DNA of 64,000 nucleotides, from positions 4,424,501-4,488,500 of the forward strand of contig NZ_JACHLY010000001.1 in assembly GCF_014204715.1 (NCBI RefSeq). Reading direction: 5' to 3'. Below, piece after piece: positions 1-64,000 of this stretch. Below the pieces are notes generated by a model, which was not told where the DNA came from, searched no databases, and was given only the letters and a program-made list of their open reading frames with translations. The translations under genes were made by a program, and so were the position numbers. The stretch's first letter is position 1, and each line of letters opens with the position of its first letter. The stretch comes from Streptomonospora salina. Lineage in GTDB: Bacteria; Actinomycetota; Actinomycetes; Streptosporangiales; Streptosporangiaceae.

Positions 1-695
1 CGGGCGACGTGGGTGGCCAGAACCGTGCCGTTGCCCGGCAGCGCCAGGCCCATGGCCTCGGTCAGGCAGTTCATCGAGTTGGCGGTGAACATGCCCGAGC
101 ACGAACCGCAGGTGGGGCAGGCCGACTCCTCCAGGGTGTCCAGTTCGGAGTCGGAGACGCTGTCGTCGGCGGAGGCGACCATCGCGTCGATCAGGTCCAG
201 CTTGCGCTCGGTGACGGCGGTGCCGTTGACCACCGTGGCCTTGCCGGCCTCCATGGGGCCGCCGGAGACGAAGACCGTGGGCACGTTCAGCCGCATCGCG
301 GCCAGCAGCATGCCCGGAGTGATCTTGTCGCAGTTGGAGATGCACACCAGGGCGTCGGCGCAGTGGGCGTTGACCATGTACTCCAGGGCGTCGGCGATCA
401 CCTCGCGGCTGGGCAGCGAGTAGAGCATGCCGCCGTGGCCCATGGCGATGCCGTCGTCGACCGCGATGCTGTTGAACTCGCGCGGCACTCCGCCTGCTTC
501 GCGCACCGCGCCGGAGACGACGTCGGCGACCTCGCGGAGGTGGACGTGGCCCGGCACGAACTCGGTGAAGCTGTTGGCGATCGCGACGATCGGCTTGCCG
601 AAGTCCTCGCGTTCCACACCGGTCGCGCGCATGAGGGCGCGCGCGCCGGCCATGTTCCTGCCGTGGGTGACGGTGCGTGAGCGCAGCGCGGGCAT
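1..695 (-). CDS. ilvD: Dihydroxy-acid dehydratase, N-terminal part (cut by window edge)
   Basis: IlvD dehydrates 2,3-dihydroxy-isovalerate and 2,3-dihydroxy-3-methylvalerate to their 2-keto acids in valine and isoleucine synthesis, using an iron-sulfur cluster. Translating the minus strand from 695 gives [20 protein letters not shown], then [10 protein letters not shown] and [20 protein letters not shown], which carry cluster and active-site cysteines characteristic of IlvD/Edd. About 231 residues are present; the rest lies beyond base 1. The ATG at 693-695 has a GGGAGC ribosome binding site about 8 nt upstream. Identification is firm; the missing C-terminus cannot be assessed. Confidence 0.95.
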
Positions 696-812
696 GGGGT
701 GCTCCCATCGACGCCAGGGGCGTGGACGACATGTGTTCCCCACCGATGGTAGCCCCGCCACGAACTCTGTACGTCTCGGGTACGAAGATCGAGTGTCCGA
801 ATAATGAGACAG

Positions 813-830
813 AGGGGGGTTCGCCCCCCT
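813..830 (-). terminator. Short GC hairpin with TTCG loop
   Basis: A 7-bp stem (A plus six G, paired with six C plus T) closes a TTCG tetraloop. It lies in the gap between the NERD gene and ilvD, both on the minus strand. Together with the larger hairpin at 851-888 it probably ends transcription of the NERD gene before ilvD. There is no T-run. Confidence 0.4.
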
Positions 831-850
831 GTGCGCCCGGACCGGAGCGG

Positions 851-888
851 GCGAACGCGCCGGAGCGGGCGGGCTCCGGCGCGTTCGC
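851..888 (-). terminator. Strong 16-bp hairpin after the NERD gene
   Basis: Perfect 16-bp arms at 851-866 and 873-888 with a 6-nt loop, about 40 nt past the stop of the NERD-domain gene on the minus strand. No T-run follows, as is common for actinomycete hairpin terminators. Confidence 0.55.
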
Positions 889-928
889 GGGGCGGGTGGA
901 GGAGGCGGGCGGGGCGGCCGCCGGCGCC

Positions 929-1750
929 TCAGTAGCGCGCGGGCAGCACGGTGCGGGCGGCCTCGGTGATCTCCTCGATCTCGTCGTCGCTCAGCCGCTC
1001 GTTTCCGCTGCGCAGCCACTTGCGGACCTTGCTCCCCGCGATGAGGTCGACACCGCGCAGGTTGTGGCTGTCCCACGGCAGGGTCGGGCCGTAGACGGCG
1101 AGGGACGCGCGCACGCTGATATCGCGCCCGACGTGCTCGCTGATCAGCTTCTCGGCCGTGCGCGCCTCTTCGAGCGCCTCGTCGATACGCTCGTTCTTCG
1201 AGAACTTGCCGTGGTAGAGCTTCTCCAGTTTGTTGCGCACCGGGAGCCGCTTGTCCCAGGACTCGGAATCGATGGCGAAGGCGCCGCGCCGACCCACGAT
1301 GAAGTGGTCGATCTGGCCGTTGCCGCCGGGGACGCCGCGGGCGTGCATCACCCGGTAGCCCAGTTTCCGCATCACCCGCAGTTGGGCCTCCGTGCGGCGC
1401 TGGGCCGCCGAGGGCCTGCGCCAGCGCGGGACTTCGGAGTGCCGGCGGGAGGAGCGGACGATGAGGACGATCAGGACCGCTGCGGTGAGCGTGGCGCCGA
1501 TCCGCCAGTCGGCGGCGAGGAATCCGCCGGCGGCCCCGGCGGCGGCCGCGGCGGCGCCGCGCAGGAGCCATCGCCGGCCCGATGCCGACGTGAGTGCGCC
1601 GTAGGTCGTGCGGGCCGCGGAGCCGTCGCCGCGGGATCCGCCGGAACCGGTCGTGCGGGACGGGTCGAAGGGCGATCCGGAGCCGGTCTGCTGCGCGGCG
1701 CCGTTGACTGAGGTTGCCGAATCCACGCTGGAAAGAGTAGTTCGATCCAT
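929..1750 (-). CDS. NERD-domain membrane-anchored protein
   Basis: 273 aa. A Ser/Thr/Gly-rich N-terminus (about residues 1-60) precedes a hydrophobic stretch at about 62-98, rich in Ala, Leu, Ile and Val, that should form one or two membrane helices. The C-terminal part contains [14 protein letters not shown] followed by FAIDSESW, resembling the core of NERD (nuclease-related) domains, which share the restriction-endonuclease-like fold. No substrate is known. The next gene leftward, ilvD, is separated by two hairpins, so the two are probably transcribed independently. Confidence 0.75.
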
Positions 1751-1933
1751 ATGCGAGTCCTAGTACATCGAATCTCACACTTTACTTCCCCGTGCCGGGG
1801 GTGTTCTCACGTGTGCGCCGGGTTGCTCCGGGGCAAGACAGTCCTTTCCCCGGATCTCTAGAGAGGCACCGCGGTAAGCGTGCCCCGGGCGCGCGTTTCT
1901 CACACCGGCGGTTGCGGACTACGCTCTGCCGAT

Positions 1934-3358
1934 ATGGCCGAAATCCACGAGCTGACGGCGATCCAGCAGGCCGAAGCCGTCCGCCGCCGAGATCTCTCGC
2001 CGGTGGAGATCACCGACCACTACCTCGCGCGTATCGAGCGCCTCGACAGCCGCCTCGGTGCCTTCATTGCGGTCGCGGGCGAATTCGCGCGGGAGCAGGC
2101 CCGGAATGCGGAGAACACGGCGCTTTCCGACACGCCGGGAGAACCCCCGCCGCTGCTGGGCGTGCCCATACCGGTCAAGGACCTCGATCCGGTGGCGGGC
2201 CTGCCCTACACCGGCGGGTCGGCCGTCTACGCCGACCGGATCGCCGGCACCGACTCCGACGTGGTCGCGGAGCTGCGCGCGGCCGGGGCCGTGTTCACCG
2301 GCAAGACCAACACCCCCGAGTTCGGCTGCTCCTGCTACACCGAGAACGACGTCGCCCCCGCCGCCCGCACCCCCTGGGACCTCGCGCGCTCCGCCGGCGG
2401 GTCCAGCGGGGGCGCGGCGGCCGCGGTGGCGGCCGGCCTCGCTCCCGCGGCCCACGCCGGCGACGGCGGCGGCTCCATCCGGATACCGGCCTCCGCATGC
2501 GGGGTCTTCGGCCTCAAACCCACCCGCGGCCGGGTGACCCGGGGCCCGGTCAAGCCCGAGTTCACCGGGTTGGCCACCTCCGGCCCGATCGCGCGCACCG
2601 TCGCCGACGCCGCGCTGCTGCTGGACATCATCTCCGTCAACCGCCCCGGCGACTACTTCACCGCCCCGCCGCTGGCGGCCGGCGAGACCTTCCTCGGCCA
2701 CGCTCTGCGCGAGCCCGGCCGGCTGCGCATCGCCCGGTTCAGTACGCCCCCCGTGCCCGGTGCGGAAGTCGACCCCGAGGTCGCCGCCGCCCACGAGGAG
2801 GCGGCCAAGCTGCTGGCCGAACTGGGACACGAGGTCGAAGAGATCGACACGCCCGTCGGCGCACCCGTACTGGAGGACTTCGAGCTGATCTGGGCGGCGA
2901 TGGCGGCATCCGAGCCGGTGGAGGCCGCCGACGAGCACCTGCTGCGCCCGCTCACCCGCGCGCTGCGCGAGCGCGCGGCCGACTCCTCCATCGCCGCCTA
3001 CATGGGCGCCGCCGCCCGCCTGCAGAACGCCGGACGCGAGGTTCTGCCGCGCGTGCTGGCCTACGACGCGGTCCTCAGCCCGACCGTCGCCCGGCTTCCG
3101 GTGCCGGTGGGCCACTTCGTCGGCGCCCCGGCCGACGAAGTCCGCCGGATGACGGAGTTCACCCCGTTCGCGTCCCTGGCCAACATCACCGGCCAGCCGT
3201 CGGTCACCGTCCCGCTGCACTGGAGCGCCGACGGGCTTCCGGCGGGCGTCATGCTCACCGGAAGGCCGGGCGGCGAACCTACTCTGCTCTCGCTGTCGGC
3301 GCAGTTGGAGGCGGCGCGGCCGTGGGCGGACCGGCGGCCGCCGGTGTGGTGGGAGTAG
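1934..3358 (+). CDS. Amidase signature family protein
   Basis: 474 aa from the ATG at 1934; a GTG at 1880 would add 18 residues of unlikely leader. This is an amidase-signature hydrolase, whose members cleave carboxamides with a Ser-cisSer-Lys triad. The Lys motif is seen in VPIPVKDLDP, and the Gly/Ser-rich signature GGSSGGAAAAVAAGLAP is followed by DGGGSIRIPASACGVFGLKP. Length matches the family. The glutamine-tRNA amidotransferase partners GatB and GatC are not nearby, so it is more likely a stand-alone amidase of unknown substrate than GatA. Confidence 0.85.
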   Translation: MAEIHELTAIQQAEAVRRRDLSPVEITDHYLARIERLDSRLGAFIAVAGEFAREQARNAENTALSDTPGEPPPLLGVPIPVKDLDPVAGLPYTGGSAVYADRIAGTDSDVVAELRAAGAVFTGKTNTPEFGCSCYTENDVAPAARTPWDLARSAGGSSGGAAAAVAAGLAPAAHAGDGGGSIRIPASACGVFGLKPTRGRVTRGPVKPEFTGLATSGPIARTVADAALLLDIISVNRPGDYFTAPPLAAGETFLGHALREPGRLRIARFSTPPVPGAEVDPEVAAAHEEAAKLLAELGHEVEEIDTPVGAPVLEDFELIWAAMAASEPVEAADEHLLRPLTRALRERAADSSIAAYMGAAARLQNAGREVLPRVLAYDAVLSPTVARLPVPVGHFVGAPADEVRRMTEFTPFASLANITGQPSVTVPLHWSADGLPAGVMLTGRPGGEPTLLSLSAQLEAARPWADRRPPVWWE

Positions 3359-3767
3359 CGGCCGCGAGCCCCAGCGCGGCCGCCGCCGGCGCGGTCGCGG
3401 CGGCCGCCCCCGCGGCGCCCGCCGCGACCCCGCCCGTGTCGACGGGCCACCCCGTCACCGGCCCGGCGACCGCGGTCCCGCCGGTCAGCCCGCCGGCGAC
3501 CGGCCCGGCGAGGCCGGCGAGGCCGTTGGAACCGGTCCACCCGGCGACCGGGAACGTGACCGCGATCGGCAGCCCGCCGACCTGTGCCCGCGCGCACAGC
3601 GACCAGAACAGCAGCGACCGCACGTCCGGGAGGGCGAAGAGCCGACGGCAGGGCGCGAACACTCGGGCGATACCGGCAAGCGATACCGCCGGAAAATCCA
3701 CGACCTGCATCGGATTCATTTTTCCGGCGAACTTCGCATTCGTTGCCGAGGAATGCGACGCGGGCAT
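3279..3767 (-). pseudogene. Probable MFS transporter N-terminal remnant
   Basis: A 162-codon minus-strand frame overlaps the amidase 3' end. Residues about 28-90 (LLFWSLCARAQVGGLPIAV, later GGLTGGTAVAGPVTG) read like the first two helices of a major-facilitator permease. After that the frame dissolves into an Ala/Pro/Thr-rich run and stops, where an intact permease would continue for about 300 residues. I read this as a truncated, decaying gene; a short membrane protein cannot be excluded. It fills most of the gap between the amidase and malQ. Confidence 0.35.
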
Positions 3768-3812
3768 GGCGGAGGCGCCACGAATCCGCGTTGTGCGGCA
3801 TTATCGTTCTCT

Positions 3813-5861
3813 GTGAGTGATGCGGACCTGGCCAGGCTGGCCGAAGAATACGGCGTGGCTACGACCTACGCGGACTGGCGCGGCCGCGGCGCGCGGGTTC
3901 CCCCCGACACGCTGCGCCACGTCCTGGGGGCTCTCGGGGTCGACGCCTCCGCGCCCCGCGGAGCCCTGGAGGAGCACTGGGCACGCCAGGCCACCCGGCT
4001 GCTACCGCCGTGCGTGGTCACCCGCGCCGGCCGCACCCCGCAGCTGCCGCTGCCCGACCTCTCGCGCTGCTGGGTCGAGCAGGCCGGCGGCGGGTGGAGC
4101 GAACCGGGGCCGCACCTGCCGCTCGGGCGCCATACCCTGCACGTCGAGAACGGGGCCGTGCGCCAGCAGGCCCCGCTGCTGGTGGTGCCCGACCGCCTGA
4201 CCACCCGGCCCGAACGGCGCGTCTGGGGCATGATGGCCCAGCTGTACTCGCTGCGTTCGCGCGCCTCCTGGGGCATGGGCGACCTGCGCGACCTCGCCGA
4301 ACTCGCCGATTGGAGCGCCCGCGACCTGGGAGCCGACTTCACCCTGGTCAATCCCCTGCACGCGACCGAGCCGGCCGGACCGATCGAACCCTCGCCCTAT
4401 TTCCCCGTCAGCCGCCGCTACGGCGGACCGCTCAACATCCGCATCGAGGACGTCCCCGAGTACGCCGCTCTCGAACCCGCCCAGCGCGAGTCCATCCAGC
4501 GCCTGGCCCGCCCGCTGCGCGAGCACGCCCGCACCGCCGACCTGCTCGACCGCGACGCCGTCTGGGAGGCCAAGCGCGCCGCGCTGACCACGCTGTTCCA
4601 CGTGCAGCGCACTCCGGCGCGCGAAGCCGCGTTCCGATCCTTCCTCGCCCGTGAAGGCGCACCGCTGGTGGAATACGCCACCTGGTGCGCCCTGGCCGAC
4701 GAGCACGGGTGCGACTACCGCACCTGGCCGGCCGAGTTGCGCGACGCCTCCGCCCACACGGTCGGCGCCGAGGCGCTCCGCCGCTGGCCGGGCGTGGAGT
4801 TCCACCGCTGGCTGCAATGGATCCTCGACGACCAGCTCGCCGCCGCCCAGGCCGGTGCGCGCGCGGCCGGCATGGAGATGGGGATCGTGCACGACCTGGC
4901 CGTCGGCGTGCAACCCGGCGGCGCCGACGCCTGGATGTACGCCGACGCCGTGGCGTCCGGCGTGAGCGTGGGAGCGCCGCCCGACGAGTTCAACCAGCGC
5001 GGACAGGACTGGGGCCAGCCGCCCTGGCACCCCGGCCGGCTGGCCGAGCGGGCCTACGGCCCCTTCCGCCAAGTCCTGGGCCAGGCGCTGCGCCACGCCG
5101 GCGGGCTGCGCATGGACCACATCATGGGCCTGTTCCGGTTGTGGTGGGTGCCCGACGGGGCGTCGCCCGACCAGGGGACCTACGTGCGCTACGACCACGA
5201 AGGCATGGTCGGCAGCCTGCTGCTGGCCGCCCACGAGTTCGGTGCCGCTGTGGTGGGCGAGGACCTGGGGACCGTCGAACCCTGGGTGCGCGACCACCTC
5301 AGCGAACGCGGAGTGCTGGGCACGTCGGTGCTGTGGTTCGAACGCCGGGACGACGGCAGCCCGCGCCGCCCCGAGGAGTGGCGGTCGGACTGCCTGGCGA
5401 CCGTCGCCACCCACGACCTGCCGCCGGTCGCCTCCTACCTCTCCGCCGAGCACGTCGAGCTGCGCGAGCACCTGGGACTGCTCGACCGCCCGGCCGCCGA
5501 AGAACGCGTCGACGCCGAGGCGCAGGTCGCCGCATGGCGCGACCGCCTGGTGGACCTGGGCCTGCTCGCCCCGGACGTCGACCCGCTGTCCGACCCCGGA
5601 TCGGTGGTCGCCGCCCTGCACGCCTACCTCGTGCGCACCCCCGCGCCCATGATCGGGATATCGCTGGCCGACGTGGTCGGCGACCGGCGGATGCAGAACC
5701 AGCCCGGCACCAGCGACGCTTACCCCAACTGGCGGATCCCGCTGACCACGGCCGAGGGGGAGCCGGTCCTCCTCGACGAGCTGATGGCCGACCCGCGCCT
5801 GGCGGAGTATGCGCGCCGGTCCCTGAAACCGCTCATCGAGCCGTCCTACCTGGAGTCCTGA
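3813..5861 (+). CDS. malQ: 4-alpha-glucanotransferase (amylomaltase)
   Basis: 682 aa starting at a GTG (3813). MalQ transfers maltooligosaccharide segments between alpha-1,4-glucans (GH77), acting in glycogen and maltodextrin metabolism. GH77 landmarks are present: MGIVHDLAVGVQPGGADAW, GGLRMDHIMGLFRLWWVP (nucleophile-region Asp), VVGEDLGTVEPWVRDHL (acid/base Glu) and ATHDLPPVASYLS. The long N-terminal domain is typical of actinobacterial MalQ. The frame remains open upstream to 3753 but that extension is not MalQ-like. Confidence 0.95.
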   Translation: MSDADLARLAEEYGVATTYADWRGRGARVPPDTLRHVLGALGVDASAPRGALEEHWARQATRLLPPCVVTRAGRTPQLPLPDLSRCWVEQAGGGWSEPGPHLPLGRHTLHVENGAVRQQAPLLVVPDRLTTRPERRVWGMMAQLYSLRSRASWGMGDLRDLAELADWSARDLGADFTLVNPLHATEPAGPIEPSPYFPVSRRYGGPLNIRIEDVPEYAALEPAQRESIQRLARPLREHARTADLLDRDAVWEAKRAALTTLFHVQRTPAREAAFRSFLAREGAPLVEYATWCALADEHGCDYRTWPAELRDASAHTVGAEALRRWPGVEFHRWLQWILDDQLAAAQAGARAAGMEMGIVHDLAVGVQPGGADAWMYADAVASGVSVGAPPDEFNQRGQDWGQPPWHPGRLAERAYGPFRQVLGQALRHAGGLRMDHIMGLFRLWWVPDGASPDQGTYVRYDHEGMVGSLLLAAHEFGAAVVGEDLGTVEPWVRDHLSERGVLGTSVLWFERRDDGSPRRPEEWRSDCLATVATHDLPPVASYLSAEHVELREHLGLLDRPAAEERVDAEAQVAAWRDRLVDLGLLAPDVDPLSDPGSVVAALHAYLVRTPAPMIGISLADVVGDRRMQNQPGTSDAYPNWRIPLTTAEGEPVLLDELMADPRLAEYARRSLKPLIEPSYLES

Positions 5862-5894
5862 CCAGCGCACCCGGCCCCGCCGGCGGGTGCGGCG

Positions 5895-6368
5895 TCAGGC
5901 CCGGCCGGCCACCAGCGGGTATCCCTCCCGGGACCCGTCTGTGACGACGTCGAACAGCCGATCCGCCGCACCGGGCTCGGCATCGGGGTCGATGCCGTAC
6001 CAGGCGGTGTCGTCGTGCACCAGCAGGCGCGAGCGGTCCGGCGAGGGCACGGCCTGCTCGGGTACGGAGGGGACCTCGAAGGTGCGGTCGTCGGAGTAGC
6101 CGCCGCCGTCGTCGTCGATCTCCAGGAAGTACACGTTTCCGACGCCGCCGACGCCGCCCTGCTGCGCGCTGAACCACAGCCGGCCGCCCTGGAACTCCGG
6201 CGCCGACCACCTCTCGCCCTCGGGCGGCACCAGTTCCGCGTCCTCGGTGTAGGCCGAACCGTCCGCGGACCGCTCGGCCACGTGCACCCCCGGTGTCTCG
6301 AAGGGCGCGTAGGCGAAGCGCTGCCAGTCCGCGGTGAACCGCCCGTGTACCGGGACGCGCATCGACAC
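5895..6368 (-). CDS. Hypothetical protein, possible beta-propeller-like fragment
   Basis: 157 aa, acidic, rich in Trp, Tyr, Asp and Gly, with alternating short beta-strand-like segments (for example RLWFSAQQGG and SRLLVHDDTAWYGIDP). No signal peptide or membrane helix is visible and I do not recognise the family. It converges with malQ, leaving 33 bp between the two stops. The start is uncertain (GTG 6368 or ATG 6362) with no clear ribosome binding site. Confidence 0.45.
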   Translation of the reverse strand: MSMRVPVHGRFTADWQRFAYAPFETPGVHVAERSADGSAYTEDAELVPPEGERWSAPEFQGGRLWFSAQQGGVGGVGNVYFLEIDDDGGGYSDDRTFEVPSVPEQAVPSPDRSRLLVHDDTAWYGIDPDAEPGAADRLFDVVTDGSREGYPLVAGRA

Positions 6369-6440
6369 CGGGTCGCCGACGCATCCTCCGCCCGTGCGGA
6401 TTCCGCACGTGCCGCCGCTTCGCGCTCCGCCCGGACGGCG

Positions 6441-6480
6441 ACGGGGGCGCCGCCGGGCTTCGGCCCGGCGGCGCCCCCGT
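6441..6480 (-). terminator. 18-bp TTCG hairpin after pepN
   Basis: Perfect 18-bp arms at 6441-6458 and 6463-6480 around a TTCG tetraloop, 18 bp downstream of the pepN stop on the minus strand. A very stable terminator-type hairpin without a T-run. Confidence 0.7.
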
Positions 6481-6497
6481 ACGTCGCGGCTTCCCGG

Positions 6498-9059
6498 CTA
6501 CCCGGTCACGTTCTCCTCGGCGGCACGGGCGTCGCAGCGCTGGGCCTCCAGCGCCCGCCGCACGCCCGCCTGGCCCTCGACGAGCAGGCGGCGCAGGGCC
6601 GGAGCCGGGGCGCTCTTGTCGATGTAGGCCTCGGTGCGGCGGACGGTCTCCTCTTCCACCAGGTGGCGGGGGTAGGCCATCTCCGCGAACGTCTGGGCGA
6701 ACTCGCCGGTCCACTCCTCCCAGATGGAGTCCAGCAGCTCGAAGTAGCGGTCGACGTAGGGGCGGTACAGCTCCCGCTGGGAGGGTTCGGTGAACCCGGC
6801 CAGGGTGGCGCGGAATTCGGCGTTGGCCATCTCGCCGGAGCGGATCCGGTCCCAGGCCTGGGCCTTGGCTTCGGCCGTGGGGATCGCGGCGCGGCAGCCG
6901 GCGGCCTGGCGCTCGCCCGTGGCGGTGGGGTCGAGGTCCAGTTCGGCGGCGATCTCCTTCTCGCCCGCGCGGCCCGCGGCGACCAGGCGGCGCAGCAGCG
7001 TCCAGCGCAGGTCGGTGTCGATGGTCAGTCCCTCGACCGTGATCGCGCCGTCCAGCAGCCCCTGAAGCAGCGAAAGGTGCTGGCCGCCCACGGCCGCTTC
7101 GGCGAACCCGTTGGCGTAGGCCAGCTGCAGGTCGCCGCCCGGCTCGGCAGAGGTGAGCAGGTCGCGCAGCCGCCCGGCCAGCAGGTCGAACCCGCTGTCG
7201 CGCCAAGCGGGGTCGGTGTAGTGGTGCAGCGCGGTGACGGCCTGGCGCAGCAGCGACTGCACCACCATGACGTCGCCGATGCCGCTGAGCCCCGAGGCCA
7301 CCAGCCGCACGTAGTCGCGGGCGGCCATTTCGGCGTCGCGGGTCATGTCCCAGGCGGCGCCGAAGCTCAGCGCGCGCGGCAGGGACTCGGCGATGTCCCC
7401 GGCGCCCTCGACGACGGTGCGCAGCGACCGGTCGTCCAGGCGGATCTTGGTGAAGGTGAGGTCGTCGTCGTTGACCAGCACCAGGTCGGGCCGGGTCGAG
7501 CCGACCAGTTCCGGAACCTCGGTGCGCTCGCCCGAGACGTCCAGCTCGACGCGTTCGCGGCGGACGACGCCCTGCTCCGTGCGGTCGTAGAGCCCGATCG
7601 CCAGCCGGTGGGACCGCAGCGTGGGGTGCTCCTCGGCGGCCTCCTGGCGCACGGCGAAGGAGGTGAAGGTCCCGTCGGGGCCGACCTCGAACTCGGGGCG
7701 CACGGTGTTGACGCCGGCGGTCTCCAACCACTCGCGCGACCACGCGGACAGGTCGCGCCCGGAGGCGTGCTCCAGGTGCCGCAGGAGGTCCGACAGCTCG
7801 GTGTTGCCCCAGGCGTGCTCGGCGAAGTAGGCGCGCACTCCGGCGAAGAAGGCGTCCTCGCCCACGTAGGCCACCAGCTGCTTGAGGACCGAGGCGCCCT
7901 TGGCGTAGGTGATGCCGTCGAAGTTGACCTCGACCGCCTGCATGTCGGCCATGTCGGCGGCGATGGGGTGGGTGGAGGGCAGCTGGTCCTGGCGCAGCGC
8001 CCACGCCTTCTCGACGTTGGCGAAGGTGGTCCAGGCCTCGGTCCACTTGGTGGCGTTGACCTGGCAGTAGACGCTCGCGAAGGTCGCGAACGACTCGTTC
8101 AGCCACAGGTCGTCCCACCAGCGCATGGTGACCAGGTCGCCGAACCACATGTGCGCCATCTCGTGCAGGATGGTCTCGGCGCGGCGCTCGTAGCGGGCGT
8201 CGGTGACCCGCGACCGGAAGACGTAGTCCTCCAGGAAGGTGACGGCGCCGGCGTTCTCCATCGCGCCGGCGTTGAACTCGGGAACGAAGAGCTGGTCGTA
8301 CTTGCCGAAGGGGTAACGCAGCCCGAACAGCCCGTGGTAGAAGTCGAAGCCCTGCTTGGTGACCTCGAGGATCGCGTCGGCGTCGAGGTGCTCGGCCAGC
8401 GAGGCACGGCAGTACACCCCGAGCGGGATCCCGTCGTGCTCGTCGCGCACCACGTGGTACGGGCCGGCGATCAGCGCCGTGATGTAGGTCGAGACCGGGC
8501 CGGTGGCGGGGAAGTGCCAGCGCGCCTTGGGGCCGGCCGGGTCCTCGACGGCCTCGCCCGCGACGTCCGGGGCGCTGTTGGAGACCACCTCGAAACCGGC
8601 GGGGGCGAAGACGGTGAGTTCGAACGGGGCTTTGAGGTCGGGCTGGTCGAAGCACGCGTACATGCGTTGCGCGTCGGCCGTCTCGAACTGGGTGTAGAGG
8701 TAGGTGCCGCCGTCGACCGGGTCGACGAAGCGGTGCAGGCCTTCGCCGGTGCGCATGAACGCCGCCTCGGCCAGCACCCGCAGCTCGTTGCGGGCCTGCA
8801 GGCCGCGCAGGCGGATCCGGCCGCCGTCGAAGACCTCGGCCGGGTCGAGTTCGGTGCCGTTGAGCACCACGGAGGTGACGCTGGGCGCGGTGAGGTCGAT
8901 GAACGTGTCGGCCCCGGGTTCGGCGCAGTCGAATCCGACCACCGTGCGGGACTCGAACGTCTGGTCACTGCCCGTGAGGTCGAGCTCCACGGTGTAGGAG
9001 GAGACGCTCAGGATGCGAGCCCGCTCCCGCGCCTCCTCGCGTGTCAGGTTGCCCGCCAC
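6498..9059 (-). CDS. pepN: Aminopeptidase N (M1 zinc metallopeptidase)
   Basis: 853 aa, the normal length for actinobacterial PepN, which removes N-terminal residues from peptides in the cytoplasm. The M1 substrate-binding motif appears in FNAGAMENAGAVTF. The zinc site HEMAH occurs in ILHEMAHMWFGDL, with the downstream third ligand Glu in LNESFATF. The frame is open far upstream (to 10226), but the GTG at 9059 has GGGAG 8 nt before it and gives the family N-terminus MAGNLTREEARERARIL. It is divergent from the nitroreductase-like gene at 9330. Confidence 0.95.
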   Translation of the reverse strand: MAGNLTREEARERARILSVSSYTVELDLTGSDQTFESRTVVGFDCAEPGADTFIDLTAPSVTSVVLNGTELDPAEVFDGGRIRLRGLQARNELRVLAEAAFMRTGEGLHRFVDPVDGGTYLYTQFETADAQRMYACFDQPDLKAPFELTVFAPAGFEVVSNSAPDVAGEAVEDPAGPKARWHFPATGPVSTYITALIAGPYHVVRDEHDGIPLGVYCRASLAEHLDADAILEVTKQGFDFYHGLFGLRYPFGKYDQLFVPEFNAGAMENAGAVTFLEDYVFRSRVTDARYERRAETILHEMAHMWFGDLVTMRWWDDLWLNESFATFASVYCQVNATKWTEAWTTFANVEKAWALRQDQLPSTHPIAADMADMQAVEVNFDGITYAKGASVLKQLVAYVGEDAFFAGVRAYFAEHAWGNTELSDLLRHLEHASGRDLSAWSREWLETAGVNTVRPEFEVGPDGTFTSFAVRQEAAEEHPTLRSHRLAIGLYDRTEQGVVRRERVELDVSGERTEVPELVGSTRPDLVLVNDDDLTFTKIRLDDRSLRTVVEGAGDIAESLPRALSFGAAWDMTRDAEMAARDYVRLVASGLSGIGDVMVVQSLLRQAVTALHHYTDPAWRDSGFDLLAGRLRDLLTSAEPGGDLQLAYANGFAEAAVGGQHLSLLQGLLDGAITVEGLTIDTDLRWTLLRRLVAAGRAGEKEIAAELDLDPTATGERQAAGCRAAIPTAEAKAQAWDRIRSGEMANAEFRATLAGFTEPSQRELYRPYVDRYFELLDSIWEEWTGEFAQTFAEMAYPRHLVEEETVRRTEAYIDKSAPAPALRRLLVEGQAGVRRALEAQRCDARAAEENVTG

Positions 9060-9329
9060 GTCCGCTCCCTTCAGGCCGCCGTCATCGCCGGCCGGAATCG
9101 CTGGTCCCCCGTTGCGCTTTCGCTGTGTCGCGCCGCAGCGCCGGAATCGAGGGGGTGCAATGCTTGCCGCGTCCGATCCTGCCACGCACGGCGACGGAAT
9201 GCGGAACCGGCGGCGAAGGTTGCAGCACATTGCCGGCGGCCTCCGGCGCGGGCGGCCCTCGCGGGGGGCGGCGGGCGGCGGAGGAGTCCGCCACGACGAG
9301 GTCGACGACGATGTTGCGAGGAGATTCCG

Positions 9330-9971
9330 GTGGCTGATGGCGAACAGCGGGCGAGCGGCGAAACGGTCCCCGTCGATTTCTGGTTCGACCCCCTGTGCCC
9401 GTGGGCGTGGCTGGCCTCGCGGTGGCTGCTGGAAGTCGAGCGGGTGCGCCCGGTGCGGCCGCGCTGGCACGTGATGAGCCTGAGCGTGCTCAACCAGGGG
9501 CGCGACCTGCCCGAGGAGTACCGCACCCTGATGCAGGAGGGCTGGGGGCCGGTGCGCATCTGTATCGCCGCCGAGCAGAAGTACGGCGGCGACGTGCTCG
9601 CCCCGCTCTACACCGCGCTGGGCACGCGCTTCCACCACGGCAAGGAGCCGCGGTCGGCCGAGACTTACCGCGCCGCGCTGGCTGACGCCGGGCTGCCCGA
9701 GGACCTGGCCGAGGCCGCCGACACCGACGCCTACGACGAGGCGCTGGTCCGCTCCCACCACGACGGCATGGACCGCGTCGGCTACGAGGTGGGTACCCCG
9801 GTCGTTTCCGTGGAGGGCGTGTCCTTCTTCGGCCCGGTCGTCACCCCCGCGCCCAAGGGCGAGGAGGCCGGGCGCCTGTGGGACGGCGTGCTGCTGGTGG
9901 CCGGCACCGACGGCTTCTTCGAACTCAAGCGCAGCCGCGACCGCAAACCCATCTTCGACACCGGCGAGTAG
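9330..9971 (+). CDS. DsbA-family protein, mycothiol-dependent nitroreductase (Rv2466c) type
   Basis: 213 aa from a GTG with GAGGAG 6 nt upstream. It matches the DsbA-like family typified by Mycobacterium tuberculosis Rv2466c, which uses mycothiol as reductant: VDFWFDPLCPWAWLASRW near the N-terminus, HVMSLSVLN, WGPVRICIAAEQKYG and GTPVVSVEGVSFFGPV. The redox motif is CPWA rather than CPWC, so the second active-site Cys is missing; a monothiol mechanism is possible. A cytoplasmic location is likely, as no signal peptide is seen. Confidence 0.85.
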   Translation: MADGEQRASGETVPVDFWFDPLCPWAWLASRWLLEVERVRPVRPRWHVMSLSVLNQGRDLPEEYRTLMQEGWGPVRICIAAEQKYGGDVLAPLYTALGTRFHHGKEPRSAETYRAALADAGLPEDLAEAADTDAYDEALVRSHHDGMDRVGYEVGTPVVSVEGVSFFGPVVTPAPKGEEAGRLWDGVLLVAGTDGFFELKRSRDRKPIFDTGE

Positions 9972-10107
9972 GGCGCACGAGCGCAGCCCCGCGGGTGCCC
10001 GGTTCTGAGGTCCGGGCACCCGGATCGCGCCGCCGCGGGAACCGGAAGCGCCGCGGCGGCGTCGACTCCGGCAGGAGCCGACGGCGAACGGACAGGAAGG
10101 CCTGGCG

Positions 10108-10263
10108 ATGAGCGGACCCGACGACGAGCGCGTGGTGGACCTGGGCGAGGACGAACTGGACGTCCTTCCCGAAACGACCCGGGACGAGCGCGGGCCCGGA
10201 TGGGGCGACGGTCCCGACGACAACACGGAGCGCCTGCTGGAGGAGCGGCCGCCGCACTGGTGA
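10108..10263 (+). CDS. Small acidic conserved protein
   Basis: 51 aa from ATG 10108, with AGGAAGG upstream. Sequence features are MSGPDDERVVDLGEDELDVL at the N-terminus and LLEERPPHW at the C-terminus. Short acidic proteins ending this way occur in other actinomycetes, as I recall; no function is known to me. It lies 68 bp before the aldehyde dehydrogenase. Confidence 0.7.
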   Translation: MSGPDDERVVDLGEDELDVLPETTRDERGPGWGDGPDDNTERLLEERPPHW

Positions 10264-10330
10264 AAGCACCGATGCCGGAGTCGGCGCGGGCGGCGGGATA
10301 CTAGAACGGTGTTCTGGGAAAGTGGATGCC

Positions 10331-11758
10331 ATGCGATCCCTTTACCTGAACGGCGCCTGGACCCCTTCGGCCTCCAGCGGCGCCATCGACGTCATCAACC
10401 CGGCGACCGAGGAGGTCGTCGACGCGGTTCCGGACGGCGACGCGAGTGACGTCGACCGGGCCGTCGCGGCGGCCCGTGCGGCGTTTCCCGGCTGGTCGGC
10501 ACTGCCCTACACCGAGCGGTGCGCGCACCTCGCGCGGGCCCTCGGACTGCTGCAGGAGCGCGCCGGCGCCGTCGCCGAGTCCATCGCCACCGACATGGGC
10601 GCCCCGCTGAAGTTCGCCCAGAAGGTGCAGACCGGCTTCCCGCTGCTGATGTTCTCCACCTTCCTGCAGTTGATCGAGTCCGACGGCGAGCGGCTGTTCA
10701 CCGGCGAGAAGGCGGGCGACGGCGACTCCCTCATCGTGCGCGAGCCCTACGGCGTGGTCGGCGCGATCACGCCGTGGAACTACCCGCTGCACCAGATCGT
10801 GCTCAAGGCCGTCCCGGCGCTCGCCGCGGGCAACACCTTCGTCCTCAAGCCCACCGAGGTCGCGCCGGCGGCGGCCTACGCCCTCACCGAGGCGCTGCAC
10901 GACGCGGGGCTGCCCGCGGGCGTGTTCAACCTCGTCTCGGGCACCGGCCCCGTCGTCGGCGAGGCCCTCGCCGCGCATACGCAGGTGGACATGGTCTCCT
11001 TCACCGGATCGGGCCGCGCCGGCGAGCGGGTCGCCGAGGTCGGAGCGGCCACCGTGAAGAAGGTCGCCCTGGAGCTGGGCGGCAAGTCGCCCAACGTCAT
11101 CCTGCCCGACGCCGACCTGGAAACGGCGGTCACCAACGGTGTGGCCGACGTCATGCGCAACACCGGCCAGAGCTGCGACGCGCTGAGCCGGATGCTCGTG
11201 CCGCGCGAGCGCTACGACGAGGCGGTGCGCACGGCCGCCGAGGCCGCGCAGAAGTACGCGCCCGGCGACCCCTTCGCCGACGGCGTGCGGATGGGACCGC
11301 TCGTATCCGACGCCCAGCGCGCCCGCGTGCGCGCCTACATCGAAACCGGCGTCGCCGAGGGCGCCCGACTGGCCGCCGGCGGCCCCGAGGCGCCCGAAGG
11401 CGTCGAACAGGGCTACTTCGTGCGCCCGACCGTCTTCGCCGACGTCGACACCGGAATGCGCATCGCCCAGGAGGAGATCTTCGGGCCGGTCGTCGCGGTG
11501 ATCGCCTACGACGACGAGGACGACGCCGTGCGCATCGCCAACGACTCCGAATACGGGCTCTCCGGCGCCGTGTGGTCGGCCGACCCCGACCGCGCGCTCG
11601 CGGTGGCGCGGCGGCTGCGCACCGGCCAGGTCAAGATCAACGGATCCGGCGTGGAGCCGCGCCTGCCCTTCGGCGGCTACAAGCGGTCGGGTGTGGGCCG
11701 CGAGTGGGGTCTGCACGGGATCGAGGAGTTCTGCGAGGTCAAGGGCATTCAGAGGTGA
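10331..11758 (+). CDS. NAD(P)-dependent aldehyde dehydrogenase
   Basis: 475 aa from ATG 10331 (a GTG nine bases upstream is possible). A classical ALDH oxidising aldehydes to acids: cofactor region VVGAITPWNYPLHQIVLKAV, catalytic-base region VALELGGKSPNVIL, nucleophile Cys in NTGQSCDALSRM, and the C-terminal EEIFGPVV and PFGGYKRSGVGREWG motifs. The substrate cannot be told from sequence. It appears to be monocistronic. Confidence 0.93.
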   Translation: MRSLYLNGAWTPSASSGAIDVINPATEEVVDAVPDGDASDVDRAVAAARAAFPGWSALPYTERCAHLARALGLLQERAGAVAESIATDMGAPLKFAQKVQTGFPLLMFSTFLQLIESDGERLFTGEKAGDGDSLIVREPYGVVGAITPWNYPLHQIVLKAVPALAAGNTFVLKPTEVAPAAAYALTEALHDAGLPAGVFNLVSGTGPVVGEALAAHTQVDMVSFTGSGRAGERVAEVGAATVKKVALELGGKSPNVILPDADLETAVTNGVADVMRNTGQSCDALSRMLVPRERYDEAVRTAAEAAQKYAPGDPFADGVRMGPLVSDAQRARVRAYIETGVAEGARLAAGGPEAPEGVEQGYFVRPTVFADVDTGMRIAQEEIFGPVVAVIAYDDEDDAVRIANDSEYGLSGAVWSADPDRALAVARRLRTGQVKINGSGVEPRLPFGGYKRSGVGREWGLHGIEEFCEVKGIQR

Positions 11759-11869
11759 CGGATCCCCCGTACGGGGCGGTGCCGGGTGTATGGCACGATC
11801 AACAGCGGTGCGGAAGCGCCCTGCAGGCGCTCCGCACCCTGTATCCGCTTACCCAGTACGAGGTGCGAA

Positions 11870-12031
11870 TTGAGCAAGCAGACGGAGTCGAAGGCCGTTC
11901 CGGTACGCAAGGACATCGGAGCCATCGTCCTGGCCAATGTCATCGCCCTGGTGTCGCTGCTCGTGTTCGGCGCCATGGGGATGGGTATCGCCTCGGTCGC
12001 CACCGGTGAGTCGCTGTTCCAGGGGCTGTGA
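11870..12031 (+). CDS. Small single-helix membrane protein
   Basis: 53 aa from a TTG at 11870 with GAGG 6 nt upstream. A polar N-terminus (SKQTESKAVPVRKDIG) leads into one membrane helix (AIVLANVIALVSLLVFGAMG) and a short tail. The family is not recognised. The ribosome binding site and hydrophobic pattern argue for a real gene; the TTG start is the main doubt. Confidence 0.55.
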   Translation: MSKQTESKAVPVRKDIGAIVLANVIALVSLLVFGAMGMGIASVATGESLFQGL

Positions 12032-12118
12032 GTCGCCGGCGCGGTCGCCCCGATGTCCGCACGCCCGCTCCCGGCCTCCTGCGCCGGCGCGGGCGCCTTT
12101 CATAGGAAGCTAGAAGAC

Positions 12119-12595
12119 GTGCGTGTATACCTCGGCAGTGACCATGCGGGATTCGAGCTGAAAGAGCACCTCGTCTCCTGGCTCACGAGGCAGGGCCACG
12201 AGGTGGTCGACGCCGGGCCGGCCGGCTACGACCCCGTCGACGACTACCCCCCGTTCGTGCTGCGCGCCGCCGAAGGCGTGGCCGCCGACACCGGATCCCT
12301 GGGTCTGGTCATCGGCGGCTCCGGCAACGGCGAGCAGATCGCGGCCAACAAGGTTCCCGGTGTGCGTGCGGCGCTGGCCTGGAGCGAGGAGACCGCGCGA
12401 CTGGCCCGCCAGCACAACGACGCCAACGTCGTCGCGCTCGGCGCCCGGATGCACAGCGCGCACGAGGCCGAAGAGCTGCTCGGGGCGTTTTTGCAGACCC
12501 CCTTCAGCGGCGACGACCGCCACAGCCGGCGGATCGCCATGCTCGACGGCTACGAGCGCTCGGGCGAGCTGCCGCCCCTGCCCGACGGCGCCTGA
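12119..12595 (+). CDS. rpiB: Ribose-5-phosphate isomerase B
   Basis: 158 aa from GTG 12119. RpiB interconverts ribose-5-phosphate and ribulose-5-phosphate in the pentose-phosphate pathway. Diagnostic motifs are MRVYLGSDHAGFELKEHL, GGSGNGEQIAANKVPGVRAA and HNDANVVALGAR. The phosphate-binding and catalytic segment GSGNGE has Ser where many proteobacterial enzymes have Cys, as usual in actinobacterial RpiB. Confidence 0.95.
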   Translation: MRVYLGSDHAGFELKEHLVSWLTRQGHEVVDAGPAGYDPVDDYPPFVLRAAEGVAADTGSLGLVIGGSGNGEQIAANKVPGVRAALAWSEETARLARQHNDANVVALGARMHSAHEAEELLGAFLQTPFSGDDRHSRRIAMLDGYERSGELPPLPDGA

Positions 12596-12623
12596 TCCGG
12601 TCCGCGGCGGCCGCGAAACGAGC

Positions 12624-12660
12624 GGCGGATCCGCGGCCCCGCCGGTGCCGCGGATCCGCC
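12624..12660. terminator. 14-bp hairpin between convergent rpiB and eis
   Basis: Perfect 14-bp arms at 12624-12637 and 12647-12660, loop of 9 nt, in the gap between rpiB (+) and the eis-like gene (-). It probably acts for both directions. Confidence 0.6.
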
Positions 12661-12811
12661 GGCCCCGAACGCCTGCGGACGGCGGTGTGCGCGTGCCCGC
12701 CGCCGGCGTTCCGCCGTGACGGCGATACGGACGGACGGGACCGGAACGCCCGCACACGCCGGATGACGCCCGAGCCCGTGCGCCTATGCGCTCCCGCCCC
12801 GGGCGGCCGGG

Positions 12812-14086
12812 CTAGAAGATGTCGGCGCAGTGGGGGCGGTCGGAGCGGCCCAGGGCGGTGTCGAGCCGCTGAACGGCTCCCGCCGTCGCCTCACCGACCA
12901 TCCCGGACTCCAGGTAGCCGCTCAGCGGGGTGTCGCCCAGGAAGGCGGCTCCCAGGTGGGACACGTCCAGGCTGATGTCGGGCGCGTCCTCGGCGGGGGT
13001 GCATCGGGCGGCGTCGGTGTCGGCGCTCAGCCGCCACCGGCCCGCGTTCCAGGGACAGTGGCGGTCGCGCACCTCGATCACCGTGTCGACCGGCGCGGCG
13101 TAGCTGCGCCGCTCCAGCGCCCCCGGTACGTTCACCAGCCGCACCCACAGGTTGGCGTTGTGGTGCAGCCGGGTCCGGTACGAGTCGTCCAGCAGGTGCA
13201 GCAGCGGATCGTCCAGCGGCAGCATGTCGTGGGTCACGCGCAGTACCAGGTCGCGGGTCAGCACGTGCTCCCACAGCAGCGCGGCGGCCGCGGGCGCGGT
13301 CGCGTAGTGCTCCTGGACCTCCAGGCACCCCGCGGCGGCACCGTATTCGTTCCAGCGCTGGCGCGTGCGGTAGAGGATGTAGCCCAGCGGCCCCGCGTCG
13401 TCCTCGGCGACCGCGCACCGCAGGGGCCCCCGCCCGTCGCGCTCCGCGGGATCGTCGCGCAGCACCTTGTTCCACCATGCGGTGTCGCGCTGGAACTCGC
13501 CGACGCGCCGGGCGGCGGCGGCCCGGTGCACCTCCGCGAGCGCGCCGCGCGCCTCCTCGGCGCCGGTCAGCCGGAGCCGCAGCGCCGGATCGCGCGGCGC
13601 GTCGGTGCGCAGCGCGACCTCCCGGGTCGGAAGGTCCAGGTGGACCGCCCCGGCCGCGGGGCCGAAGCCGAAGCGGCCGTAGATCCCGCCTTCGGAGGCG
13701 AACAGCGCGGCGACGTCCTCCCCGCGGTCGCGGACGTCGGCGAGCTGCCGGCGCAGCATCGCGCTCAGCACGCCTCGGCGACGGTGCGTGGGCCACACCC
13801 CGACCCCGGTGATGCCGGCGACCGGGCGCGGACCGCCGGGCAGCGTCATCGTGAAGGAGTAGGCCGACGTGCAGCCCACCGGCCGCCCGCCGTCGAACAC
13901 CGCCAGGCTGCGGTCGCGTTCGAGGGTCTCGCGCACCTGGTCCAGGCTGTGCGACGCGGCCAGCAGCGCCTCGCCGACGACCTCGCAGACAGCGGGCAGC
14001 TCGGATTCCTCGGGCATCCGGACGTCCCAGTGCGCGCCGGGACCCGGGTCCGCTTCGGGAACGGAGGATTCACGGGAGAAGGACAT
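12812..14086 (-). CDS. Eis-family GNAT N-acetyltransferase
   Basis: 424 aa from ATG 14086; the open frame to 14281 adds only Arg-rich sequence. Eis-type enzymes have a GNAT domain, a second degenerate GNAT domain and an SCP2-like C-terminal domain, and acetylate amines such as aminoglycosides at multiple positions. Visible here are GITGVGVWPTHRRRGVLSAM (acetyl-CoA loop), FGFGPAAGAVHLDL, and the C-terminal DRPHCADIF ending in Phe, whose carboxylate acts as catalytic base in the family. The true substrate is unknown. It is divergent from the phosphatase gene. Confidence 0.88.
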   Translation of the reverse strand: MSFSRESSVPEADPGPGAHWDVRMPEESELPAVCEVVGEALLAASHSLDQVRETLERDRSLAVFDGGRPVGCTSAYSFTMTLPGGPRPVAGITGVGVWPTHRRRGVLSAMLRRQLADVRDRGEDVAALFASEGGIYGRFGFGPAAGAVHLDLPTREVALRTDAPRDPALRLRLTGAEEARGALAEVHRAAAARRVGEFQRDTAWWNKVLRDDPAERDGRGPLRCAVAEDDAGPLGYILYRTRQRWNEYGAAAGCLEVQEHYATAPAAAALLWEHVLTRDLVLRVTHDMLPLDDPLLHLLDDSYRTRLHHNANLWVRLVNVPGALERRSYAAPVDTVIEVRDRHCPWNAGRWRLSADTDAARCTPAEDAPDISLDVSHLGAAFLGDTPLSGYLESGMVGEATAGAVQRLDTALGRSDRPHCADIF

Positions 14087-14395
14087 GCCCTTGTCCCTAC
14101 CACCGCAGATCCCCCCGCGCGAGCGGTTTTTCCGCCACGTGCCGCGACCGGCCCGCGGCAGGTCTGCGCGGCGGTTCCGCGACTCGGCCCGGCGGATCCG
14201 CCCGGAAACCGGCCGCGACTCCCCTTGCCCCCGGCGGCGTCGCCGGCGCCGGCCCGTAGCGGAGCGTGCGGAGGTGTCCACGGGACCGGAGCGTCAGCTG
14301 GGACAATATCGGTCGGACTCATACCGGATCGGCGCGCGCCGTGATGGCGGGCACGGCGTGCCGGTGTCCGCGGCGCGCGCTACAGTGCGGGCACC
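14087..14395. other. Divergent intergenic region, eis / phosphatase
   Basis: 309 bp between two divergently transcribed genes, so it should hold both promoters. I see no confident -10/-35 pair, operator palindrome or small gene in it. Confidence 0.4.
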
Positions 14396-15499
14396 ATGAA
14401 GGCCAAGCCCACCGCACGATTCCTCCGCCATGCGCGGTCCCTGTGGCAGCGCGTGGTGGCGCTGCTCCGGCGCAAGGTGCTCTTCCGCTATCGCCTGGTG
14501 CTGATCACGCTCGTGCTCTTGGCGGTGGGTATCGGCGTGGGCGCCGTGTGGGGCCCGACCGTCTGGTTCCCGCCCAGCGCCATCATCGTGACGGTGGTCG
14601 CCGGCGGGCTGCTGCTCAAACGCAAGAGCCTGGCGTTCCTGCTGGCGGTGGACGCGGCGGTGCTGCTGTTCACCGCCTTCCGGCTGGACATCGGCCGCGT
14701 CGGCCCGGGACTGCTGGTCACCATCGGCGCCACCGCCGTCGTCGCGTACCTGCTCTCGGGCGTACGCGAACGCCTGGGCATGCAGGGGCTCAGCGGCGAG
14801 CGGATGCTCCTGGAGCTGCGCGACCGCCTGCGCGCCCAAGGCAAACTGCCCGATCTCCCGTCCGGCTGGGGCGGCACGGCGGTGCTGCGCCAGGCCGGCG
14901 GATCCTCCTTCGGCGGCGACTTCGTCGTCTCCATGCGCCAGGACCACCGCCTGGAGGTCGCCGTGGTCGACGTCTCCGGCAAGGGCGTCGACGCCGGCAC
15001 CCGCGCGCTGCTGCTGTCCGGGGCGTTCAGCGGCCTGATCTCGGCGGTGCCCAGCGGCGAGTTCCTGTCGCACTGCAACGACCACCTCACCCGCACCGCA
15101 CTGGGCGAGGGCTTCGTGACGGCGGTGCACCTGAGCCTGGATCTGGACAGCGGCGACTACCTGATCGCTTCGGCGGGCCACCCGCCCGCGGTGCAGTACG
15201 ACTACGGCGCCGGACGGTGGTCCTCCACCGACGCCAAGGGCGTCGTTCTGGGCGTGATGCCGGAAATCCAGTACACGCCGGTCAAGGGCCGGCTGCGGCC
15301 GGGCGACGCCATCATGCTCTACACCGACGGGCTCATCGAGACCCCCGGCGAAGACCTCGACGCGGGCCTGGACCGCTTGCTCACCGCCGCCGACGGCGCG
15401 GCGCTGCAAGGGTTCGGCGCGGGCGCCCGGACCATCGTCGATTCGCTGAGCAAGGGCAAGAACGACGACACCGCGCTTGTGGTCATCTGGCGCGACTGA
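14396..15499 (+). CDS. Membrane-anchored SpoIIE/RsbU-type PP2C phosphatase
   Basis: 367 aa. Four hydrophobic segments at about residues 30-125 (for example YRLVLITLVLLAVGIGVGA) precede a PPM/SpoIIE phosphatase domain from about 150: GGDFVVSMRQ, VVDVSGKGVDAGTRALLL, SAGHPPAVQYDY, IMLYTDGLIETP and GKNDDTALVVIW, containing the metal-binding Asp residues. Proteins of this build dephosphorylate anti-anti-sigma factors in stress partner-switching. No anti-sigma kinase or STAS gene is adjacent, so the partner is unknown. Confidence 0.9.
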   Translation: MKAKPTARFLRHARSLWQRVVALLRRKVLFRYRLVLITLVLLAVGIGVGAVWGPTVWFPPSAIIVTVVAGGLLLKRKSLAFLLAVDAAVLLFTAFRLDIGRVGPGLLVTIGATAVVAYLLSGVRERLGMQGLSGERMLLELRDRLRAQGKLPDLPSGWGGTAVLRQAGGSSFGGDFVVSMRQDHRLEVAVVDVSGKGVDAGTRALLLSGAFSGLISAVPSGEFLSHCNDHLTRTALGEGFVTAVHLSLDLDSGDYLIASAGHPPAVQYDYGAGRWSSTDAKGVVLGVMPEIQYTPVKGRLRPGDAIMLYTDGLIETPGEDLDAGLDRLLTAADGAALQGFGAGARTIVDSLSKGKNDDTALVVIWRD

Positions 15500-15663
15500 G
15501 CACCGCAGCCCGCCTCCGCGGCCGCGCGGCGTCCCCGGTGGCGCGCCTGTGGCGGTAGGGTCGTCGTGTTCCCCGGGCAGACGAGTGGTGCCTCGTTGCC
15601 GTGTCCAGAGGCCCCCGCCGCGCCCCAGCGGATTCTCGCGATCGTCAGGAGGGGGTGCTCAGC

Positions 15664-17007
15664 ATGGCCGAAGACGACGCCGGCGCGGAGCTGCCCGAGC
15701 TGGTCGATGCCAACGACCTCACCGGCATCCGGTTGTGGCTGGCCGAGCACCAGCCCTACGAGATCGCCGACGAACTCGAACGCATGCCCAGCCACACCGC
15801 CCTGGTCCCGTTCCGGCTCCTGGACAAGGACCGCGAACTGGAGGTGTTCGAAGGGCTCGATCCGGTCCACCAGCAGGAGATCCTGGTCGGGCTGCGCGAC
15901 TCGGTCTTCCACGAGCTCCTGGAGTCGATGGACCCCGACGACCGGGCGCGGCTGCTCGGGGAGGCACCCGCGAAGATCGCGACCCGCGCGCTGGCCGGGC
16001 TCAGCCCCGCTCAGCGCAAGATGACGGCGGCCCTGCTGGGCTATCCCGAGGGGTCGGTCGGGCGCTACATGACGCCCGAGACCGTCGTCCTGCACCGCGA
16101 TCTGACGGTCGGCCGCGCGTTGGAGGTCGTACGGGCCAAAGGAGCCGACGCCGAGACCGTCTACACGCTGCCGGTGGTCGACGACGGCCGCCGCCTCGCC
16201 GGCACCGTGCAGTTGAGCGATCTGGTGGTCAGCGACGACGACAGCCTGGTCAAGGACATCGTCGACGTGCTCGTGCCCCGGGTCGGCGCCACCGAGCCCG
16301 CCGAGGAGTCGGCGCGGCTGATGCAGCAGGCCAACATGGTCGCGATGCCGGTGGTCGATTCCGAGGAGCGCTTCGTCGGGCTGCTGACCTTCGACGACGC
16401 GCTGGAGCTGATCGAGGCGGCCGACTCCGAGGACATCGCCCGCCAGTCCGGCGCCAGCCCGGTGGCCGGCCACTACGTCGCCGCCGGAGTCGTGCGTCTG
16501 GCTCGGGCACGCTCGGTATGGCTGCTGCTGCTCATCGTCGCGGCCACGCTGACCGTCAACGTGATGCAGGGCTTCGAGTCCACCCTGGAGGAGGTGACCG
16601 CGCTCGCGCTGTTCGTGCCGATGCTCACGGGCACCGGTGGCAACGTCGGCTCCCAGTCGGCCACGGCGATCGTGCGCGCCCTGGCGGTCGGCGAAGTGCG
16701 CCTGCGCGACCTGCCCAAGGTGGCCTGGAAGGAGTCGCGGGTGGGGCTCCTGCTGGGGCTGATGCTCGCCTGCATCGCCATGGTCATCGGCACGGCGCTG
16801 GTGGGCACGCTCATCGCCGTGGTCGTGGCGTCGTCGGTGATCGCGATCTGCACCTGGGCCGCCGTCATCGGCAGCACGATGCCGCTGCTGGCCCGCCGGG
16901 TGGGGGTCGACCCCGCGGTGGTTTCGGCCCCGCTGGTGTCGACGCTCGTCGACGCCACCGGGCTGCTGATCTATTTCACCATCGCGCGGCTGATCCTGGG
17001 CGTGTGA
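15664..17007 (+). CDS. mgtE: Magnesium transporter MgtE
   Basis: 447 aa from ATG 15664, preceded by AGGAGGGGG. MgtE is a Mg2+-gated Mg2+ channel. Domains in order: N-terminal helical superhelix (1-120), paired CBS domains (about 125-250; YMTPETVVLHRDLTV, LPVVDDGRRLAGTV, MPVVDSEERFVGLL), and a five-helix membrane domain with the signature TGTGGNVGSQSATAIVRAL. I found no magnesium riboswitch in the 160-bp leader by eye. Confidence 0.95.
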   Translation: MAEDDAGAELPELVDANDLTGIRLWLAEHQPYEIADELERMPSHTALVPFRLLDKDRELEVFEGLDPVHQQEILVGLRDSVFHELLESMDPDDRARLLGEAPAKIATRALAGLSPAQRKMTAALLGYPEGSVGRYMTPETVVLHRDLTVGRALEVVRAKGADAETVYTLPVVDDGRRLAGTVQLSDLVVSDDDSLVKDIVDVLVPRVGATEPAEESARLMQQANMVAMPVVDSEERFVGLLTFDDALELIEAADSEDIARQSGASPVAGHYVAAGVVRLARARSVWLLLLIVAATLTVNVMQGFESTLEEVTALALFVPMLTGTGGNVGSQSATAIVRALAVGEVRLRDLPKVAWKESRVGLLLGLMLACIAMVIGTALVGTLIAVVVASSVIAICTWAAVIGSTMPLLARRVGVDPAVVSAPLVSTLVDATGLLIYFTIARLILGV

Positions 17008-17150
17008 GGCGGGTGCGCGGCCGGGTGCGCACCCCCGCATCCGCCGGCGGATACGACGACGGCATCACCGCAGGTATAACGCCGGGTGCAACGGGTACCG
17101 CCGTCGACGACCGCGGAAAACCCGAGACGTGTCCGAACAGGGGGAGCGAC

Positions 17151-17369
17151 ATGTCCGAGGGAAGCGCATTCGACAAGATCAAGAGCAAGGTCGGCGAGCA
17201 CAGCGGGAAGGTCGAAGAGGGAGTCGACAAGCTCAAGGACTTCGCCAAGGAGAAGACCGGCGGCAAGTACGACGACAAGATCGATCAGGCCGGCGACGCC
17301 GCGACCGACTTCGTCGCCGGCGAGGACGGCGGCGAGGAGGGCGGTTCCGGCACGTCCGACCAGCGCTGA
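17151..17369 (+). CDS. Rv0909/MT0933-family small protein (annotated antitoxin family)
   Basis: 72 aa from ATG 17151 with GGGGAG just upstream. The pattern DKIKSKVGEHSGKVEEGVDK followed by KEKTGGKYDDKIDQAGDAAT is typical of the actinobacterial family usually named after the putative antitoxin Rv0909. It is highly charged and helical with an acidic Gly-rich tail. No toxin gene adjoins it, so the antitoxin label is doubtful; such proteins resemble CsbD-like stress proteins in composition. Confidence 0.75.
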   Translation: MSEGSAFDKIKSKVGEHSGKVEEGVDKLKDFAKEKTGGKYDDKIDQAGDAATDFVAGEDGGEEGGSGTSDQR

Positions 17370-17450
17370 GCGGGGCCGGCGACACGGCTCCGCGGCCCCG
17401 GAGCGGGAGCGCGGCCGCCGCGTCGTGTGCGCCCGGCCCGCGCCGGGTGC

Positions 17451-18254
17451 TCAGGCGGTTGTGCCGTCGGCCCGCGCGCTCCACCGGCCGCCGCGGCGCT
17501 CGATGGCGATGGGGTGGTCGAAGCAGGCGGTGACGGGCTTGCTCTGCAGCGTCCGGGCCGCCTCGCCTGCGGCGACGACCTGGCCGGCGCGCAGCAGCAG
17601 TGCGTGGGTGGTCGAAGCGGGAAGTTCCTCCAGGTGGTGGGTCACCAGCACGGTGGCCAACTCCGGATGCTCGCGGCGCAGCTCGTCGAGCGCCGTGAGC
17701 AGTCGCTCGCGGGCGGCGACGTCGAGCCCTGCGGCGGGCTCGTCGAGCAGCAGCAGCCGCGGGCGCGGCATCAGGGCGCGGGCGATCAGGAAGCGGCCGC
17801 GTTCGCCCTGGGACAGGGTCGGCCACGGGTCGTCGCGCAGTCGGTCGACGCCCATCATGGCCATCAGCCGCTCGGAGCGGGCCTGTTCCTCGGGCGACGG
17901 ATGCCAGCGCGGCGGGACCTCCACGGTGCCGGTGGCGCCGGTCAGGACGACGGTGCGGCCGGGAAGCGCCGAGCGCGGATCGTGGCGCGGGTCGACATGT
18001 CCGATGCGGCGCCGCAGCTCGCGCAGGTCGGTCCGGCCGAGGCGGCCGCCGAGCACCTCGACGGTGCCGCGCGTGGGGTGCTGCTCGGCGCTGAGCAGGC
18101 TCAGCAGCGTGCTCTTGCCCGCGCCGTTGGGGCCGAGCAGTGCCCAGTGCTCTCCGGGACGCACGACCATGCTCGCCTGGTCGAGGAGCTTCTTACCGGA
18201 GCGGACGACGTCGACGGCGTCGGCGTTCAGGACGGGAGCGGTCGAAACGGTCAC
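17451..18254 (-). CDS. ABC transporter ATP-binding protein
   Basis: 267 aa from a GTG start. Walker A is LLGPNGAGKST, the signature is TLSQGERGRFLIARAL, Walker B is RLLLLDEPAAGLD, and the H-loop lies in VLVTHHLEEL. The insert between Walker A and the signature (GHVDPRHDP to VPPRWHPSPEEQ) resembles the ModF/YlmA-type stand-alone ATPases. There is no permease next to it, so its transport partner, if any, is encoded elsewhere. Confidence 0.9.
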   Translation of the reverse strand: MTVSTAPVLNADAVDVVRSGKKLLDQASMVVRPGEHWALLGPNGAGKSTLLSLLSAEQHPTRGTVEVLGGRLGRTDLRELRRRIGHVDPRHDPRSALPGRTVVLTGATGTVEVPPRWHPSPEEQARSERLMAMMGVDRLRDDPWPTLSQGERGRFLIARALMPRPRLLLLDEPAAGLDVAARERLLTALDELRREHPELATVLVTHHLEELPASTTHALLLRAGQVVAAGEAARTLQSKPVTACFDHPIAIERRGGRWSARADGTTA

Positions 18255-18417
18255 CGGTCCAGGTTAGCGGCGCGGCCGCGGTCGCGGACCGGGCAGGGGA
18301 GTGGCATGACGCCGGTCCGACCGGCCCGGATACCGTGGTGTTCATCGCCGTGTCCCCGTGAATCGGCCGGGCAGCGCGCAAGGGCGCCGCAGCCGGCCGT
18401 GGAGGAGCAGGAAACAG

Positions 18418-18996
18418 TTGACCCCGACCGGCCGCCCCTGCCGCCTGGTCGTATGCCGCGGCTGCTGCTGCGGCACGGCCGAGAAGCGGCCCGGCGTGGA
18501 CCACGAGGGCCAGCTGGAGCGGCTCCGCAGCCTACGCGGCGGCGACGTCCCCGTGCACACCAGTACGTGTCTGGGGATCTGCTTCCAGGCCAACGTCGTG
18601 GTGGTGCAGCCCTCGTCCGCGGGGCGCGAACGGGGCGGACGCCCCGTCTGGCTCGGCGGCGTCACCGAGGACCGGCTGATCGACGATCTCGACGCCTGGA
18701 TCCGCGACGGCGGTCCCGGCGCCGCCCCGATGCCCGAGTCCCTGGCCCGGCGCGTCACGTCCGAGGACGCCGAGAAGCCCGAGGACGAGAAGAGCAAGAA
18801 GGATAAGAAGAAAAAGAAGGACAAGAAGGACCAGGCGGGCGAGGAGTCCGAGCAGGACAAGAAGCCCGGGAAAGACAAGAAGGACCAGAAGTCCACGCAC
18901 GACGGCAAGCAGAGCAAGCCGGGGAAGCACGGCAAGCCCGGAAAGCCGGGGAAGGCCGAGAAGGACGCGAAGGCGCAGAAGTACGGGAACGTGTGA
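18418..18996 (+). CDS. Thioredoxin-like [2Fe-2S] ferredoxin with lysine-rich tail
   Basis: 192 aa from TTG 18418, preceded by GGAGGAG and AGGA. The first ~115 residues are a thioredoxin-fold [2Fe-2S] ferredoxin: CRGCCCGTAEKRPG supplies the first cysteines and TSTCLGICFQANVVVVQP the others, as in COG3411 proteins. From about residue 118 the chain becomes a ~75-residue low-complexity tail dominated by Lys, Asp, Glu and Gly (KSKKDKKKKKDKKDQ, then KPGKHGKPGKPGK). The tail is unusual for this family and could bind nucleic acid, membrane or another acidic partner; that is inference. Confidence 0.8.
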   Translation: MTPTGRPCRLVVCRGCCCGTAEKRPGVDHEGQLERLRSLRGGDVPVHTSTCLGICFQANVVVVQPSSAGRERGGRPVWLGGVTEDRLIDDLDAWIRDGGPGAAPMPESLARRVTSEDAEKPEDEKSKKDKKKKKDKKDQAGEESEQDKKPGKDKKDQKSTHDGKQSKPGKHGKPGKPGKAEKDAKAQKYGNV

Positions 18997-19171
18997 CATC
19001 GGCGCCGCCGGCGTCCGGCATGGGACGCGGACGCGACCGCCCGGCACCGCGCCCGGACCGCGATAGCGCGGGGGCGCCCGCATCGCCGCCCCCGCGCCCC
19101 GTCGCGTCGCCGGGCGTGCCGGCCGGCCCCGCCTGCGGGCGGGCGTCCGGTTCCCCGGATCGGCTACGTGG

Positions 19172-20812
19172 TCACTCGGCGGCCGGGGCCGTGGCCGGCT
19201 TCGGGCTATCCCCCGCGCCGCCGTCCTCGGCTCCCGTGCGCGCGCCGACCGTTGTCGCCAGCGGCTTCTCCCGGATGAAGAACGCCAGCACGAAGCCGGC
19301 CAGCACGATCGGCACACCGTAGAGGAAGATCGGCGGCAGCGCGTCGGCGAAGGCGTGCACGATGAACTGCTGGGCCTGGTCGGGCATGCGGTCCAGCATG
19401 TCCGGCGTCAGTGAGCTCAGCCCTGCCTCGCCGCCCCGGACCTGCAGCTGCTGCCCGGCGCCGGCGGGCAGTTCGGCCACCTCGCCGTTGAGCCGGTTGA
19501 CGAAGATCGAGCCGAACACCGCGATGCCGAACGACGCACCGATCTGGCGGAAGTAGTTGGTGGCCGAGGTGGCCGTGCCCAGGTACCGCTGCGGTGCCGA
19601 ATTCTGCACGATCAGCACCAGGTTCTGCATCACCATGCCTACGCCCAGGCCCAGCACCAGCATGGCCGCCGAGTTGTACAGGTAGGAGGTGTCGGCGTCC
19701 ATCCGCGAGAGCAGCGTCAGGCCGCCCATGATGACCGCGGTTCCGACGATCGGCCAGATCTTGTAGCGCCCGGTCCGGCTGATGAGCCGGCCGGTGGTGA
19801 TGGTGGCCGTGAGCATGCCCGCGACCATCGGGAGCATCCGCAGGCCCGACTCGGTGGCGCTGGCTCCGTTGACCATCTGCAGGAACGTCGGCAGGTAGGA
19901 CACCGTGGAGAACATCGCGATGCCCACGGTGATGCCGACCAGCGAGGTCAGTACGAACTCGCGGTCCTTGAACAGGCCCAGCGGGATGATGGGCTCGGCG
20001 GCGTGGCGCTCGGCGAGGACGAACAGCGCGGCGGCGACGACGGCGCCGGCTCCCAGCCCGAGGATGACGCCGCTGGACCAGTCGTAGTCGGTGCCGCCCC
20101 AGCTGGTCACCAGCACCATGCACACGCTGGCCGTCGCCAGCAGCAGCGTGCCCGCGTAGTCCAGCTTGGGCCGCGGCCCCGACGGCCGGGGCAGCTGCAG
20201 CACGATGCTGGTGAGCAGCAGCGCCGCCGCGCCCAGGGGCAGGTTGATGTAGAAGATCCAACGCCAGGAGAGGTGGTCGGTGAAAAGCCCTCCCAGCAGC
20301 GGGCCCGCCACCGACGCCAGCCCGAACACACCGCCGATGAAGCCCATGTAGCGGCCGCGGTCGCGGGCGGAGACGACGTCGGCGATGATGGCCTGCGCGC
20401 TGATCATCAGCCCGCCGCCGCCGATGCCCTGCAGGGCGCGGAAGAGGATGAGCTGGGTCATGTCCTGGGCGATCCCGCACAGCACCGAGCCCAGCAGGAA
20501 GACGAGGATGGCGAACTGGAACACGACCTTGCGGCCGAAGATGTCGCCCGCTTTGCCGTAGATCGGCATGCCGACGGTCGCCGCCAGCATGTAGGCCGTG
20601 ACCACCCAGGAGAGGTGCTCCAGCCCGTTGAGCTCGCCGACGATGGTCGGTAACGCCGTCGAGACGATGGTCTGGTCGAGGGCGCCGAGCAGCATCGTCA
20701 GCATCACCCCGGCGAAGACCCACAGCACCTTGCGCCGCGGCAGCGGTCCCCCCTCGTCCTCCTGGTCGGGCGGTGGATCCGGCGGCGGCTGCTTCCCCCG
20801 GGTCGATGTCAT
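19172..20812 (-). CDS. DHA2-family MFS drug transporter (14-helix, EmrB/QacA type)
   Basis: 546 aa. Multidrug/proton antiporter of the plasma membrane. Motifs: ALDQTIVSTALPTIVGEL in helix 1 (the D-x-T-I-V-N/S-x-A-L-P DHA2 signature), PIYGKAGDIFGRKVVFQ (motif A), GGVFGLASVAGPLLGGLFTD (motif C), and about 14 hydrophobic segments. The C-terminus ends with an acidic Ala-rich tail. It follows the TetR gene by 96 bp on the same strand, so the regulator very likely controls it; substrate unknown. Confidence 0.93.
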   Translation of the reverse strand: MTSTRGKQPPPDPPPDQEDEGGPLPRRKVLWVFAGVMLTMLLGALDQTIVSTALPTIVGELNGLEHLSWVVTAYMLAATVGMPIYGKAGDIFGRKVVFQFAILVFLLGSVLCGIAQDMTQLILFRALQGIGGGGLMISAQAIIADVVSARDRGRYMGFIGGVFGLASVAGPLLGGLFTDHLSWRWIFYINLPLGAAALLLTSIVLQLPRPSGPRPKLDYAGTLLLATASVCMVLVTSWGGTDYDWSSGVILGLGAGAVVAAALFVLAERHAAEPIIPLGLFKDREFVLTSLVGITVGIAMFSTVSYLPTFLQMVNGASATESGLRMLPMVAGMLTATITTGRLISRTGRYKIWPIVGTAVIMGGLTLLSRMDADTSYLYNSAAMLVLGLGVGMVMQNLVLIVQNSAPQRYLGTATSATNYFRQIGASFGIAVFGSIFVNRLNGEVAELPAGAGQQLQVRGGEAGLSSLTPDMLDRMPDQAQQFIVHAFADALPPIFLYGVPIVLAGFVLAFFIREKPLATTVGARTGAEDGGAGDSPKPATAPAAE

Positions 20813-20908
20813 GGGCGGATACTCGCTTCCCCTGGTCGTGTGCCGCCGGTACCCCCGTCCGGAAACGGGAGGGGCCGGCGGCCCGATGCGTGTGCGCCGG
20901 CGCCGGTT

Positions 20909-21550
20909 CTAGGCGGCCGGGTGGAAGGTGCGCCGGAGCGCGTCGAAGGCTTGGTCGAACAGCATGCGGAGCTCGGCCGTGTCGTCGCGGGAGCCCGCGG
21001 AACCGTCGTCGCCGGAGTGGGTGTACAGGCGGCGCATGGAGAACCGCATGGCCGTGATCCCCAGCGACGCGACGATCTGGGGGCGGATGTCGTCGGGGTC
21101 CTCACCCAGGCGCTCGGCCACGCTGTCCCCGACGTAGCGCTCTATCCCGGCGAAGGTGGCCATGATCCGCGGCGTGAGCTGCGGTTCCTGCTGGACGAGC
21201 CGTTTGCGTTCGCGGATGTCGGCCAGCCGCTGGCTCGGGGCCTCGTCGTCGGAGCCGGGGCCGGCCAGCGGCGAGAGCAGGAACACTTTGAGGTCGTCCA
21301 GGAGGTCGCCGGTGGGTCCTTGGGCGACGAAGACCTCGCGGGCCTCCTGGTCGGGGCGCGGCGGCCCGTCGCCGACGATCGCCTCGTCCTTGCTCGAAAA
21401 GTAGTTGAAGAACGTGCGCTTGGATACGTCGGCCGCTGTGGTGATGTCGTCGACGGTCACGTTCTCCGATCCGTGCTCCACCGCCAGCCGGACGGCCGCC
21501 CGCTGCAGAGTGCGCCGAGTGGCCGCTTTCTTGCGCTCACGCAGACCCAT
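20909..21550 (-). CDS. TetR-family transcriptional regulator
   Basis: 213 aa. An N-terminal TetR DNA-binding domain is visible: MGLRERKKAATRRTLQRAAV, then VTVDDITTAADVSKRTFFNY with the recognition helix. The C-terminal ligand domain is not diagnostic. It sits upstream of the DHA2 exporter on the same strand, the usual arrangement for a drug-responsive repressor of the efflux gene. The 245 bp upstream (21551-21795) should contain the promoter, including a relatively AT-rich stretch around 21600-21650; I saw no clear palindrome. Confidence 0.9.
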   Translation of the reverse strand: MGLRERKKAATRRTLQRAAVRLAVEHGSENVTVDDITTAADVSKRTFFNYFSSKDEAIVGDGPPRPDQEAREVFVAQGPTGDLLDDLKVFLLSPLAGPGSDDEAPSQRLADIRERKRLVQQEPQLTPRIMATFAGIERYVGDSVAERLGEDPDDIRPQIVASLGITAMRFSMRRLYTHSGDDGSAGSRDDTAELRMLFDQAFDALRRTFHPAA

Positions 21551-21795
21551 CGGTCACCCCAGTGCATGTGTCGTGTCTGCCCCGTATGTCTCCATCAATG
21601 ATTGCACTCGATGCAAAAATGCGCAAAGTGAATTTATGCGTGACGTGTATCTCTCCGGCCGCGGGGAGGGCCGGCACATAGGCCCCGGCGCTGCGCCGCC
21701 ACCGGGAGCCCGACGCCCCCCGAGGACCGGTGGCGGCCGCCACCGGGTCCCCGGCGGCCTCGGGCGCTGAGACGCGGCCGGCACCGGCGCGAGCG

Positions 21796-23709
21796 TCACC
21801 GGCGCGAGGAGGCGGCGGGCGCCCCCGGGGCGTCCTTCTCCTGCGCGGCGAACTGCGTGCGGTACAGCGCCGTGTACAGACCGCCCTCGCGCAGCAGATC
21901 CTCGTGGGTGCCGCGCTCCAGGATGCGGCCGTCCTCCAGCACCAGGATCTGGTCGGCCTCGCGCACCGTCGCCAAGCGGTGCGCGATCACCAGCGACGTG
22001 CGCCCGGCCAGCGCCGTCTGCAGCGCCTCCTGCACCGCCGCCTCCGACTCCGAGTCCAGGTGTGCGGTCGCCTCGTCCAGCACCACGACCGCGGGCTCCT
22101 TCAGCAGCAGCCGCGCGATCGCCAGGCGCTGCTTCTCGCCGCCCGAAAGGCGGTACCCGCGGTCGCCGACCATCGTCTCCAGACCGTCGGGAAGGTCGGC
22201 CAGCAGATCCGACAGCTGGGCGGCCCGCAGAGCCTCCAGCAGTTCGTCGTCGCCGGCGCCGGGGCGGGCGTAGCGCAGGTTGTTGGCGACGGTGTCGTGG
22301 AACAGCTGCGGGTCCTGCGTGACCACGCCCACCGTGCCGCGCACCGACCGGTCGGTGGCGTCACGCAGGTCCACGCCGCCGATGCGCACCGCGCCCTGCA
22401 GCGGGTCGTACAGCCGCGAGACGAGGTGGGTCATCGTCGTCTTGCCCGCCCCCGAAGGGCCCACCAGGGCGACGAGCTGACCGGGCTCGGCGGTGAAGGA
22501 CACGTCGCTGAGCACCTGGGTGTCGCCGGCGCTCTCGGCCTGGGGCGTCAGCTCCAGCGACGCCAGCGAGGACTCGTCGGCGGTGGGGTAGCGGAAGGAG
22601 ACCCCGTCCATCTCCACCGACAGCGGCCCGTCGGGTACGTCTCGCGCGTCGGGCTTCTCCTGGATCATCGGCGTGAGGTCGAGCACCTCGAACACCCGGT
22701 CGAAGCTGACCAGCGCCGTCATGATCTCCACGTGCACGTTCGACAGCGCCGTGACGGGCGCGTACAACCGCGTGAGCAGTGTCGTCATGGCTACGAGCGT
22801 GCCGAGCTCGAACGCGCCGCCGATGACCAGGGTGCCGCCGACACCGTAGACGACCGCCGTGGCCAGCGAGGTGATCAACCCGATGAGGGTGAACAGCAGA
22901 CCGCCGTAGACCGCCTGGGAGATCCCGACGTCGCGGACGCGGGCGGCCCGCTCGGAGAACTGATCGGCCTCCTCCTCGGGGCGGCCGTACAGCTTGACCA
23001 GCATCGCGCCGCCGACGTTGAACCGCTCGGTCATCAGCGAGCTCATCTCGGCGTTCAAGTCCATCCCGTCGCGGGAGATCCCGGCGACTTTGCGGCCGAT
23101 GAACTTCGCCGGAAGCAGGAACAGCGGAACCAGCAGGAGCGCGATCAGCGTGATCTGCCACGACAGCAGCGCCATGGTCGTGACCACCGCCACCGTGCTG
23201 ATCAGGTTGGACACGACCGACTGCAGGACCGACGTGATCGCCCGCTGGGCGCCCACGACGTCGGTGTTGAGCCGGCTGATCAGGGACCCGGTCTGAGTGC
23301 GGGTGAAAAACGCCAGCGGCATGCGCTGCACATGCCGGAAGACCTGTGTACGCAGCAGGTAGATGACGCCCTCGCCGATGCGTGAGGACAGCCAGCGGCT
23401 CGTCAGGCCCAGCGCCGCCTCGAACACCGCCAGCAGCGCCACCGCAGCGGCCAGACCGGCCACCAGATCGGGGGCGTCCTGGCCCACACCCCGATCGATG
23501 ATGGCCTTGAGCAGCAGCGGGTTGGCCACCACGATGCCGGAGCTGACCGAGGTCGCCAGCACGAAGAACACGATCGAGCGCCAGTGCGGCTTCGCGTAGC
23601 CGACGATGCGCCCGAGCGTGCCACGAGGCAACCGGCTGCGTGCGGCGCTGCCGTCGTTGACCAGCGACCGGTAAATGGGGGGCCCGCCGGGCCCGCCGCC
23701 CATCATCAT
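21796..23709 (-). CDS. ABC exporter, fused membrane and ATPase domains
   Basis: 637 aa half-transporter of the MsbA/MdlB class that would work as a dimer. A six-helix membrane domain spans about residues 38-330 (SIVFFVLATSVSSGIVVANP, LISTVAVVTTMALLSWQ). The ATPase domain contains VALVGPSGAGKTT (Walker A), YRLSGGEKQRLAIARLLL (signature), AVVVLDEATAHLDSES (Walker B) and VIAHRLATVREAD (H-loop). A Gly/Pro-rich start MMMGGGPGGPP precedes it. Substrate is unknown. It is 86 bp short of the flanking tetR promoter region and apparently monocistronic. Confidence 0.92.
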   Translation of the reverse strand: MMMGGGPGGPPIYRSLVNDGSAARSRLPRGTLGRIVGYAKPHWRSIVFFVLATSVSSGIVVANPLLLKAIIDRGVGQDAPDLVAGLAAAVALLAVFEAALGLTSRWLSSRIGEGVIYLLRTQVFRHVQRMPLAFFTRTQTGSLISRLNTDVVGAQRAITSVLQSVVSNLISTVAVVTTMALLSWQITLIALLLVPLFLLPAKFIGRKVAGISRDGMDLNAEMSSLMTERFNVGGAMLVKLYGRPEEEADQFSERAARVRDVGISQAVYGGLLFTLIGLITSLATAVVYGVGGTLVIGGAFELGTLVAMTTLLTRLYAPVTALSNVHVEIMTALVSFDRVFEVLDLTPMIQEKPDARDVPDGPLSVEMDGVSFRYPTADESSLASLELTPQAESAGDTQVLSDVSFTAEPGQLVALVGPSGAGKTTMTHLVSRLYDPLQGAVRIGGVDLRDATDRSVRGTVGVVTQDPQLFHDTVANNLRYARPGAGDDELLEALRAAQLSDLLADLPDGLETMVGDRGYRLSGGEKQRLAIARLLLKEPAVVVLDEATAHLDSESEAAVQEALQTALAGRTSLVIAHRLATVREADQILVLEDGRILERGTHEDLLREGGLYTALYRTQFAAQEKDAPGAPAASSRR

Positions 23710-23915
23710 CGGCTACCCCGTTCCAATCCGTCCGAGTCGAACACGCCCGCGCTCCGGCCGGCGGGCGGGTTCGTACGGACGCGTCAACACCGCTGATACA
23801 TGCCTGCTTCCCGCCTGCTCCGATCCGAAGCGGCGGCGCCGGGAGGCTACCGGGCCGGTGCCCGACGGGCTGGCAGCGGCCCGGGGGAGGGCGCCGCCGG
23901 GTCCGCCTCCGCCGG

Positions 23916-24419
23916 TCAGAGCGAGTTGGTCAGGCGGTCGAGCGCGGCGCTGGTCGAACGGCCCCGGGTCATGGGCATCTCCCATGCCTCGGCCCCCAGC
24001 GTGTGGGCGCCGCGCCGCTTGGCCTCGGTGTGCGGATCGCCGTCGGTGAAGGCCAGCGCCGCGATGCCCAGCGGCCGCAGCAGGTCGGCGTAGGCCGCCC
24101 AGCCGGTGACATCGCCGGGACCGGCGATGACGAACACGCCGTCGACGCAGCGCAGAGCGGCGAGCATCTCCGCGCGCTCGTCCTCGGGGTTGACGGGTCG
24201 GGTCGGGCCCTTCCACCCGCGCACGCGCTCGTCGGACTCGACACCCACCACTACGGGCAGGTCCGGACGCCGGTCGCGCACATCCGCGAGGAAGCGCACG
24301 TGGCCCACGTGCAGTACGTCGAAGGCGCCGGTGACCACGACGGGTGCGCTCGCGGATTCCGGCCGTACGAGCCAGCGCAGGGTCAGGTCCGACACCTGCA
24401 GCGGATCAGGATTGGTCAT
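23916..24419 (-). CDS. Cytidylyltransferase-like nucleotidyltransferase
   Basis: 167 aa. The HxGH nucleotidyltransferase fold is clear: VVVTGAFDVLHVGHVRFL supplies HVGH, and SDERVRGWKGPTRPVNPEDE resembles the RF/ISTT-type second motif of glycerol-3-phosphate cytidylyltransferase and HldE/RfaE relatives. It probably transfers a nucleotide to a sugar or polyol phosphate; the exact substrate is unknown. It is transcribed away from the 386-bp gap at 24420-24805. Confidence 0.8.
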   Translation of the reverse strand: MTNPDPLQVSDLTLRWLVRPESASAPVVVTGAFDVLHVGHVRFLADVRDRRPDLPVVVGVESDERVRGWKGPTRPVNPEDERAEMLAALRCVDGVFVIAGPGDVTGWAAYADLLRPLGIAALAFTDGDPHTEAKRRGAHTLGAEAWEMPMTRGRSTSAALDRLTNSL

Positions 24420-24805
24420 GGCTCACCTTCACAGCCGGCACACCTGCCTCGGTCGGCTACCCATCCGGCTCCGCCCGCACAGACACCATATCCGCGCGAC
24501 GCGGCGCTCCGATCGACCGGCGGGGCCGCCTTCGGCCGCGGGCGAGGACACCGGGCCGTCCCGGCCGGAACCGTCGTCACTGGCGCAGCGGCGGTCGAGA
24601 CCGCCGCCCCGGCTGCTTCTGCTCTCCGGTGTCGCCGGGTTCGTCGCGGTCGCGCCGCGCGAAGGGAATCGGGCGGTCAGTGCTTCGGCTCCGACGGCGG
24701 AGCCGAAGCCGGTGTAGTGGATCCGGCGGCCCCGCGGCCGCCGCGACGTGCCGGGGACGGATCCGCCGGCGTTCCTGCCGGGCTCGGCCGGGAGACCGAG
24801 CGGCA
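24420..24805. other. 386-bp intergenic region without a recognisable gene
   Basis: It holds the upstream region of the nucleotidyltransferase gene and a strong 12-bp hairpin at 24682-24709. I see no convincing coding frame. It marks the approximate transition from chromosomal backbone to accessory DNA, but no tRNA-Gly 3'-end repeat could be found here. Confidence 0.4.
24682..24709 (-). terminator. 12-bp hairpin after the membrane-protein gene
   Basis: Perfect 12-bp arms at 24682-24693 and 24698-24709 with loop ACGG, about 97 nt past the stop of the minus-strand gene at 24806. No T-run. Confidence 0.5.
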
Positions 24806-25411
24806 TCAGTTCAGCCATTCGGCGTGCGGGGCCCCTCCGAGGAGATCCGCGAGTCGCCGGTAGCGTCGGCGTGCTCCCCGGACGCCGGTCAGGCACCTGA
24901 TTGCGAACGCCAGGCACACGACGCAGCCGGCCCCGCCCATGGTCGCTCCCAGGTGCTCACCCTGGCCGATGAGGAAGTACGTTGCCACCCCCTCGAACAT
25001 AGCGAGCGCAAGAACGCCCAGCCCCCACCCAGGGCCGAACGGCTCGGTGGGAATCAGCAGCAGGGAAGCGGCTTCGTTGGCCCGGGGGTCGCGGCTGGGC
25101 TTTCCCTCCTTCAGCGCCCGCCCCGCAGTGCGGATGACCGAGGTGTAGACAGGGCGCTCCACGCCGGCGCCCTGCCGCCACATGAAGACGGTGATGTAGG
25201 CGAAAGACCCGCACATGAGCGCGAGAGTCGCGGCACCTGCCGATGAATCCCAGAGTGCCTGCGCGGCCGATGCGTGCGCCGTCTTCTCGTCTGCTCCGTG
25301 ACTCAGTACAGCGAGGGGCGCGAACACGAGGACAGCCACACCTGCGCTTGTCAGGAGCGGGTTGGCGCAGCAGAACAAGGCGAATCGCGCGCGGCGGAAG
25401 TGAGGGGACAC
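24806..25411 (-). CDS. Hypothetical multi-spanning membrane protein
   Basis: 201 aa from GTG 25411, chosen because GGTGGAGG lies 5 nt upstream; the frame is open to 25498. Hydrophobic helices are seen at about residues 12-35 (ANPLLTSAGVAVLVFAPLAV), 55-75 (AATLALMCGSFAYITVF), 120-145 (GWGLGVLALAMFEGVATYFL) and 150-170 (GAGCVVCLAFAIRCL), with an Arg-rich C-terminal tail. I do not recognise the family. It may be the first gene outside the mobile element or its last cargo gene. Confidence 0.65.
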   Translation of the reverse strand: MSPHFRRARFALFCCANPLLTSAGVAVLVFAPLAVLSHGADEKTAHASAAQALWDSSAGAATLALMCGSFAYITVFMWRQGAGVERPVYTSVIRTAGRALKEGKPSRDPRANEAASLLLIPTEPFGPGWGLGVLALAMFEGVATYFLIGQGEHLGATMGGAGCVVCLAFAIRCLTGVRGARRRYRRLADLLGGAPHAEWLN

Positions 25412-25550
25412 AGGAACCTCCACCAGGCTGAGGGGATGAACCAACCGTAGCGGCGCGGTCGGCCGACCCTGCGCGTGCATCTCCCGCCGGGAAACCATCG
25501 AGGGGCGGAGTGGATACTCGGCAACCGCAGCGAGTGGTCACCACGGCCCC

Positions 25551-25624
25551 GGTCCGAGGTGCTCGATCGCGCTGGAGCCAGGCCGTGAGACAGGCAGAGT
25601 CGCGCGATCGAGTGCCTCGGGACC
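25551..25624. repeat. Imperfect inverted repeat A in the hairpin block
   Basis: Arms 25551-25572 and 25602-25624 pair over about 22 bp, with one bulge and two mismatches; the core GATCGAG / CTCGATC with flanking GCGC is perfect. Loop about 29 nt. Confidence 0.6.
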
Positions 25625-25756
25625 GAGAACGCCGGAAACCCGAGTGCGGACGCTCAGAGCCGACTGTGGCGCGTCGCAGACCGACCGCCGAGCGACGGCG
25701 CGTCCCGAAGCGGCTGGATCGGCGACAGCCGACAGCAACCGAAGTCTGCCCGGCGC

Positions 25757-25809
25757 CCGGGTGGGTGCTGGAGACCGGGCGGCAGCCCGCAGCTCCAGCA
25801 CCCACCCGG
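25757..25809. repeat. Perfect 17-bp inverted repeat B with nested hairpin
   Basis: Arms 25757-25773 and 25793-25809 are perfectly complementary over 17 bp. The 19-nt loop itself contains CGGGC (25776-25780) paired with GCCCG (25785-25789). It lies about 80 bp past the kwaB stop and could terminate kwaB, but it has no T-run and belongs to a run of structures. Confidence 0.7.
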
Positions 25810-25820
25810 AAGCCGGCCAA

Positions 25821-25839
25821 GACGGCGCGAAGCGCCGTC
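25821..25839. repeat. 8-bp hairpin C with GAA loop
   Basis: GACGGCGC (25821-25828) and GCGCCGTC (25832-25839) around GAA. It follows repeat B by 11 bp and lies about 50 bp past the kwaB stop on the minus strand, so it may be the actual kwaB terminator. Confidence 0.5.
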
Positions 25840-25887
25840 GCCTTGATCCCATACAGCCCAATTCGGCAAGATGTGGAGGGAGATATT

Positions 25888-26772
25888 CTAGGACCGGCGT
25901 GCTTTGCGGCTAGCAGCGTACTGCTCTCCCGAAAAATCGCCCGTAAAAAGATCCTCATTTAAAAACTGGAGAACCTCATTTTGAGTTTCTTTTGTTATGG
26001 AGAGCGATCCGTTAGGCATCAGTCGGTCAGGGTCGAGATCGTGAGCCAGCATCCTCTCTCTGAGCGACTCCGGTGTCATGCTTTCCAAATGCTGTTTGGC
26101 TAGGATGCTCGTGACTTTGCGGCGGAGAGTGCTATTAGATCGGATGCGCTCTGAAAAAGATTCAATATCAGAATCTGCAATGGGAACGAACGTGGCGAGT
26201 TTGGAAACCCATTCATCGGTTTTTGCGAGAACCACGTCCGTGTCTTTGAAAAGGCGTTCAAAATTAGCCTGATTGAACGTCCATACTTTTTCGCTTGTTA
26301 TTACGACATCCCAGTATGAATCGAACTGAAATACGGGGCTCCGAACGCGCTTCAAGGAGTTTTCCAGGATTCCTACCAATTTTCCTGATAGCCTGATAGG
26401 GTTTCTGGCGCGCATGAAGATACTTCGATTCCTCGGATCGTTTCCGATTAGCAGAGCATAAAATGCAATATTCTTCTTTTCTACTTCTGTTGGGTTTGCA
26501 TCGGAAAGAGAGGATCCTTTTCGTAGGATTTTCATCACTTCCGTGTCTTGAAGCTCTTCGTGATTCAATGTCAAGTACTTCGATTCGCCCTGTTCGTCAT
26601 CGGGGTCATAAGCCTTGCCGGCTCCGGTGTCAATGATTTGAACACTCTTTTCGGCAGAGCGCCGCAATGCATCTTCGAAGTCGCTGCCAAATTGGATGGT
26701 GCGGCCGTGTACATGTTTCGGAGTGCGCCATGCAACGATGAGCGTAGCGTCACCCGAAGTATCAATCGTCAT
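25888..26772 (-). CDS. kwaB: KwaB-like DUF4868 protein of a Kiwa anti-phage system
   Basis: 294 aa. The pattern fits DUF4868/KwaB: an alpha/beta N-terminal half with ALLIGNDPRNRSIFMRARNP, a central FQFDSYWDVVITSEKVWTFN followed by QANFERLFKDTD, and the family-like end VLQFLNEDLFTGDFSGEQYA followed by a basic SRKARR tail. In the known system KwaB is the cytoplasmic effector that works with KwaA and acts on phage DNA. Base composition is far more AT-rich than the surrounding chromosome, with many AT-ending codons, indicating recent transfer. It follows kwaA by 47 bp on the same strand. The call rests on remembered family pattern, not a search. Confidence 0.72.
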   Translation of the reverse strand: MTIDTSGDATLIVAWRTPKHVHGRTIQFGSDFEDALRRSAEKSVQIIDTGAGKAYDPDDEQGESKYLTLNHEELQDTEVMKILRKGSSLSDANPTEVEKKNIAFYALLIGNDPRNRSIFMRARNPIRLSGKLVGILENSLKRVRSPVFQFDSYWDVVITSEKVWTFNQANFERLFKDTDVVLAKTDEWVSKLATFVPIADSDIESFSERIRSNSTLRRKVTSILAKQHLESMTPESLRERMLAHDLDPDRLMPNGSLSITKETQNEVLQFLNEDLFTGDFSGEQYAASRKARRS

Positions 26773-26819
26773 AGCTTAACTCGTTCTCAATGGATAGGTA
26801 GTATTTATGGTGACATTAT

Positions 26820-27359
26820 TTAATTCGTTCTTTCAATAAGTATCTCGTTTCCAAACTTAGTCGCTCGTATCACGTCTCCCGCAGACACTGTCCGCCGAGT
26901 TACAAGATAGCAAGACATGCCATTGATGTCATCTATAGCTATCACGTGGTAGCCCATGAGGTACAGAAGGGGATTAATTTGCACTAGGCTGGAACGAAGG
27001 TGCACGGATGCTGCGACGAGGAGAAAAAGTGCATAAGCTAGTAAGTCCAGTGCGCTTGGTTCTGATACGACCACAAATGGTAGCAAGTATGCAGCGAGAT
27101 ATGTTCCAGCTTCGGAGCCTGCTGAACGGGCGGAGGCTATTTCAAACGGACTGGGGGAATTTCCGCTATTCAGAAAGAAAAGAATGATTAGTCCGAGAGT
27201 GCCGCTTATGGATAAGCATATGCATCCTAGGGAGATATAACTAGTCGATAGAATGGCGAAGCTATATTGCGGTTCGCTTGTGTGGAATCGAATCGCAAGG
27301 AGTGCAAACAGTGGGGCATAAGAAGAAAGGAAGAGTATGAGCCTGGCGACTACGGGCAA
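26820..27359 (-). CDS. kwaA: KwaA-like four-helix membrane protein of a Kiwa system
   Basis: 179 aa from a TTG at 27359. Four hydrophobic helices are visible: about 6-24 (LILFLSSYAPLFALLAI), 40-61 (SYISLGCICLSISGTLGLII), 84-102 (AGTYLAAYLLPFVVV) and 105-122 (LDLLAYALFLLVAASVHL). A ~50-residue cytosolic C-terminal part begins YLMGYHVIAIDDINGMSCYL. KwaA is the inner-membrane component thought to sense phage infection. GGAGGAG lies 7 nt before the TTG, but is buried in a hairpin (see 27369-27419). No ATG or GTG alternative exists in frame upstream. AT-rich like kwaB. Confidence 0.7.
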   Translation of the reverse strand: MPVVARLILFLSSYAPLFALLAIRFHTSEPQYSFAILSTSYISLGCICLSISGTLGLIILFFLNSGNSPSPFEIASARSAGSEAGTYLAAYLLPFVVVSEPSALDLLAYALFLLVAASVHLRSSLVQINPLLYLMGYHVIAIDDINGMSCYLVTRRTVSAGDVIRATKFGNEILIERTN

Positions 27360-27391
27360 AGTGCATCTCCTCCGACTGTCGGGAACCTCAT
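27350..27391 (-). CDS. Possible 13-residue upstream open reading frame before kwaA
   Basis: An ATG at 27391, in the loop of the kwaA leader hairpin, opens a frame translating to MRFPTVGGDALCP and stopping at 27350, ten bases inside kwaA. Ribosomes reading it would melt the stem that hides the kwaA ribosome binding site. It lacks a Shine-Dalgarno of its own, so translation is unproven. Confidence 0.3.
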   Translation of the reverse strand: MRFPTVGGDALCP

Positions 27392-27419
27392 GGTACGACG
27401 AGGCAGTGACAGTCGGAGG
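27369..27419 (-). promoter_or_regulatory. 12-bp leader hairpin masking the kwaA ribosome binding site
   Basis: Arms 27369-27380 and 27408-27419 are perfectly complementary over 12 bp. On the mRNA strand the downstream arm reads GACAGTCGGAGG, so the whole GGAGG Shine-Dalgarno of kwaA is paired with CCTCC in the upstream arm. The 27-nt loop holds a second six-pair stem, CCUCGU with AUGAGG (one G-U pair). Such an arrangement would lower kwaA translation unless opened. A DNA operator is the alternative reading. Confidence 0.65.
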
Positions 27420-27503
27420 TCTAGCAACGTTAGAGGTTGGACACTGAGTGACCGCAGGGAAGTTGCGTGTCGTGTCATCAGGTGATCGGTCGCTAGCGGG
27501 TGA

Positions 27504-28043
27504 TTAAGCTTTTCTTGCTTCGATCTCCTGCAGTGCTCGGCTCCAGGGGAAGGAAGCGTGAGGTTCCGATCCGCTTCCCGGTTCGTGGGGAACGAAACCA
27601 TCATCGCAAATAAGGACTGAAGCCCCTTCTTCTCGTAGCTTTTGGACGCTTTCTCGGAATGGTTTCCTTGAGGCATATGCCGTATTCACATACGGAAGTA
27701 TGGTTGTCGGAACACCGAGTCCGATGCATTCGTTTGCAATGTCAAGTGCATAGGTATCAGCTATTCCGTTTGCGAGCTTATTAACGCTGTTGAAGCTGGC
27801 TGGGGCGATTATTATGGCATCCGCTCTTGGGCTGCGTGGTTGAGGAGAGGAACGGTGTTCGCTACGAACGGCGAGACCTGTCCGAGTCTCCAAGTCCGCG
27901 ATGTCGAGGAACGAAAGTGCTTTCGGAGTAGAGACGACTTGAACCGTCCATTCGTGCTCTTGAGCAATGTCGATTAGGTTCCAGACATCTCCGGCGGGGC
28001 CGGCGGCGCAGACGATGATGTAGAGGACCTTCTTGTCGCTCAT
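27504..28043 (-). CDS. Flavoprotein of the HFCD/CoaC (PPC decarboxylase-like) family
   Basis: 179 aa from ATG 28043. The Rossmann-like start KVLYIIVCAAGPAGDVWNL and the flavin site IIIAPASFNSVNKLANGIAD match the homo-oligomeric flavin-containing Cys decarboxylase fold, which includes CoaC, EpiD and Dfp. It lacks the CoaB half, so it is not the housekeeping Dfp. It overlaps the upstream XRE gene by ATGA, implying translational coupling. This pair is frequent in actinomycete accessory DNA as I recall; the job is unknown. GC content is intermediate between backbone and kwaAB. Confidence 0.8.
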   Translation of the reverse strand: MSDKKVLYIIVCAAGPAGDVWNLIDIAQEHEWTVQVVSTPKALSFLDIADLETRTGLAVRSEHRSSPQPRSPRADAIIIAPASFNSVNKLANGIADTYALDIANECIGLGVPTTILPYVNTAYASRKPFRESVQKLREEGASVLICDDGFVPHEPGSGSEPHASFPWSRALQEIEARKA

Positions 28044-29464
28044 CGGGTGAGGCCAACTCTTTCCGCGAGGTCGGTGATGTTGCCGCGCAGGTGTCCGGTG
28101 GCGCGGGTGCCGATGTCGTTGATCAGGGTGTGAACGGAGGGGCGGGCGCTGAGTTCTTCGCTGGCCAGGTTCTCCGCCGTGACCAGTGCCTCGAATGCTC
28201 GATCGAGCTTGCCCCACTGGCTGTACGCGCGGGCCGCGTCTACGAACAAGGTGACCTTGCGTTCGGTCACGTCGATGTTGTCCAGGCGGATCCGCCGCGC
28301 GTGGTCGATGGCGCTTCCCGCGTCTCCCATCTCGACGGCGGTGTTCACACGGTGGAGGAGCACGTTGGTGGGGCCGAACGCCGTCCACTGGTAGTTGTGA
28401 TCGCCGCCCAAGCGTCGGCCGGCCTCTTCCGCCTCGTCCAGAAGGGCGCGTGCCTGGCCGCGGTTCTCGCGTTTGGCCGCCGCGACGGCTCCGCTTAGCA
28501 GCAATGCGCCGTAGACCGAGACGGAATCCGCCGTCGGCTCCTCGGCCGTGGTGTCCACGCGTTCGGCCATCGTGGTCGCCAGTTCGGTCGCCGCGCCGTA
28601 ATGGCGGTCGGTCATCAATGCTCGGGTGACGATTCGTGCGCTGGCTCCGAGGGTGGCCGGGTTCTCGCTGTTCTCGGCCGCCTGCATACTCCGGTCGGCC
28701 GCAAGCCAGGCCAACCCGCGTTCGTCGGACTTCAGCAGGACGCTGGCCGCCACGTGGTACGCCTCGGCCCTGAGCGAGTGCGCGGTGAGGAGACTGTCAC
28801 CGTCGAACTGCCGTGTCGCCGCGTCCAGCCGGTTCAGCAGTGCCGGCAGTCGTCGGGCGACTTCGCCGTAGTGGCACGCCTGGTACCCGGCCTTGGCCGC
28901 GTGCACCGCCTTGGTGAGTGATGCGAGGTCGGGCGGGTGTGTCGGCTGGCCGGTCGCCGCTCCCGCATAGCGGGTGAGGGCGCTGGCGATGTCCTCCAGC
29001 CCGATCGCGGGGCCGGTGGCCGCCTCGAACAGGGCCGCCCCGGTCAGTCCGACGAATTCGCGACGCTTCACGCTCTCCTCCTGCTGCCCATCTGGTTCCA
29101 CGCTAGGCGGGGGAACGAGCGGGGCAGCGGCGGCGGTGGCGCTGCGGTGCTGGGTGAGGATCGTCAGGTCCAGTGGAGCCAGGCCGAACAGCATGCGCGC
29201 GGAGTCGGGCATGTTGAGCCCGTCGGCGATGCGCTCGATCACGTCGAGCGCCGTGATCTGCTTGCGTCCGTTCAGGATCTCGCTGACACGGCCCTGAGCG
29301 ATGCCCGTCGCCGCGGCAAGGCGAGTCTGACTCGCGCCTCCGTACCGCTGAGCCAAGCGCAGCAACCCGGCGATGTCGCGCTCCTGCAGCAGTCTCCGCG
29401 TGTCCTCCCGGCTCCATGCCCATGCGGGGATGTCGATCGGATCAAGTGCTCGTCCGGGCGGCAT
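28040..29464 (-). CDS. XRE-family regulator with TPR-like C-terminal domain
   Basis: 474 aa. After a 35-residue N-terminus there is a Cro/C1 helix-turn-helix: SQTRLAAATGIAQGRVSEIL, then NGRKQITALDVIERIADGLN. The remaining ~350 residues are helical and TPR-like (LAWLAADRSMQAAENSENPA, AVAAKRENRGQARALLDEAE), as in regulators that sense peptides or small signals. Stop and the flavoprotein start overlap as ATGA. A palindrome at 29505-29521 coincides with a -10-like GATAAT upstream, suggesting autoregulation. ATG 29464 has GAGAGG upstream. Confidence 0.85.
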   Translation of the reverse strand: MPPGRALDPIDIPAWAWSREDTRRLLQERDIAGLLRLAQRYGGASQTRLAAATGIAQGRVSEILNGRKQITALDVIERIADGLNMPDSARMLFGLAPLDLTILTQHRSATAAAAPLVPPPSVEPDGQQEESVKRREFVGLTGAALFEAATGPAIGLEDIASALTRYAGAATGQPTHPPDLASLTKAVHAAKAGYQACHYGEVARRLPALLNRLDAATRQFDGDSLLTAHSLRAEAYHVAASVLLKSDERGLAWLAADRSMQAAENSENPATLGASARIVTRALMTDRHYGAATELATTMAERVDTTAEEPTADSVSVYGALLLSGAVAAAKRENRGQARALLDEAEEAGRRLGGDHNYQWTAFGPTNVLLHRVNTAVEMGDAGSAIDHARRIRLDNIDVTERKVTLFVDAARAYSQWGKLDRAFEALVTAENLASEELSARPSVHTLINDIGTRATGHLRGNITDLAERVGLTR

Positions 29465-29504
29465 CGCGGCCTCTCGATCACTCGCGTGGCTCGGCCACGG
29501 TCAT

Positions 29505-29521
29505 TATCCCCAGTTGGGATA
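29505..29521. promoter_or_regulatory. Candidate XRE operator over its own -10
   Basis: TATCCC-CAGTT-GGGATA, a perfect 6-bp-arm palindrome about 40 bp upstream of the XRE start. On the minus strand it overlaps the -10-like hexamer GATAAT. The divergent small gene at 29569 would also be affected. Confidence 0.5.
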
Positions 29522-29568
29522 GCCGGTGTGGATGGGTTTACGTGACCGCAACCGGAATCGTGACCGCC

Positions 29569-29754
29569 ATGGACGCGAAAGCGGGGACAACGTGCCACTC
29601 CTGCCGGGGCCTTGGCTGGCGCTGGGTGCGCTTCCGCCGGTCGACCCGGCCCGATGACATCGGACAACCGCAGGACGGCCGCACCCGTGAAGCGTGCTGG
29701 CACTGCGGTGGGACCGGAGAGCGGGCCATCATGTCGCAGGAGGGGGCGGCGTGA
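29569..29754 (+). CDS. Small zinc-finger-like protein with two CxxCxGxG motifs
   Basis: 61 aa from ATG 29569 (GTG 29542 possible). CHSCRGLGW and CWHCGGTGER are two copies of the CxxCxGxG motif of DnaJ-type zinc centres, separated by about 30 residues, so the protein probably folds round one Zn2+. Such mini-DnaJ-finger proteins occur in actinobacterial mobile elements. Its stop overlaps the next start by one base (TGATG). Confidence 0.65.
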   Translation: MDAKAGTTCHSCRGLGWRWVRFRRSTRPDDIGQPQDGRTREACWHCGGTGERAIMSQEGAA

Positions 29755-30044
29755 TGGCCTATCGCAACCTCGCCTATGAACTGGCCGTGCTGAACGGGCT
29801 TCGGGTCCGTTTGGAATGGCACGGTCTGGACGCCGTCCTCATCGAGAGTGTCACCGGGCTTCGGGTGAGCGTGCCCGGTGCCGATGAGGCCGTCTGGATC
29901 ACCGCCGACAGCCGTGGCCGAGTACTCCTCTGGAACGGTGACTTCCTGCTCTCCTCGGCGTGGGCGTCCGCCGACGAGGCGCCGGAGATCGCGCGGGCCG
30001 CTCGCGCTTACCTCCCGTCCGAGAGGGCGCGGATTGATGGGTGA
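29754..30044 (+). CDS. Hypothetical AICE cargo protein
   Basis: 96 aa, starting MAYRNLAYELAVLNGLRVRL. Predicted alpha/beta without membrane segments; the family is not recognised. It is tightly packed between two other small genes (1-nt overlap upstream, 8-nt overlap downstream), which supports it as a real member of a three-gene operon. Confidence 0.65.
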   Translation: MAYRNLAYELAVLNGLRVRLEWHGLDAVLIESVTGLRVSVPGADEAVWITADSRGRVLLWNGDFLLSSAWASADEAPEIARAARAYLPSERARIDG

Positions 30045-30255
30045 CCTCGGGGCCGAGATCGGACGCATACGGGACCTGATTGAACAGGAGTTGCGGCGCG
30101 AGTTCCCCATGTGCGACTTCTGCCAGTTGCCTCGGGGCTGGTGGGCCGCGTGGCACGGGGAGCTGCGTGTGATGGCGCCCAACGCCAAGGCGCTGCGCCG
30201 GGAGCTGTCCGTCGTGCTGCGGCAGCACCACTGCCCAGGAGAAAACCGCCTATAG
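30037..30255 (+). CDS. Small hypothetical protein
   Basis: 72 aa from ATG 30037, overlapping the previous gene by 8 nt. A helical N-terminus (GAEIGRIRDLIEQELRREFP) leads into MCDFCQLPRGWWAAWHGELR, with a CxxC pair and one later Cys (QHHCPG) that could bind a metal. Not recognised. Confidence 0.6.
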   Translation: MGDLGAEIGRIRDLIEQELRREFPMCDFCQLPRGWWAAWHGELRVMAPNAKALRRELSVVLRQHHCPGENRL

Positions 30256-30260
30256 GGCTG

Positions 30261-30293
30261 TCAACTACAGATTCAGTTGTTAACCTGAGTTGA
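30261..30293. promoter_or_regulatory. AT-rich repeat cluster before gntR, candidate operator/promoter
   Basis: TCAACT at 30261 and AGTTGA at 30288 form inverted arms; a further AGTTG lies at 30275. TGATAG at 30291-30296 resembles a -10 placed about 15 bp before ATG 30311. It probably holds the gntR promoter and may be its autoregulatory site. Confidence 0.35.
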
Positions 30294-30310
30294 TAGAGCA
30301 CCTGAGAACT

Positions 30311-31057
30311 ATGGGACGGTACCGGATGGCAGCCAACGGCGGCGAGCGCAAGTATGAGCGAGTGGCGCGGACGCTGCGCGAACGCATCACCTCCGGTACC
30401 TACCAACCGGGGGACTCGCTTCCCTCCGAGGGGCGATTGGCGAGCGAGTTCGGCGTCTCTCGTCCGACCGTGATCAGCGCTCTCGACCTGCTCCGCGAAG
30501 AGGGCCTGATCTTCACGCAGACGGGATCCGGCTCCTACGTCCGGGGCAAGACGCCCAGGGCAGCCGAAGAGCGCGCGCGTCCGGGGCTCGAACTCCTGGA
30601 AGGCGCCGAGGACGCGCAGGCGGCGGAGCTGCTGCAAGCCGGGATCGTCGTCGCCCCTGAGCACGTGGCGAACCTGCTGGAGCTGGAGCGGCCGGCCAAG
30701 GCGTTCCTGCGGCAGTACGTCCTTCAGGAGGAGGACGGCCCCAACGAGCTGGTCTCGGCCTGGTTCCCGCTTGACCTGGCCGCCGGTACCCGCTTCAGCT
30801 CCCCGGACCCCCTGGGATCCAGCATCCGCCGTCACCTGCTGGAGCGGAAGAAAGTCCGGATCGACCACGCGGTTGAGCGCATCATCGCGCGTCCCGCGTC
30901 GTCGGACGAGGCATCGGCGCTGTCCATTCAGACCGGCTCACCGGTGCTGAACGTCGTGGTCACGGGCCACGACGCTGATGGTCGCGCGCTCCAGCTCATC
31001 GACGCCGTTCTTCCTGGTGACCGCCACGAGCTGCGCGACGTGTATCCGCTCGACTGA
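30311..31057 (+). CDS. GntR-family repressor (KorSA-like) with UTRA domain
   Basis: 248 aa from ATG 30311; a TTG at 30290 is possible. The winged helix is evident in KYERVARTLRERITSGTYQP, GDSLPSEGRLASEFGVSRPT and ISALDLLREEGLIFTQTGSG. The rest fits a UTRA effector domain (RQYVLQEEDGPNELVSAWFP, ERIIARPASSDEA, PVLNVVVTG). In pSAM2-type elements a GntR protein (KorSA) represses pra and thereby replication and excision. Two matching palindromes flank the next promoter, consistent with that role. Confidence 0.85.
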   Translation: MGRYRMAANGGERKYERVARTLRERITSGTYQPGDSLPSEGRLASEFGVSRPTVISALDLLREEGLIFTQTGSGSYVRGKTPRAAEERARPGLELLEGAEDAQAAELLQAGIVVAPEHVANLLELERPAKAFLRQYVLQEEDGPNELVSAWFPLDLAAGTRFSSPDPLGSSIRRHLLERKKVRIDHAVERIIARPASSDEASALSIQTGSPVLNVVVTGHDADGRALQLIDAVLPGDRHELRDVYPLD

Positions 31058-31085
31058 TCCTGTCAGAATCTTCGCTGATTCGGAG

Positions 31086-31114
31086 TTGACCTATCAGGTT
31101 GGCGCGACTACAGT
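31086..31114 (+). promoter_or_regulatory. Promoter of the pra operon
   Basis: -35 TTGACC (31086-31091), 17-bp spacer, -10 TACAGT (31109-31114). It is the best promoter match seen in the accessory region, about 65 bp upstream of the pra start. Confidence 0.65.
31089..31099. promoter_or_regulatory. Operator 1, ACCT-N3-AGGT palindrome
   Basis: ACCTATCAGGT overlaps the end of the -35 box of the pra promoter. It is the reverse complement of operator 2, 35 bp away. Likely binding site of the GntR repressor. Confidence 0.6.
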
Positions 31115-31123
31115 CGCAGCATG

Positions 31124-31134
31124 ACCTGATAGGT
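31124..31134. promoter_or_regulatory. Operator 2, ACCT-N3-AGGT palindrome
   Basis: ACCTGATAGGT lies just past the expected transcription start of the pra promoter. A weaker related sequence (TCTGATAGTT) occurs at about 31156. Two sites bracketing the promoter suit cooperative repression. Confidence 0.6.
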
Positions 31135-31178
31135 CAGATCTTGTTTCAATGTATGTCTGATAGTTCATGAGGTGGATG

Positions 31179-31616
31179 ATGGCGATTCAGGGTGCGCTGC
31201 CGGTGGAGTTCGGGACGGTGTTCCCGCACGGCGCCTACGCGCTCGGAGTGGAAGCGATCACCGACTTCGAGACCAAGCGTCCGCAGATGGACAAGAACAC
31301 GGGCCTGCCGCTGTGGGCGGTGGATGTGATCGACGCCGATCCGGAAGCCCGCGGCAAGGCCAAGAGCGTGAAGGTGAAGGTGGCCGCCGAGCACTGCCCG
31401 ACCCTGCCCGACGAGGTGCCCGGCCTGCCCTTCCGGCCCGTCGAGTTCGAGCAGATGTCCGTCATGCCCTACGTCGACGACTCCGGCCGCCGCCCGCGCG
31501 TGGCCTATTCGCTGCGCGCGCGTGGGGTGAAGACGCCCGGCGGCGGTGGCTCGCGCAAGGCTCCCGCCGGTGCCGCCTCCGGTGCCGGTAGCTCCGGCGG
31601 CAAGGACGCGGGCTGA
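31179..31616 (+). CDS. pra: Plasmid replication, integration and excision activator (Pra-like)
   Basis: 145 aa from ATG 31179, chosen because GAGG lies 6 nt upstream and the family begins MAIQG. Conserved blocks are MAIQGALPVEFGTVFPHGAY, MDKNTGLPLWAVDVIDADPE, LPGLPFRPVEFE and GRRPRVAYSLRARG. In pSAM2, Pra activates rep, xis and int, switching the element from integrated to replicating state. The C-terminus is a Gly/Ser/Ala-rich tail. A 9-bp-arm hairpin at 31637-31672 follows, possibly attenuating read-through to the tra-int operon. Confidence 0.85.
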   Translation: MAIQGALPVEFGTVFPHGAYALGVEAITDFETKRPQMDKNTGLPLWAVDVIDADPEARGKAKSVKVKVAAEHCPTLPDEVPGLPFRPVEFEQMSVMPYVDDSGRRPRVAYSLRARGVKTPGGGGSRKAPAGAASGAGSSGGKDAG

Positions 31617-31636
31617 GAAGTCCGCTGAACGCAAGC

Positions 31637-31672
31637 GGGGCGGCCTGGTGCGCCAACACCTTCGGCCGCCCC
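31637..31672 (+). terminator. Hairpin between pra and the tra-int operon
   Basis: GGGGCGGCC (31637-31645) pairs with GGCCGCCCC (31664-31672), followed by TTC. A partial terminator or attenuator is plausible, as the downstream genes have no obvious promoter of their own. Confidence 0.4.
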
Positions 31673-31724
31673 TTCAACCCTCCTGCGAGACCTGCGAAAT
31701 CTCTGGAAGAGGTGTCTCTTCAGT

Positions 31725-31976
31725 ATGTCCGATCCGTCAACGCGGGTCAGCCCGCGCGAGATCGCCGAGTTTATGGACGCCCTGCGCGCCCACCGCAACG
31801 CCGCCTTCAACGGCTCCGGGCCACGTCCGGATGCGGCGCTGCTGGCGTGGAAGTCCAGCATCCTCGGCCGCATCGCCGACCAGACCGACGATGCCGAAAC
31901 CCGCGCCGTGGCCGACGAGGCTCGCGCCGAACTGGCCGCACTCCGCGCCGACGACGAGAGCGGGGGTGGTCGGTGA
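31725..31976 (+). CDS. Small AICE protein of unknown function
   Basis: 83 aa, beginning MSDPSTRVSPREIAEFMDAL, helical and charged. Homologues of this size usually lie before the tra gene in such elements; no function is known to me. Its GAGG ribosome binding site sits in a 6-bp hairpin (31706-31721, GAAGAG / CTCTTC) and is 12 nt from the ATG, so translation initiation may be weak or controlled. The stop overlaps the tra start by one base. Confidence 0.7.
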   Translation: MSDPSTRVSPREIAEFMDALRAHRNAAFNGSGPRPDAALLAWKSSILGRIADQTDDAETRAVADEARAELAALRADDESGGGR

Positions 31977-33394
31977 TGCTGGGACGCAAGAGCGCCGGAG
32001 CAACGCAGGTGCAACCGACCGCGCCGGTACCGGCGCAGACCATCCGCTTCTCGGCTCCGGTAGTCGAGACGCCGGGCATCGTCGTCGTGGCGGGCTTCCT
32101 CTGGCGCCTAGTGCGGCTCCTCGTTCTGCTGCCGCTCCGCTTCCCCGTGGCCGTCGCAACTGCGGGCGCCTCTGCGCTGCTGGCGTACCTCGTCGGCTGG
32201 CTGGGGCTGGCCGCGGCCTGGACGCTCGCCGACGTGGCTCTGTTGGTCTGGTGGCGCCGGTGGCCGAAGTCGTTCAAGACTCGCCTTGCGCGTCGGGCGC
32301 TGGCCGCCTGGCGGTGGCTGTGGGTCTACCGGCGCCACTGGCAACCCGTCCTCGTCGTCTCCGGCCTGGCCGAGTCCTACCTGGAACGGCAGTACCTTCC
32401 GCAGATCCGCGGGGTGACCTGCTCGGCGTGGGCCGACCGGGTGCGGGTGCGCCTGGTTGCCGGTACCGCCCCGGCCGACTTCGAGAACCGTGTGGCGGAG
32501 CTGGCGCACGGTTTCGGCGCTCCCTCTTGCCGTGTGGAGGTGCGCGGGCCGCGTGATGTGGTGTTGGAGTTCCCGCGCCGGGACACCCTCGCCGATCCGA
32601 TCGAGGCGCTACCGGTGCCTGAGGATCCGGATCTGTCGGGGCTGCCGGTGGGCCGGTGCGAGGACGGCGAACCGTGGTATCTGCGGCTGCACGGCACGCA
32701 CGTGCTCACGGTCGGGGTGACCGGCGCGGGCAAGGGTTCGGTGCTGTGGTCGGCCATCCGCGCCATGACTGCGGCCATCCACGCGGGCACGGTGCAGGTG
32801 TGGGCGATCGATCCCAAGCGGATGGAACTCTCCTTCGGACGCCCGCTGTTCGCCCGATACGCCGATGCGGCCGAAGACGCCGTGGACCTCCTGGAATCGG
32901 CGGTTGCGGCGATGCAGGAGCGCGCCGAGCGCTACGCGGGGCGCCAACGCGTGCACGTGCCCAGCACGCGGGATCCGTTCGTGGTGGTGGTGCTGGACGA
33001 GGTGGCGTTCCTGACCGCCTACCACCCTGAGCGCGACATCCGCCGGCGGGCGGAGAACGCGATAGCGACGCTGACCAGTCAGGGCCGGTCGGTCGGGTTC
33101 TGCGTGCTGGCCGCGCTGCAGGATCCGCGCAAGGAGGTGCTGAACCTGCGCAACCTCTTTCCCGACAAGGTGGCTCTGCGCCTGGACGAGGCGTCGCAGG
33201 TGGACATGGTGCTCGGGGAGGGCGCGCGCGATCGGGGCGCCAACGCCCACCTGCTCGATCCGGACCTTCCCGGTGTGGCGTTCGTGAAGCTGGAGGGCTC
33301 GCCGGTTCCGGTGCGGGTGCGGGCCGCGTTCGTTTCCGATGCCGACATCGACGCCATGGCCGCTGAACCGGCCGCTGCGGGGGTGGGCGACTGA
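31976..33394 (+). CDS. FtsK/SpoIIIE-type DNA translocase (TraSA-like)
   Basis: 472 aa from ATG 31976. Two or three N-terminal membrane helices (PGIVVVAGFLWRLVRLLVLL, ATAGASALLAYLVGWLGLAA) are followed by a motor domain with Walker A VGVTGAGKGSVLW and Walker B PFVVVVLDEVAFLTAY. Such proteins move double-stranded plasmid DNA between mycelia in actinomycete conjugation, forming a hexameric pore without relaxase processing. Start and stop each overlap neighbours by one base, placing it in the tra-rep-xis-int operon. Confidence 0.9.
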   Translation: MLGRKSAGATQVQPTAPVPAQTIRFSAPVVETPGIVVVAGFLWRLVRLLVLLPLRFPVAVATAGASALLAYLVGWLGLAAAWTLADVALLVWWRRWPKSFKTRLARRALAAWRWLWVYRRHWQPVLVVSGLAESYLERQYLPQIRGVTCSAWADRVRVRLVAGTAPADFENRVAELAHGFGAPSCRVEVRGPRDVVLEFPRRDTLADPIEALPVPEDPDLSGLPVGRCEDGEPWYLRLHGTHVLTVGVTGAGKGSVLWSAIRAMTAAIHAGTVQVWAIDPKRMELSFGRPLFARYADAAEDAVDLLESAVAAMQERAERYAGRQRVHVPSTRDPFVVVVLDEVAFLTAYHPERDIRRRAENAIATLTSQGRSVGFCVLAALQDPRKEVLNLRNLFPDKVALRLDEASQVDMVLGEGARDRGANAHLLDPDLPGVAFVKLEGSPVPVRVRAAFVSDADIDAMAAEPAAAGVGD

Positions 33395-35070
33395 TGCCGA
33401 CCCCGACCGGTAAGAGCACGCGGGCCGAGCGGCAAGCGCAACCGCTGGCGCGTGAGGTGGCCGAGCAGATCGCCGCCGACAAGGGTGTGTGTATCCGGCC
33501 CGTGTCGCTGCGCCGCACCGACATCACCACGGGCCGAACCGAGATCGTGGATGTGCCGTGCAACTCCACATTGGAATCTCGGTGCCCGGCGTGTGCCAAG
33601 CGCAAGCGCTCCATCCGACGCACGCAGTGTGAAGAGGGCTGGCACCTGGTCGAGGAACCGACCGTGACGCCGGAGGAGCCGTCCGATGTTCAGCGGGCGT
33701 GGGTGGAGCGCCGCGCCGTGGTCACCGCACAACGTGACGCGCTGGTGGAGGCAGGCGGGGCCAATCCGGACGAGGTGGCCGCACTGGATCAGGCCATCGC
33801 CGATTTGGACACCGAGATCACCGCGTCCGGCATGCGCGGGTCGGTGTCGCGGGGCTCCTCGTCGGCGACGTCTCGGCGGGTGCGCTCGACCAAGCGGCGC
33901 CAGGACGCGCCGGACCTGCCCAAGCGGCAGATGGCCAAGACCACCCTCGGCCGCACCTACGAGGATCCCGCGACCGGCAGGACCTTCCGGCCGTCGCTGT
34001 TCCTCACGCTGACCTGCGACACCTACGGGCGGGTGCGCTCCGACGGGACGCCGGTGGATCCCTCGACGTATGACTACCGGCGGGCGGCTCGGGATGCGCT
34101 GCACTTCTCCAAGTTGGTGGATCGCTTCGTGCAGAACCTGCGCCGCGTGGCCGGGTTCGATGTCCAGTACTTCGCGACCGTGGAGCCGCAGCGCCGGTTG
34201 GCGCCGCATCTGCACATGGCGACGAGGGGCACCATTCCGCGTGCGGAGCTGCGGCAGATCGCGGCGGCCACCTATCACCAGGTGTGGTGGCCTGCGGCCG
34301 ACGAGGCGGTCTATGCGGGGGAGTCTCTGCCGGTCTTCGACGAGGCGACCGGGAACTACGTGGATCCGGTCACGGGTGAGGTGCTGCCGACCTGGGGTGA
34401 GGCGCTGGACGCGCTCGATGCCGATCCGAACGCCGAACCGATGCACGTCGTCCGGTTCGGGCCGCAGGTCGACGCGAAGGGCGTGGTGGCCGGCACCGAG
34501 GACGCCGACCGGTGCGTGCGCTACCTGGCGAAGTACCTCACCAAGGACATCGCCGAATGCCACGCCGTGGAGACCGACGCGCAGGCGCGCCACGTAGAAC
34601 GCCTCGTGGAAGCGCTGCGGTTCGAACCCTGCTCGCCGCGCTGCGCGAACTGGCTCCGCTATGGCGTGCAACCGGACGGGGCCAAGGCGGGGATGCGTCC
34701 TGGCTTCTGCCGCTCCAAAGCACACCGGCGCGAACACCTCGGCTACGCCGGGCGGCGGGTTCTGGTCTCGCGCAAGTGGTCGGGCAAGACCGTGGCCGAT
34801 CACAAGGCGGACCGGCTGCGCTGGGTCCTCGACGCCTTGGGCGTGGATCCCGACGCCGACCCCGACGAGGGCCAGGGCGACAACGCCGCTCCCGCGCTCG
34901 CCTCGGTCTCCTCCGGCGATCACGCCTGGGAGCTGGCACGGCCGACCGATCCCGACGTCCCGCCCCGCGAACACCGCCTCCTGCGCGCGGTCGGCGAAGC
35001 GCTCAAACGCCGCGCCCAGCTCGACCACGCACGGGAAACCGATCTTTCGGCAACGGGGAAGGCGGCGTGA
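33394..35070 (+). CDS. Rolling-circle replication initiator (RepSA-like)
   Basis: 558 aa. A Cys cluster (CPACAKRKRSIRRTQC) near residue 65 is a likely zinc site. Rolling-circle Rep motifs follow: SLFLTLTCDTYGRV (motif I), HLHMATRGTIPR (HxH metal motif II), and RCVRYLAKYLTKDI, with the Tyr/Lys pattern of the catalytic motif III. In AICEs, RepSA-type proteins replicate the excised circle. The frame overlaps tra and xis by one base each. Confidence 0.88.
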   Translation: MPTPTGKSTRAERQAQPLAREVAEQIAADKGVCIRPVSLRRTDITTGRTEIVDVPCNSTLESRCPACAKRKRSIRRTQCEEGWHLVEEPTVTPEEPSDVQRAWVERRAVVTAQRDALVEAGGANPDEVAALDQAIADLDTEITASGMRGSVSRGSSSATSRRVRSTKRRQDAPDLPKRQMAKTTLGRTYEDPATGRTFRPSLFLTLTCDTYGRVRSDGTPVDPSTYDYRRAARDALHFSKLVDRFVQNLRRVAGFDVQYFATVEPQRRLAPHLHMATRGTIPRAELRQIAAATYHQVWWPAADEAVYAGESLPVFDEATGNYVDPVTGEVLPTWGEALDALDADPNAEPMHVVRFGPQVDAKGVVAGTEDADRCVRYLAKYLTKDIAECHAVETDAQARHVERLVEALRFEPCSPRCANWLRYGVQPDGAKAGMRPGFCRSKAHRREHLGYAGRRVLVSRKWSGKTVADHKADRLRWVLDALGVDPDADPDEGQGDNAAPALASVSSGDHAWELARPTDPDVPPREHRLLRAVGEALKRRAQLDHARETDLSATGKAA

Positions 35071-35294
35071 TGGCCGGTAAGAGTTCTCGTCCCTCGGGTC
35101 GGCTGCTGACCGTGGCGCAGGCGGCCGAACGGCTCAACACCAGTGAGCGCTACCCGCGCCGCCTGATCGAGGAGCGGCGCATCACCTTCGTCAAGCTCGG
35201 CCGCCACGTCCGTATCCCGGAATCGGCGCTGGACGAGTTCATCGCGGCCGGAGTCGTGGAGCCGGTCAAGCTCGGACTGAGGAGGGCCGCGTAA
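35070..35294 (+). CDS. xis: Excisionase (MerR-like helix-turn-helix)
   Basis: 74 aa from ATG 35070, overlapping the rep stop (TGATG). The core LLTVAQAAERLNTSERYPRR followed by IEERRITFVKLGRHVRIPES is the winged-helix excisionase (Xis) family that bends att DNA and favours Int-mediated excision. The stop overlaps the int start (TAATG). Confidence 0.88.
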   Translation: MAGKSSRPSGRLLTVAQAAERLNTSERYPRRLIEERRITFVKLGRHVRIPESALDEFIAAGVVEPVKLGLRRAA

Positions 35295-36496
35295 TGGCGG
35301 GCGGTAAGAAGCGATCTTTCGGCAACGTGCGCCAACTGGCGTCGGGGCGGTTCCAGGCACGCTACCGGGGGCCGGACGGCCGTCTCCGGAACGCGTCGAT
35401 GACGTTCGCGACCAAGAAGGCGGCGGAGCGCTGGCTGACGCTCAAAGAGGCCGAGATCGTCCAGGGCGAGTGGTTCGACCCCGATGCCGGGTCGGTCCAC
35501 TTCGCCGAGTACGCCGAGCAGTGGGTGGAGGAACGGGACCTGGCGCCGCGCTCGGCGGACCTCTACCGGAGTCTCCTCCGACTCCACCTGAACCCGACGT
35601 TCGGGGACATCCTGGTGAAGGACATCAAGGAGTCGCATGTCCGCGCGTGGCGGTCCTCGCGCCGCAAGTCCAAGGTGGGAAAGTCCACCGTGGCCAAGGC
35701 GTACCGGCTCCTGCGGGCCGTCATGAACACGGCCGTCCGGGACAAGCTGATCCGTGAGAACCCGTGCCAGCTTGAGGGCGCGGGCCAGGAGGAGAGTGAG
35801 GAGCGCCCGGCCCTGTCCGTGGCCGAGGTGTACAAGCTCGCCGACGCCGTTCCGCCGCGCTACCGGGCGCTCGTGCTCCTGGCCGCGTTCGGCAGTCTGC
35901 GATGGGGTGAGGCGGTCGGGCTCCGCCGGCGGTTCCTCGACCTCGACGCGCGCACGGTCACCGTGCGTGAGGTCGCCTACGAACTCGGGGGAGTGCGGTT
36001 CGGGCCGCCCAAGTCCAAGGCGAGCCGCCGCACGGTGCAGTTGCCCGGCCTGATCGCGGACGACCTCCGGGCGCACCTGGACGCCTTCGCCAACCCCGGA
36101 CCGGACGGTCTGGTCTTCGTGGGGGAGCGGGGGAACCCTCTTCGGCGCGCGAACTTCTCGCAGTACTGGCAGCGGGCGCGGGCCTCCACGGGGCTGCCGG
36201 GCGTGCGCTTCCACGATCTTCGGCACGCGGGCAACACCTTCGCCGCCGAAGCGGGGGCCTCGCTGCGGGAACTCATGACCAGGATGGGCCACTCCAGTAC
36301 GCGGGCGGCGCTGATCTACCTGCACGCACGCGACGACCGTGCCCGCGAGTTGGCGGACAGCCTCGGCGAGCGGGCCGCGCGCGAACTGGCCGCCTCCACC
36401 GAGTTCGAAGATCGGCCTGACGAGGATCCCGGCGAGACCGACGAGGACGGTCCGGGCTCCCCGACCTCCGACGGATCCGGCGGTCCCGGCCGCTGA
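35294..36496 (+). CDS. int: Tyrosine-recombinase integrase
   Basis: 400 aa. An N-terminal arm/core-binding domain (to ~165; FAEYAEQWVEERDLAPRSAD) leads into the catalytic domain with the R-H-R-H-Y set: Arg203 (SLRWGEAVGLRR), His307 and Arg310 (FHDLRHAGNTFA), His333 (RMGHSSTRAALIYLHA) and the nucleophile Tyr342. All key residues are present, so it should be active. The C-terminus is acidic and Pro/Gly-rich. It is the last gene of the backbone operon and faces the tRNA-Gly attachment site. Confidence 0.95.
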   Translation: MAGGKKRSFGNVRQLASGRFQARYRGPDGRLRNASMTFATKKAAERWLTLKEAEIVQGEWFDPDAGSVHFAEYAEQWVEERDLAPRSADLYRSLLRLHLNPTFGDILVKDIKESHVRAWRSSRRKSKVGKSTVAKAYRLLRAVMNTAVRDKLIRENPCQLEGAGQEESEERPALSVAEVYKLADAVPPRYRALVLLAAFGSLRWGEAVGLRRRFLDLDARTVTVREVAYELGGVRFGPPKSKASRRTVQLPGLIADDLRAHLDAFANPGPDGLVFVGERGNPLRRANFSQYWQRARASTGLPGVRFHDLRHAGNTFAAEAGASLRELMTRMGHSSTRAALIYLHARDDRARELADSLGERAARELAASTEFEDRPDEDPGETDEDGPGSPTSDGSGGPGR

Positions 36497-36510
36497 GGGC
36501 CGATCACCGC

Positions 36511-36530
36511 TGTGGCACGTGTGTGGCACG
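36511..36530. repeat. Direct repeat TGTGGCACG x2, candidate integrase arm sites
   Basis: TGTGGCACG occurs at 36511-36519 and 36522-36530, 11 bp apart (about one helical turn), between int and the tRNA-Gly gene, where arm-type Int binding sites of attP would be expected. Confidence 0.5.
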
Positions 36531-36558
36531 GCGACCGCGCAAGCACTCTCTACGACCG

Positions 36559-36597
36559 AGGGCCAGGCCCGCCGGGTGTCCCGGCCGACCTGGCCCT
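36559..36597. terminator. Nested hairpin after int
   Basis: Outer arms AGGGCCAGG (36559-36567) and CCTGGCCCT (36589-36597), with an inner stem GCCGGG / CCCGGC at 36571-36585. Probably terminates the AICE operon and isolates tRNA-Gly, transcribed from the other side. Confidence 0.55.
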
Positions 36598-36605
36598 TCG
36601 GCTTA

Positions 36606-36679
36606 TGGAGCGGGCGACGGGAATCGAACCCGCATGGCCAGCTTGGAAGGCTGGAGTTCTACCATTGAACTACGCCCGC
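36606..36679 (-). tRNA. tRNA-Gly (anticodon UCC), CCA encoded; AICE attachment site
   Basis: Read on the minus strand it starts GCGGGCGTAGTTCAATGG and ends with a CGCCCGC acceptor arm, discriminator T and encoded CCA. The anticodon loop CTTCCAA gives UCC. T-loop GGTTCGATTCC is canonical. The 3' half faces the integrase gene, so recombination probably occurs in this half and the gene is reconstituted at the right junction. Confidence 0.95.
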
Positions 36680-36797
36680 ATGGCGTCAGCGCCCCGGAGT
36701 TTCCTCTAGACTCGTGAAGCCGACGGAGACCAGACTACAGTCTTCGCAGCGCGGGTTGTGCCAGTTTTTTCTCGGACGGCACCCGGCGCGAGGTTCA

Positions 36798-36872
36798 CGG
36801 GGAGTAGCGCAGCTTGGTTAGCGCGCATGCTTTGGGAGCATGAGGCCGCGGGTTCGAATCCCGCCTCCCCGA
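36798..36872 (+). tRNA. tRNA-Pro (anticodon UGG)
   Basis: CGGGGAG acceptor arm pairs with CTCCCCG at the 3' end; D-arm GCGCAGCTTGGTTAGCGC; anticodon loop TTTGGGA in stem CATGC/GCATG gives UGG; T-arm GCGGGTTCGAATCCCGC. No CCA is encoded. It lies about 230 bp upstream of tig. Confidence 0.95.
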
Positions 36873-37101
36873 CGACAAGACTCGTGGCGCCGGGCGTGTG
36901 CCGTGTTCGCCGTGAGGGGCCCTCTGACTGCCCTAGACTTGGCACGATCAGCAGGAAAACGTCAAAGCCAGTCCCAGGCCCCGCAGCTCGGTGCCACCGC
37001 CTGCGCCGGCCTGCCGGTACGTCAGTCCGGTGGTCGGGGAGAGTGCGCCCTGCGTGCCGGGTCGTCCCGGAAAACTGCCGGAAATCTAGGAGTACCGCCC
37101 C

Positions 37102-38547
37102 GTGAAGACCGATGTCGAGGAGCTCAGCCCGACCCGGGTCAAGCTGACCGTCGAGGTTCCGTTCGAGGAACTTGAGCATGCCTTCGACGTGACCTACAAG
37201 TCGCTCGCCAAGCAGGTGCGCATCAAGGGCTTCCGCCCTGGGAAGGCGCCCGCTCGGCTGATCGATCGGCACGTCGGGCGCGGAGCGGTGATCAGCGAAG
37301 CGGTGAACCACGCCGTCCCGGAGCTGTACAACGAGGCCATCCAGAAGGAGGAGATCTTCGCGCTCGGCCAGCCCGACGTGGAGGTCACCAAGCTGGAGGA
37401 CAACGAGGAGCTCGCCTTCACGGCCGAGGTCGACGTCCGGCCCAAGTTCGAGGTGCCCGACTACGAGGGCATGCAGGTCACGGCCGATGACGCCGAGGCC
37501 ACCGAGGACCAGGTCGAGGAGCAGGTCGGCAACCTGCGCGAGCGGTTCTCCACCCTCGTCGGCGCCGGTCGGCCGGCCCAGCAGGGCGACCACGTCTCGA
37601 TCGACCTCTCCGCCGCCGTCGACGGCGAGCAGCTGGAGGACGTGCAGACCAGCGGCCTCTCCTACGAGGTGGGAACCAACACCATCCTCGAAGGCCTCGA
37701 CGACGCCATCGAGGGCCTGTCCGAAGGCGAGTCGACCACCTTCACCACGAACCTGGTGGGCGGCGAGCACGAGGGCCGCGAGGCCGATGTCACCGTCACG
37801 GTGCACAGCGTGAAGGTCAAGGAGCTGCCCGAGCTCGACGACGAGTTCGCGCAGATGGCCAGCGAGTTCGACACCATGGAGGAGCTGCGCGCCGACGTCC
37901 GCTCGCGCATGGCGCAGGTCCGCCGCATGCAGCAGCTCAACCAGGCGCGCGACCGCACCCTGGAGAAGCTCGTCGAGTCCGTCGACGCTCCGCTTCCCGA
38001 CTCCGTGGTCGAGGAGGAGGTCGGCCGCCGTCGCCAGAGCCTGGAGCAGCAGCTCTCCCAGAGCGGGCTGACGAAGGAGTCCTACCTGGAGTCCCAGGGC
38101 CAGTCCGAGGAGGAGTTCGAGGAGGAGCTCAAGCAGGGCGCCACCTCGGCGGTCAAGGCCGGGTTCATCCTGGACCAGATCGCCATCGACGAGGAGCTCT
38201 CCGCCGGCAACGACGAGCTGACCCAGTACGTCGTGGAGCAGGCCCAGCAGATGGGCGTGTCGCCCGACCAGCTCGCCAACCACCTCGTCGAGTCGAACCA
38301 GATCCAGACGGCCTACACCGAGGTCGTGCGCGCCAAGGCGCTGGACCTGGTGATGGAGAAGGCCACCGTCACCGACGAGTCGGGCAACGTGGTCGAGAAG
38401 GAGAGCGCCGACGAGGCCGGTGGCGCCGAGGCCGCCGTCGACGCCGAGGCCGCCGCCGCGGAGGGGGCCGAGGAGCTGGAGGCCGAGGCCGACAGCCCCG
38501 AGGTCCGCGACTCCGCCGAGAGCGGTGCCGAGGCCGGGCGCTCGTAG
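37102..38547 (+). CDS. tig: Trigger factor
   Basis: 481 aa from GTG 37102, with AGGAG 9 nt upstream. The ribosome-bound chaperone and prolyl isomerase has an N-terminal ribosome-binding domain with the signature VRIKGFRPGKAPARLIDRH, a central FKBP-like domain (QQGDHVSIDLSAAVDGEQLE, GLSYEVGTNTILEGLDDAIE) and a helical C-terminal domain. The Ala/Glu-rich C-terminal extension (from ~430) is common in actinobacteria. It precedes the clpP genes, as usual. Confidence 0.96.
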   Translation: MKTDVEELSPTRVKLTVEVPFEELEHAFDVTYKSLAKQVRIKGFRPGKAPARLIDRHVGRGAVISEAVNHAVPELYNEAIQKEEIFALGQPDVEVTKLEDNEELAFTAEVDVRPKFEVPDYEGMQVTADDAEATEDQVEEQVGNLRERFSTLVGAGRPAQQGDHVSIDLSAAVDGEQLEDVQTSGLSYEVGTNTILEGLDDAIEGLSEGESTTFTTNLVGGEHEGREADVTVTVHSVKVKELPELDDEFAQMASEFDTMEELRADVRSRMAQVRRMQQLNQARDRTLEKLVESVDAPLPDSVVEEEVGRRRQSLEQQLSQSGLTKESYLESQGQSEEEFEEELKQGATSAVKAGFILDQIAIDEELSAGNDELTQYVVEQAQQMGVSPDQLANHLVESNQIQTAYTEVVRAKALDLVMEKATVTDESGNVVEKESADEAGGAEAAVDAEAAAAEGAEELEAEADSPEVRDSAESGAEAGRS

Positions 38548-38573
38548 CGGCCGCGCCGCTTTCATCCGTCCAG

Positions 38574-38614
38574 CGAGCCCCGCGCCGCGCCCGACCGGGC
38601 CGACGCGGGGCTCG
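38574..38614 (+). terminator. 11-bp hairpin after tig
   Basis: CGAGCCCCGCG (38574-38584) pairs with CGCGGGGCTCG (38604-38614), followed by TTCG. Placed 27 bp past the tig stop, so clpP1 should have its own promoter in 38615-38755. Confidence 0.6.
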
Positions 38615-38755
38615 TTCGCTCAATGCAACCGCAAGGCAGGCGCCGCGGTACCTGCGCTCAAAGCGAACAGGCCCGCCATACGTGCGAGTCGAGCCGCTGC
38701 GGGCGTTAGTGTCGCAGGCGTCGCAACCGTTTCGAGTCCGGAGCAGGTGACGAGA

Positions 38756-39376
38756 GTGCCGCCGACCTTCAATGAGTCCCAGGGAATCGACGCCCGTACG
38801 CCCGAGTCGCCTATTCCCTCGATGTACGAGCAGACGTCCCAGCGCCTGCTGCGCCAGCGCATCGTCTTCCTCGGCCAGCAGGTCGACGACGACATCGCCA
38901 ATCGCATCGTGGGCGAGTTGCTGCTGCTGTCCGCCGAGGACCGCCAGCGCGACATCAACCTTTACATCAACTCGCCCGGCGGTTCGGTGACCGCCGGTAT
39001 GGCCATCTACGACGTCATGCAGTACATCCCCAACGACGTCCGCACCGTGGGGATGGGGATGGCGGCGTCCATGGGCCAACTGCTGCTGTGCGCCGGCGCG
39101 CCCGGCAAGCGCTACTCGCTGCCGCACACGCGCGTCCTGATGCACCAGCCCTCCGGCGGAATCGGGGGCACCGCCTCCGACATCCGCATCCTGGCCGACC
39201 AGCTGCTGTACGTGAAGCGGATGTTCCTGGAGCGCGTCGCGCTGCACACCGGCCAGGCCAAGGAGCAGATCGAGAAGGACGCCGACCGGGACCGCTGGTT
39301 CACCGCCCAAGAGGCCAAGGACTACGGCTTCATCGACGAGGTGCTCGAAGGCACCCTCGACGTCGTCGGCGACTAG
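38756..39376 (+). CDS. clpP1: ATP-dependent Clp protease proteolytic subunit 1
   Basis: 206 aa from GTG 38756; GTG 38747 and ATG 38822 ([13 protein letters not shown]) are alternatives, the last giving the most conserved N-terminus after propeptide removal. Serine protease subunit of the ClpP1P2 tetradecamer. Catalytic Ser is in [13 protein letters not shown], His in [13 protein letters not shown] and Asp in the following helix-turn region; [16 protein letters not shown] is the oxyanion segment. It pairs with clpP2, 61 bp downstream. Confidence 0.95.
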
Positions 39377-39437
39377 TCGCAGGCCGGGTGAACCGCGACC
39401 CAATCGTGTGGACCGCTGCACTGTGGAAGGCCAGAAC

Positions 39438-40097
39438 ATGACCGAGTACAACCCCAGCCCCTACGGCGGCGGCATGGCTCCGTCGAGCCCGCAGAGCCGC
39501 TACATCCTGCCGTCTTACGTCGAGCGCACGTCGTACGGTGTCAAGGAGATGAACCCCTACAACAAGCTCTTCGAAGAGCGGATCATCTTCGTAGGGGTGC
39601 AGATCGACGACGTCTCCGCCAACGACATCATGGCGCAGCTCATCACGCTTGAGCAGATCGACGCCGACCGCGACATCCAGATGTACATCAATTCCCCGGG
39701 CGGCTCGTTCACCGCGCTGATGGCCATCTACGACACGATGCAGTTCGTGCGCCCGGACATCCAGACGGTGTGCATCGGCCAGGCCGCCTCCGCGGCGGCC
39801 GTGCTGCTGGCCGGCGGCACCGAAGGCAAGCGCGGCTGCCTGCCCAACGCGCGCGTGCTGATCCACCAGCCCGCGGCCGAGGGCACGCACGGCCAGGCCA
39901 GCGACATCGAGATCCAGGCGAACGAGATCATGCGCATCCGTGAGCAGATGGAGATGACGCTGGCCAAGCACACCGGCCAGACGCAGGAGCAGGTCTCTCA
40001 GGACATCGAGCGCGACAAGATCCTCACCGCCGAAGGCGCCAAGGACTACGGGATCGTCGACTACGTCCTGCCGTACCGCAAGTCGTCCCAGAAGTAG
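39438..40097 (+). CDS. clpP2: ATP-dependent Clp protease proteolytic subunit 2
   Basis: 219 aa from ATG 39438 with GGAAGG upstream. Second, distinct ClpP subunit of the actinobacterial heteromeric protease. [18 protein letters not shown], the catalytic Ser in [13 protein letters not shown] and His in [11 protein letters not shown] are visible. N-terminus [19 protein letters not shown] is the typical extended ClpP2 leader. Co-transcribed with clpP1. Confidence 0.95.
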
Positions 40098-40123
40098 GGG
40101 CCGGCCGGGCCGAGAGCGTCCGG

Positions 40124-40178
40124 GGCGGACCGGCCGCCACACGCCGCGGGAACACGGGTGTGGCGATGCCGGTCCGCC
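40124..40178 (+). terminator. Long two-part hairpin between clpP2 and clpX
   Basis: Outer arms of 11 bp (40124-40134 and 40168-40178) and inner arms of 8 bp (CGCCACAC at 40135, GTGTGGCG at 40158), with a 2-nt bulge. It should separate clpP1P2 from clpX transcription. Confidence 0.6.
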
Positions 40179-40347
40179 GCTTCGCTTAGTCTCGGGGGAA
40201 CGACGCACAGATCGCCCCGCCCATCGTCCGCGCGAAGGGCATATCCTGCAGAAGCGGTAGCTTGCTCGAACAGAGGGCACGTCATCGCTTTCGCGGCGCC
40301 GCCGGGTGGCCGATGACGGGGTGGCCTACGTTTTAAGGAGTGGCTGG

Positions 40348-41628
40348 GTGGCACGCATCGGCGACGGTGGAGACCTGCTGAAGTGCTCGTTCTGCGGGAA
40401 GAGCCAGAAGCAGGTGAAAAAGCTCATTGCCGGCCCCGGCGTCTACATCTGCGACGAGTGCATCGATCTGTGCAACGAGATCATCGAGGAGGAGCTGGCC
40501 GACTCCCCCGAGGTGAAGTGGGACAGCCTGCCCAAGCCGCGGGAGATCTACGAGTTCCTCGACTCCTACGTCATCGGCCAGGAGCAGGCCAAGAAGGCGC
40601 TGTCGGTTGCGGTCTACAACCACTACAAGCGCGTGCAGTCCGAGGGGGACCGCCCGCGCGACGAGGACGTCGAGATCGCCAAGTCCAACATCCTGCTTCT
40701 GGGGCCCACCGGATCGGGTAAGACGCTGCTCGCCCAGACGCTGGCCAAGATCCTCAACGTCCCCTTCGCCATCGCCGACGCCACCGCGCTGACCGAAGCC
40801 GGCTACGTGGGCGAGGACGTCGAGAACATCCTGCTCAAGCTGATCCAGGCCGCGGACTACGACGTCAAGAAGGCCGAGACCGGCATCATCTACATCGACG
40901 AGGTCGACAAGGTCGCGCGCAAGAGCGAGAACCCGTCGATCACGCGCGACGTCTCCGGCGAAGGCGTGCAACAGGCCCTGCTGAAGATACTGGAGGGGAC
41001 GACCGCCAGTGTGCCGCCCCAGGGCGGGCGCAAGCACCCCCACCAGGAATTCATCCAGATCGACACCACCAACGTGCTGTTCATCTGCGGCGGCGCGTTC
41101 GCCGGCCTGGAGAAGTTCGTCGAGTCCCGTGTCGGCAAGCAGGGGATGGGGTTCAACGCGGCGCTGCGTTCGTCGCCCACGACGGACGAGAACACCGCCG
41201 ACCAGTTCACCGACGTCATGCCCGAGGATCTCCTCAAGTTCGGATTGATCCCGGAGTTCGTGGGCCGGCTCCCGGTCATCACCAGCGTGCACAACCTGGA
41301 CCGCCAGGCGCTGATCCGCATCCTGACCGAGCCGCGCAACGCGCTGGTCAAGCAGTACGAGCGGCTCTTCGAGCTCGACAACGTCGAGCTGCAGTTCAGC
41401 GACGACGCGCTCGACGCCATCGCCGAGCAGGGCATCATCCGGGGCACGGGGGCGCGCGGACTGCGCGCCATCATCGAAGAGGTGCTGCTGTCGGTGATGT
41501 ACGAGGTGCCCAGCCGCGAGGACGTCGGCCAGGTCATCATCACCCGCGAGGCGGTGCTGGAGCACGTGAATCCGACCATCGTGCCGCGTACCAACCGGGG
41601 GCCCGACCGCGAGGAGAAGAGCGCCTGA
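40348..41628 (+). CDS. clpX: ATP-dependent Clp protease ATP-binding subunit ClpX
   Basis: 426 aa from GTG 40348; AAGGAG lies 7 nt upstream, and the frame upstream to 40306 is not ClpX-like. Zinc-binding domain CSFCGKSQ with CDECIDLC at residues ~11-38; AAA+ domain with Walker [17 protein letters not shown], Walker [16 protein letters not shown] and sensor region GGAFAGLEK. ClpX unfolds substrates and feeds them to ClpP1P2. Conserved order tig-clpP1-clpP2-clpX supports the call. Confidence 0.97.
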
Positions 41629-41650
41629 GCGGCGCCGTTCCGATGCACTG

Positions 41651-41686
41651 CGGCGGGCGGGTTCCCTGAGGGGAGCCCGCCCGCCG
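41651..41686. terminator. Hairpin between convergent clpX and the DUF305 gene
   Basis: CGGCGGGCGGG (41651-41661) pairs with CCCGCCCGCCG (41676-41686), followed by TTCGTCC. Lies 23 bp after the clpX stop and can serve both directions. Confidence 0.65.
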
Positions 41687-41738
41687 TTCGTCCGGGGCGG
41701 GGAGCGGGCGGTGCGGTGCGCGGCTCCGGCTCGCGGGC

Positions 41739-42437
41739 TCAGCCGTCGAGTACCTGGTCCATGCGGTCGATGTCGGCGGTCTGTTCGGCGACGACGTCGT
41801 CGGCCATCCGCAGAACCACCGGGTCCTCGCCTTCGAGCGCGGCCTCCTCGGCCATGGTGACGGCGCCTTCGTGGTGGGTGGTCATGAGGTCGACGAACAT
41901 GGTGTCGAACTCGGCGCCCTCGGCCTGTTCCAGCGCGTCCAGCTCCTCGCGGTCGGCCATGCCGGCCATGTCGTCGTGGTCGACCTGGACCGGGCAGCCG
42001 CCCGCGCCGTCCTCGCCGCCGCCGTGGCCGCTCCCCGGGAAGCAGGCCCCGGAATCGGGGGCGTCCTCGCCGGAGCCGTAGACGTTGTCGTCCAGCCACG
42101 CCTCCATCGCCTCGATCTCGGGTTCCTGCGCGGATGCGATGCGGTCGGCGATCTTGCCCAGATCGGAGTCGGCCATACGGTCGTCGGCGAGGTCCGTCAT
42201 GACCAGCGCCTGCTTGTGGTGCCCGATCATCGCCACGATGTACCGGATGTCGGCCTTGTTGTGCTCCAATCCTTCAGCGGCAGCGTCCAGCTGCTGCTGC
42301 GAGGCCGGCGACGCGGATTCGCCGGGTGCTCCCGGCGCGAGGACGGGCGGACCGTCGGCGGACTGCTCTGTGCCGGTGCAGGCGGTGAGCGCCGCCAGCG
42401 CTACGGCGGCTGCGGCCGCCGGGAACCGGTTCCGCAC
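41739..42437 (-). CDS. DUF305 lipoprotein
   Basis: 232 aa from GTG 42437, with AAGGAG 5 nt upstream. A lipoprotein signal is visible (FPAAAAAVALAALTAC, lipobox LTAC, Cys20), so it is exported and lipid-anchored. Two DUF305 modules follow, each with the His/Met-rich pattern: IRYIVAMIGHHKQALVMTDL and FVDLMTTHHEGAVTMAEEAA. DUF305 proteins are often linked to copper or other metals; the role here is inferred only. The middle has a Gly/Cys-containing linker. Confidence 0.85.
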   Translation of the reverse strand: MRNRFPAAAAAVALAALTACTGTEQSADGPPVLAPGAPGESASPASQQQLDAAAEGLEHNKADIRYIVAMIGHHKQALVMTDLADDRMADSDLGKIADRIASAQEPEIEAMEAWLDDNVYGSGEDAPDSGACFPGSGHGGGEDGAGGCPVQVDHDDMAGMADREELDALEQAEGAEFDTMFVDLMTTHHEGAVTMAEEAALEGEDPVVLRMADDVVAEQTADIDRMDQVLDG

Positions 42438-42763
42438 GGGGGCTCCTTCCACAGGGGGCGAGCGGCTGTCGGGGCGCCGCCACAACGCTTGTCTACTCAT
42501 CGCGCGTGCGGGTTGTCCAGTGCCTGCGACGGTGCCCGCGGGGTCGCGCGGGTGTTCCGCAACCGGTTGAGTCGTCCCAGATGAGTCGTGTTGTCCCACG
42601 TCATTGGGGTTTTTCGGGATGAAGTTGGCGATGTGTGAAACCGAACCACGGATGTGACCGCGGAATGTTGAACTTCGGTTTCGTCCGCACGGTGGTCTGT
42701 ACAACCCAAGTGGGGTGTAGGTAGCTTTCTCGTGATTCGGGATGCTTCGGATAAGGAGGCCAC

Positions 42764-44188
42764 ATGTCGACATCCCCCGGGCCTTCCCTGCGGCGGCGCG
42801 ACCGGTTGAAGCGGATCGGCGCGATCACCGCCGGCGCCGCGGCGTCCGCTCTGGCGGCGACGGCGCTGGCGCCGGCCGCTCTGGCGGATACGGCAGACGA
42901 CGTTTCGACCAGCGGAAACGTCGAACACATCGCCAACCTCGCCAAAGAGGGGCCGTTCGCGGACAGTTCCTCGTTCAATTCCGATCTGGCTTTCACCGGC
43001 GACTACGCCGTCGACGGCAACTACAGCGGATTCACGGTCTACGACATCTCCGATCCCCGATCGCCGCAGGCGGTCAGCCAGGTGCTGTGCGAGGGCGGCC
43101 AGGGCGACGTCTCGATCAGCGGCGACCTGCTCTACTACTCCGTGGACTATCCGCGGGAGAGCGACGAGTGCGGGGCGCCTGCCAGCACTCCGGCCGACGC
43201 CGACGCGTTCGAAGGCCTGCGGATCTTCGACATCTCCGACAAGGCGGAGCCGGCCTACGTCGGCGCGGTGCGCACCGACTGCGGTTCGCACACCAACACG
43301 CTGGTGCCGGGCGGGGACGGCACCGACTACGTCTACGTGTCCTCCTACGCGCCCTCGGACGCCTACCCGAACTGCCAGACGCCGCACGACAAGATCTCGG
43401 TGGTCGAGGTGCCCACGGACGCCCCGTCCTCGGCCGAAGTGGTCAACGAGCCGGTGCTGTTCCCCGACGGCGGCAACCCCGGCGGCACCGGGGAGCTGCG
43501 TCCCACCGAAGGCTGCCACGACATCACCGTGCTTCCCGGCAGGGACATGGCCGCGGGCGCCTGCATGGGCGACGGCGTGATGATGGACATCAGCGACCCC
43601 GTGAACCCGGTCGTCACCGAGACCGTCCGCGACGACAACTTCGCGTTCTGGCACTCGGCCACCTTCAGCAACACGGCCGGCTCGGTGATCTTCACCGACG
43701 AGCTCGGCGGCGGCGGCGCGGCCACCTGCAACGAGGAGGTCGGCCCCGAGCGCGGCGCCGACGCGGTCTACGCCCTCAAGGGCGGCAAGAAGAACCCGCG
43801 GCTGGAGTTCGCGAGCTACTTCAAGATCGACCGCCACCAGACCGACACCGAGAACTGCGTCGCCCACAACGGATCGCTGATCCCCGTCCAGGGCAAGGAC
43901 TACTTCGTGCAGTCCTGGTACCAGGGCGGCGTCTCGGTCATCGACTTCAACGACCCCGAGAACCCGCGCGAGATCGGCTACTTCGACCGCGGCCCGCTGA
44001 GCGAGGACGAGCTGCAGCTGGGCGGCTCCTGGTCGGCGTACTACTACAACGGCCACGTCTACTCCTCCGACATCCAGCAGGGCTTGGACGTGCTGAAGCT
44101 GGACGACCCGCGCCTGGACAAGGCGGAGAAGGTCACCTACGACGAGTTCAACCCGCAGAGCCAGCCGCGCTACACCCCGGGCGCCTGA
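42764..44188 (+). CDS. Secreted LVIVD-repeat beta-propeller protein
   Basis: 474 aa, ATG 42764 after a strong AAGGAGG. A twin-arginine-like signal peptide is seen: LRRRDRLKRIGAITAGAAAS, then Ala-rich helix ending APAALADTA. The mature part has LVIVD-type blades (GFTVYDISDPRSPQAVSQV, LRIFDISDKAEPAYVGAV, MMDISDPVNPVVTETV, VSVIDFNDPENPREIGYF), predicting an extracellular propeller. Several Cys residues may form disulfides. Function unknown. The 326 bp to the divergent DUF305 gene is AT-richer around 42600-42740 and should carry both promoters. Confidence 0.85.
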   Translation: MSTSPGPSLRRRDRLKRIGAITAGAAASALAATALAPAALADTADDVSTSGNVEHIANLAKEGPFADSSSFNSDLAFTGDYAVDGNYSGFTVYDISDPRSPQAVSQVLCEGGQGDVSISGDLLYYSVDYPRESDECGAPASTPADADAFEGLRIFDISDKAEPAYVGAVRTDCGSHTNTLVPGGDGTDYVYVSSYAPSDAYPNCQTPHDKISVVEVPTDAPSSAEVVNEPVLFPDGGNPGGTGELRPTEGCHDITVLPGRDMAAGACMGDGVMMDISDPVNPVVTETVRDDNFAFWHSATFSNTAGSVIFTDELGGGGAATCNEEVGPERGADAVYALKGGKKNPRLEFASYFKIDRHQTDTENCVAHNGSLIPVQGKDYFVQSWYQGGVSVIDFNDPENPREIGYFDRGPLSEDELQLGGSWSAYYYNGHVYSSDIQQGLDVLKLDDPRLDKAEKVTYDEFNPQSQPRYTPGA

Positions 44189-44208
44189 GGTTCCAGACGC
44201 GCAGTACC

Positions 44209-44242
44209 GCGGCCCGCCGTCCCGCACGGGGCGGCGGGCCGC
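44209..44242 (+). terminator. Strong hairpin after the LVIVD gene
   Basis: GCGGCCCGCC (44209-44218) pairs with GGCGGGCCGC (44233-44242), extended inward by G-C, T-G and CCC/GGG pairs to a 4-nt loop. Starts 21 bp past the stop. Confidence 0.65.
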
Positions 44243-44327
44243 CGCGCGCCGCGCGCTGGGCACCGGCACACCGGCGCGTGAGTAGGGTGGACCGTGTGTG
44301 TACCCCAGTCGAAGAGCAGGCGGCGCC

Positions 44328-45674
44328 GTGAGTGAGGCCGGAATTCCCGAGAAGTACACCCGGGCCGTGGCTGAGATCACCGCCCGCCGGGTCGAGACCG
44401 ACATCGACCCGTCCACCGAGCGGATCGGCGCCCTGATGGACCTGCTGGGCGACCCCCAGCGCAGCTATCGGGTCATCCACATCACGGGTACCAACGGCAA
44501 GACGTCCACCGCCCGGATGGTCGACGCGCTGCTGCGCGAGCGGCATCTGCGCGTGGGGCGCTACACCAGCCCCCACCTGCAGACCATGCGCGAACGCGTC
44601 GTCCTCGACGGCGAACCGGTCTCCCAGGAGCGCTTCGTCGAGGCCTACGAGGACATCCGGCCCTACGTCGAGATGGTCGACGCCTCCCACGACGTCCCGA
44701 TGTCGTTCTTCGAGGTGCTGACCGGACTCGCCTACGCCCTGTTCGCCGACGCCCCGGTCGACGTCGCCGTCGTCGAGGTGGGCATGGGCGGCACGTGGGA
44801 CGCCACCAACGTGGTCGACGCCGACGTCGCCGTGGTGACCCCCATCGCCGTCGACCACACCGAGTTCCTGCCCGACACCGTCGAGGGGATCGCCGAGGAG
44901 AAGGCGGGCATCATCAAGCCCGACTCCGTCGCCGTGCTGGCGCAGCAGCCGCTGGACGCCGCCGAGGTGCTGATGCGCCACGTCTCCGAGACCGGCGCGC
45001 GCGTGGCCCGCGAAGGTCTGGAGTTCGGCGTGGCCCAGCGCGAGGTCGCCGTCGGCGGCCAGCAGTTCTCCCTCAAGGGCCTGCGCGGGGGCTACGAGAA
45101 CGTCTTCCTTCCGGTGTTCGGTCCGCACCAGGCCGGCAACGCCGCCGTGGCCGTGGCCGCGGTCGAGGCCTTCGCCGGGCCGGGCGAGGGCGACGAGCGG
45201 CTCGATCCCGAGCTGGTCTCCGCGGCTTTGGCCGCAGTCGAGGCTCCGGGACGCATGGAGATCGTGCGCACCACCCCCACCGTGCTGCTCGACGCCGCGC
45301 ACAACCCGGCCGGCATGTCCGCCGCGGCCGACGCCGTGCAGGAGGAGTTCAGCTTCGTCCGGCTGGTCGGGCTCGTGGCGGTCATGGCCGACAAGGACGT
45401 CGAGGGGATCCTCGAACCCTTGGAGCCCCTGGTCACCGAGATCGTGGTCACCCGCAACTCCGCGGAGCGCAGTCTCACGGCCCAGCAGCTCTACGACATC
45501 GCCGAGCCCGTCTTCGGCGCCGACCGGGTGTACGTGGCCGAGCGCCTCGACGACGCCATCGACACCGCCGTGGGGCTGGCCGAGTCCGACGGCGAGCCCG
45601 GCGGCTCCGGGGTGCTCATCACCGGTTCGGTCGTCACCGCAGGCGACGCCCGCCTGCTGATCAGGGGGGAGTGA
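44328..45674 (+). CDS. folC: Folylpolyglutamate synthase / dihydrofolate synthase
   Basis: 448 aa from GTG 44328. FolC joins glutamate to dihydropteroate and to folates. The ATP-binding P-loop VIHITGTNGKTSTARMVDAL, the SPHLQTMRERVVLDGEPV loop, VVEVGMGGTWDATNVV and LLDAAHNPAGMSAAADAV are diagnostic. It is followed within 5 bp by a DUF4233 gene, then ndk, the usual actinobacterial order. Confidence 0.95.
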   Translation: MSEAGIPEKYTRAVAEITARRVETDIDPSTERIGALMDLLGDPQRSYRVIHITGTNGKTSTARMVDALLRERHLRVGRYTSPHLQTMRERVVLDGEPVSQERFVEAYEDIRPYVEMVDASHDVPMSFFEVLTGLAYALFADAPVDVAVVEVGMGGTWDATNVVDADVAVVTPIAVDHTEFLPDTVEGIAEEKAGIIKPDSVAVLAQQPLDAAEVLMRHVSETGARVAREGLEFGVAQREVAVGGQQFSLKGLRGGYENVFLPVFGPHQAGNAAVAVAAVEAFAGPGEGDERLDPELVSAALAAVEAPGRMEIVRTTPTVLLDAAHNPAGMSAAADAVQEEFSFVRLVGLVAVMADKDVEGILEPLEPLVTEIVVTRNSAERSLTAQQLYDIAEPVFGADRVYVAERLDDAIDTAVGLAESDGEPGGSGVLITGSVVTAGDARLLIRGE

Positions 45675-45678
45675 GCCG

Positions 45679-46035
45679 GTGCGCAGGATGCTGGCGGTCG
45701 TGCTGCTCCTGGAGGCCATGGTCATCGGGTTGGCCGTGCCGGTGGCGATCCAGGTCGCCGGTATCGCCCCCGCGGTGGCCGGAGGCGTCTGGGGCGGTAT
45801 GGCCGGGCTCGCGCTGCTCCTGGCGGCGCTGCAGCGCTTCCGCCCCGCCTACTACGCGGGCTGGGCGCTGCAGGCGGCGCTTCTGATCAGCGGATTCATG
45901 GTTCCGGGACTGGTGCTGCTGGGCGTGGTGTTCTTGGCGCTGTGGGTGGCAGCCGTGCTGCTGGGCCAGCGCACCGACGCCCGGGACGCGGCGGGTGCGG
46001 CGCCCGGCGGCTCCGGATCCGCCGGGCCGGAGTGA
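45679..46035 (+). CDS. DUF4233 membrane protein
   Basis: 118 aa from GTG 45679, 4 bp after the folC stop. Four hydrophobic helices (MLAVVLLLEAMVIGLAVPVA, VAGGVWGGMAGLALLLAAL, YYAGWALQAALLISGFMV, LVLLGVVFLALWVAAVLLG) and a short Gly/Ala tail. DUF4233 genes follow folC in many actinobacteria; function unknown. Confidence 0.85.
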   Translation: MRRMLAVVLLLEAMVIGLAVPVAIQVAGIAPAVAGGVWGGMAGLALLLAALQRFRPAYYAGWALQAALLISGFMVPGLVLLGVVFLALWVAAVLLGQRTDARDAAGAAPGGSGSAGPE

Positions 46036-46273
46036 CCCGGCCCCGGCCGTCGCGGGGGAACCGCAGGGGCCGGTGACGGCCGCTGCCGCTGCGGCCGCAT
46101 CCGGCTGGTCGGCGCTGGTCGGAGCGGACAGAGCGGCCACAGCGCCTCGGCCGACGCGATATGGTGACCACGGCCAGGGGCGGCCGCATTTCGCCGTGCG
46201 TCGGGCGCAGCCCAGTGCCGCCCCGTCCCCATTCTGCTGTTCTCCAGCACCGACTGCCGAGGAGTGACCCACC

Positions 46274-46681
46274 GTGGAGCGGACCCTTGTTCTGATCAAG
46301 CCCGACGGCGTGCGGCGCAGCATCACCGGCGAGATCATCTCCCGGATCGAGCGCCGCGGCCTGCGGATCGTCGCGATGGACCAGCGCACGCTGGACACCG
46401 ACACCGCCAAGACCCACTACGAGGAGCACCGCGAGCGGCCGTTCTTCGATTCGCTGGTCGAGTTCATCACCGGCGGCCCGCTGGTGGCCATGGTCGTCGA
46501 GGGCGAGCGCGCCGTCGAGGCCTTCCGTGCGCTGGCCGGCGCCACCGACCCCGTCTCCGCGGGCCCCGGAACCATCCGCGGCGACTTCGCCCTGGAGGTC
46601 CAGGAGAACATCGTGCACGGTTCGGACTCCTCCTACTCCGCCGAGCGCGAGATCGAGCTGTTCTTCCCCGACCTCGGCTGA
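46274..46681 (+). CDS. ndk: Nucleoside diphosphate kinase
   Basis: 135 aa from GTG 46274. Ndk transfers the gamma-phosphate from ATP to nucleoside diphosphates through a phospho-His. [20 protein letters not shown] and the active-site histidine in [20 protein letters not shown] are canonical, as is the length. Confidence 0.97.
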
Positions 46682-46697
46682 TCGGGCCTCCGGCCCT

Positions 46698-46721
46698 GGG
46701 CGGGCGACGTGCGGCCCGCCC
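46698..46721 (+). terminator. Hairpin after ndk
   Basis: GGGCGGGC (46698-46705) pairs with GCCCGCCC (46714-46721), 17 bp after the ndk stop. Confidence 0.5.
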
Positions 46722-47388
46722 CCCCGCGAAACGCTCCGGGCCGGTAACCGCTGCCGGCGGTCGCAGTAGCGGACCGTCCTCGGCAGCGGCAGGCGGGGCC
46801 GGGACCGGATCGCCGCCGGGGAGCGGACCGGCGCGCGGACTTGCGCGCCCGGTCGGCGTACCCGCGATACGCCGCGGCCGCGCCGGAGGGCATTCGCACG
46901 ACGGACACGTCCGCCTCAGCACGGAGTACGGGGCCCGGGGACCGCGTCGGAGCTCCGGCGTCCGGCCCGGTCGGAAGTCCGGATCGAACCGATCCGTCCT
47001 CGATATGAGGCGGCGCCGACGGGTGGGATTCGCCGGGCCGGCGCCGCCCGGCCGCCCCGGCCTGCGAGGGTCGAGGCCGCTCTCCGGCCTGCGCGGCGCC
47101 GGTCCGCCGCTCCTGCGGACGGGTGCATGCCGCGCCCCGCGACAGCCGAGCGGCCTTCGCCGGTACCGGCTGCGGGTCCACGCGGACGCCGGCGCCGCGA
47201 AGAACAATCCCGGCGCCGCCGGGCGGAACGCCGCCGGGGACGACGTGCCGACCTCGCCGCCGGGCGGTCTGCGAAGCGGGAACCGGCGGGCCCCGCGAGG
47301 ACGTACCGCACCGACCGGCCGTGGAGCCGGTCGCGATCCCCGGTTTCAGCCGCGGACGAGAAGCCGACCGACCACGCATCCTCAGCGG

Positions 47389-47414
47389 CGCCGGGCGTGT
47401 GCCCGGCGTTTTTT
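47389..47414 (+). terminator. Intrinsic terminator with T-run upstream of mreB
   Basis: CGCCGGGC-GTGT-GCCCGGCG (47389-47408) followed by six T. This is the only textbook rho-independent terminator seen in the window, yet no gene ends just before it on the plus strand; the nearest is ndk, about 700 bp upstream. Confidence 0.8.
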
Positions 47415-47568
47415 GGTGATTCGAGCACCTGATCCGTCCGGAGTGTTTGTGTAGTCGTACGACTTCGCACAGTTACGATACGGGTGTTGGATCCATATCC
47501 GTACTGGAACGAGTCCGTATTGACCGCCCCGTCGGGGCATACCCGATCGGTGCCGCTGAGGACGCTTC

Positions 47569-48603
47569 ATGACCAATAACCTCGCCTTCTTGGGCCGCGA
47601 TATGGCGGTCGACCTCGGGACAGCAAACACACTCGTCTACGTCCGCGGCCGCGGGATCGTGCTCAACGAACCCTCCGTGGTGGCCATGAACGCCTCCACG
47701 GGCAAGATCGTCGCGGTGGGTATCGAGGCCAAGCAGATGATCGGCCGCACACCCAGTAGCATCACCGCGGTGCGGCCCCTCAAGGACGGCGTCATCGCCG
47801 ACTTCGAGATCACCGAGCGCATGCTGCGCTACTTCATCCAGAAGATCCACCGGCGGCGCCACTTCGCCAAACCCCGCATCATCGTCGCCGTGCCCAGCGG
47901 AATCACCTCCGTCGAGCACCGGGCGGTCAAGGAGGCCGGTTACCAGGCCGGCGCGCGGCGCGTCAACATCATCGAAGAGCCCATGGCCGCGGCCATCGGC
48001 GCCGGGCTGCCGGTCCACGAGCCCACCGGGAACATGGTCGTCGACGTCGGCGGGGGCACCACCGAGGTCGCGGTCATCGCGATGGGCGGAATCGTGACCT
48101 CCCAGTCCGTCCGGGTGGGCGGCGACGAGCTCGACCAGTCGATCATGGCCTTCGTCAAAAAGGAGTACTCCCTGATGATCGGGGAGCGCACCGCCGAGGA
48201 GATCAAGGTCGCCATCGGGTCGGCTTTTCCCGCGGGCGGCGAGGAGCTGCACGCCGAGATCCGCGGACGCGACCTCGTCAGCGGCCTGCCCAAGACCGTC
48301 GTGATGTCGGCGGCCGACGTCCGCCAGGCCATCGAGGAGCCGGTCACCGCCATCGTCGACGCGGTGCGCACCACGCTGGACAAGTGCCCGCCGGAACTCT
48401 CCGGCGACGTCATGGACCGCGGCGTCGCGGTGACCGGCGGCGGCGCGCTGCTGGACGGGCTCGACGGGCGGCTGCGCCACGAAACCGGCATGCCCATCCA
48501 CGTGGCCGAGAACGCCCTGGACTCCGTCGCCGTGGGCTCGGGCACCTGCGTGGAGAACTACGAACGGCTCAGCCAGGTCCTCGTCCCCGAGCGGCGGCGC
48601 TGA
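47569..48603 (+). CDS. mreB: Rod-shape-determining protein MreB
   Basis: 344 aa. Actin-like cytoskeletal ATPase that guides lateral-wall synthesis; in sporulating actinomycetes it also affects spore walls. Phosphate-1 motif DMAVDLGTANTLVYVRGRG, phosphate-2 NMVVDVGGGTTEVAVIAMGG, and adenosine motif GVAVTGGGALLDGLDGRL are intact. First gene of the mreBCD-mrdA-rodA cluster. Confidence 0.97.
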   Translation: MTNNLAFLGRDMAVDLGTANTLVYVRGRGIVLNEPSVVAMNASTGKIVAVGIEAKQMIGRTPSSITAVRPLKDGVIADFEITERMLRYFIQKIHRRRHFAKPRIIVAVPSGITSVEHRAVKEAGYQAGARRVNIIEEPMAAAIGAGLPVHEPTGNMVVDVGGGTTEVAVIAMGGIVTSQSVRVGGDELDQSIMAFVKKEYSLMIGERTAEEIKVAIGSAFPAGGEELHAEIRGRDLVSGLPKTVVMSAADVRQAIEEPVTAIVDAVRTTLDKCPPELSGDVMDRGVAVTGGGALLDGLDGRLRHETGMPIHVAENALDSVAVGSGTCVENYERLSQVLVPERRR

Positions 48604-48604
48604 C

Positions 48605-49528
48605 ATGGGGCCCGACGGTTCCCGGGCGCGGTTGGTCGTGGGAGTCCTCGCCGCCGTCTCGCTCGTACTCGTGGTGCTGGATTCCCGCGCGGGAGCCGAC
48701 CCCGTCACCAGCGCCGCGCGTACGGTCGGCGACACCGCCTTCCGCCCGGTATCGGTCGGGGCGTCGGCCGTCGCCGCGCCCGTCGCCGGGGCCTACGAGA
48801 CCCTGGCCGCGGCCCAGGGGTCCCGCGAGCGCATCGACGAACTCGAACACCGCAACGAGCGGCTGCAGGCACGGTTGCAGTCGCGCGATTACGACGAGGA
48901 CCGGGCGGAGCGGCTCGACGAGCTGCTCCACCTGGCGGGCACGGGCGGCTACGAGATCGTCCCCGCTCAGGCGGTCACCCGGGTGACCGCCCGCGGGTTC
49001 TCCGACACCGTCACCCTCGACGTCGGGCGCGACGCCGGCGTCCGCGCGGACATGACCGTCGTCGACGGCCACGGCCTGGTCGGCAGGGTCGAGCAGGCCG
49101 GGCCCTCCACCGCCACCGTCGTGCTCATCACCGACCGTGCCTCGGCGGTCGGCGCGCGGCTGGAGGACTCCCAGGAGATCGGCGTGGCCGAAGGCGAAGC
49201 CGAGCGGACCGGGGACGGCACGCCGCTGCGGTTCGAGCTGATGAGCGCCGACGCGCGGATGAAGGAGGGCCAGCGCCTGGTCACCCTCGGTTCGCACGAG
49301 GACACGCCCTTCGTACCCGGTGTGCCCATCGGGACCGTCACCCGGGTCGAGGACACGCCGGGCCGCCTCTCCAGCACGGGCAAGGCCGAGCCCGCCGTCG
49401 ACTTCGGCTCTCTGGACGTCGTGGGGGTCATCGTGGCCGGACCCGAGGATGACCCCCGCGACTCCCTCCTGCCCGACCCCTCCGAGGACGGGCACGACAC
49501 CGACTCCGACCGGGAGGGCGGACGATGA
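48605..49528 (+). CDS. mreC: Rod-shape-determining protein MreC
   Basis: 307 aa, ATG 2 nt after the mreB stop. One N-terminal membrane helix (LVVGVLAAVSLVLVVLDS), a coiled coil at about 70-105 (RERIDELEHRNERLQARLQS), then the periplasmic-type beta domain (GFSDTVTLDVGRDAGVRADM, GHGLVGRVEQAGPSTATVVL). It links MreB to the wall-synthesis enzymes. Acidic C-terminal tail. Overlaps mreD by 4 bp. Confidence 0.95.
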   Translation: MGPDGSRARLVVGVLAAVSLVLVVLDSRAGADPVTSAARTVGDTAFRPVSVGASAVAAPVAGAYETLAAAQGSRERIDELEHRNERLQARLQSRDYDEDRAERLDELLHLAGTGGYEIVPAQAVTRVTARGFSDTVTLDVGRDAGVRADMTVVDGHGLVGRVEQAGPSTATVVLITDRASAVGARLEDSQEIGVAEGEAERTGDGTPLRFELMSADARMKEGQRLVTLGSHEDTPFVPGVPIGTVTRVEDTPGRLSSTGKAEPAVDFGSLDVVGVIVAGPEDDPRDSLLPDPSEDGHDTDSDREGGR

Positions 49529-50067
49529 AGGCGACGGTGTCGGCGCTGCTCGTGCTGGCCGCGGTACTCGTCCAGACGGCACTGGTCAACCGGCTTCCGC
49601 TGCCGTGGGGCGTCGCCCCCGACCTGGTGCTGCTCGTGGTCGTGGGCATCGCCCTGTGGTCGTCCCCGGCGGCCGGCGCGGTCACCGGGTTCGCCGCCGG
49701 GCTGGCCGTGGACGTGCTGCCGCCGGCCGACCACGAGATCGGCCGCACTGCTCTGCTGCTGTGCCTGGCCGGCTACACGCTGGCGCGGGTGCACGACTAC
49801 GGCGCGCGCTCCGGGCTCGGCCCGTACGCGGCCGCCGCGGGCGCGGTACTGGGTGTGGGAGCGGGGTTCGTGGTCTTCGGCCTGATCCTGGGCGACCCCC
49901 GTGCCCAGCTCCCGGACGCACTGTGGACCCTGCTCGCGGGTGCCGCCATGACGCTCGTGGCCGCTCCCGCCGTGCTGGCCCCCACGGGGGCGCTGATGCG
50001 CCGGGTATGCGCTGACGCCTACTCCGACCTGCCCGCACCCGTGACCGGCGTGAAGGGATGGAGATGA
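49525..50067 (+). CDS. mreD: Rod-shape-determining protein MreD
   Basis: 180 aa integral membrane protein with about five helices (ATVSALLVLAAVLVQTALVN, DLVLLVVVGIALWSSPAAGA and others). ATGA overlaps join it to mreC and to mrdA, so the five proteins are translationally coupled. Confidence 0.92.
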   Translation: MKATVSALLVLAAVLVQTALVNRLPLPWGVAPDLVLLVVVGIALWSSPAAGAVTGFAAGLAVDVLPPADHEIGRTALLLCLAGYTLARVHDYGARSGLGPYAAAAGAVLGVGAGFVVFGLILGDPRAQLPDALWTLLAGAAMTLVAAPAVLAPTGALMRRVCADAYSDLPAPVTGVKGWR

Positions 50068-52214
50068 GACCACTCCGCAGGCGGAGGCTGCTGAGCGGCC
50101 GGCGCCATCGGAGACGCGACGCGCCCGCCGCACCCGCGCGTGCGCGCGCTCCGCGGCGCGGCGTCGTCCTCGCGGTGCAGCTGGTGGTGCTGATGCTGTT
50201 CGCCGCCCTCACCGCGCGCATGTGGTACATGCAGGTTCCCCGGGCCGAGCACTACCAGGAGCTCGCACTCGCCAGCCACACCCAGAAGCTCATCGAGCCC
50301 GCGCTGCGCGGCCGCATCGTCGACGCCCGCGGCCGCCCTCTGGTGACCAACCGCACCGAGCTGACGGTCACCGCCGATTACCACGACCTGCTCGAACGCG
50401 GCGACGACGGCGCCGCCGTCCTGCGCAGGGTCGCCGACCTCATCGACCGGCCCTACGAGAAGCTGCGCGACCGCGTGCGCCTGTGCGGTCCCGAGAACGG
50501 GCGCCCCTGCTGGCAGGGATCGCCGTACCAGCCCATCCCGCTGGCCGACGACGTCGAACCCAGGGTCGCGCTGCAGATCATGGAGCGCCAGGAGGAGTTC
50601 CCCGGTATCTCCGCCCAGCAGATGGCGATGCGCGAGTACCCCAACGACGAACTCGCCGGGCAGATGCTGGGCTACCTCCAGCCCATCACCGAGGAGGAGT
50701 TCGAGGCCCGCGAAGACCTGCGCGCCGAGTTCAGCGGTGTCGACCGGGTCGGCCGCGGCGGCGTCGAGGCCGTCTACGACGAGCGGCTGCGCGGCGACTC
50801 GGGTGAGCACATCCTGGCGGTCTCCAGCCAGGGCGACGTCCGCGGCACGGTCTCCCGTACGTCGCCCGAGCCGGGCATGCACCTGGTCACCAGCATCGAC
50901 GCCGACGTCCAGCAGGTCGCCGAGGACGCGCTGCGCGGCGCCGTGGACAAGGCGAGCAGCGCGGGCAAGCCCGTGGACTCCGGAGCCGCCGTGGTGCTGG
51001 ACGTGCGCACGGGGCGCGTCGTCGCCATGGCCAGCCAGCCCGACTACAACCCCGAGGTGTGGAGCGGCGGCATCGACGCCGACACCTACGAGAAGCTGCT
51101 CAGCGAGGACTCCGGCCAACCGCTGGTTTCACGGGCGCTGCAGGGGCAGTTCCCGCCGGGCTCGACGTTCAAGCCCACCACCCTGGCCGCCGCGGCGAAG
51201 GACGGCGCGTCCCTGGACGGCTCCTACAGCTGCCCGGGCTCGATCGGGCTGGCCGGCCGGTCCTGGGACAACTTCGGGGGAGCGGGGTACGGCTCGATGG
51301 ATCTGCACCGGTCCATCGTGGTCTCCTGCAACACCGTCTACTACCAGCTCGGCTACAACATGTGGCGCGAGCACCGCGGTGAGAAGGAGACCCGGGACCC
51401 GGTATCGGCGATGGCCCACGGATTCGGCTACGGCGAGCCCACCGGAATCGATCTCCCGCACGAGTCCGGCGGGCGCGTCCCCGACCTCCAGTGGAAGCGC
51501 CAATACTGGCTGGACACCCGCGAGACCAGCTGCGAGAGGGCGGAGAAGGGCTACCCCGAGGTGGCCGAGGAGGATCCGGGGCGCGCCCGCTACCTGAAGA
51601 GCCTCGCCGGTGAGCAGTGCCGCAGCGGCGGCCAGTGGCACGCAGGCGACGCGATCAACCGCGCCATCGGGCAGGGAGACATGCTGGTCACACCGCTGCA
51701 GCTGGCTCGGGCCTACGCCGCCATCGCCAACGGCGGCACCGTGTACGAGCCGCGGGTGGGCCGGGCGTTCCTTTCGCCCGACGGCGAGCGGGTCGAGGAG
51801 ATCGAACCGGTCGAGGCCGGCGAGCTGCCCGTCGACGACCGCACCCTGAACTACATTCAGAAGGCGCTGACCCGGGTCCCCAAGGAGGGCACCGCGTCCG
51901 GGGCGTTCGGAGGATTCCCCCAGGACCGCGTGTCCGTGGCCGGAAAGACCGGAACCGCCACCGCCCAGGGACGCGAAGACTCGTCCTGGTTCGCCTCCTA
52001 CGCCCCCACCGACGATCCGCAGTTCGCCGTGGTGGCGATGATCCCGGAGGCCGGAACCGGAGGCTCCGCCGCGGCGCCGCTGGTACGCGAGATCTACGAA
52101 GGCATCTACGGCTTCGCCGACAGCGGCGAGGCCGCGCTCGCCTCGGGCGCACCGGCCGCATCCCTGCCGAAGGTCCGCGAGGACGGCACCATCTCGTCGC
52201 CGGAGGAGCAGTGA
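50064..52214 (+). CDS. mrdA: Penicillin-binding protein 2 (class B transpeptidase)
   Basis: 716 aa from ATG 50064, chosen because GAAGGG lies 6 nt upstream and it overlaps the mreD stop as ATGA. A basic cytosolic N-terminus is followed by one helix (VLAVQLVVLMLFAALTARMW), a PBP dimerisation domain, then the transpeptidase with SxxK in PPGSTFKPTTLAA, SxN in VVSCNTVYYQLGYN and KTG in VAGKTGTATAQG. It cross-links peptidoglycan together with RodA. It lies 22 bp upstream of rodA. Confidence 0.95.
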   Translation: MRPLRRRRLLSGRRHRRRDAPAAPARARAPRRGVVLAVQLVVLMLFAALTARMWYMQVPRAEHYQELALASHTQKLIEPALRGRIVDARGRPLVTNRTELTVTADYHDLLERGDDGAAVLRRVADLIDRPYEKLRDRVRLCGPENGRPCWQGSPYQPIPLADDVEPRVALQIMERQEEFPGISAQQMAMREYPNDELAGQMLGYLQPITEEEFEAREDLRAEFSGVDRVGRGGVEAVYDERLRGDSGEHILAVSSQGDVRGTVSRTSPEPGMHLVTSIDADVQQVAEDALRGAVDKASSAGKPVDSGAAVVLDVRTGRVVAMASQPDYNPEVWSGGIDADTYEKLLSEDSGQPLVSRALQGQFPPGSTFKPTTLAAAAKDGASLDGSYSCPGSIGLAGRSWDNFGGAGYGSMDLHRSIVVSCNTVYYQLGYNMWREHRGEKETRDPVSAMAHGFGYGEPTGIDLPHESGGRVPDLQWKRQYWLDTRETSCERAEKGYPEVAEEDPGRARYLKSLAGEQCRSGGQWHAGDAINRAIGQGDMLVTPLQLARAYAAIANGGTVYEPRVGRAFLSPDGERVEEIEPVEAGELPVDDRTLNYIQKALTRVPKEGTASGAFGGFPQDRVSVAGKTGTATAQGREDSSWFASYAPTDDPQFAVVAMIPEAGTGGSAAAPLVREIYEGIYGFADSGEAALASGAPAASLPKVREDGTISSPEEQ

Positions 52215-52236
52215 CCATGACCGCTGGCGGTAGACG

Positions 52237-53415
52237 ATGACCACCGTTTCCGGCCCGCATCCGGGCCCGCCGAGCCTTGCCGACCGCGCAGGTCGGATGG
52301 TCGCCGCCGTGGCGCCGCGCCGTTTCGACTGGCCGATGCTGGCCGCCGTCGCCGCGCTGTCGGCGATCAGCTGCGTGCTGGTGTGGTCGGCCACCTACGA
52401 CCCCGCCGACCCGGACGGCGCCCTGGGCTTCGTCCGGCGCCAAGCCCTCCATCTGGCCGTCGGCGCCGTGGCGCTCCTGGTGACGGCGGCGGTGGACTTC
52501 CGCGTCTCCCGGGCTTATGCGCCCGTCGTCTACCTCGCCGCCGTACTGGGGCTGGCCCTGGTGCTGACGCCGCTGGGCGAGACCATCAACGGTTCGCGCT
52601 CCTGGCTGGTGGTGGCCGGATTGCAGATGCAGCCCGGCGAGATCGCCAAGCTGGGCCTGGTGCTGGCCGCGGCGATGCTGCTGGGTGAACCCCGCGACGG
52701 CGAGTTCGCTCCGACCACCCGCGACGTCCTCTTCAGCCTCGCGGTTCTGGCGGCCCCGCTGGGGTTGATCCTCGCCCAACCCGACCTGGGCACCGCCATG
52801 GTGCTGACGGCGACCTACCTGGGCATGCTCGCGCTGTCGGGCGCGCCCGCGCGGTGGGTGGCCGGACTCGTCGGCTCGGGTGTGCTCGCCGCGTTCAGCG
52901 TCTGGTGGTTCGGCCTGCTCGAGGAGTACCAGCTGCAGCGCTTCACCACGTTCGTCGATCCGGGTTCGGACCCGCGCGGCGCCGGATACAACGCCAACCA
53001 GTCGATGATCGCGGTGGGCTCCGGCGGCCTCAACGGCACCGGACTGCTCGAAGGCGAGCACACCCGCGGCCGGTTCGTCCCCGAGCAGCACACCGACTTC
53101 ATCTTCACCGTGGCGGGCGAGGAACTGGGATTCGTCGGCGGGATCGCCGTCATCGGGCTGCTCGCGTTCGTGCTGTGGCGGATCCTGCGCACGGCGGGCC
53201 GCAGCGGGGAGCCCTACGCCCGCCTGGTCTGCGTCGGCGCCGCGGCCTGGCTGGGTTTTCAGGGCCTGATCAACATCGGTATGACGCTGGGCGTGGCGCC
53301 GATCACCGGCATCCCGCTGCCGTTCGTGTCCTACGGCGGAACCGCGGCCGTGGCCAATCTCGCGCTGCTGGGACTGGTGCTCAACGTGCACGCTCGCGAG
53401 CACGGCGTCCACTGA
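52237..53415 (+). CDS. rodA: Peptidoglycan polymerase RodA (SEDS family)
   Basis: 392 aa, about ten membrane helices. SEDS glycosyltransferase that polymerises lipid II for cell elongation. Diagnostic segments are VLTPLGETINGSRSWLVVAG, LQPGEIAKLGLVLAAAML (as MQPGEIAKLG), QPDLGTAMVLTATYLGML, EQHTDFIFTVAGEELGFVGG and GIPLPFVSYGGTAAVANLAL. Directly follows its partner mrdA. Confidence 0.95.
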   Translation: MTTVSGPHPGPPSLADRAGRMVAAVAPRRFDWPMLAAVAALSAISCVLVWSATYDPADPDGALGFVRRQALHLAVGAVALLVTAAVDFRVSRAYAPVVYLAAVLGLALVLTPLGETINGSRSWLVVAGLQMQPGEIAKLGLVLAAAMLLGEPRDGEFAPTTRDVLFSLAVLAAPLGLILAQPDLGTAMVLTATYLGMLALSGAPARWVAGLVGSGVLAAFSVWWFGLLEEYQLQRFTTFVDPGSDPRGAGYNANQSMIAVGSGGLNGTGLLEGEHTRGRFVPEQHTDFIFTVAGEELGFVGGIAVIGLLAFVLWRILRTAGRSGEPYARLVCVGAAAWLGFQGLINIGMTLGVAPITGIPLPFVSYGGTAAVANLALLGLVLNVHAREHGVH

Positions 53416-53527
53416 CCGGCCGCGCCGCCGGGCACGGGCACCGGACGACTGCAAGGCGGGCGCGTCGCGTGTGGCTAAGCTGGAGAGTTCCTAAGGATTC
53501 CGCGACAGCCGACGCAGGGGAACCACC

Positions 53528-55462
53528 ATGCCCATCGAAAGCGTGTTTTCGCAGCTTGAAGCGTTGCTTCCGAGCGTGCAGAAACCGGTCCAGTACGTCG
53601 GGGGCGAACTCAACTCCGTCGTGGCCGACTGGGACGACGCCGAAGTCCGCTGGGCGCTGATGTACCCCGACTCCTACGAGGTGGGCGCCCCCAACCAGGG
53701 CGTGCAGATCCTCTACGAGGTCCTCAACGAACGCGAGGGCGTGCTGGCCGAACGGACCTACGCGGTCGGCTCCGACCTGGAGGCGCTGATGCGTGAGCAC
53801 GGCCTGCCCCAGTTCACGGTCGACGCGCACCGGCCCGTGGGCGCGTTCGACGTTCTCGGTATCAGCTTCGCCAGTGAAATGGGCTATACCAACATGCTCA
53901 CCGCACTGGACCTGGCGGGGATTCCGCTGGACTCGGCCGACCGCACCGACGACCACCCGGTCGTGTTCGCGGGCGGGCACTCCGCGTTCAACCCCGAGCC
54001 CATCGCCGACTTCCTCGACGCCGTCGTCCTGGGCGACGGCGAGGAGATCACGCTGGCCGTCACCGAGGTCGTGCGCGAGTGGAAACGCGAAGGCCGGCCC
54101 GGTGGGCGCGACGGTCTGCTGCTGCGGCTGGCCGAGGGCGGCGGCGTGTACGTGCCGCGCTTCTACGACGTCACCTACCTTCCCGACGGGCGCATCGAGG
54201 CCTACACCCCCAACCGCGCGGGCGTGCCCGGGACCGTGCACAAGCACACGGTCATGGACCTCGACACGTGGCCCTACCCCAAGAACCCGATCGTTCCGCT
54301 GGCGGAGTCGGTCCACGAGCGCTACAGCGTGGAGATCTTCCGGGGCTGCACCCGCGGTTGCCGCTTTTGCCAGGCCGGGATGATCACCCGCCCGGTACGC
54401 GAGCGCAGCAAGGAGACCGTCACCGAGATGGTCGACCAGGGCGTGCGGTCCTCGGGGTTCGAGGAGGTCGGGCTGCTCTCGCTGTCCAGCGCCGACCACA
54501 CCGAGATCGGCGATATCGCCAAAGGACTGGCCGATCGCTACGAGGGCACCAACACCGGCCTGTCGCTGCCGTCCACGCGGGTGGACGCCTTCAACATCGA
54601 CCTCGCCAACGAGCTGACCCGCAACGGGCGCCGCTCCGGGCTGACTTTCGCTCCCGAGGGCGGCAGCGAGCGGATGCGCCGGGTCATCAACAAGATGGTC
54701 GGCGAGCAGGACCTGATCCGCACCGTCACCGCGGCTTACGCCGCCGGGTGGCGGCAGGTGAAGCTGTACTTCATGTGCGGCCTGCCGACCGAGGGTGATG
54801 AGGACGTCCTGGCCATCGCCGATCTCGCCAAGGAGGTCATCCGCGCCGGCCGCGAGGCCAGTGGCCGCTCCGACATCCGGTGCACGGTGTCGATCGGCGG
54901 GTTCGTGCCCAAGCCGCAGACCCCGTTCCAGTGGGCGGGGCAGACCCCCTACGAGCTGGTCGACGCCCGGCTGCACAAGCTCAAGGCGGCGCTGCGCTCC
55001 GACCGCCGCTACGGCAAGGCGATCGGCCTGCGCTACCACGAAGGGCAGCCCTCCATGATCGAAGGGCTGCTTTCGCGCGGCGACCGGCGCGTCGGCCGTG
55101 TCGTCGAGGAGGTCTGGCGCGCCGGCGGCCGCTTCGACGGGTGGAGCGAGCACTTCTCCTACGAGCGCTGGGCCGAGGGCGCCGCGAAGGCGCTGGCCGG
55201 CGAACCGGTGGACATGGACTGGTATACGGTGCGCGAGCGCGGTGAAGACGAGGTGCTGCCGTGGGACCACCTGGACGCCGGACTGGACCGCGGCTGGCTG
55301 TGGCAGGACTGGCAGGACGCGCTGCACGGGGAGGAGTCGGTCGAGGTCGACGACTGCCGGTGGAACCCCTGCTACGACTGCGGCGTCTGCCCCACCATGG
55401 GCACCGAGATCCAGATCGGACCGAGCGCCCCGGGGCGCTCGCTGCCGCTCACGGTGGTCTGA
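53528..55462 (+). CDS. TIGR03960-type B12-binding-domain radical SAM protein
   Basis: 644 aa. A radical-SAM cluster motif is present at FRGCTRGCRFCQAGMITRP (CxxxCxxC). The N-terminal ~230 residues contain VDAHRPVGAFDVLGISFASE and look like a cobalamin-binding-like fold. The C-terminus has a further Cys group, NPCYDCGVCPTMGTEIQIG. The family typically neighbours a DUF2344 (TIGR03936) protein and rne in actinobacteria and is fused to it in other phyla. The chemistry is unestablished; an RNA-related role is inferred from context. Confidence 0.88.
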   Translation: MPIESVFSQLEALLPSVQKPVQYVGGELNSVVADWDDAEVRWALMYPDSYEVGAPNQGVQILYEVLNEREGVLAERTYAVGSDLEALMREHGLPQFTVDAHRPVGAFDVLGISFASEMGYTNMLTALDLAGIPLDSADRTDDHPVVFAGGHSAFNPEPIADFLDAVVLGDGEEITLAVTEVVREWKREGRPGGRDGLLLRLAEGGGVYVPRFYDVTYLPDGRIEAYTPNRAGVPGTVHKHTVMDLDTWPYPKNPIVPLAESVHERYSVEIFRGCTRGCRFCQAGMITRPVRERSKETVTEMVDQGVRSSGFEEVGLLSLSSADHTEIGDIAKGLADRYEGTNTGLSLPSTRVDAFNIDLANELTRNGRRSGLTFAPEGGSERMRRVINKMVGEQDLIRTVTAAYAAGWRQVKLYFMCGLPTEGDEDVLAIADLAKEVIRAGREASGRSDIRCTVSIGGFVPKPQTPFQWAGQTPYELVDARLHKLKAALRSDRRYGKAIGLRYHEGQPSMIEGLLSRGDRRVGRVVEEVWRAGGRFDGWSEHFSYERWAEGAAKALAGEPVDMDWYTVRERGEDEVLPWDHLDAGLDRGWLWQDWQDALHGEESVEVDDCRWNPCYDCGVCPTMGTEIQIGPSAPGRSLPLTVV

Positions 55463-55523
55463 AGGGGCCGGTGCGCGACGAGGGCGCCGGAGCCGCCCGC
55501 TTCCCCGGTGCCGGGGGAGTGAG

Positions 55524-55558
55524 GTATGGCCCGGCGCCCCGCTCGCGCCGGGCCATAC
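55524..55558 (+). terminator. 13-bp hairpin after the radical-SAM gene
   Basis: GTATGGCCCGGCG (55524-55536) pairs with CGCCGGGCCATAC (55546-55558), loop 9 nt, 61 bp past the stop. No T-run. Confidence 0.55.
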
Positions 55559-55605
55559 ACCGTGTAAGACGGACGGGTGGCGGTGCCGGTTTGCATCCGA
55601 TCGCG

Positions 55606-55621
55606 ATTTCTTCGAAGAAAT
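55606..55621. promoter_or_regulatory. 16-bp AT-rich perfect palindrome
   Basis: ATTTCTTCGAAGAAAT is perfectly self-complementary and strikingly AT-rich for this genome. A candidate operator upstream of the DUF2344-rne operon; the binding protein is unknown. Confidence 0.45.
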
Positions 55622-55749
55622 TTCATAGCCCGGACTCTTCGCAGGTCACCACTGCCTCCTGAAAGGCGGGGGCGTGCGGCCGCCTCGCTAGAGAAGCCCG
55701 GTCGGCGCTTTTCAACCGGTCAGCGGGCGGGAACAGCACATACATGGGT

Positions 55750-55772
55750 GATCCAGTACGGAGTACTGCATC
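55750..55772. promoter_or_regulatory. Near-perfect palindrome centred on CAGTAC-GGA-GTACTG
   Basis: Arms CAGTAC and GTACTG (55754-55768) extend by GAT/ATC after one mismatch to 23 bp. Spacing and symmetry are those of a dimeric regulator site. Confidence 0.45.
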
Positions 55773-55969
55773 ATCGGGTCATCCGCCCACCGGCCCGGTG
55801 CGGGCGGGCGGCGGCGCTGCATCCCGCTCCGGTGGCGCGTCCTCTTTGGAGCGCACCGTAGGCTGAAGTACGACGTGAATCTTTCAGGCGGGTGAGTCAG
55901 GGAGGAATCGACCCGCTCGCCGGGGAGTTACCGAGGAAAGGAGCTGAGCTGCCCCCCGCAACCGAGGGC

Positions 55970-56770
55970 ATGACACCGCCCTCCACCGGACACCCCGGAC
56001 CGAAGCTGCGAGTCCGCTACACCAAGCGCGGCAGGATGCGTTTCGCGAGCCATCGTGACATCGCCCGCGCCTTGGAGCGGGCGCTGCGCCGGGCCGGGGT
56101 CCCCGTCGCGTTCTCAGCGGGGTTCACGCCGCACCCGAAGCTCTCCTACGTCAACGCCGCCCCCACCGGGGTGGCCAGTGAGGCGGAGTACTTCGAGATC
56201 ACGCTGGCCGAACCCGCTGCGCCCGACGAGGTCCGCGTCCGGCTCGACGACGCCATGCCCGACGGGTTCGACGTCGCCGAGGTGGTCGAGGCGGCACCGG
56301 GGTCCCTGGCCGATCGCCTCGAAGCATCGGAGTGGCGGGCGGAACTGCCCGGCGTCGGCCCCGACGACGCCGCGGAGGCGGTGGCCGCGTTCATCGCGGC
56401 CGATACCGTCGAAGTGGAGCGGTTCACCAAGAAGGGCCGCCGCACCTTCGACGCCCGAGCGGCCGTCCTCCACCTGGAGGTGGAAGGGCGCGCCACACGG
56501 GGTCGAGACGAGACATATGCCATAATCCGGATGGTTGTTCGGCATGCCACACCTGCCGTGCGACCGGACGACGTGGTGAACGGCCTTCGCCGCGTGGCCG
56601 ACCTCGCGCGCCTGTCATCGCCTGTGATGACCCGGCTGGCGCAGGGGCCGCTCGGAGATGCGTCCGACACGATCGCCGATCCGCTCGCCGCGGATGCCCG
56701 GGCCGATCGGGGACGTGCGGCGGACACGCCGCAGCCGGACCCGCCCGCGCGGAGCGCGCCCGATGCGTGA
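55970..56770 (+). CDS. DUF2344 (TIGR03936) radical-SAM-linked protein
   Basis: 266 aa from ATG 55970; the frame is open to GTG 55892 and an AAAGGAG at 55937 suggests the true start may lie between (possibly a CTG). Family pattern: LRVRYTKRGRMRFASHRDIA, RALERALRRAGVPVAFSAGF and TPHPKLSYVNAAP. Always linked to the upstream radical-SAM type in actinobacteria, it probably acts with it. The C-terminus is Ala/Asp/Pro-rich. Upstream of rne. Confidence 0.85.
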   Translation: MTPPSTGHPGPKLRVRYTKRGRMRFASHRDIARALERALRRAGVPVAFSAGFTPHPKLSYVNAAPTGVASEAEYFEITLAEPAAPDEVRVRLDDAMPDGFDVAEVVEAAPGSLADRLEASEWRAELPGVGPDDAAEAVAAFIAADTVEVERFTKKGRRTFDARAAVLHLEVEGRATRGRDETYAIIRMVVRHATPAVRPDDVVNGLRRVADLARLSSPVMTRLAQGPLGDASDTIADPLAADARADRGRAADTPQPDPPARSAPDA

Positions 56771-56923
56771 ACTCCATCGGGGACGCGGGCGAACCGAAAC
56801 GACTTTCCTCCGGACAGCCCCCGAACGGCTGCCGGCGACGACATAGTGACGACACAGTCCGCGCGCGCAGCGGCCGAGGCCCACGCCGACGCCGCGCCGG
56901 GGACTTGACGGGAGACCGCCCGG

Positions 56924-59900
56924 ATGCTCGACAACGAGCCCGACACCGGTGCCGAGGGCACCGAGGGCACAACTGAAACGACACAGACCTCCGAGTCCCA
57001 AGCGACGACGTTCGCGCCGCAGCAGGACACCGAGGTGAAGGTGAGTGGACCGGGGCGGCGCAGCGGAGTGCTGCGCTCGGCCGGCCCGCCGCCTGATCCC
57101 GAACCGGTGGCACCCCCGGAGGGGCCGCTGACCACCGTCGCGGGCCAGCCGTCGCTGGTCGGCGAGGACACGGCGTCCGGCTCGGAGCAAGCCGCGCCCG
57201 ACGGCGGCGCCGAGGCCGGCGCCCCGGCCGGCGGGAGCGCGGAACCGGCGGCCGAGGAGCCCGCGCGCAAGCGGCGGACCCGCACTCGCGGATCCGCCTC
57301 CGGCGGAGGCTCGCGGACCGGCGCCGACACCGAATCCGCCTCCGGCCGGACCGCCCAACCGGCCGAGCCCGCCGACGCCGCGGGGACCGACCCCGCCGCG
57401 TCCTCCTCCGCCGCCGATTCCGGCGTCGCGCCGGAGGCCACCGGCGACGGCGCGGTCCAGTCGCCGATGGTGCTGTTCCAGCCCCCGGTCGCCCCGCCCG
57501 GGGAGACCGCTTCGCGTGCCCGCGGAAACGGTGCCGAGCCCGACTCCGCGGCGCGGAACGAGCAGGACGGACGGGACGACCGGGGCGATCCTGACGAGCC
57601 CGACGACGGCAGCGCGTCGGCCGAGCCGAGCGAGGCCGAGGACGGCGAGACCGAGGAGGAGCGCTCCTCGCGCCGCCGTCGGCGCCGCGGCGGGCGCGGG
57701 CGCGGCCGCACCCGCGCCGGTGAGGACGAGTCCGACGCCGACGCCGAGGACGAGAGCGGGGCGCAGCCGGAGGCCGGCGGGCGCACGGCGGACAGCGCTC
57801 CGGCACCGTCCGCCGGCGAGGACTCCGACGACGAGGACCAGACGTCGGGTACCCGCCGCCGGCGGCGCCGCCGGCGGCGCTCGGGCGGCGACAGCGAGGA
57901 GCCCTCGGCCCGGAGCCAGAACCGGAGCCAGAGCCAGAGCGAGGGGCAGGGCCAGTCCCAGGGCCAGTCCCAGGGCCAGGGCGAGGACGACCCGCCCAAC
58001 ACCGTCGTGCGGGTCCGCGAGCCCCGTAGCGGCGGCAAGGAGGCCCGCGACGAAGTCCAGGCGGTCAAGGGCTCCACCCGCTTGGAAGCCAAGAAGCAGC
58101 GCCGCCGCGAAGGCCGCGAGCAGGGCCGGCGGCGCGCGCCCGTCATCACCGAGTCGGAGTTCCTGGCCCGCCGCGAGTCGGTCCAGCGCGACCTGGTCAT
58201 CCGCCGCAGCGGGGAGCGCACCCAGATCGCGGTCCTGGAGGACGACGTCCTCGTCGAGCACTACGTCGACCGCGCCACGCACAAGTCCTACGTCGGCAAC
58301 GTCTACCTGGGACGGGTGCAGAACGTGCTGCCGTCGATGGAGGCCGCGTTCGTCGACATCGGCAAGGGCCGCAACGCCGTCCTCTACGCCGGCGAGGTCA
58401 ATTGGGACGCGTCGGGCATGGAGGGCCAGCCCAAGCGCATCGAGTCGGTGCTCAAATCCGGCCAGTCGGTGCTGGTGCAGGTCACCAAGGACCCCATGGG
58501 CCACAAGGGTGCGCGGCTGACCAGCCAGATCAGCCTGCCCGGCCGCTACCTGGTCTACGTGCCCGACGGCTCGATGACCGGAATCAGCCGCAAGCTGCCC
58601 GACAAGGAGCGGGCGCGCCTCAAGCAGATCCTCAAGAAGGTCATGCCGGAGAACGCCGGCGTGATCGTGCGCACCGCCGCCGAGGGGGCCAGCGAAGAGG
58701 AGCTGGAGCGCGACATCAACCGGCTGGCCAAGCAGTGGGACTCCATCAAGCGGAAGTCCCGCTCGGCCAGCGCTCCGTCGCTGCTCAACAGCGAGCCCGA
58801 CCTCACCGTGCGCGTGGTGCGCGACGTCTTCAACGAGGACTTCTCCAGTCTGGTGGTCGCCGGCGACGAGGCGTGGGACACCGTGAAGGACTACGTCGAC
58901 TACGTGGCGCCGCACCTGGCCGAACGGCTCTCGCATTGGACCGACGAGCGCGACGTGTTCGCGGCCTACCGCATCGACGAGCAGATCGCCAAGGCGCTGG
59001 AGCGCAAGGTCTGGCTTCCCAGCGGCGGTTCCCTGATCGTCGACCGGACCGAAGCCATGACCGTCGTCGACGTCAACACCGGCAAATTCACCGGGCAGGG
59101 CGGCAACCTCGAAGAGACGGTCACCAAGAACAACCTGGAGGCCGCCGAGGAGATCGTCCGCCAGCTGCGGCTGCGCGACATCGGCGGCATCATCGTGATC
59201 GACTTCATCGACATGGTGCTGGAGAGCAACCGCGACCTGGTGCTGCGCCGGCTGCTGGAGTGCCTCTCGCGTGACCGCACCAAGCACCAGGTGGCCGAGG
59301 TCACGTCGCTGGGGCTGGTGCAGATGACCCGCAAGCGGGTGGGCCAGGGCCTGGTCGAAGCGTTCTCGCACAGCTGCGAGCACTGCTCCGGCCGCGGCGT
59401 GGTCGTCGACGCCGAACCCGCCGGCGCCAAGTCCGGCGGCGGAAGCGGCGGCAACGGGAACGGCAGCGGCGGCGGACGCAAGAAGAAGGGCAAGGACAAG
59501 GACAAGGACAAGTCCGAGCAGCAGGCGGCCGACGCCGCCGAGCCCGTGCCGGAGGCCGAACCCGCCCCCGCCGAGCTGGAGTCCGCCGCCGGAGCGGCCG
59601 GCGCGGCCGAGGCCGAGGAGGCCGTCGAGGAGCCGGCGCCCGCCAAGGGCAAGCGCTCCGGCGCGAAGAGCACGGCCAAGTCCGATTCCACCGCGAAGAC
59701 CGGTACCAAGTCCACCGGCCGCAAGACCACGCGGAAGAAGGCCGACACCGCGGCGTCGGCCGAGGCCGCCGACGCGTCCGCCGCAGCGGACGGCGACGAC
59801 GCTGGGGACGCGCCGGCGCCGGCGGCCGCCGAGGAGGCCGAGCGGCCCGCTAAGAGCGAGAAGGCCGGACGGCGCAAGCGCACCGGCGGCCGGCAGGACA

Positions 59901-60070
59901 CCGCCTCCGGTTCCGAGCCGGCGGCCGAGCCTTCCGCCGACGACGAGTCGGAGGCCGGTACCGGCGAGCCGGCTGACGAAGACTCCGCCGAGCAGCGCCC
60001 GCGCAGGCGCCGCACCCGGCGGACCAAGACCGCGGCCGCCGCCGATTCGGCGGTGGCCGAGGCCACCTGA
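56924..60070 (+). CDS. rne: Ribonuclease E/G family protein
   Basis: 1048 aa. Core (about residues 405-840): S1 domain with SYVGNVYLGRVQNVLPSMEA, 5'-sensor region, DNase-I-like catalytic site with VDRTEAMTVVDVNTGKFTGQ and IIVIDFIDMVLESNRDLVLR (metal-binding Asp residues), and Zn-link CEHCSGRG. It is flanked by long disordered arms: an Ala/Glu/Arg-rich N-terminal ~400 residues and a Lys/Ala/Glu-rich C-terminal ~210, which in actinobacteria bind RNA and degradosome partners. It initiates mRNA decay and rRNA processing. Confidence 0.93.
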   Translation: MLDNEPDTGAEGTEGTTETTQTSESQATTFAPQQDTEVKVSGPGRRSGVLRSAGPPPDPEPVAPPEGPLTTVAGQPSLVGEDTASGSEQAAPDGGAEAGAPAGGSAEPAAEEPARKRRTRTRGSASGGGSRTGADTESASGRTAQPAEPADAAGTDPAASSSAADSGVAPEATGDGAVQSPMVLFQPPVAPPGETASRARGNGAEPDSAARNEQDGRDDRGDPDEPDDGSASAEPSEAEDGETEEERSSRRRRRRGGRGRGRTRAGEDESDADAEDESGAQPEAGGRTADSAPAPSAGEDSDDEDQTSGTRRRRRRRRRSGGDSEEPSARSQNRSQSQSEGQGQSQGQSQGQGEDDPPNTVVRVREPRSGGKEARDEVQAVKGSTRLEAKKQRRREGREQGRRRAPVITESEFLARRESVQRDLVIRRSGERTQIAVLEDDVLVEHYVDRATHKSYVGNVYLGRVQNVLPSMEAAFVDIGKGRNAVLYAGEVNWDASGMEGQPKRIESVLKSGQSVLVQVTKDPMGHKGARLTSQISLPGRYLVYVPDGSMTGISRKLPDKERARLKQILKKVMPENAGVIVRTAAEGASEEELERDINRLAKQWDSIKRKSRSASAPSLLNSEPDLTVRVVRDVFNEDFSSLVVAGDEAWDTVKDYVDYVAPHLAERLSHWTDERDVFAAYRIDEQIAKALERKVWLPSGGSLIVDRTEAMTVVDVNTGKFTGQGGNLEETVTKNNLEAAEEIVRQLRLRDIGGIIVIDFIDMVLESNRDLVLRRLLECLSRDRTKHQVAEVTSLGLVQMTRKRVGQGLVEAFSHSCEHCSGRGVVVDAEPAGAKSGGGSGGNGNGSGGGRKKKGKDKDKDKSEQQAADAAEPVPEAEPAPAELESAAGAAGAAEAEEAVEEPAPAKGKRSGAKSTAKSDSTAKTGTKSTGRKTTRKKADTAASAEAADASAAADGDDAGDAPAPAAAEEAERPAKSEKAGRRKRTGGRQDTASGSEPAAEPSADDESEAGTGEPADEDSAEQRPRRRRTRRTKTAAAADSAVAEAT
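57949..57979 (+). repeat. 12-bp tandem repeat within rne
   Basis: GGGCCAGTCCCA occurs twice in tandem (57949-57972) plus a partial third copy, encoding repeated Q-S-Q-G in the disordered N-terminal arm. Prone to slippage, so repeat number may differ among strains. Confidence 0.7.
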
Positions 60071-60358
60071 GGGAGTGGGCGGTACCGGGTCCGTCCCGGC
60101 CGCCGCCCGGGCCGGCCCGCATGCCGGGCCGGCCCGGGGCATCCCCCGCGCGGACCTGCGGGCGTGCCTCGCCCCTTCGCACCGGTGGTAACCTAGGAAC
60201 CGGTGCGTCGGCGCGCCCCCATCGTTCGCGCGCCCGAGACCTACTTCTCGACCTTGCGCCGCCGTGAGTGAGCGCGCGGGTCGAAGGTCGATTTTGAGCG
60301 CATTCCGCCTCCGCCTCGGCGGGGGTCCGGTCCACACGAGCAGGAAGAGAGTTCCCCG
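60071..60358 (+). other. Leader region of rplU
   Basis: 288 bp containing a GC-rich rne trailer, the inverted repeat at 60178-60207 around the sequence TAACCTAGGA, which may include the ribosomal-protein promoter -10, and about 150 nt of leader before the rplU GTG. I recognise no gene here. Confidence 0.4.
60178..60207. repeat. 9-bp-arm inverted repeat upstream of rplU
   Basis: CGCACCGGT (60178-60186) and ACCGGTGCG (60199-60207) flank 12 bp that include the -10-like TAACCT. Either an operator over the rplU promoter or an rne terminator. Confidence 0.45.
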
Positions 60359-60679
60359 GTGTACGCGATCGTGCGAGCGGGCGGCCGACAGGAGAAGGTG
60401 TCTGTCGACGACGTCTTGAACATCGACAGGGTCTCCGACGAGACCGGCGCCACTCTGAAGTGGGAGCCGCTGCTTGTCGTCGACGACGGCAAGGTCATCA
60501 GCGACTCCTCGGAGCTGGGCGGTTACTCCGTCACCGCCGAGGTCCTCGGCGAGACCAAGGGCCCCAAGATCAATATCGTGAAGTTCAAGAACAAGACCGG
60601 CTACAAGAAGCGCCTGGGCCACCGGCAGAAGTACACGCAGGTGCGCGTCACCGGTATCGCGTCGAACACGAACAAGTAG
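60359..60679 (+). CDS. rplU: 50S ribosomal protein L21
   Basis: 106 aa from GTG 60359. [40 protein letters not shown] and [13 protein letters not shown] are L21 hallmarks (23S rRNA-binding basic loop). Co-transcribed with rpmA, 14 bp downstream. Confidence 0.97.
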
Positions 60680-60693
60680 GGGAGGGGCGCGAG

Positions 60694-60960
60694 ATGTCTC
60701 AGAAGAAGGGCGCATCCAACAGCAAGAACGGCCGCGATTCCAATTCGAAGCGGCTCGGCGTCAAGCGCTTCGGCGGCCAGTCCGTGCGGGCCGGCGAGAT
60801 CCTCGTCCGCCAGCGCGGCACGCGCTTCCACCCCGGCGACAACGTCGGCATCGGCGGTGACGACACCCTGTTCGCGCTGGCAGCGGGCCAGGTGGAGTTC
60901 GGCAACCGCCGCGGCCGCAAGGCCGTGAACATCGTCCCCGCCCCGGTCCCCGCGGAATAG
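60694..60960 (+). CDS. rpmA: 50S ribosomal protein L27
   Basis: 88 aa from ATG 60694 with GGGGAGGGG upstream. [38 protein letters not shown] and [11 protein letters not shown] are typical of L27, whose N-terminus reaches the peptidyl-transferase centre. There is no extra N-terminal prepeptide as found in Firmicutes. Confidence 0.97.
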
Positions 60961-60980
60961 GTCCGGCGGCGCGGAAACAC

Positions 60981-61023
60981 CACGCGTAAGGCGGGCCAGG
61001 CCATCTGGCCCGCCTTACGCGTG
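60981..61023. terminator. 19-bp perfect hairpin between rpmA and obg
   Basis: Arms 60981-60999 and 61005-61023 are perfectly complementary over 19 bp with a 5-nt loop, 20 bp past the rpmA stop. It should end the ribosomal-protein transcript and limit read-through into obg. Confidence 0.75.
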
Positions 61024-61095
61024 TGCGGACTCCGGTCGGCGCGCCCGCGCGGCACGTAGGCTGGTCAAGGGCAGGAAACAGCACGGGGAGGACAC

Positions 61096-62460
61096 ATGCC
61101 GGACTTCGTCGACGAAGCGGTCTTGCACGTCAAGGCCGGTGACGGCGGGCACGGCTGCGCCTCCGTGCACCGCGAGAAGTTCAAGCCGCTGGGCGGGCCC
61201 GACGGCGGCAACGGCGGCAGGGGCGGCGACGTCGTACTCGAGGTCGACCGCAACACCGCGACCCTGCTGGAGTACCGGCGCCGGCCGCACCGCCGCGCGC
61301 ACAGCGGAACGGCCGGGCGGGGGGCGAACCGCTCGGGCGGCGACGGCGACGACATCGTGCTGCCCGTGCCCGAGGGGACCGTGGTGCTCGACGACACCGG
61401 CGAAGTGATCGCCGACCTGGTGGGCCACGGCACCCGCATGGTCATCGCCCGGGGAGGAAACGGGGGGCTGGGCAACGCCGCCCTGGCTTCGCCCAACCGC
61501 AAGGCTCCCGGGTTCGCGCTCAAGGGCGAAGCCGGCGACGCGCTGGATCTGCGCCTGGAGATCAAGACCATCGCCGACGTCGGTCTGGTCGGTTTCCCCA
61601 GCGGCGGCAAGTCGTCTCTGGTCGCTGCGCTCTCGGCCGCACGCCCCAAGATCGCCGATTACCCCTTCACCACGCTCGTTCCCAACCTCGGCGTCGTCGA
61701 GGCCGGAACGACCCAGTTCGTGGTGGCCGACGTCCCCGGCCTCATCCCGGGCGCGAGCGACGGCAAGGGTCTGGGACTGGCGTTCCTGCGCCACGTCGAG
61801 CGCTGCTCCATGCTCGTCCACGTACTCGACTGCGCGACCCTGGAACCCGGCCGGGACCCGGTCAGCGACCTCGACGCGCTCGAAGCCGAGCTGTCGGCCT
61901 ACGGCGAGGCCGCCGGCGTCGACCTGTCCGACCGGCCGCGCATCGCCGTGCTGAACAAGATCGACGTGCCCGACGGGCGCGAACTCGCCGACATGGTCGC
62001 CCCGATGCTGCGCGAGCGCGGACTGCGGGTGATCGAGGTCTCCGCCGCCGCCCACGAGGGCCTGCGCGAGCTGTCGTTCGCCATGGCCGAGCAGGTCGAG
62101 GCGTCCCGCGCCGAGCGGCCCGAGCCCGAGCCGAGCCGGATCGTGCTGCGCCCGCGCGAGAAGAGCGAAACCCCGTTCGAAATCGTGCCGCTGGGTGACA
62201 ACACCTTCCGGGTGCGCGGCAGTAAGCCCGCACGGTGGGTGCGCCAGACCGACTTCGCCAACGAGGAAGCCGTCGGCTACCTCTCCGACCGGCTCAACCG
62301 GATCGGCATCGAGGAGGCCCTCGCCGCGGCGGGCGCGGACGAAGGGGCCGAGGTCTACATCGGCGACGAGGAGGACTCCGTGGTCTTCGACTGGGACCCC
62401 ACGATCCAAGCGGGGGAGACACCGATCGGCCCGCGCGGCACCGACTCCCGGCTGGGTTGA
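61096..62460 (+). CDS. obg: GTPase Obg (CgtA)
   Basis: 454 aa from ATG 61096. The Gly-rich Obg fold ([20 protein letters not shown]) is followed by a G domain with [10 protein letters not shown] (G1), [12 protein letters not shown] (G2), [10 protein letters not shown] (G3) and [10 protein letters not shown] (G4), and an OCT domain at about 350-430 ([20 protein letters not shown]). Acts in 50S assembly and stress/growth control; in streptomycetes it influences the onset of sporulation. Confidence 0.97.
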
Positions 62461-62554
62461 GGGCGCGGGCGCCGACGCGCCCGCCGCCCGTGTCGCGCGG
62501 GGTATGGGTGGCCCGGCCGCCGATACGACCGCTTCCCATGGAAAGTAGTGCGAC

Positions 62555-63757
62555 GTGCGCAACGCACAGTCAGAACCGGAACCGTCCGAAGGGAACGGCG
62601 CGCTCCCCGAGCGCACCGAACTGACCGGGGCCCGCCGGGTCGTCGTCAAGGTCGGCTCCTCCTCGCTGACCGCGCCCGACGGCAGCATCGACACCGATCG
62701 CATCACCGAGCTGGCCGACGTGCTCGCCGACCGCCGCGCCGCGGGCATCGAGGTGGTGCTGGTCTCTTCGGGAGCCATGGCCGCCGGGGTCGCTCCGATG
62801 GCGCTGAGCGGGCGGCCCCGCGACCTCGCCACCCGGCAGGCCGCGGCCAGCGTCGGCCAAGGGCTGCTGATCGCCCACTACACCGCCGCGTTCGCCCGCC
62901 ACGGGCTCACCGCCGCGCAGGTGCTGCTGACCGTCGAAGACATGATGCGCCGCGTCCAGCACCGCAACTCCCAGCGGACCCTGCGGCGCCTGCTCGACTT
63001 CGGCGCCGTGCCCATCGTCAACGAGAACGACACGGTTGCCACGCACGAGATCCGCTTCGGCGACAACGACCGGCTGGCCGCGCTTGTGGCCCACCTGATG
63101 CGCGCCGACGCTCTGGTCCTGCTCTCCGATGTCGACGCGCTCTACGACGGAGACCCGGCCCGGCCCGGCGCTCGCCGCATCGCCCGCATCAGCGACCCGG
63201 CCGACCTGGACGGCGTCGACATCGGGAGTGCGGGACGCCGCGGTGTGGGCACCGGCGGCATGGTCACCAAGGTGTCCTCGGCGCGCATCGCCACCGAGGC
63301 GGGGGTGCCCACGGTGCTCGCATCGGCCGCCGACGCGCGTGCGGCCCTGGCGGGCGGGAACGTGGGCACGGTGTTCGCCGCCCGCGCGCGACGCCGGCCC
63401 TCCACCCGCCAGTTGTGGCTGGCCCACGCCACCGAGGCCCGCGGCAGCGTCGTGCTGGATCCCGGCGCGGTGCGCGCGGTCGCGGAACGGCGCGCCTCGC
63501 TGCTGCCCGCGGGCGTGGTCAAGGTCGAAGGCGAGTTCTCGGCCGGTGATCCGGTGGACCTGCGCGACGAGGAGGGCGCCGCGATCGCCCGCGGCCTGGT
63601 CAACTACGACGCGGGCGAGATCCCCGACCTGATGGGGCGCTCCACCCGTTGGCTCGCGCGCGAGCTGGGCCCCGGATACGAGCGCGAGATCGTGCACCGC
63701 GACGACCTCGTGCTGCTGGGTGCGGCACGCGAACGCGCGCGGCGCGGCGGCGCGTAG
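62555..63757 (+). CDS. proB: Glutamate 5-kinase
   Basis: 400 aa from GTG 62555. First enzyme of proline synthesis, phosphorylating glutamate. Amino-acid-kinase domain: RRVVVKVGSSSLTAPDG, VVLVSSGAMAAGV, VPIVNENDTVATHEIRFGDN (substrate Asn/Asp) and GVGTGGMVTKVSSARIATEA. C-terminal PUA domain at about 290-385. The usual partner proA is not directly after it. Confidence 0.96.
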   Translation: MRNAQSEPEPSEGNGALPERTELTGARRVVVKVGSSSLTAPDGSIDTDRITELADVLADRRAAGIEVVLVSSGAMAAGVAPMALSGRPRDLATRQAAASVGQGLLIAHYTAAFARHGLTAAQVLLTVEDMMRRVQHRNSQRTLRRLLDFGAVPIVNENDTVATHEIRFGDNDRLAALVAHLMRADALVLLSDVDALYDGDPARPGARRIARISDPADLDGVDIGSAGRRGVGTGGMVTKVSSARIATEAGVPTVLASAADARAALAGGNVGTVFAARARRRPSTRQLWLAHATEARGSVVLDPGAVRAVAERRASLLPAGVVKVEGEFSAGDPVDLRDEEGAAIARGLVNYDAGEIPDLMGRSTRWLARELGPGYEREIVHRDDLVLLGAARERARRGGA

Positions 63758-63867
63758 GCGATGGCGGCAGGCGACCGCGGTCGGCGGGTTTCGGCGAGGC
63801 CGATTCAGGGTTCCGATTCCGCGCGTCGACGCAGACCTGGGCTGATCCGGCAGTATGGTGAACCGCC

Positions 63868-64000
63868 ATGAGGTCCTCCACCCACGAGTTCGACACCGAG
63901 CTGCTCCACAACGGCCGCGTCGTCACGCTCGGCGCTGTGACCTACCGGGGCCGGACGGTGCTGCATCCGGGGCCCGACCGCTTCGCGCCGCTGCGGCGGT
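63868..64000 (+). CDS. Incomplete gene at the right edge, unknown
   Basis: Open from ATG 63868 to the window end (44 codons): MRSSTHEFDTELLHNGRVVT, then LGAVTYRGRTVLHPGPDR. Too short to assign; it is not the start of proA. No clear ribosome binding site. Confidence 0.4.
   Translation, partial: MRSSTHEFDTELLHNGRVVTLGAVTYRGRTVLHPGPDRFAPLRR

Follow-up and report, generated by a model that had tools for sequence, protein, structure and literature searches.

Do the two adjacent genes at positions 25888–27359 of the window (the whole stretch of 64,000 nt of Streptomonospora salina DNA that was analysed) form a Kiwa anti-phage system, and what place do they hold in the AICE that carries them? Profile searches and predicted folds indicated that this region probably encodes a complete, diverged Kiwa-type KwaA-KwaB pair, which is likely to protect its actinomycete host from phages (probability about 0.85).

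The gene pair and its assignment to Kiwa

An earlier note on this DNA described two minus-strand genes 47 bp apart, and the ORF list confirmed both, with the same spacing and strand. The features of the pair and its leader were as follows.

26820..27359, minus strand: kwaA, 179 aa, TTG start, four predicted membrane helices and a C-terminal beta domain
25888..26772, minus strand: kwaB, 294 aa, ATG start, DUF4868/KwaB protein
27369..27419, minus strand: inverted repeat in the kwaA leader with perfect 12-bp arms (27408–27419 and 27369–27380), the 3' arm lying over the kwaA Shine-Dalgarno sequence

The Shine-Dalgarno sequence (GGAGGA) was located 8 nt upstream of the kwaA TTG. The fold of the kwaA leader had a z of -3.4, and a repeat this long occurred in 1 of 1000 resampled leaders; no inverted repeat was seen over the Shine-Dalgarno sequence in the 12 other Kiwa leaders examined.

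KwaB residues 135–237 matched Pfam PF16162 (KwaB) with 38 bits (cut-off 26.3), in agreement with the DUF4868-like C-terminus that had been claimed. Plain phmmer with KwaB found no PDB chain, and KwaA had no Pfam family in the Pfam scan of the window proteins. Both proteins matched Kiwa profiles over nearly their full length, and the predicted monomer models matched the folds of solved Kiwa proteins over 178 of 179 residues for KwaA (identity 20%) and 257 of 294 residues for KwaB (identity 14%). The cut-offs of the NCBIfam equivalogs NF041622 and NF041623 were missed by both (60.7 against 100 bits and 22.3 against 200 bits); since the fold and the broader profiles matched, the pair belongs to the same family without being a close orthologue. 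A KwaB/DUF4868 protein and an adjacently encoded four-helix membrane KwaA were thus both present, and profile, fold and operon order supported the claimed Kiwa system in the order kwaA-kwaB. Assignment to Kiwa by profile and predicted fold is right, and ordinary in kind. Because both genes match Kiwa parts in sequence and in predicted shape, they likely block phages.

The AlphaFold2 model of KwaA (36-row alignment, pLDDT 86.6) had helices at 3–27 (with a break at 14), 41–64, 81–97 and 103–122, followed by the C-terminal beta domain at 138–176. It agreed with the earlier description of a four-helix membrane protein with a tail, of which a plain hydropathy scan placed three of the four segments above threshold. 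Two checks had been proposed in that note, a profile match of the 294-aa protein to DUF4868 and a comparison of the KwaA fold; the PF16162 match was significant, the predicted fold matched solved KwaA, and neither result refuted the reading. In alignments that included the window proteins, 28 KwaA and 27 KwaB columns were invariant. The last 20 residues of KwaB were among the most conserved, yet their pLDDT was below 50.

The solved Kiwa systems (9mrx, 9mrg, 9mrr, 9mtn, and 9nyu) have the same two products, a four-helix KwaA with a beta domain and a DUF4868 KwaB; the window pair differs from them in its low identity, in its actinomycete host and in its position in an AICE exchange slot. The Kiwa of Streptococcus thermophilus 90730 is likewise a Gram-positive, adjacent gene pair and was tested active there (PMC11514479); likened here by description, it lies in the CR3 defence island, whereas the window pair lies in an AICE. 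The novelty suggested for a Gram-positive Kiwa did not hold, as Gram-positive activity has already been published (PMC11514479, PMC12322248) and actinobacterial relatives are already labelled 'Kiwa anti-phage protein KwaB-like' in the sources. In the available part of the literature, no activity data on actinobacterial Kiwa were found, and Kiwa did not occur in the main text, so far as available, of a survey of actinobacterial defence (PMC10482375).

Database searches at 1e-3 returned 141 relatives of KwaB and 346 of KwaA, and the nearest named ones were from another species, Nocardiopsis dassonvillei [P0002/P0121: KwaB identity 63%, KwaA identity 54%], where the two proteins are encoded on contigs of equal length (27,055 bases). 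N. quinghaiensis, also another species, had identities of 58% for KwaB and 45% for KwaA, and shared the gene order of the window (GntR, XRE, flavoprotein, kwaA, kwaB, and border element). Across the phylum, kwaB was rare: 7 of 396 genomes had it (5 above the Pfam cut-off, the window's genome counted), as did 1 of the 41 nearest genomes searched, namely the window's own. A scan of named actinobacterial genomes gave 12 KwaB loci, all with KwaA homology directly upstream of kwaB (split over two frames in one), and the distances of KwaA and KwaB were correlated (r 0.82, 13 gene pairs, 0 of 10000 permutations). In the KwaB tree, the window KwaB grouped with P0002 and P0004 (Nocardiopsis) and P0003 (SH-aLRT 99, no bootstrap); only that grouping was used, rows L014 and L015 being wrong reading frames and L016 an extreme branch. 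At L013:5378-5957, from a metagenome-assembled actinobacterium, the KwaA homology was split over two overlapping frames.

The GC content was 0.474 for kwaA and 0.480 for kwaB against 0.706 across the window, and the pair is indeed richer in AT than its surroundings, as had been noted. Its use as a sign of import was not supported: in all 12 loci from named actinobacterial genomes, the GC content of kwaAB was below that of either flank, the smaller of the two differences being 0.01 to 0.20, so AT-richness is common for Kiwa in the phylum.

The carrier AICE and its exchange slot

The genes were proposed to lie in an AICE, and this was borne out by a GntR regulator, an FtsK/SpoIIIE protein, RepSA and a tyrosine integrase that adjoin a tRNA-Gly gene. 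The carrier and the edges of the slot contained the following features.

25519..25868, no strand: block at the element end, sharing 95% identity with this AICE in genome G400
25740..25869, minus strand: conserved two-hairpin border element, ending the cargo slot 18 nt from the kwaB stop codon
27504..28046, minus strand: flavoprotein gene (PF02441) at the proximal slot edge, its 3' part differing along with the cargo
28040..29464, minus strand: large XRE-type regulator of the AICE (HTH_31, 1.5e-8)
30290..31057, plus strand: GntR regulator (PF00392, PF07702), presumably KorSA-like
31712..33394, plus strand: FtsK/SpoIIIE transfer protein (PF01580), which we take to be TraSA/TraB-like
33394..35070, plus strand: RepSA replication initiator (PF20199, 8.7e-99)
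35294..36496, plus strand: tyrosine integrase (PF00589, 1.9e-17)
36606..36679, minus strand: tRNA-Gly (tcc), found by ARAGORN, adjoining the integrase and likely the integration site of the AICE

The gene set of AICEs (RepSA-type initiator, FtsK/SpoIIIE, tyrosine integrase, and GntR; for AICE gene content see PMC3218068) was thus present in one element. Among five genomes of the same genus, G400 carried the same AICE (93% identity, 27736–37558), G398 and G399 carried related AICEs (about 80% identity), and in these three a second copy of the tRNA-Gly 3' end was found at the far side of the element; the left copy was not found within the window. G396 and G397 were without the AICE, and their flanks were 1.8 and 2.9 kb apart. 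The ORF at 24806–25498 (minus strand), at the left end of the AICE, had no Pfam match, and a search of 40 other relatives found it in none of them; it recurred beside the border element in G485, a genome of another genus.

The kwaAB pair occupies an AICE slot whose cargo differs in related elements, and several of the genes held there match known defence families. Homology to two sister AICEs dropped within the flavoprotein gene. A second AICE of the same genome, at 0.30 Mb, was 98.3% identical over window positions 27715–35025; the 3' part of its flavoprotein gene and its cargo differed, and the cargo was followed by an ORF that we take to be transposase-like. In G400, the kwaAB position held a protein with an NA37 domain, a protein with a RelA/SpoT domain and a third ORF. 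Homology resumed at 25868–25869 with TTGCCGAATTGGGCTGTATGGGATCAAGGCGACGGCGC or a close variant in G400, in the second own AICE and in N. quinghaiensis (L002), and most of the element-end block (25540–25869) was 74% identical to the second AICE of the same genome. In L124, the flavoprotein ORF ended directly at the resumption point, leaving an apparently empty slot. The three genes of G400 in the same AICE slot (L038:10072-12679, plus strand) form a candidate defence operon.

Published AICE cargo is diverse, with restriction systems, abortive systems and a flavoprotein among it (PMC9513070), and AICE-borne nucleases have been described near defence genes (PMC11706625). The slot resembles the defence hotspots of mobile elements (such as those of P2 prophages and of an E. 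coli ICE-like element; PMC9519451, which also covers PD-Lambda-5), where different defence genes take each other's place at one site; it differs from them in that its carrier is an AICE and its edge is marked by a structured non-coding border.

The border element and the cargo of other slots

At 1e-3, the border query had matches in 151 of the 250 genomes of the family, which covered 50 of its 68 genera; no more than three candidates were scored per genome, and many matches comprised the 46-nt core only. No Rfam match was obtained at E 1. Forty-four border places were read, comprising 40 from the upper part of the match list (not every entry in sequence) together with the window, L038, L057 and L002. 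By the GC content of the 500 nt that precede the border, the places formed two groups, 23 with at most 0.512 and 21 with at least 0.57. In 20 of the 22 AT-rich slots other than the window's, a cargo ORF extended up to the border with at most 92 nt to spare or ran slightly into it, and forward-strand cargo stopped 4–8 nt before the border in 8 of 10.

Alignment of the 44 rows (43 distinct, 24 pairs counted) showed that 96.1% of cells were paired, against 38–45% when slid. Both-sided changes occurred in 10 of the 24 pairs, with 76 changes against 21.8 ± 3.6 in shuffled data. Among the exceptions, G-T (8) and A-C (11) were about equally rare, which favours a DNA hairpin over RNA. A model built from the border rows found copies outside the alignment (L039, 112.5 bits; L040, 118.7 bits) and three further copies in the window's own genome, giving 6 in total with 117–124 bits.

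With L139 and L140 of the own genome added, there were 25 AT-rich slots. L116 (no ORF of at least 90 aa) and L131 (product of the larger ORF identical to that of L119) were dropped, and 23 different slots were read; some ORFs of a slot were not scanned singly. Near full-length defence matches were found in 6 of the 23, and domain-level matches in 2 [RelA/SpoT PDC-S33 (27.9 bits) and an OLD/AriA-type ATPase (76 bits)]. The matches were as follows.

Slot of the window: Kiwa, near full-length
L002: Kiwa, near full-length (profiles built in this analysis)
HEC-04, near full-length, 672.7 bits
L101:2517-4912, own genome near 2.446 Mb, minus strand: PD-Lambda-5 pair in another border slot, near full-length, A with 365.8 and B with 327.9 bits
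NsnB-like, near full-length, 177.6 bits
PDC-S58, near full-length, 89.8 bits
L140:3245-4984, own genome near 2.57 Mb, plus strand: OLD/AriA-type ATPase, 579 aa, ending 43 nt before the border element

Two slots (L105 and L119) had an HTH match only, and 13 of 23 had no PADLOC match at 1e-4. A Pfam batch of 37 cargo ORFs gave ApeA, Schlafen AlbA_2, D12 methyltransferase and RelA/SpoT, and also aminotransferase, NUDIX and sulfatase-modifying domains. Of six slots in the own genome, three held Kiwa, PD-Lambda-5 and the OLD-type gene, one was AT-rich and unnamed, one held a transposase-like ORF and one was GC-rich. AT-rich genes of 361–494 aa that touched the border and had no PADLOC match at 1e-4 were seen at L095:3685-4995, L103:2625-3947, L113:3891-5027, L120:2599-4083, L105:3712-4971 and L139:2575-3660; these are candidate unnamed defence genes.

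Proposed action, alternatives and meaning

In the published system, KwaA forms tetramers in the inner membrane to which KwaB dimers attach, and KwaB binds entering DNA and halts replication and late transcription without cleavage (PMC12904381); accounts of the effector differ, another paper giving 'DNA degradation' (PMC12322248). The fold match makes the same KwaA-KwaB layout likely in the window pair. By analogy with PMC12904381, KwaA tetramers in the cytoplasmic membrane would bind KwaB dimers and respond to phage entry at the membrane; this would allow KwaB to seize the DNA as it comes in, blocking its replication and late transcription while leaving it uncut.

The earlier note linked the divergence of KwaA to the different envelope, and the model did not support this: at 20% identity the fold was kept over 178 residues, no extra outside domain was predicted, and the only change of this kind was in the TM1-TM2 loop, which exceeds that of 34 of 35 relatives by about 12 residues and is modelled with low confidence. 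Only about 18 KwaA residues would be outside the membrane (loops near 28–40 and 98–102) if the C-terminal domain is cytosolic, and on this model the bilayer itself would be a likelier target of KwaA sensing than a ligand of the wall or outer membrane. As the two outside loops are short and the longer one is of low confidence, bilayer sensing is the better guess. It would let the same design serve a one-membrane cell.

The pair could also be cargo that is decaying or silent within the AICE and has no defence role in the host. This is unlikely: pseudogenes are numerous among AICE cargo in one survey (PMC9513070), a search of the window turned up no left attachment copy of the AICE, and kwaA has a TTG start and a Shine-Dalgarno sequence within a 12-bp hairpin, but both frames are open over their full length, 27 KwaB and 28 KwaA columns are invariant, and the spacing from Shine-Dalgarno sequence to start is good. 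Still less probable is a Kiwa-derived pair that serves the AICE and not the cell, blocking competing AICEs or plasmids through attachment to their DNA as it enters; the pair is AICE cargo and its slot type is present several times in the own genome, but tested Kiwa acts on phages (PMC11514479). That chance has brought together a membrane protein and a DUF4868-like protein, neither of them related to Kiwa, is very improbable, for low identity to solved proteins, missed equivalog cut-offs and a KwaA without a Pfam family stand against profile and fold matches of both proteins at one locus, a gene order kept in 12 of 12 loci and correlated distances.

A Kiwa pair that protects the host is the preferred reading, and the pair would most likely move by homologous recombination, with the conserved XRE-flavoprotein side as one arm and the conserved two-hairpin AICE border as the other. 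A joint reading, tentative and perhaps just short of an even bet, is that the AICEs found in this actinobacterial family have a plug-in slot for defence genes, with Kiwa as one interchangeable cassette. Its far edge would be fixed by the two-hairpin DNA element, for which no name was found and which would work as DNA, perhaps serving as the single-strand origin of the rolling-circle AICE (for the sso (sti) of the rolling-circle plasmid pIJ101 see PMC4170104), and would provide the shared arm for cargo swaps; the many unnamed AT-rich genes touching it would be undiscovered defence systems.

A diverged pair with its fold kept and few predicted outside residues would make it possible to distinguish cleanly between bilayer sensing by KwaA and recognition of an envelope ligand. 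What merits following up is the exchange slot and its structured border, with their putative defence role and mechanism. The border element gives a sequence handle for defence discovery, since AT-rich genes that touch it can be taken as candidates; genes with no PADLOC match or an HTH match only were held by 15 of the 23 different AT-rich slots.
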